A program made the translations under genes and the position numbers. From an uncultured Clostridia bacterium (GTDB taxonomy: Bacteria; Bacillota; Clostridia; Oscillospirales; UBA644): a stretch of 19,312 nt of DNA. The stretch spans positions 1-19,312 of the forward strand of contig CAJGDF010000004.1 in assembly GCA_904502105.1 (NCBI GenBank). The letters are read 5' to 3'. This document shows positions 1 through 19,312 of this stretch, in pieces; within the stretch, counting starts at the first letter, position 1, and every line of letters starts with the position of its first letter. The notes beneath the pieces were generated by a model. The model ran no database searches, was not told where the DNA came from, and worked only from the letters and a program-made list of their open reading frames with translations.

Positions 1-350
1 AGTCTGCCGATAGCAACAGGTTCGCCCTTTATGCCTCTTACGCAGTATTTTTCACACTGAGATTCCTGAGGACAAACTCTACCGCAAACAGCGGGAAGAG
101 AGCTTGTTTTTGAGATTATTTCATAAGCTTTTTCAAAGTTACCTGCAGCGGTCTCTTTGATAAATTCGGGAATATTTATTGAAACGGGACAACCCTGAGT
201 ACAGGGTCTGTTTTTACAGTTGAGGCAGCGTGCGGCTTCATCAAGCGCCTGCTGTTCAGTGTAACCGAGGGCAACCTCATCGAAATTTTTATTTCTGATA
301 TCCGCTTCCTGAGAGGGCATCGGATTTTTAACGGGAGACATATTAGCCAT
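1..350 (-). CDS. nfnB: NfnB / glutamate synthase small-subunit-like NADPH oxidoreductase, N-terminal part
   Basis: Only the first 116 codons are present; the gene runs off the left edge. The protein begins MANMSPVKNPMPSQ and carries the two cysteine clusters of the GltD/NfnB N-terminal domain: CLNCKNRPCTQGCP (about residues 42-55) and CGRVCPQESQCEKYC (about 90-104), which in the family hold [4Fe-4S] clusters. The FAD and NADPH domains would lie outside the window. It lies 9 bp after the nfnA stop, with GAGG overlapping that stop as ribosome binding site, so the two are co-translated. Because nfnA is adjacent, NfnB (large subunit of NADH-dependent reduced ferredoxin:NADP+ oxidoreductase, an electron-bifurcating cytoplasmic flavoenzyme) is preferred over a true GltD partner of glutamate synthase. 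The family call is firm; the NfnB assignment rests on context. Confidence 0.88.
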   Translation of the reverse strand, partial: MANMSPVKNPMPSQEADIRNKNFDEVALGYTEQQALDEAARCLNCKNRPCTQGCPVSINIPEFIKETAAGNFEKAYEIISKTSSLPAVCGRVCPQESQCEKYCVRGIKGEPVAIGR

Positions 351-359
351 ACTCGGACC

Positions 360-1187
360 TCAATTCATATTATGTAATCTGCAGGATTTTTCATGTTCAA
401 ATTCTTTGTACATGGTATTTCTGCGCATTGCTTCGTCAAAATCTACTTCATGACCGTCAAAATCGGGACCGTCAACGCAGGCAAATTTCATTTTACCGCC
501 AACGGTAAGACGGCAACCGCCGCACATACCTGTACCGTCGATCATAATGGGGTTCATGCTTACAACGGTTTTTATTCCGTATTCTTTTGTAAGCTTAGAA
601 ACGAATTTCATCATAACAAGCGGTCCGATAGCGATAACTTCATCGTAATTTGCGCCTGCTTCGATAAGATTTTTGAGAGCGTCCGTAACAAGACCCTTTT
701 CGCCGTAAGAGCCGTCGTCTGTCATAATAACGAGCTTTTCGCTTGCGGCTGTGAATTCTTCTTCAAGAAATACAAGATCTTTATTTCTGAAACCAACGAT
801 AAAATCAACGGATGCACCGAGCTTTGTAAGTTTTTTTGCAATGGGGTAAGCAATAGCGCAGCCTACACCGCCGCCTACTACAGCGACCTTTTTAAGACCG
901 TCTGTTTCAGTTGCTTTACCGAGAGGACCTGCAACGTCGTGGATATATTCGCCTTCGGGAATGGCGTTGAGATCTGCGGTTGTTCCGCCAACGATCTGAA
1001 CGATAACGGTAACTGTGCCCTTTTCGCGATCAAAATCTGCGATAGTAAGAGGGATACGTTCGCTGTTTTCGTTAGGACGGAGTATTACAAACTGACCCGG
1101 TTCTGCCTTTTTAGCAATAAGAGGAGCTTCAAAGGTAAAGAGGGTAACAGTCGGGTTAAGATGACGTTTTTCAATTAACTTATTCAT
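360..1187 (-). CDS. nfnA: NfnA, ferredoxin-NADP+ oxidoreductase subunit alpha
   Basis: A 275-residue cytoplasmic flavoprotein of the dihydroorotate dehydrogenase electron-transfer / sulfide dehydrogenase subunit family. Visible motifs are the FAD-binding RIPLTIAD (44-51), the NAD(H)-binding VVGGGVGCA (103-111) and the C-terminal [2Fe-2S] site DGTGMCGGC (217-225) with Cys237. Asp217 sits where NfnA is known to use an aspartate as the fourth cluster ligand. With NfnB it would couple NADH and reduced ferredoxin oxidation to NADP+ reduction. The ATG has AGGG upstream. It is the middle gene of a leftward operon, 29 bp after the nanA stop and 9 bp before nfnB. Length fits the family. A PyrK-like partner of dihydroorotate dehydrogenase is the alternative, but the nfnB neighbour argues against it. 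Confidence 0.9.
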   Translation of the reverse strand: MNKLIEKRHLNPTVTLFTFEAPLIAKKAEPGQFVILRPNENSERIPLTIADFDREKGTVTVIVQIVGGTTADLNAIPEGEYIHDVAGPLGKATETDGLKKVAVVGGGVGCAIAYPIAKKLTKLGASVDFIVGFRNKDLVFLEEEFTAASEKLVIMTDDGSYGEKGLVTDALKNLIEAGANYDEVIAIGPLVMMKFVSKLTKEYGIKTVVSMNPIMIDGTGMCGGCRLTVGGKMKFACVDGPDFDGHEVDFDEAMRRNTMYKEFEHEKSCRLHNMN

Positions 1188-1216
1188 AAAAGATTGACCC
1201 TATTTCTGTGTATATT

Positions 1217-2089
1217 TTATTTATTGATGATTTCAAAAATTTCTTTTGCGGCAATTTTCTGCGCCTCTGTCGTTTCGGCAAAAGGTCTGCGACAGCCGTA
1301 AGACTCTATACCGTAAAGAGCAACGACTTCTTTGAGAGTCTGATAAATGCCTGCCTTGAGAAGCTTATCAATAACTTCATTCATCTTCTTCTGCATTTCG
1401 AGAGCTTTAGGGATCTCGTTATTCTGCGCGAGAGTAAAAACCTCTTTTGCCCAATTGCCGATAATATTGTACGTACTGCCTATAGCACCGTCTGTGCCGA
1501 GAATTGCGGCGGAAAGAAGTGCTTCATCAACCCCCGAATAGATGACCGCATCGGGGAATGCTGTGCGGATACGTTCAAGGAAGAAATAATCCTGTGCAGA
1601 GTTTTTTACACCTATAATATTTCCGTGAGCAAAAAGCTTTGCAAAATCAGCCATTGTAAGGCTTACGGAAGTTAGCACGGGGATGTTGTAAACAACAAGC
1701 GGAAGCTTTGACTTTTCTGCAAGACGGAGATAATAATCAACGACTTCAGCGTTCGTAAACTTATAATAAAACGGAGTGACCGCGGAAACGGCATCGTAAC
1801 CGCATTCATAAGAATGTTCGGCAAGATCGTATACTTCTTCAACGACATTTGAGCCGATATGAGCGATAAGACTCGCTCTTCCGTCGGCTGCCTTTGCGGC
1901 AGCGGTAAGAACGGATTTTTTCTGTGAGTGGCTCATCAAAAAATTTTCGCCTGTACTTCCGCAGACATAAAGGCCGTCAGCACTGCAGTTTGTTATAACA
2001 TGATCCGTAAGTTTTTCTATTGCGGAAACATGAGGATCACCGTTTTCATTAAAAAGAGTGAGAAGTGCGGGATAAATACCTTTTTTCAT
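1217..2089 (-). CDS. nanA: N-acetylneuraminate lyase (DapA superfamily aldolase)
   Basis: About 290 residues, a class I aldolase TIM barrel of the DHDPS/NAL superfamily. Counting from MKKGIYPALL, the pyruvate-carboxylate loop is GSTGE (44-48), the proton-relay tyrosine is Tyr134 in VVYNIP and the Schiff-base lysine is Lys162 in GVKNS. N-acetylneuraminate lyase rather than dihydrodipicolinate synthase is favoured by Ser-Thr instead of Thr-Thr in the loop, by DAVSAVTPFYY and GAIGSTYNIIG, which closely resemble E. coli NanA as I recall it, and by the lack of the DHDPS arginine after YNIP. The expected reaction is sialic acid to ManNAc plus pyruvate. The reading frame is open further upstream to a TTG at 2110, but GGAGG lies inside that stretch, so the start is ATG 2089 (spacing 10) or ATG 2095 (spacing 4). 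First gene of the nanA-nfnA-nfnB operon. No other nan gene is in the window. Confidence 0.85.
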   Translation of the reverse strand: MKKGIYPALLTLFNENGDPHVSAIEKLTDHVITNCSADGLYVCGSTGENFLMSHSQKKSVLTAAAKAADGRASLIAHIGSNVVEEVYDLAEHSYECGYDAVSAVTPFYYKFTNAEVVDYYLRLAEKSKLPLVVYNIPVLTSVSLTMADFAKLFAHGNIIGVKNSAQDYFFLERIRTAFPDAVIYSGVDEALLSAAILGTDGAIGSTYNIIGNWAKEVFTLAQNNEIPKALEMQKKMNEVIDKLLKAGIYQTLKEVVALYGIESYGCRRPFAETTEAQKIAAKEIFEIINK

Positions 2090-2129
2090 AAACATCTGTC
2101 CTCCGTTCAAATATTATCAACCACATTAA

Positions 2130-2158
2130 ATTATAGCACAATTACATATAAAAGTCAA
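2130..2158 (-). promoter_or_regulatory. Sigma-A promoter of the nanA-nfnAB operon
   Basis: On the minus strand, TTGACT (2158-2153), a 17-bp spacer and TATAAT (2135-2130), with TG one base before the -10 (extended -10). Transcription should start near 2123, about 30 nt before the nanA start. Confidence 0.85.
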
Positions 2159-2250
2159 CAGTCGGACAAAAAATTCGGAACAGGTGTTTTTAATATTTTT
2201 ATTACAAAACAAAATATATCGTTTTTTCTTCAAAAATTTCGATCAGGGAC

Positions 2251-2279
2251 TTGAAAAACAACGCAAAAAATGCTATAAT
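2251..2279 (+). promoter_or_regulatory. Sigma-A promoter of yigZ
   Basis: TTGAAA (2251-2256), a 17-bp spacer and TATAAT (2274-2279), preceded by TGC (extended -10). The start site should be near 2286. This excludes the ATG at 2284 as the yigZ start and implies a leader of about 80 nt. It is divergent from the nanA promoter, with about 90 bp between the two -35 boxes. No clear operator palindrome was seen in that stretch. Confidence 0.85.
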
Positions 2280-2341
2280 TTAAATGTATGTACAACAGCT
2301 AAGATCAGATGTGCATACAATGATGTTATTTTACGAAAAGG

Positions 2342-2354
2342 GCGGAATATCCGC
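2342..2354 (+). promoter_or_regulatory. Small hairpin between a purine-rich SD-like stretch and the yigZ start
   Basis: GCGGA and TCCGC form a 5-bp stem around the loop ATA. AAAAGG (2336-2341) abuts the stem on the 5' side and 10 nt separate the stem from ATG 2365. Folding would bring the SD-like stretch to normal spacing. No U-tract follows, so it is not a terminator. Confidence 0.35.
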
Positions 2355-2364
2355 GATCGGAAAT

Positions 2365-2985
2365 ATGATAACTGTAGGAAGAAATATAATAACTGAATTT
2401 ACAGAAAAAAAATCAGTATTTATCGGACAGACATTTTACGTTTCAACAGAAAAAGAAGCGGAAGAAGCAATAATGTCCGTAAAAAAAGAACATCCCGATG
2501 CAACACACGTATGCCATGCGTATATCCTAAGAGAAAATTCGTTGCAGAGATTTTCCGATGACGGTGAGCCTTCGGGAACTGCCGGAATGCCGATACTTCA
2601 CGTAATTTCAGCAAAAAAATTATGTGACACGTTAATAACGGTAACACGTTATTTCGGCGGTATTCTTCTCGGTGCGGGAGGACTTGTAAGAGCGTATTCA
2701 CGTTCCGCATCCGAAGCAATCGAAGAAGCAGGAATTGCAGACATAGCTCCTTTTACGGAATTTTCTATGGAATACGGATACGATCTTCACAGCCAGATGG
2801 AGAGAGCAGTTCTTCTTTCGGGCGCGGAGATCACGGACAGGCAATTCACGGAAAATGTAAAGATCTGTGCTGTAATCAGATCAGACGAATACGATAAGCT
2901 TTGCGGAGAATTGAAGAGTGTATGGCATAAAAACATTGTGATCGAAAAGATCGATACTGTTGAAAGACGCCTGCTTCGCGAATAA
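2365..2985 (+). CDS. yigZ: YigZ family protein (UPF0029 / IMPACT N-terminal domain)
   Basis: 206 residues from ATG 2365, matching the usual length of about 205-215. The N-terminal IMPACT/UPF0029 domain shows FTEKKSVFIG (12-21), ATHVCHAY (46-53), DDGEPSGTAGMP (65-76) and RYFGGILLGAGGLVRAYS (95-112). The C-terminal ferredoxin-like fold domain (DUF1949 type) follows. Its biochemical role is not established; eukaryotic IMPACT proteins act on translation control, so a ribosome- or RNA-related role is only a guess. The frame is open back to an ATG at 2284, but that codon lies at or before the predicted transcription start, and family members begin near the MITVGRNIITEF segment. The ribosome binding site is weak unless the leader hairpin counts. 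Expressed alone from its own promoter, divergent from nanA. Confidence 0.88.
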   Translation: MITVGRNIITEFTEKKSVFIGQTFYVSTEKEAEEAIMSVKKEHPDATHVCHAYILRENSLQRFSDDGEPSGTAGMPILHVISAKKLCDTLITVTRYFGGILLGAGGLVRAYSRSASEAIEEAGIADIAPFTEFSMEYGYDLHSQMERAVLLSGAEITDRQFTENVKICAVIRSDEYDKLCGELKSVWHKNIVIEKIDTVERRLLRE

Positions 2986-3041
2986 AATCGATAAATAATA
3001 TATTTAATTGCGAAATTATTGTAAAAAACAAAAAATTCCAC

Positions 3042-3070
3042 TTGCAAACAGACTTAAAATAGTGTAGAAT
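3042..3070 (+). promoter_or_regulatory. Promoter of the pur operon
   Basis: TTGCAA (3042-3047), a 17-bp spacer and TAGAAT (3065-3070). Transcription should start near 3077, leaving a leader of about 58 nt before purE, too short for a purine riboswitch, and none of its conserved core was seen. The same -35 and -10 hexamers with the same spacer occur before the ferredoxin gene at 16696-16724. Confidence 0.75.
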
Positions 3071-3134
3071 AATATTGTATATTGTTTTTGAAACACAGTT
3101 TAATTTTGATATGAAATCAGCAGGAGAAAAAACG

Positions 3135-3632
3135 ATGAAAAAAGTTGCAATCATCATGGGAAGCGACAGCGACCTTCCCGTACTCAAGCCGGCGTTCAGA
3201 ACACTCGAAAAATTCGGTATCGAATACACCGTGAAAGTTCTCTCCGCACACCGCACACCCGATCAGGCGGCTGACTTTTCCAAAAACGCAAAAGCAAACG
3301 GCTATGCATGCCTTATCTGCGCAGCAGGCAAAGCGGCACATCTTGCAGGTGTAATGGCCGCACATACTGCTCTTCCCGTTATCGGCATTCCCGTTAAGAG
3401 TTCAACAATGGACGGACTCGACAGTCTTCTTTCCACCGTTCAGATGCCCAAAGGTGTTCCCGTTGCTACCGTTGCAATCGACGGCGCTGAAAATGCAGCT
3501 CTTCTTGCAGTTCAGATGATGGGCATAAGCGACGAAGATCTTTACAACAAGTTTGTTGAATACAAAGAAAAAATGGCATCGGATATTCTCGAAAAAGATG
3601 CTAAGATCCAGCAGCTTGCAGAAGAAAAATAA
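3135..3632 (+). CDS. purE: PurE, N5-carboxyaminoimidazole ribonucleotide mutase
   Basis: 165 residues, a flavodoxin-like PurE subunit. Visible are MGSDSDLPVL (8-17), the substrate-binding SAHRTPD (37-43), AGKAAHLAGVMAA (64-76), and DSLLSTVQMPKGVPVATVAI, the class I signature. It would isomerise N5-CAIR to CAIR in de novo purine synthesis. In the glycine-rich loop the usual AGGAAHLPG reads AGKAAHLAG, a mild departure from E. coli PurE. The start is ATG 3135, with GGAG eight bases upstream; the frame is open to 3075, but that is at the predicted transcription start. First gene of purE-purC-purM-purN. No purK is in the window, although class I PurE normally acts after PurK. Confidence 0.92.
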   Translation: MKKVAIIMGSDSDLPVLKPAFRTLEKFGIEYTVKVLSAHRTPDQAADFSKNAKANGYACLICAAGKAAHLAGVMAAHTALPVIGIPVKSSTMDGLDSLLSTVQMPKGVPVATVAIDGAENAALLAVQMMGISDEDLYNKFVEYKEKMASDILEKDAKIQQLAEEK

Positions 3633-3681
3633 CAGATAACCGAAGTAACAGATTATTTCATAAAACAAAGAGGTAAAAATT

Positions 3682-4389
3682 ATGAAAAAAGAACAGTTAT
3701 ACGAGGGCAAAGCAAAGAAAGTCTATGCTACCGATGTTTATGACGAGCTTATAGTTGACTATAAAGACGATGCCACAGCGTTCAACGGCCTCAAAAAAGG
3801 TACCATTGAAGGCAAAGGCCTTATCAATAACAGAGTTACAAACCACCTCATGAAAATGCTTGAAGAAAAAGGTATTCCCACCCATTTCATCAAGGAACTT
3901 TCCGACCGTGAAACTCTCGTTAAAAGAGTAACCATCGTTCCTCTTGAAGTTATCGTAAGAAACATTGCTGCAGGCTCTCTTTCCAAACGTCTCGGTCTTC
4001 CCGAGGGCACAAAGCTTACTTCAACAGTTCTCGAATACTGCTATAAAAACGACGATCTCGGCGACCCGATGATCAACGATTACCATATCGCGGCTATGCA
4101 GCTTGCTACCGCTGAAGAAGTTAAAACAATTGCTGACTACTCTTTAAAGATCAATCAGTTCCTTACGGAATACCTTGCTGACCTCAACATCGAACTCGTT
4201 GACTTCAAACTCGAATTCGGTCGTCTTTCCGACGGTACAATCGTTCTCGCTGACGAAATTTCTCCCGATACCTGCCGTTTCTGGGACAGCAAGACACATG
4301 AAAAACTCGACAAAGACCGTTTCCGCAGAGACCTCGGTAATGTTGAAGACGCATATCAGGAAATCATGAAGAGACTTATGGGCGAATAA
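3682..4389 (+). CDS. purC: PurC, SAICAR synthase
   Basis: 235 residues, the usual bacterial length. It contains the ATP-binding [12 protein letters not shown] near the N-terminus, [38 protein letters not shown] (about 92-109) and [11 protein letters not shown] (about 193-203), all SAICAR synthetase signatures. It joins CAIR and aspartate with ATP in the cytoplasm to give SAICAR. AGAGG lies eight bases before the ATG. Second gene of the operon, 49 bp after purE and 45 bp before purM. In many Clostridia purF follows purC; here purM follows directly. Confidence 0.95.
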
Positions 4390-4434
4390 GCCGTAGGTTT
4401 TTCAAAAAATATAATTTACGGAGATATAGATATT

Positions 4435-5484
4435 ATGAGCAATTCAAGTCACAGCGCAAGCTATGCAGCTGCAGGCGTTGACGTTACTGCAGGTTACAAA
4501 AGCGTAGAATTGATGAAAAATCATGTTAAAAGCACTTTCACTTCCGGTGTTCTTCAGGACATCGGCGGTTTCGGCGGACTTTTTGCACCCGATTTTTCGG
4601 GTATGAGCGAACCCGTACTCGTTTCCGGTACTGACGGATGCGGTACTAAGGTTAAAATGGCTATCCTTATGGACAAGCATGACACTATCGGCATCGATGC
4701 TGTTGCTATGTGTGTAAACGACATTATCTGCTGCGGTGCAAAGCCTCTTTTCTTCCTCGACTATATTGCTTGCGGCAAAAACTATCCCGAAAAGATCGCT
4801 GCAATCGTTTCAGGCGTTGCTGAAGGCTGCAGACAGTCCGGCGCTGCTCTTATCGGCGGTGAAACAGCAGAACATCCCGGTCTTATGCCCGAAGAAGATT
4901 ACGACCTTGCAGGTTTTGCTGTGGGCGTTGTTGATAAGAAAAAAGTTCTCGACAACACCAGAATGGCAGAAGGCGATGTTGTTATTGCAGTTGCATCCAG
5001 CGGTATTCATTCAAACGGCTTCTCTCTTGTAAGAAAAGTATTCAATATCGACAACAACGGTCCCGAACTTTACACCGCAAGAGAAGAACTCGGCGGCAAA
5101 TCCATTGCAGAAACCGTTTTGACCCCCACCAGAATTTACGTTAAGAGCGTTATGGCTCTTCTTGAAAAAGTTGACGTTAAGGGTATCAGCCATATCACAG
5201 GCGGCGGCTTCTACGAAAACATTCCCAGAGCTATTCCCGAAGGACTTACCGCAAACATCAATAAGTCTGCAGTAAAAGTTCTCCCCATATTTGACCTTAT
5301 CGCAAAAGAAGGCAACATCCCCGAAAGAGATATGTACAATACATACAACATGGGTGTAGGTCTTTGTATCGTTGTTCCCGCAAACGAAGTTGATAAAGCA
5401 ATTGAGATACTCAAAGAAAACGGCGAAGATGCTTACGTTATCGGCGACATTGTTAAAGGCGACGAAGGCGTGGTACTCAACTGA
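4435..5484 (+). CDS. purM: PurM, phosphoribosylformylglycinamidine cyclo-ligase (AIR synthase)
   Basis: 349 residues, full length for the family. It shows [26 protein letters not shown] (63-75), [20 protein letters not shown] (81-100), [20 protein letters not shown] and [16 protein letters not shown], characteristic of the AIR synthase ATP-binding fold. It closes FGAM to aminoimidazole ribonucleotide using ATP. GGAG lies 11 bases upstream of the ATG. Its stop overlaps the purN start (TGATG), implying translational coupling. Confidence 0.95.
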
Positions 5485-6089
5485 TGGCTATAAAGAATAT
5501 TGCCGTTTTGGTTTCGGGCGGCGGAACAAACCTTCAGGCACTTATCGACGCTGAAAAGAACGGTATAATCAAAAGCGGACGTATCTGCGTTGTTGTTTCA
5601 AGCAAACCCGGAGTTTATGCTCTTGAGCGTGCAGAAAAAGCAGGCATTCCCAACTTTGTTGCGGAAAAGGCTAAGTTCGGCGACGATACCGAAGCGTTCG
5701 GAAACGAAATCAAGAAATATCTGAATGAATATAAAGCAGATGTTATCGTACTCGCAGGATTTTTATCCAAGCTTTCCGAAAGTCTTTGCGAAGAATATAA
5801 GGACAGGATCCTCAACGTGCATCCTGCCCTTATCCCCTCTTTTTGCGGCAAAGGTTTTTACGGATTGCATGTTCACGAGGCAGCACTTGCATACGGCGTA
5901 AAAGTCAGCGGCGCTACAGTGCATCTCGTTGACAGCGAATACGACCACGGCAGGATCATTATGCAGAAGGCAGTTGAAGTATGTGAGGGAGACACTCCCG
6001 AAACACTTCAGCAGAGAATAATGGTTCAGGCTGAACATATAATTCTGCCGCAGGCTGTTGAAAAGCTCTGTGCGGAATTAGGCGAATAA
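5484..6089 (+). CDS. purN: PurN, phosphoribosylglycinamide formyltransferase
   Basis: 201 residues. SGGGTNLQAL (11-20) binds the GAR phosphate in the family; LNVHPALIPSF holds the catalytic Asn and His; and VDSEYDHGRIIMQ holds the catalytic Asp. It transfers a formyl group from 10-formyl-THF to GAR. The start codon overlaps the purM stop by one base and has no independent ribosome binding site, so translation is probably coupled. Last purine gene here; purH and purD, which usually follow in Clostridia, are absent, and rnfC begins 31 bp downstream. Confidence 0.93.
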   Translation: MAIKNIAVLVSGGGTNLQALIDAEKNGIIKSGRICVVVSSKPGVYALERAEKAGIPNFVAEKAKFGDDTEAFGNEIKKYLNEYKADVIVLAGFLSKLSESLCEEYKDRILNVHPALIPSFCGKGFYGLHVHEAALAYGVKVSGATVHLVDSEYDHGRIIMQKAVEVCEGDTPETLQQRIMVQAEHIILPQAVEKLCAELGE

Positions 6090-6120
6090 ACTTTCATATT
6101 ATAAAACTGGGGGTATTAAT

Positions 6121-7428
6121 TTGGCATTTACTTTTAAAGGCGGTATCCATCCCGACTATAACAAAGAAAGAACATATGCAAGCCCCATTGAAGTTTTACC
6201 CCCGACAGAGGAAATGTATGTTCCTCTGTCTCAACATATAGGAGCACCGTGTATCCCGACAGTTAAGCCCGGAGATTACGTAAAGATGGGACAGGTCATT
6301 GCAGACAACACAGTAGCGATGTCCTGCCCTATTCACTCTCCTGTTTCGGGTAAATTCAAGGGCGTGATCCAGCATTGGCATCCATCGGGCACACGTCAGG
6401 CAACAATGCTTATCGAAAACGACGGTCTTGATACCGTTGACGAAACATTGCAGCCATACGAAGATGATCTTGACGACCTTACCCCGTCAGACATAATAAA
6501 TTATGCGAGAGAATCGGGAACAGTAGGCATGGGCGGCGCAGGATTTCCGCTGCATGTAAAACTCAGAACGGCTCTCGATAAAAAGATCGAAACGATAATA
6601 ATAAACGGTGCGGAATGCGAACCGTTTATAACGGCGGACCACCGCGCGATGGTTGAATATCCGAGAACAATAATAAACGGCGTTAAACTTATAATGAAAT
6701 GTTTAAACAAAGATAACGCCATAATTGCAATAGAATCAAACAAACCCGACGCTATTGCAACGATGTCTCACGCCGCGGAAGATTCAGATATAACAATAGT
6801 GGAACTTCCCACCAAATATCCTCAGGGCGGCGAGAAACAACTTATCAAAGCAATCACCGGAAGAGAAATCCCTCCGGGGAAACTTCCTATGGATATAGGA
6901 TGTGCTGTGTTTAACGTTGACACATGCGCATCTCTCTACAGATATATAACAAAAGGCAGACCGCTTATCAAAAGAGTCTGCACTGTATCGGGTTCTGCGG
7001 TAAGAAGCCCGAAAAATCTCCTTGTAAGAATCGGAACCCCGTACTATGCTCTTTTTGAACATTGCGACGGATTTACAGATGACCCTTACAAGATAATATC
7101 AGGCGGCCCGATGATGGGTTCCGCTCAACATTCTATTGAAACTCCCGTTGTTAAAAACACATCGGCACTGCTTGCGTTCTGCGCAGACGAAGAAGGTTTT
7201 GAAAAAGAACCCGTATGTATTCGCTGCGGGAAATGTATAGAAGTCTGTCCGATGCGTCTCATGCCGACATATCTTTATCAGCATGCTTTGGCAGGAGAGT
7301 TTACCGAATGTAAAAAACTCAACGTAACAGACTGCATCGAATGCGGATGCTGTTCATACGTATGCCCCGGAAAGCTTCATCTTGTTCAAGCAATGAGAAT
7401 GGCAAAAGGCAATATTCCGAAAAACTGA
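6121..7428 (+). CDS. rnfC: RnfC, ferredoxin:NAD+ oxidoreductase (Rnf) peripheral subunit
   Basis: 435 residues, the short clostridial form without the long C-terminal repeats of proteobacterial RnfC. It contains the flavin/NADH-site motifs GMGGAGFPLHVKL (136-148) and NGAECEPFITADHRAM (162-177), then two [4Fe-4S] motifs: Cys366, 369, 372, 376 and Cys405, 408, 411, 415. RnfC is the cytoplasmic face of the Rnf complex and is thought to carry the NAD(H) site. The start is TTG 6121, with GGGGG seven bases upstream; no nearby in-frame ATG fits. It begins 31 bp after purN with no clear terminator or promoter between, so it may be transcribed together with the pur genes. Confidence 0.93.
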   Translation: MAFTFKGGIHPDYNKERTYASPIEVLPPTEEMYVPLSQHIGAPCIPTVKPGDYVKMGQVIADNTVAMSCPIHSPVSGKFKGVIQHWHPSGTRQATMLIENDGLDTVDETLQPYEDDLDDLTPSDIINYARESGTVGMGGAGFPLHVKLRTALDKKIETIIINGAECEPFITADHRAMVEYPRTIINGVKLIMKCLNKDNAIIAIESNKPDAIATMSHAAEDSDITIVELPTKYPQGGEKQLIKAITGREIPPGKLPMDIGCAVFNVDTCASLYRYITKGRPLIKRVCTVSGSAVRSPKNLLVRIGTPYYALFEHCDGFTDDPYKIISGGPMMGSAQHSIETPVVKNTSALLAFCADEEGFEKEPVCIRCGKCIEVCPMRLMPTYLYQHALAGEFTECKKLNVTDCIECGCCSYVCPGKLHLVQAMRMAKGNIPKN

Positions 7429-7494
7429 CCGTTTCAAAAGCTTTAACAATCAAGAAGTCGAAAAAAACAATTTATACTGACCGGAGGATCTATT

Positions 7495-8523
7495 TTGGCT
7501 AAAAGATTACTTGTGACATCCTCGCCGCACTACAGATCGGAAAGAACGATAAGCAAAGTCATGCTTGACGTTGTTATCGCAATGATCCCAATCTCGGCGA
7601 TGTCTGTCGTATTTTTCGGTTGGCGCGCGCTTGCGCTTACGATCATCTGCATTGGCGCGTGCATCTCATTTGAAACCATATTCAATCATATTGCAAAGAA
7701 AAGAAATACTGTTGACGACTTTTCAGCAGTCGTAACAGGTATGCTTTTATCTTTCAATCTGCCTGTTACCGCTCCTTACTGGATGGCGGTAATCGGTTCG
7801 TTTTTTGCGATAGTTGTCGTAAAAATGCTGTTTGGAGGTCTCGGAAAGAACTTTGCGAATCCCGCACTTGCGGCAAGAGCGTTTCTTTTTTCCTGGCCCA
7901 CGATAATGACAACTTTCGTCAGACCGTTTATCAATCCCGGCTTACCTGTTCTGTACGACCCCATATTTACAAACGGAGCAGAACTGCCCGAATATATTGA
8001 TACAATAACAACAGCAACTCCCCTTGCCTCTCTTAAAGGCGGTGCTCTTCCGGACATCAGCCTTGCAGATATGTTTATCGGCAATATCGGAGGATGCCTC
8101 GGTGAGGTCTGTGCGGCGGCAATTCTCCTCGGCGGACTTTATATGCTTTTCAGAGGTGTAATTACCTGGCATATTCCGGTAACATACATAGGCACTGTTG
8201 CCCTCGTAACATTTATCTTTCCTCTTACAGGCGGACATTTCGACCTGCAGTTTATGACATATGAACTTTTAAGCGGCGGTCTTTTACTCGGTGCATTCTT
8301 TATGGCAACCGATTATTCAACATCCCCTGTTACAGCAAAAGGCAAGCTCATCTTCGGTATAGGCTGCGGTCTTTTAACCGTATTTTTACGTTATTACAGC
8401 GGCTACAGCGAAGGTGTAAGCTATGCAATACTTATAATGAACGTTCTCGCGTACCCCATTGATAAAATAACAAGACCGAGACGTTACGGAATAGGAGGCG
8501 GCTACAGTGATTCTTCTAAATAA
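7495..8523 (+). CDS. rnfD: RnfD, membrane subunit with covalent FMN
   Basis: 342 residues with many hydrophobic helices, a NqrB/RnfD family integral membrane protein. The N-terminal SSPHYRSERTISKVMLDV, the GKNFANPALAARAF (117-130) loop and the flavinylation site TTATPLASLKGG (172-183) are recognisable; Thr175 is the likely FMN-linked residue by analogy with the S-G-A-T motif of characterised RnfD/NqrB. It takes part in transmembrane electron transfer coupled to Na+ or H+ export. The start is TTG 7495, with GGAGG seven bases upstream. It lies 66 bp after rnfC, the widest gap within the rnf cluster. Its 3' end contains the GGAGG and GTG that appear to initiate rnfG. Confidence 0.93.
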   Translation: MAKRLLVTSSPHYRSERTISKVMLDVVIAMIPISAMSVVFFGWRALALTIICIGACISFETIFNHIAKKRNTVDDFSAVVTGMLLSFNLPVTAPYWMAVIGSFFAIVVVKMLFGGLGKNFANPALAARAFLFSWPTIMTTFVRPFINPGLPVLYDPIFTNGAELPEYIDTITTATPLASLKGGALPDISLADMFIGNIGGCLGEVCAAAILLGGLYMLFRGVITWHIPVTYIGTVALVTFIFPLTGGHFDLQFMTYELLSGGLLLGAFFMATDYSTSPVTAKGKLIFGIGCGLLTVFLRYYSGYSEGVSYAILIMNVLAYPIDKITRPRRYGIGGGYSDSSK

Positions 8524-8578
8524 CATGGAAGAAACATCCGATGTTTCCGTAAACACCGCTACCTCTGCTCCGAAATAA
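8507..8578 (+). other. rnfG: Interrupted 5' end of rnfG: 23-codon reading frame ending in TAA
   Basis: GGAGG (8494-8498), inside the end of rnfD, stands eight bases before GTG 8507. From there, or from an in-frame ATG at 8525, a reading frame codes MEETSDVSVNTATSAPK after six leading residues and stops at TAA 8576-8578. The same frame continues after the stop as KKPRKSGGELQTLSLRL into the first membrane helix of RnfG. The stretch therefore looks like the native N-terminal cytosolic segment split by a nonsense codon. The stop lies just before a run of eight A; changing its T to A would give Lys in a Lys-rich stretch. It could alternatively be a short upstream coupling peptide. Confidence 0.6.
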
Positions 8579-8629
8579 AAAAAACCGAGAAAAAGCGGCG
8601 GCGAGCTGCAGACGCTTTCTTTAAGACTT

Positions 8630-9145
8630 ATGATCATTATCGCAGCGGTTGTTTTAATGCTCGCGGTGGTAAACGGTCTTACAAAAGACAGGATTGCCGA
8701 AAATGAAAAGAAAGCAAATGACGAAGCAAGAATTGCACTTTTTGAAGATGCTACCTCATTTGAACCGACTACCGTTGATCTGTCTGAAGATCTTTCCAAA
8801 TACGTAGGGGAGATCTATGAGGCAACAATAAACGGTGAATCTCTCGGCTTCTGCATCAGCGTTTCATCAAACGGCTTTGGCGGTGCCATAAATATGATAG
8901 TCGGCGTTACAGTTGACGGACTTATAACAGGCGTAAAAGTCGTTTCACACACAGAAACAGCAGGTGTTGGCGAAAGAATAATCTCAAACGGATCAATTCT
9001 TTCACAATTCATTAACGCCTCAAAAAACTCAGTTTCATCCGTTGAAACCATAACTGGTGCGACTGTAACATCAAAAGCGATCATCGAGGGCGTTTCAAAA
9101 GCACTCGAGGCTGTTTCACAGCTTTTAGCGGACGGAGGTTTATGA
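8630..9145 (+). CDS. rnfG: RnfG, periplasm-facing flavoprotein subunit (possible internal start; upstream stop codon)
   Basis: 171 residues from ATG 8630. One membrane helix (about residues 2-18) is followed by an extracytoplasmic FMN-binding domain with HTETAGVGERI (107-117) and the flavinylation motif TGATVTSK (142-149), where Thr147 is the expected FMN-linked threonine. RnfG passes electrons between the Rnf membrane flavins. There is no ribosome binding site before ATG 8630, and no TTG or GTG lies between it and the upstream in-frame TAA (8576). The well-placed start is GTG 8507, which leads in frame into this gene through that TAA. The product may be made by termination-reinitiation about 50 nt later, by readthrough, or hardly at all. 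A start at 8630 would remove the Lys/Arg-rich cytosolic anchor preceding the helix. The downstream part is intact and ends 1 bp before rnfE. Confidence 0.8.
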   Translation: MIIIAAVVLMLAVVNGLTKDRIAENEKKANDEARIALFEDATSFEPTTVDLSEDLSKYVGEIYEATINGESLGFCISVSSNGFGGAINMIVGVTVDGLITGVKVVSHTETAGVGERIISNGSILSQFINASKNSVSSVETITGATVTSKAIIEGVSKALEAVSQLLADGGL

Positions 9146-9146
9146 T

Positions 9147-9779
9147 ATGGCTAAAAAGAAAACAAATTCGGTATCATATCTTAACATCCTCAAAGACGGA
9201 ATAATAACCAAGAACCCTACTTTCATTCAGCTTCTCGGTATGTGCCCGACTCTTGCGGTAACAACGACCGTTTCAAACGGAATAGGAATGGGACTCTCGG
9301 CAACGTTTGTTCTTATCTGCTCAAACTTTTTCATTTCCATGCTCCGAAAATTTATTCCGAGCAAAATAAGAATAGCATCTTACATAGTTATAATCGCAGG
9401 CTTTGTTTCAACTGTTGAAATGGTCATAAAAGCATGGCTTCCCGATCTTTCAAAATCGCTCGGCCTGTTCATCCCTCTGATAGTTGTAAACTGTATAATC
9501 CTTGCAAGAGCAGAAGCCTTTGCATCAAAGAATGCACCGATACCTTCCGCTGTTGACGGTTTTGCATGCGGCATCGGTTTTACAATTGCGCTTACCGTTA
9601 TCTCCGCCATCCGTGAGCTTTTCGGAAACGGAACGCTTTTGGGATTCAACATTATGGGTGAGAATTTCTCTCCCGCACTTTTGCTGATCCTTCCCGCAGG
9701 CGGTTTTCTGGTACTCGGTTTCCTTATCGCTCTTGTTCAGTTTATAATGTCAAAAGTCGAAGATAGGAGTGGTAAATAA
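9147..9779 (+). CDS. rnfE: RnfE, integral membrane subunit
   Basis: 210 residues with about six hydrophobic helices, of the NqrD/RnfE family. KNPTFIQLLGMCPTLAVTT places Cys33 and LIVVNCIILARAEAF places Cys116 in the two antiparallel half-repeats; in RnfA/RnfE and NqrD/NqrE these cysteines share an intramembrane iron-sulfur cluster with the partner subunit. GGAGG lies eight bases before ATG 9147, within the end of rnfG. The stop overlaps the rnfA start (TAATG). Lengths and order match clostridial rnfCDGEAB. Confidence 0.93.
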   Translation: MAKKKTNSVSYLNILKDGIITKNPTFIQLLGMCPTLAVTTTVSNGIGMGLSATFVLICSNFFISMLRKFIPSKIRIASYIVIIAGFVSTVEMVIKAWLPDLSKSLGLFIPLIVVNCIILARAEAFASKNAPIPSAVDGFACGIGFTIALTVISAIRELFGNGTLLGFNIMGENFSPALLLILPAGGFLVLGFLIALVQFIMSKVEDRSGK

Positions 9780-10363
9780 TGCTTAATCTCCTTGTTATAT
9801 CGATAAATGCAATACTCATCGAAAACTTTGTCCTCGTTAAATTCTACGGTTGCTGCCCGTTCCTCGGTGTTTCAAAAAAGAGCGAAACAGCTCTCGGTAT
9901 GGGTATGGCGGTTGTTTTCACAATGACCATAGCCTCTGCGATGACATGGCTTTTCAATGAGCTTATCCTCAAGCCTTTCGACCTTGAATATCTGCAGACG
10001 ATCGCATTTATTGCGATAATTGCAACACTTGTTCAAATAATCGAAATGTTCTTACAGAAAAGTATCCCTTCACTTTACTCAGCTTTGGGTATATACCTAC
10101 CGCTTATAACAACGAACTGCGCAGTTCTCGGCGTAACTCTTCTGAATATAAACAACGACTATAATTTTATCACATCGGTCGTTTACGGTTTTTCCGCAGG
10201 TGTGGGTTTCCTTGTGGCCATCCTTCTTCTTTCCGCAATACGTGAAAGAATAGCCTATTCAGATATTCCCAAGCCGTTCAGAGGATTTCCTATCGTTCTT
10301 ATAGCAGCGGCTCTCCTGAGCATATCTTTCATGGGATTCCAAGGCTTAAAACTTCCGTTCTGA
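9779..10363 (+). CDS. rnfA: RnfA, integral membrane subunit
   Basis: 194 residues, about six membrane helices, paralogous to RnfE with inverted topology. ENFVLVKFYGCCPFLGVSKK contains Cys25-Cys26, and TTNCAVLGVTL contains Cys114; with RnfE these are the expected ligands of the membrane-embedded iron-sulfur centre between RnfC/RnfB and the RnfD/RnfG flavins. It starts at the ATG overlapping the rnfE stop, implying translational coupling. It ends 47 bp before rnfB. Confidence 0.93.
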   Translation: MLNLLVISINAILIENFVLVKFYGCCPFLGVSKKSETALGMGMAVVFTMTIASAMTWLFNELILKPFDLEYLQTIAFIAIIATLVQIIEMFLQKSIPSLYSALGIYLPLITTNCAVLGVTLLNINNDYNFITSVVYGFSAGVGFLVAILLLSAIRERIAYSDIPKPFRGFPIVLIAAALLSISFMGFQGLKLPF

Positions 10364-10410
10364 TACAAAAGTGTTAAAACGAAAGTAAAATAAACATGGG
10401 AGACATTTAA

Positions 10411-11313
10411 ATGGATATTATCCAAATTATTTTAACCGTTTTGATAATGGCTGTTTTTGGCCTTTTTCTCGGTTTTCTCATAGCAATTGCAAGTAAATTT
10501 CTGTTTGTAAAAAAAGATGAACGAATTGACCTTATCGTTGAACAGCTGCCGGGAGCAAATTGCGGCGGATGCGGCTATGCAGGTTGCGGAGCTTACGCCG
10601 AAGCTATTGTTTCAGGTAATGCGCCCGTAAACAAATGCCCTGTAGGCGGCGATAAATCAGCCGCAGGCATTGCAAAGATAATGGGACTTGAAGCATCGTC
10701 AACAGTACGTATGAGAGCACAGGTTCTTTGCAGCGGTACAAACAGCCTCGCAAACAGAAAATATAATTATATAGGTCTTAAAGATTGCCTTTCCGTTGCA
10801 CGACTCGGCAACGGCCCGAAGGAATGCCAGTATGGCTGTATCGGTCTCGGCACATGTGTTAAAGCATGTCCGTTCGGTGCGATCAAGGTTGAAAACGGTG
10901 TTGCGGCAGTTGAATATGAAAAATGCCACGCTTGCGGTATGTGTGTTTCCGCTTGTCCGCAAAAGCTTATTCAGCTTGTTCCGTTCGACACAGACGTATG
11001 GGTCGGCTGCCGCTCTCACGACAAAGGACCTGTTGTTAAAAACCATTGTAAGGTCGGTTGTCTCGGATGCGGTCTTTGCGCAAAGGTTTGCCCCTCCGGA
11101 GCAATAACCGTAAACGAAGGCGTCGCACAGATCGACTATGAAAAATGCGTCAGCTGCGGAGCATGTGTTGAAAAATGCCCGAGAAAGATAATCTGGTCCG
11201 GAAAGGTTCAAATGTCTTTGGGCAGCACAATTGCAAACGACATCGCAGCAGACTCATCAGAACCAAAGAAGAGACGTTCAAGAGTTGACAAGCTCATGGA
11301 CGAAGACAGATAA
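10411..11313 (+). CDS. rnfB: RnfB, ferredoxin-accepting iron-sulfur subunit
   Basis: 300 residues. One N-terminal membrane helix (about 4-28) anchors a cytoplasmic iron-sulfur protein. The Fe-S domain motif ANCGGCGYAGC uses Cys51, 54, 59 and 76. Four further motifs follow: CQYGCIGLGTCVKAC (139-153), CHACGMCVSAC (172-182), CKVGCLGCGLCAKVC (213-227) and CVSCGACVEKC (246-256). That makes five predicted [4Fe-4S] sites, in line with cluster-rich clostridial RnfB. It is the entry point for electrons from reduced ferredoxin. The C-terminal tail is charged and basic. GGGAG lies eight bases before the ATG. Its stop is followed with no gap by the start of a 52-residue membrane protein (TAAATG). Confidence 0.93.
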   Translation: MDIIQIILTVLIMAVFGLFLGFLIAIASKFLFVKKDERIDLIVEQLPGANCGGCGYAGCGAYAEAIVSGNAPVNKCPVGGDKSAAGIAKIMGLEASSTVRMRAQVLCSGTNSLANRKYNYIGLKDCLSVARLGNGPKECQYGCIGLGTCVKACPFGAIKVENGVAAVEYEKCHACGMCVSACPQKLIQLVPFDTDVWVGCRSHDKGPVVKNHCKVGCLGCGLCAKVCPSGAITVNEGVAQIDYEKCVSCGACVEKCPRKIIWSGKVQMSLGSTIANDIAADSSEPKKRRSRVDKLMDEDR

Positions 11314-11472
11314 ATGATATTCAAACGACAGAAAAATTATAAATATACACCGCATAAAAAGCCATTGTCAAAAAAACGGATAGCGCTGTACATAATAATA
11401 AGTGCAGTGCTGTTTGTTGCAGGCTTTTTTGCGGCTAATCCGATCATGACTTTGGTAGGTATTTTTTTATGA
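11314..11472 (+). CDS. Small basic single-span membrane protein, 52 residues, unrecognised
   Basis: I do not recognise a family. The frame begins at the ATG directly after the rnfB stop and its stop overlaps the next start (ATGA), so it is packed between two coupled genes; that is the main evidence that it is real. The N-terminal 22 residues contain nine Lys/Arg (MIFKRQKNYKYTPHKK...) and no acidic residue occurs anywhere in the protein. One hydrophobic helix covers about residues 23-41 (IALYIIISAVLFVAGFFAA), followed by a short apolar tail NPIMTLVGIFL. The positive-inside rule suggests the basic end is cytoplasmic. It could be an accessory subunit or assembly factor of Rnf, or a membrane dock for the downstream ferredoxin-domain protein; both are inference. 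The ribosome binding site is weak, consistent with coupling to rnfB. Confidence 0.65.
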   Translation: MIFKRQKNYKYTPHKKPLSKKRIALYIIISAVLFVAGFFAANPIMTLVGIFL

Positions 11473-13022
11473 AATGTGTAATCAACAGTAAAAATATTGA
11501 GTTCAGCACAGGTAAAACTCTTCTTGAAATACTTGCAGATAACGGTTTTACTCTCGATGCTCCCTGCGGAGGCAGAGGCGTATGCGGTAAATGTAAAGTA
11601 ACGGCAAGCGGTGCTTTATCCGAAATGACGGACAAAGAAAAAGAGCTTTTAACCGAAACGGAGATTGAGAGCGGTATCCGTCTTGCATGCTTCTGCCGAG
11701 CAGAAGGTGAATTTGAATTATCCACAGGTAATTCTTTCTACGAGATCCAGACAACCGCAGATGTTTCCGAATATGAAGTCGAACCGTCCGACGAAGTAAA
11801 GAATTTTGCTGAAAAGAACGGAAAAGCAATCGGTATTGCTATAGATATCGGAACAACAACAGTTGTTTCTGTGTTCTACGATCTTCTCAGCGGCAAAAAA
11901 CTGTTCACAACTTCTGCAATCAATGCACAGAAAACGTTCGGTGCCGATGTTATGTCAAGAATAGGTTTCGCCATTGACAATGAAGACGGTGATGAAACAC
12001 TTCAAAATGCTATCATAAACCAGATCAACGGAATGATCGATAAATCAGGTATAGATAAAAAAGACATCGTAAAAATAGCTATCGGCGGCAATACTACAAT
12101 GCAGCTTACAGCGGCAAGACTGTCAATAAAATCCCTCGGTGCCGTTCCTTTCGAACCCCTCTCCTATTTCGGATGTGCTTTTCCTGCAAAAGAACTCGGC
12201 TACAGTCCCGAAAATGCAGAAGTTTACTTCATGCCTTGCTGCGGCGGCTTTTTCGGCGGAGATGCAGTCGCATGTATGCTCCCTGCGGGATATGACAGCG
12301 GCGACGGTAAAATAAAATACATTGCAGATATCGGAACAAACGGAGAACTTTCGCTTGAAGTCGGAGATAAGATCTACGGTTGTTCAACAGCTGCCGGCCC
12401 TGCGTTTGAAGGAGCATGCATACGTTTCGGAACAGGAAGCATTGAAGGCGCAATAAACGGTGTAAAAGCAGATCCCAATTCACCAAACGGCTTTGAGTTC
12501 AAAACTATCGCAAACAAAGCACCTACGGGAATTTGCGGTTCAGGCCTTATCGATCTTGTCAACGTATGTCTCGAAAACGAGCTTATCGATGAAACAGGAC
12601 ATATTGACGATGACTGCCCCGAATTTGAAGACGAGTGCGCAATACAGCTTACCGACGATATTTTCCTTACCCAAAAGGACGTCAGAGAAATTCAGCTTGC
12701 TAAATCCGCTATTTGCGCGGGAACGATCGTTCTTGACGGTATGATCGGATCAAAAGAAACCCCTGAAGTTTTCATTGCAGGCGGCTTCGGAACAGCTATT
12801 AACCTTGAAAGTGCAAAAGGCATAGGTCTTTTACCCAAAGCATACTGCGATAACGCAAAAGCTGTTGGCAATGCGGCACTTGCAGGAACAACAATGGTTC
12901 TGCTTTCCGAAAAATACAGAGCAAAAGCAGAAAAAATACAGGCAAAAGTTCAGATACTCGACCTTTCTACCGATCCGGTATTCCAGGACGAATATGTTGA
13001 AAATATGATATTTGATATTTAA
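11469..13022 (+). CDS. ASKHA/DUF4445 protein with N-terminal [2Fe-2S] ferredoxin domain (RACo/RamA-like)
   Basis: 517 residues. The N-terminal plant-type ferredoxin domain has Cys33, 39, 42 (PCGGRGVCGKCK) and Cys74. The remainder is a DUF4445/COG3894 ATPase of the ASKHA (actin/sugar kinase/Hsp70) fold, with phosphate and adenosine motifs IDIGTTTVVSVFYD (about 124-137), IAIGGNTTM, DIGTNGELSLEVGDK, STAAGPAFEGA, GICGSGLIDLV and AGGFGTAINLESAKGIGLLP. Characterised relatives (RACo, RamA, RamQ) use ATP and low-potential electrons to reduce an inactivated Co(II) corrinoid of methyltransferases. No corrinoid protein or methyltransferase is in the window, so the target is unknown. The start overlaps the stop of the small membrane protein (ATGA). 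Placed last in an rnfCDGEAB-small protein-ASKHA unit. Confidence 0.88.
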   Translation: MKCVINSKNIEFSTGKTLLEILADNGFTLDAPCGGRGVCGKCKVTASGALSEMTDKEKELLTETEIESGIRLACFCRAEGEFELSTGNSFYEIQTTADVSEYEVEPSDEVKNFAEKNGKAIGIAIDIGTTTVVSVFYDLLSGKKLFTTSAINAQKTFGADVMSRIGFAIDNEDGDETLQNAIINQINGMIDKSGIDKKDIVKIAIGGNTTMQLTAARLSIKSLGAVPFEPLSYFGCAFPAKELGYSPENAEVYFMPCCGGFFGGDAVACMLPAGYDSGDGKIKYIADIGTNGELSLEVGDKIYGCSTAAGPAFEGACIRFGTGSIEGAINGVKADPNSPNGFEFKTIANKAPTGICGSGLIDLVNVCLENELIDETGHIDDDCPEFEDECAIQLTDDIFLTQKDVREIQLAKSAICAGTIVLDGMIGSKETPEVFIAGGFGTAINLESAKGIGLLPKAYCDNAKAVGNAALAGTTMVLLSEKYRAKAEKIQAKVQILDLSTDPVFQDEYVENMIFDI

Positions 13023-13057
13023 TTTTGCTAAATTAAGCCATAGGGAGGGTTTGTTAA

Positions 13058-13468
13058 ATGAATAATTTACTTCTTTTCAGAGAGATAAGCGGAGTTCAAC
13101 GTAAAGAAATATCATTTTTCCTCCATACTTCAATTCATGTGTATCACTATTACGAAAAAGATATAATTACAATTCCTGAGAATATAAAAAGAATGTTGGC
13201 AAAGCTGTATGATGTAACAGAAACAGAGCTATTTAATTCTGATGGTGTCATCTCCGAAAATACAATGGAAAAACTCAGATATTTTTCAACCCTTGATGAA
13301 GAAAAACGAAAAAAGAAATTATCATTGAATCTGAGTGAAGGAAAAGCAGAAAAATTGAATCATGAACAAATCGAACAGATCAAACATGGAGAACGATATT
13401 GTCCTTCCGATACAATCATTTCTGATAATGAAGAAATAGATGAAGATATTTTTATTTGGGAAAATTAG
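13058..13468 (+). CDS. XRE-like helix-turn-helix protein, 136 residues
   Basis: The first 60 residues fit a divergent XRE/Cro-type domain: LLFREISGVQRKEISFFLHTSIHVYHYYEKD gives the first helices and helix-turn-helix, and ITIPENIKRMLAKLYDVTETELF matches the usual closing helices. The rest is polar and lysine-rich, then strongly acidic (about SDNEEIDEDIFIWEN at the end), with no domain I recognise. GGGAGGG lies eight bases before the ATG, a strong site. Base use is visibly more A+T-rich than the flanking genes and the gene sits in a gap of about 460 bp between the ASKHA and decarboxylase genes, suggesting a separately acquired or fast-evolving gene. It may regulate a neighbour or be the remnant of an accessory element. 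No target operator was seen. Confidence 0.6.
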   Translation: MNNLLLFREISGVQRKEISFFLHTSIHVYHYYEKDIITIPENIKRMLAKLYDVTETELFNSDGVISENTMEKLRYFSTLDEEKRKKKLSLNLSEGKAEKLNHEQIEQIKHGERYCPSDTIISDNEEIDEDIFIWEN

Positions 13469-13480
13469 TGATTATAATAT

Positions 13481-14800
13481 ATGAACGCACCTTTTTACAA
13501 TAAAATAAAGCAATATGCAGAAGACAACTCTGTTCGACGCTTTCATATGCCCGGACACAAAGGCAAAGCAGACTTCGGATTTGATCCGATAATGAAGTAT
13601 GATGTTACCGAAGTTGAAAGAACAGACAACCTCTATTTCCCGCAGGATGCGCTTGCCGAAGCAGAAAAGCTTGCGGCAAAACTGTTTGATGTTAAAACAA
13701 CGGTATTCTGCGCAGGAGGAGCAACCCTCGGCAACCAAACAGCACTTTCATTCTTTCAGAACAAGAAAGTCCTTTTCGAGCGAAATATTCATATTTCAGC
13801 TTTTAACGCTGCGATGCTTCTTAATATTGAGCCTGTTTTTGTTTATAATAAAACAGATAAGAAAACAGGGGTCGTACTTCCGATAGAGGCAATAGAAATT
13901 GAAAAAGCCCTGAATGAAAACAGAGATATTGCTGCAGTTTTTCTTACATCTCCAAACTACTACGGACTCTGTGCCGACTGTGAAGAGATAAAAAAGATCT
14001 GTACAAACCACGGAGCAATGCTTATCGTAGACAACTCGCACGGAGCACACCTCAAGTTTGCGGGAGAAGGTAACGACGAAACAGTAAAGGGAAATCACTG
14101 TGCGGATATAATTATCGACTCTGCACATAAAACACTACCCGTTTTAACAGGCGGCGCGTTTATTCATTTTAATATAGATGTTAAACGCGAAGATGTAAGT
14201 GCAAGAATGTTGGCTTTCGGTTCAACAAGCCCATCATTTTTAATTCTTTCATCACTCGACTATGCTCGGGCTTGGTGCGAGGAAAACGGTGATAAATTCA
14301 AATCGACCCGAAAAAAAATCGAAGCGATGAAGCAAAGACTTACGGAGAACGGAATCACCGTTGTATCTTCAAAAATACACGACCCGTTAAGACTTTGTAT
14401 TGCTGCATCAAACGCAGATGAAATAGACGGAGAACTTCAGAAAAGAAACATCATGCCCGAAATGTGCTCCGGACAGTGCATTGTTTTCATGTTTTCACCG
14501 TTCAACAGCGAAGAAGAACTTGAACTCCTTGAAAAAACTCTCATAGAGCTCGCCCCCGAAGCCCCTATCGAAACAGACGGTCTTTCTTTTCCGAAAACAA
14601 ATTTTGTTTGTTCCCCCAAGGATGCTTATTTCGGTAAAACCGAAGAAACAGACGTGAAAGACTCTGTCGGAAGAACAGCGGCAAGATCTGTCATTCCGTA
14701 TCCTCCGGGAGTCCCGATACTGTTCCCCGGCGAACAAATAACAGAACAGACCGCAAATTATCTAATAAAACGAAACACAGAAAAAGTAAAGGTCATATGA
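13481..14800 (+). CDS. Orn/Lys/Arg decarboxylase-family PLP enzyme (YaaO-like)
   Basis: 439 residues, fold type I PLP enzyme of the Orn/Lys/Arg decarboxylase major-domain family, the short Gram-positive type without the N-terminal wing domain. FHMPGHKGK (21-29) is the family signature, GGATLGNQTA (79-88) the phosphate loop, VDNSHGAHLKF (183-193) carries the cofactor-binding Asp184, and SAHKTLPVLTGGAF (214-227) contains the Schiff-base Lys217. The usual DEAHGAH reads DNSHGAH here. The substrate (arginine, lysine or ornithine) cannot be told from sequence. The ATG lacks an obvious ribosome binding site and follows the HTH gene by 12 bp. Its stop overlaps holB (ATGA). A homologue (yaaO) lies a few genes before holB in Bacillus, so the placement is an old association. 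Confidence 0.85.
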   Translation: MNAPFYNKIKQYAEDNSVRRFHMPGHKGKADFGFDPIMKYDVTEVERTDNLYFPQDALAEAEKLAAKLFDVKTTVFCAGGATLGNQTALSFFQNKKVLFERNIHISAFNAAMLLNIEPVFVYNKTDKKTGVVLPIEAIEIEKALNENRDIAAVFLTSPNYYGLCADCEEIKKICTNHGAMLIVDNSHGAHLKFAGEGNDETVKGNHCADIIIDSAHKTLPVLTGGAFIHFNIDVKREDVSARMLAFGSTSPSFLILSSLDYARAWCEENGDKFKSTRKKIEAMKQRLTENGITVVSSKIHDPLRLCIAASNADEIDGELQKRNIMPEMCSGQCIVFMFSPFNSEEELELLEKTLIELAPEAPIETDGLSFPKTNFVCSPKDAYFGKTEETDVKDSVGRTAARSVIPYPPGVPILFPGEQITEQTANYLIKRNTEKVKVI

Positions 14801-15732
14801 ATTTTGACGGATTAATAGGAAACAACGGCATAAAAAAAACGTTGGAACGTCCTTTTCATGCGTATATAATCCACGGGCCGAAAGGTTCAGGCAAGCATAC
14901 GCTGTCTAAAATATTAACCGCTTCGTTTGTTTGCGAAAGCGAAAACAAGCCTTGCGGTAAATGTAATCAGTGCAAAAAATTTCTAACGGGAAATCATGTT
15001 GATATAACATATTGTCCGACAGATATAAAAGTCAAAGAATTAAGAGAAGCGCTCAAAGACGCATCTTATCTTCCGAACGATGCAGATTACCGCGTATTTG
15101 TTTTCGATGAAGCGGAAAAATTATCGACGGTATGTCAGAACGCTCTTCTGAAAATCGTTGAAGAACCGCCGAAGCACGCTGTTTTCATTTTCATTACGGA
15201 GAACGTTAAAGCGATATTACAAACTTTACGTTCAAGATGCGAAGCCCTTGCAATGGAGCCTCTTGAAGAAAAAGAGCTTATACAATATCTGCAAAAGCCG
15301 GAATTTTCAAGAGTTTCCGAAGAAAAAAAATCAGCCGCTATCGCATTTTCAGGCGGATACATCGGTGCTGTCAAGGATTTTCTTTCCGAAGAGAAAACCG
15401 AAATATACCGCAGATGTGATGAATTTGCAGCTGCTCTTACAAAAAAACGACCTGCAGAGCTTTTAAGAGCGGTATCTTTCAAAAAAAGAGAAGATCTTGC
15501 AGAATTCTCTGTTGAACTCTACGGATATTTCAACGTTCATCTGCGTTCGTTAAAAAGCGGATCGACCGTTGGACTAAATGCAGATGTAAGGGCACTTGGT
15601 CCCAAAAGACTTATATCGATTTGCACAAGATTAGATAAGATAAATGAAAATATCAGGTTTAACGTCAACACTTCTCTCTTCTCAACCCTGATAGTTTCGG
15701 AATGTTATTCCGCCTGTTGGAGATACAGTTAA
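14797..15732 (+). CDS. holB: DNA polymerase III subunit delta' (clamp-loader)
   Basis: 311 residues, AAA+ clamp-loader subunit. A Walker A-like GPKGSGKHT (27-35), the zinc-binding cysteines Cys46, 53, 56 and 59, the Walker B-like VFVFDEAEKLS and the SRC arginine-finger motif (LRSRCEAL) appear in order; the C-terminal collar domain follows. With DnaX and HolA it loads the beta clamp on DNA. ATG 14797 overlaps the decarboxylase stop. It is followed by ricT after 55 bp, as in the conserved Firmicute holB-ricT block; tmk and darA (yaaQ), which precede holB in Bacillus, are missing here. GPKGSGK looks more complete than in delta' proteins that have lost ATP binding, but activity cannot be inferred. 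Confidence 0.9.
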   Translation: MNFDGLIGNNGIKKTLERPFHAYIIHGPKGSGKHTLSKILTASFVCESENKPCGKCNQCKKFLTGNHVDITYCPTDIKVKELREALKDASYLPNDADYRVFVFDEAEKLSTVCQNALLKIVEEPPKHAVFIFITENVKAILQTLRSRCEALAMEPLEEKELIQYLQKPEFSRVSEEKKSAAIAFSGGYIGAVKDFLSEEKTEIYRRCDEFAAALTKKRPAELLRAVSFKKREDLAEFSVELYGYFNVHLRSLKSGSTVGLNADVRALGPKRLISICTRLDKINENIRFNVNTSLFSTLIVSECYSACWRYS

Positions 15733-15754
15733 AAATAAATCGAATCAAGAAAGG

Positions 15755-15776
15755 CGGCTTTCGTAAACGGAAGCTG
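15755..15776 (+). promoter_or_regulatory. Hairpin between an SD-like GAAAGG and the ricT start
   Basis: Positions 15755-15763 pair with 15768-15776 as a 9-bp stem (two G-U pairs) around loop TAAA. GAAAGG (15749-15754) abuts its 5' side, and 11 nt separate its 3' side from ATG 15788. There is no following U-tract, so it is not a terminator. Folding would place the SD-like sequence at normal distance from the start. Confidence 0.4.
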
Positions 15777-15787
15777 AAATATATAAT

Positions 15788-16657
15788 ATGGAACTTGTTG
15801 AGATCGTAGGCATACGTTTTAAAAGCGTTGGCAAAATTTATTATTTTGACCCATGCGGAATGCTTCTGAAAAAAGACGACAGGGTTATCGTTGAAACAGT
15901 CAGAGGTCAGGAAATAGGAACTGTTGTTGTTGAAAATCAGATGACAGAGCAAAAAGAAAAATTTACTCCCCTCTCCCCCGTTATCAGAGTAGCTACCCCC
16001 GAAGATATTGAAACAGACAAACAAAACCGCGAAAAAGAAAAAAGTGCATTTGAAACATGCGAAGAAAAAATTAAAAAGCACGGTCTTGAGATGGAACTTG
16101 TTGACGTTGAATATACATTTGACAACAACAAAATAATATTCTTCTTCGTTGCCGACGGCAGAGTAGACTTCCGTGAATTGGTCAAAGACCTCGCATCTGT
16201 GTTCAAAACAAGAATTGAACTTCGCCAGATCGGTGTAAGAGACGAAACAAGAATGATCGGCGGTCTCGGTATCTGCGGAAGAAAAGTTTGCTGTGCAAGT
16301 TTTCTCAGCGAGTTTACACCCGTTTCCGTAAAAATGGCAAAGGATCAGTCTCTTTCAACAAATCCTCAGAAGATCTCCGGAACTTGCGGCAAGCTTATAT
16401 GCTGCCTCAATTTTGAGGAAGAAGTTTACGAAAAAGCGTATGAAACTATGCCGAGAGTCGGTTACACAGTTAAAACACCCGATGGCAACGGACTTGTTGT
16501 TGAGGTTAACGTTCCCACCGAAACCGTAAGAGTAAGCCTTGACACAAAACACGGAACAGACATCCGCTCCTATCCCGCAAAGGATGTTAAAACACTTAAA
16601 AAGGCTTTTTCCGATGAAAATGATGCCGAACTCAATGCAATTGCGGACAAAGATTAA
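15788..16657 (+). CDS. ricT: RicT (YaaT), PSP1-domain regulatory iron-sulfur protein
   Basis: 289 residues with the PSP1 C-terminal domain. The first 90 residues (VEIVGIRFKSVGKIYYFDP..., RGQEIGTVV) are the RicT N-domain; the centre has VADGRVDFRELVKDLA and ELRQIGVRDETRMIGGLGICGRKVCC; then FLSEFTPVSVKMAKDQSLS and SGTCGKLICCLNFE. The cysteine sets GICGRKVCC and GTCGKLICC fit the [4Fe-4S] ligands reported for the Bacillus RicA-RicF-RicT complex, which aids RNase Y-dependent mRNA maturation. RicA and RicF are not in this window. The ATG lacks a close ribosome binding site; see the hairpin at 15755-15776. It follows holB as in Bacillus. The acidic C-terminal end (SDENDAELNAIADKD) is unremarkable. 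Confidence 0.9.
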   Translation: MELVEIVGIRFKSVGKIYYFDPCGMLLKKDDRVIVETVRGQEIGTVVVENQMTEQKEKFTPLSPVIRVATPEDIETDKQNREKEKSAFETCEEKIKKHGLEMELVDVEYTFDNNKIIFFFVADGRVDFRELVKDLASVFKTRIELRQIGVRDETRMIGGLGICGRKVCCASFLSEFTPVSVKMAKDQSLSTNPQKISGTCGKLICCLNFEEEVYEKAYETMPRVGYTVKTPDGNGLVVEVNVPTETVRVSLDTKHGTDIRSYPAKDVKTLKKAFSDENDAELNAIADKD

Positions 16658-16695
16658 TAAACACGGAAACATTTTATAAAATTTCGTAAAACCTA

Positions 16696-16724
16696 TTGCA
16701 AAAACGAGAAAAGTGTGTTAGAAT
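16696..16724 (+). promoter_or_regulatory. Promoter of the ferredoxin gene
   Basis: TTGCAA (16696-16701), 17-bp spacer, TAGAAT (16719-16724) with TG one base before the -10. The transcription start should lie near 16731, 27 nt before the ferredoxin ATG. Both hexamers are identical to those of the purE promoter. Confidence 0.8.
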
Positions 16725-16736
16725 ATACTTGTATAA

Positions 16737-16934
<198 letters not shown>

Positions 16935-16952
16935 TCAATAAAAGATTGATAT

Positions 16953-16982
16953 AAAGGCGGCTTCAAAGCCGCTTTTATATTT
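16953..16982 (+). terminator. Rho-independent terminator after the ferredoxin gene
   Basis: Stem AAAGGCGGCT / AGCCGCTTTT (10 bp with one G-U pair), loop TCAA, followed by a T-rich tract. It ends 25 bp before trmN6 and may partly limit transcription into that gene. Confidence 0.85.
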
Positions 16983-17007
16983 AATCGGGAAAGGATACTC
17001 TGCTATT

Positions 17008-17733
17008 ATGGCTGTAAGACTCGATGACTTATGCGTAAACGGTTATAAAATATATCAGGATGACTGCGGTTTTTGCTTTGGTACAGACGCGGTTCTGCTT
17101 GCTTGGTTTGCAGGAAATAAGAAATTCACAAAAGCAGCCGACCTCTGTGCAGGAAACGGTGTTATATCGGTAATTCTTTCAACTCATAACTGCTGTAAGG
17201 AAGCACGAGGATATGAAATTTCGCAAGGTCCGTTCGAACTGTCGAAAATGACTGCTGAATATAATAAAATAACAGATAAAGTATCCTTTTACCTTCGTGA
17301 TATCCGCAACACTGCCATTGACGAAAACTTCCCCGGCGGTTATTTTGATCTTGTTACGGCAAACCCTCCTTATATGACCGAAAATTCGGGACTTGTCAGC
17401 GAAGGCGCGAAAGGCGCAGCAAGAACAGAGCTGACATGCACGCTTGCAGATGTTGTTAAAGCGGCAAGTGTACTGTTAAAAAACGGCGGACGTTTCTGCA
17501 TGATAAACAAACCCGACCGCCTCACAGATGCAATATGTGCAATGCGCGAAAAAAAGATCGAGCCGAAAAGACTTATGCTTGTAAGCCCAAGATGCGGCAA
17601 AAAGCCTGAGCTTTTTCTTATTGAAGGCATAAAACAAGGCAAACCCGGTCTTTTTTGCGAACCCACCCTTGAAATTTACGGCTCCGACGGGAAATACACG
17701 GAAACTCTGAATAAAATTTACGGATTAAACTGA
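17008..17733 (+). CDS. trmN6: tRNA1(Val) (adenine(37)-N6)-methyltransferase-like protein
   Basis: 241 residues, Rossmann-fold SAM-dependent methyltransferase of the TrmN6/YfiC (YabB) family. The SAM-binding motif I is AADLCAGNGVISV (43-55) and the N6-adenine catalytic NPPY motif is ANPPYM (118-123); the N-terminal VNGYKIYQDDCGFCFGTDAVLLAWF is characteristic of the family. It would methylate A37 of a tRNA(Val)-like substrate. AAAGGA lies 12 bases before the ATG. It is 2 bp ahead of rsmI, an arrangement common in Firmicutes, though Bacillus has a small GIY-YIG gene (yazA) between them that is absent here. The precise tRNA target is inferred from family. Confidence 0.87.
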   Translation: MAVRLDDLCVNGYKIYQDDCGFCFGTDAVLLAWFAGNKKFTKAADLCAGNGVISVILSTHNCCKEARGYEISQGPFELSKMTAEYNKITDKVSFYLRDIRNTAIDENFPGGYFDLVTANPPYMTENSGLVSEGAKGAARTELTCTLADVVKAASVLLKNGGRFCMINKPDRLTDAICAMREKKIEPKRLMLVSPRCGKKPELFLIEGIKQGKPGLFCEPTLEIYGSDGKYTETLNKIYGLN

Positions 17734-17735
17734 TC

Positions 17736-18569
17736 ATGGAACAGAAGAAAAAAATATCTCTTTATCTTGTTGCAACACCTATAGGCAACTTAAACGATAT
17801 ATCCCCACGCGCGCTTGAAACACTTGAAAAGGCTGACTTTATCGCAGCCGAAGATACACGTGTTTCGGGCAAGCTCCTCGCTCATTTCGGAATAAAGAAG
17901 CCCCTTATCAGCTATTATGAGCATAACATCCGCCAGAGAGGCGAAGTCATCCTCGAAAGATTAAGGCAGGGCGAAGTTTGCGCGCTTGTGTCCGATGCCG
18001 GCATGCCCGCGATCTCCGACCCCGGCGAAATGATTGTTAAACAATGTATGGACGAGGGCTTTGCGGTAAGCGCCGTTCCCGGTCCATGCGCTATGGTTTG
18101 CGCGCTTGCAATGAGCGGACTTTCAACAAAAAGATTCGCTTTTGAAGGCTTTCTTTCCACTGCAAAAAACAGCCGAAGAGAGCATCTTCTTTCGTTAAAG
18201 AACGACACTCACACTCTCGTTTTCTACGAAGCTCCGCATAAACTTCTTGGTACGCTCGAAGATATGCTTGAATACCTCGGTGACAGAAAAATAACGCTCG
18301 TCCGCGAAATTTCAAAGATATATGAAGAAGCAATTCCCACAACTTTATCCGAAGCCGTTGAAATGTATAAAGAAAAAAATATACTCGGCGAATTTGTAAT
18401 TATCGTTGAAGGTGCAACACCCGAAGAGCAAAAAGAGGCAACAAAAGAAGACCTCGAAGACGAATTCAATGATCTTATAGCAAACGGCAGCACAAAATCC
18501 GAAGCCGCAAAGATCCTCGCAACCAAATACAATATGCATAAACGTGATATCTATAATATGTTTATTTAA
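17736..18569 (+). CDS. rsmI: RsmI, 16S rRNA (cytidine(1402)-2'-O)-methyltransferase
   Basis: 277 residues, tetrapyrrole methylase-fold SAM enzyme. YLVATPIGNLNDISPRALE (10-28), AAEDTRVSGKLLAHFGI (37-53), SYYEHN, SDAGMPAISDPG (86-97), AVPGPCAMVCALAMSG and FYEAPHKLLGTL are the RsmI signatures. It modifies the ribosomal P-site nucleotide C1402 together with RsmH. It starts 2 bp after trmN6, with no own ribosome binding site of note, so translation is probably coupled. The C-terminus (KSEAAKILATKYNMHKRDIYNMFI) carries the small extra domain seen in many RsmI proteins. Followed by a strong terminator. Confidence 0.95.
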   Translation: MEQKKKISLYLVATPIGNLNDISPRALETLEKADFIAAEDTRVSGKLLAHFGIKKPLISYYEHNIRQRGEVILERLRQGEVCALVSDAGMPAISDPGEMIVKQCMDEGFAVSAVPGPCAMVCALAMSGLSTKRFAFEGFLSTAKNSRREHLLSLKNDTHTLVFYEAPHKLLGTLEDMLEYLGDRKITLVREISKIYEEAIPTTLSEAVEMYKEKNILGEFVIIVEGATPEEQKEATKEDLEDEFNDLIANGSTKSEAAKILATKYNMHKRDIYNMFI

Positions 18570-18589
18570 AGATAAATTATCATATATTT

Positions 18590-18622
18590 ACTCCTCCCAA
18601 ATGGGAGGAGTTTGTTTATTTT
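18590..18622 (+). terminator. Rho-independent terminator after rsmI
   Basis: ACTCCTCCC / GGGAGGAGT form a perfect 9-bp stem around loop AAAT (18590-18611), followed by TTGTTTATTTT. It closes the holB-to-rsmI block. Confidence 0.92.
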
Positions 18623-18679
18623 CAATAATTTTTCGCCATATATAAGCTCAATATTGTATGTTTTATATTTAATAAAATA

Positions 18680-18708
18680 TTGAAATTAAGTTCTTTCTGT
18701 GTTATAAT
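18680..18708 (+). promoter_or_regulatory. Promoter of the permease-like gene
   Basis: TTGAAA (18680-18685), 17-bp spacer, TATAAT (18703-18708) with an extended TG. The start site near 18715 leaves a leader of about 40 nt. The upstream stretch 18623-18679 is very A+T-rich and could act as an UP element. No operator palindrome was recognised. Confidence 0.82.
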
Positions 18709-18755
18709 ATAAATGTAAACATGACACGTACTCAAATATATCGGAGGTGCAAAAA

Positions 18756-19312
18756 ATGAAGTATTTATTCGTAGACCTATGGGCGAACATCAGAAAGTCC
18801 CCATTTTTATTCCTATTTTTGTTTTTACAGATAGTTATAACGAGCCTGGTCTTGTATTCTGCGCTTGCGAACTATTATTGGACAGAAGAGAGAAGTGATT
18901 CCGCACAGATCGCATGGGGCGATAAAGAATACTTGAAAATGGCAGGAACGACCAATATGAACAGACCCAAATGGGAACTTCTGCTGTTTTCCAGACCCAA
19001 TACGATTCCCTATAACAATAATGGGGATTATTCTGTAGAAAACAATTTACGTATTTTCGAGAATATTGAGAAATTCTGCGAAGAAGCATATCAAATAGAC
19101 GGATTAAAAATGATTCCTTTTACTGAAGCTAATCTTCACTTGAAAGAATCGAAAAATTGGACTGAAGAAGATAAGGTCAATAGCGAATATACTTTGTTCT
19201 GGGATTATAACGATGATGGTCTCGATACCGTCCGTGCTTTACACGTCGGCTCCGAAACGTTTGACTTTTTTAATTTAAAGCTCAGCGAAGGCGAATTTTT
19301 TTCAAAAGAAGA
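18756..19312 (+). CDS. ABC transporter permease-like protein (MacB/FtsX type), N-terminal part
   Basis: 185 codons are present and the gene runs off the right edge. GGAGG stands eight bases before the ATG. The protein begins MKYLFVDLWANIRKSP, then one strongly hydrophobic helix (about 17-40, FLFLFLFLQIVITSLVLYSAL), then a hydrophilic stretch that should be extracytoplasmic and ends FNLKLSEGEFFSKE, reminiscent of the MacB periplasmic core domain before its closing segment. This fits the first quarter of an FtsX/MacB-type permease, typically involved in peptide or lipid export or antimicrobial-peptide resistance. The remaining membrane helices and any ATPase partner lie outside the window, so another single-span surface protein remains possible. 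It has its own promoter and is separate from the housekeeping block upstream. Confidence 0.6.
   Translation, partial: MKYLFVDLWANIRKSPFLFLFLFLQIVITSLVLYSALANYYWTEERSDSAQIAWGDKEYLKMAGTTNMNRPKWELLLFSRPNTIPYNNNGDYSVENNLRIFENIEKFCEEAYQIDGLKMIPFTEANLHLKESKNWTEEDKVNSEYTLFWDYNDDGLDTVRALHVGSETFDFFNLKLSEGEFFSKE

Follow-up and report, generated by a model that had tools for sequence, protein, structure and literature searches.

The rnf operon and a stop codon within rnfG

The window, by which we mean the whole 19,312-nucleotide stretch analysed, carries on its forward strand an operon with the gene order rnfCDGEAB, in which rnfC (6121..7428), rnfD (7495..8523), rnfE (9147..9779), rnfA (9779..10363), and rnfB (10411..11313) are intact and rnfG is positioned between rnfD and rnfE. 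Matches to Pfam supported rnfC, rnfE, rnfA, and rnfB, and matches to both Pfam and NCBIfam supported rnfD; rnfE and rnfA belong to one Pfam family, so that their names were assigned from gene order. The Shine–Dalgarno sequence of rnfG (GGAGG, 8494..8498, + strand) is located within the last codons of rnfD, whose end overlaps the rnfG start. From the GTG start at 8507, 23 codons lead to an in-frame TAA (8576..8578) as codon 24 (8507..8578, + strand), with a second in-frame start at ATG 8525. The frame reopens at 8579 and runs through ATG 8630 to a TGA at 9143-9145, such that the remainder of rnfG (8579..9145, + strand; 188 codons) encodes a charged juxtamembrane segment, the membrane helix, and the FMN-binding domain. 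The stop thus lies upstream of the helix, and the frame from the ribosome-bound start into the helix is closed at TAA 8576. A run of eight adenines (A8, 8577..8584, + strand) begins within the stop codon itself. The rnfG ribosome site is encoded by the glycine codons of GIGGGY at the C-terminal end of RnfD.

Beyond the stop, the product (a stretch of 171 aa) matches PF04205 (FMN-binding domain) at E 8.6e-17 over residues 82-160 and contains the conserved TGATVT stretch, including the threonine proposed for covalent FMN attachment outside the membrane. On this post-stop stretch, which lacks the N-terminal segment, the TIGR01947 rnfG model scored 99.2 bits, its curated cut-off being 102. Predicted duplex formation with the anti-Shine–Dalgarno sequence amounted to -11.0 kcal/mol at GTG 8507, as compared to -7.3 to -10.7 kcal/mol at the other rnf starts, -3.7 kcal/mol (weak) at ATG 8525, and -1.4 kcal/mol at ATG 8630 (8630..8632, + strand), which marks where the membrane helix begins and has no usable Shine–Dalgarno sequence. 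A previous sequence-only reading of this DNA had held that an in-frame TAA splits rnfG between its ribosome-bound start and its helix and that GTG 8507 is the only well-formed start; coordinates, frame, and duplex energies agree with both statements. The interruption exceeds chance, as indicated by the PF04205 match, an N-terminal peptide with homologs in relatives, and the status of rnfG as the sole broken gene among 20 in the window.

The codon at the position of the stop in relatives of rnfG

A protein-collection search with the stop read as X returned 144 proteins at E <= 0.001, of which 120 were listed, and the best 18 of these 120 listed RnfG relatives were aligned (alignment A1). The closest, P0001 (212 aa), is 99% identical to the window over its whole length (212 residues) and has glutamate where the window has the stop; one further difference occurs before the stop (residue 20) and none after it, with 171/171 residues identical from the helix on. 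The data on P0001 consist of a protein sequence from short contigs, the longest of 1030 bases. The residue equivalent to the stop is valine in P0002 and glutamate in P0003, P0004, and P0005, all four of which show the same N-terminal pattern. The N-terminal peptide of the window rnfG is homologous to that of P0001-P0003. The sequence-only reading had described a polar N terminus, but the peptide quoted there (MEETSDV) corresponds to a start at codon seven (ATG 8525), whereas the first residues from GTG 8507 are MILLNN. The upstream peptide has homologs in relatives, in which it also carries the start, and ATG 8630 as the natural start of a gene with an unrelated upstream peptide was therefore ruled out. 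Two proteins were considered as second instances of the stop and rejected. P0006 (171 aa) begins at the ATG 8630 equivalent and was discounted because its 625-base contig is too short for a full 212-codon gene, and P0007 begins with a leucine preceding that methionine and is labeled partial by its source. As a collection of predicted proteins is unable to show interrupted copies, comparison at the DNA level was needed.

A search of the GTDB collection confirmed at least 444 rnfG loci, the best 80 of which were kept as a wider set. The closest record among these best 80 of at least 444 was L001 (62%), from genome G001, and the identities suggest that G001 and the window are of one genus. Genomes of that genus and family were searched with the part of rnfG from the ATG 8630 equivalent onward (the FMN-domain part), which found an rnfG match without internal stop in 10/10 genus genomes and 19/20 family genomes (genus included); the twentieth family genome gave no rnfG match. 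Upstream of this part, the frame from start to helix was open in 19/19 genus and family loci, and GGAGG preceded the rnfG start in 18/19, the context at L092 belonging to another candidate start. The most similar genome, G003 (locus L082; 82%), has the same GTG start, the same Shine–Dalgarno sequence, and a homologous N-terminal peptide, VILLNNMEETSDVSV... The codon aligned with the stop encodes glutamate in G003, G008, and G005, and aspartate in L001. Interrupted rnfG was found in 0/19 genus and family loci, and in none of the best 80 of at least 444 wider loci by a rule that asked for a Shine–Dalgarno-bound start of at most -6 kcal/mol. Such a start was present by rule in 77/80 of these wider loci (best 80 of at least 444) and on a wider look in the other 3. 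Stops fell within the tblastn match in 11/80 and were not counted as premature, since each either precedes the likely start or sits C-terminal; the positions of these stops were judged by reading translations, and the 77 passing loci by the rule alone. The genus/family and wider counts are not independent, because genomes overlap and L001 and L081 are apparently the same contig. A near match to window positions 7495-9145 was not found in a plasmid collection. Among literature titles on RnfG and stop codons none names an interrupted rnfG, and a literature search for nonsense variants of gut metagenomes returned no papers.

Across the 19 loci, the furthest upstream start lay ∼12-98 residues before the ATG 8630 equivalent, and in 8/19, two of them in the same genus, only ∼12-16 residues ahead of it. 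Judged by this comparison, the segment that the stop removes is a variable linker, the most variable part of RnfG. Across L081-L099, all of one family, the pre-helix segment spans ∼12-98 residues and is longest, and highly charged, in L093.

Age of the stop and competing explanations

Rates of substitution past the stop show evolution under constraint and gave no sign of long decay. With gapped codons set aside and dS near saturation, dN/dS was 0.07 for window-G003 and 0.11 for window-G008, not raised as compared to 0.18 for G003-G008. Identity to G003 was 81% for rnfG and 93-99% for the other five Rnf genes; as dN was higher for rnfG than for any other Rnf gene in each of the three pairings, this lower identity is normal for rnfG. 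The lack of any difference from P0001 past the stop makes the change look very recent, and an intact close homolog (P0001, 99%) together with the absence of other decay (dN/dS 0.07) is what characterizes a recent nonsense allele. Since the relatives examined carry no interrupted copy, the stop is best viewed as a private single-base nonsense difference rather than a conserved readthrough or reinitiation device. On the basis of these comparisons, we therefore consider it likely that a single-base nonsense substitution, private and very recent, affects codon 24 of rnfG, the rest of the Rnf operon being intact, in what its nearest relatives suggest is probably an uncultured Clostridia bacterium. 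A recent nonsense mutation had been among the possibilities raised by the sequence-only reading, which had also proposed aligning rnfG from close relatives; that alignment supports this possibility, as the relatives show sense codons at this position and share the N-terminal segment.

The chief competing account is an error of base calling, damage, or consensus, under which the codon in the cell would be a sense codon and RnfG would be normal. The stop base was read from one assembly consensus sequence and affects a single codon, near-identical P0001 carries a sense codon there, and the downstream frame and selection signal look like those of a working gene. Against this, the other 19 listed genes of the window are open and 18 of them match relatives uninterrupted, which gives no obvious sign of a high error rate overall. 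An error caused by the adjacent A8 run, as suggested previously, fits poorly. Such a run most simply yields length errors, which would shift the frame, or miscalls to its own base, which give no stop, and neither produces TAA; the run is accordingly a poor reason to suspect error. A base error as such is possible, be it a plain substitution error, damage to the DNA, or a minor allele that entered the consensus. We give these together a share of about one in five, a figure of judgement and not of computation. Bypass of the stop could also be programmed, by readthrough, frameshift, or transcript slippage, as a device that tunes RnfG dosage; in its favor, the stop abuts the A8 run and the frame stays intact downstream. 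However, no relative examined, including P0001 and G003, has the stop, which disfavors any such device. As the T of the stop lies ahead of the run, the stop survives slippage, and rescue by frameshift or slippage was ruled out; in the other two frames ahead of the run, no ATG, GTG, or TTG was found that would give ribosomes entry to it. Recoding of TAA is likewise unlikely, as 12/20 window genes end in TAA. We consider programmed bypass highly improbable.

The stop could also be real and bypassed by a weak restart at CTG 8606 or ATG 8630, yielding a shortened RnfG and reduced but useful Rnf activity. The lost part would be the variable linker, and both helix and FMN domain would be retained; the 8/19 loci that start only ∼12-16 residues before the ATG 8630 equivalent are in keeping with this, as is the solved RnfG chain 7zc6_G, which matches the profile from residue 9. 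The absence of in-frame ATG, GTG, or TTG between TAA 8576-8578 and 8630, claimed by the sequence-only reading, stands, although that reading did not list the in-frame CTG (8606..8608, + strand), which is the best, albeit weak, restart candidate past the stop and has a weak Shine–Dalgarno-like stretch (-5.0 kcal/mol). Start duplexes of purM (-6.6 kcal/mol) and of the RACo-like gene of the window (-6.9 kcal/mol) are not far stronger, so that CTG 8606 is weak yet not absurd. In contrast, the -5.0 and -1.4 kcal/mol at the two restart sites compare unfavorably with the -7.3 to -10.7 kcal/mol of the other rnf starts and the -11.0 kcal/mol of GTG 8507, and none of the 19 loci has its probable start at a comparable position lacking a Shine–Dalgarno sequence. 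Net charge before the helix is +5 in the full frame, as compared to +1 for a restart at 8606 and 0 for a restart at 8630, where no charged residue is left ahead of the helix (with +1 after the helix); by the positive-inside rule, an 8630 start would disfavor the normal orientation. A useful restart product thus seems unlikely. Less probable again is a maintained allele that lowers RnfG dosage, in which a low-level product from the non-standard CTG 8606 would lack only the variable cytoplasmic linker and leave the strain with a throttled pump. The earlier proposal that readthrough or reinitiation sets RnfG dosage accordingly found no support, given a stop seen in no relative examined, weak restarts, and an A8 run useless for slippage.

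Predicted consequences and genomic surroundings

Under the favored explanation of a recent nonsense substitution, ribosomes would bind at 8494-8498, initiate at GTG 8507, and terminate after 23 residues, leaving the following 188 codons without an efficient start, so that RnfG would be made little or not at all. Loss of RnfG would cut the electron path of Rnf from RnfA/E to RnfD. The stop, its absence from the relatives examined, the intact neighboring genes, and the weak duplexes of the restart sites are observations, whereas we infer that the base is real in the cell. As the restart sites past the stop are weak, this lineage probably has almost no RnfG, or none at all, and its Rnf pump is probably inactive. 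In Acetobacterium woodii, changes to the flavin-coordinating residues of RnfG gave strains without growth in an autotrophic growth test and without ferredoxin-dependent NAD+ reduction, as reported (PMC11889175). Loss of Rnf activity is therefore the most likely consequence here. Several relatives have a much shorter version of the removed segment, which is variable in general, so that a weakly restarted RnfG could keep partial or trace function. Downstream genes can still be read, since rnfE has its own strong ribosome site (-10.7 kcal/mol); some polarity on them is possible. If the base is real, the lineage would be in the course of losing its ion-pumping Rnf complex, or would be segregating for that loss, which would be a small natural test of the dispensability of Rnf in a Clostridia genus that is probably gut dwelling, as suggested by one relative (goat omasum). 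If the base is an error, the case cautions against inferring gene loss from one consensus base. By either route the finding is an ordinary one that leaves the general picture of Rnf unchanged.

The window gene resembles RnfG of known RnfABCDGE complexes (TIGR01947, PF04205; chains 7zc6_G and 9eri_G) in the rnfCDGEAB order, the position between rnfD and rnfE, the helix followed by an FMN-binding domain, and TGATVT, but differs in the TAA between ribosome-bound start and helix and in a pre-helix segment longer than that of 7zc6_G. Strain-private nonsense alleles (incipient pseudogenes) are a familiar kind of variation, and the window allele, as read from the assembly, falls within it, sharing the single affected codon, the lack of other decay, and the intact copy in a near-identical lineage; nothing sets it apart as unusual, the component affected here being one of an energy-conserving complex. 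The threonine of TGATVT was matched to T185 by hand count on chain 9eri_G, which we take to be the A. woodii RnfG protein. T185 is reported as the flavin-bearing residue of A. woodii RnfG (PMC11889175). In 8/18 aligned relatives (P0008-P0013, P0015, and P0016), serine (GAS) replaces this threonine.

A comparison of 20 window genes covered L001 and 20-kb stretches from three genomes (G003, G008, and G005), window stretches such as 1-359 and 18570-19312 falling outside it. The G003 stretch matched 19/20, and rnfG alone among the 20 was interrupted. The first window gene matched over 86/275 residues in G003, where the stretch ends, and over 206/275 in G008. No tRNA was found in the window. A promoter scan of 6000-11500 returned 11 candidates against 10.7 expected, which is chance level, and a scan for terminator-like structures returned 12 against 6.2 in shuffles. 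Directly after the rnf genes lies a gene (11469-13022) with ferredoxin, RACo-middle, and RACo C-terminal domains, for which the best NCBIfam match was AcsV (286 of 800 bits, well below the cut-off); the order from rnf to this RACo-like gene is kept in L100, L101, L102, and L001. Between it and an Orn/Lys/Arg decarboxylase-like gene stands orf136 (13058-13468; 136 aa), with its own GGGAGGG site. orf136 had no match in any of the four compared stretches or in Pfam and NCBIfam searches, and no counterpart was present in L100, L101, L102, or L001, where the flanking genes are ∼4 to 39 bases apart as measured between match ends. A large protein collection contained 8 homologs of orf136, the best of them 94% identical.
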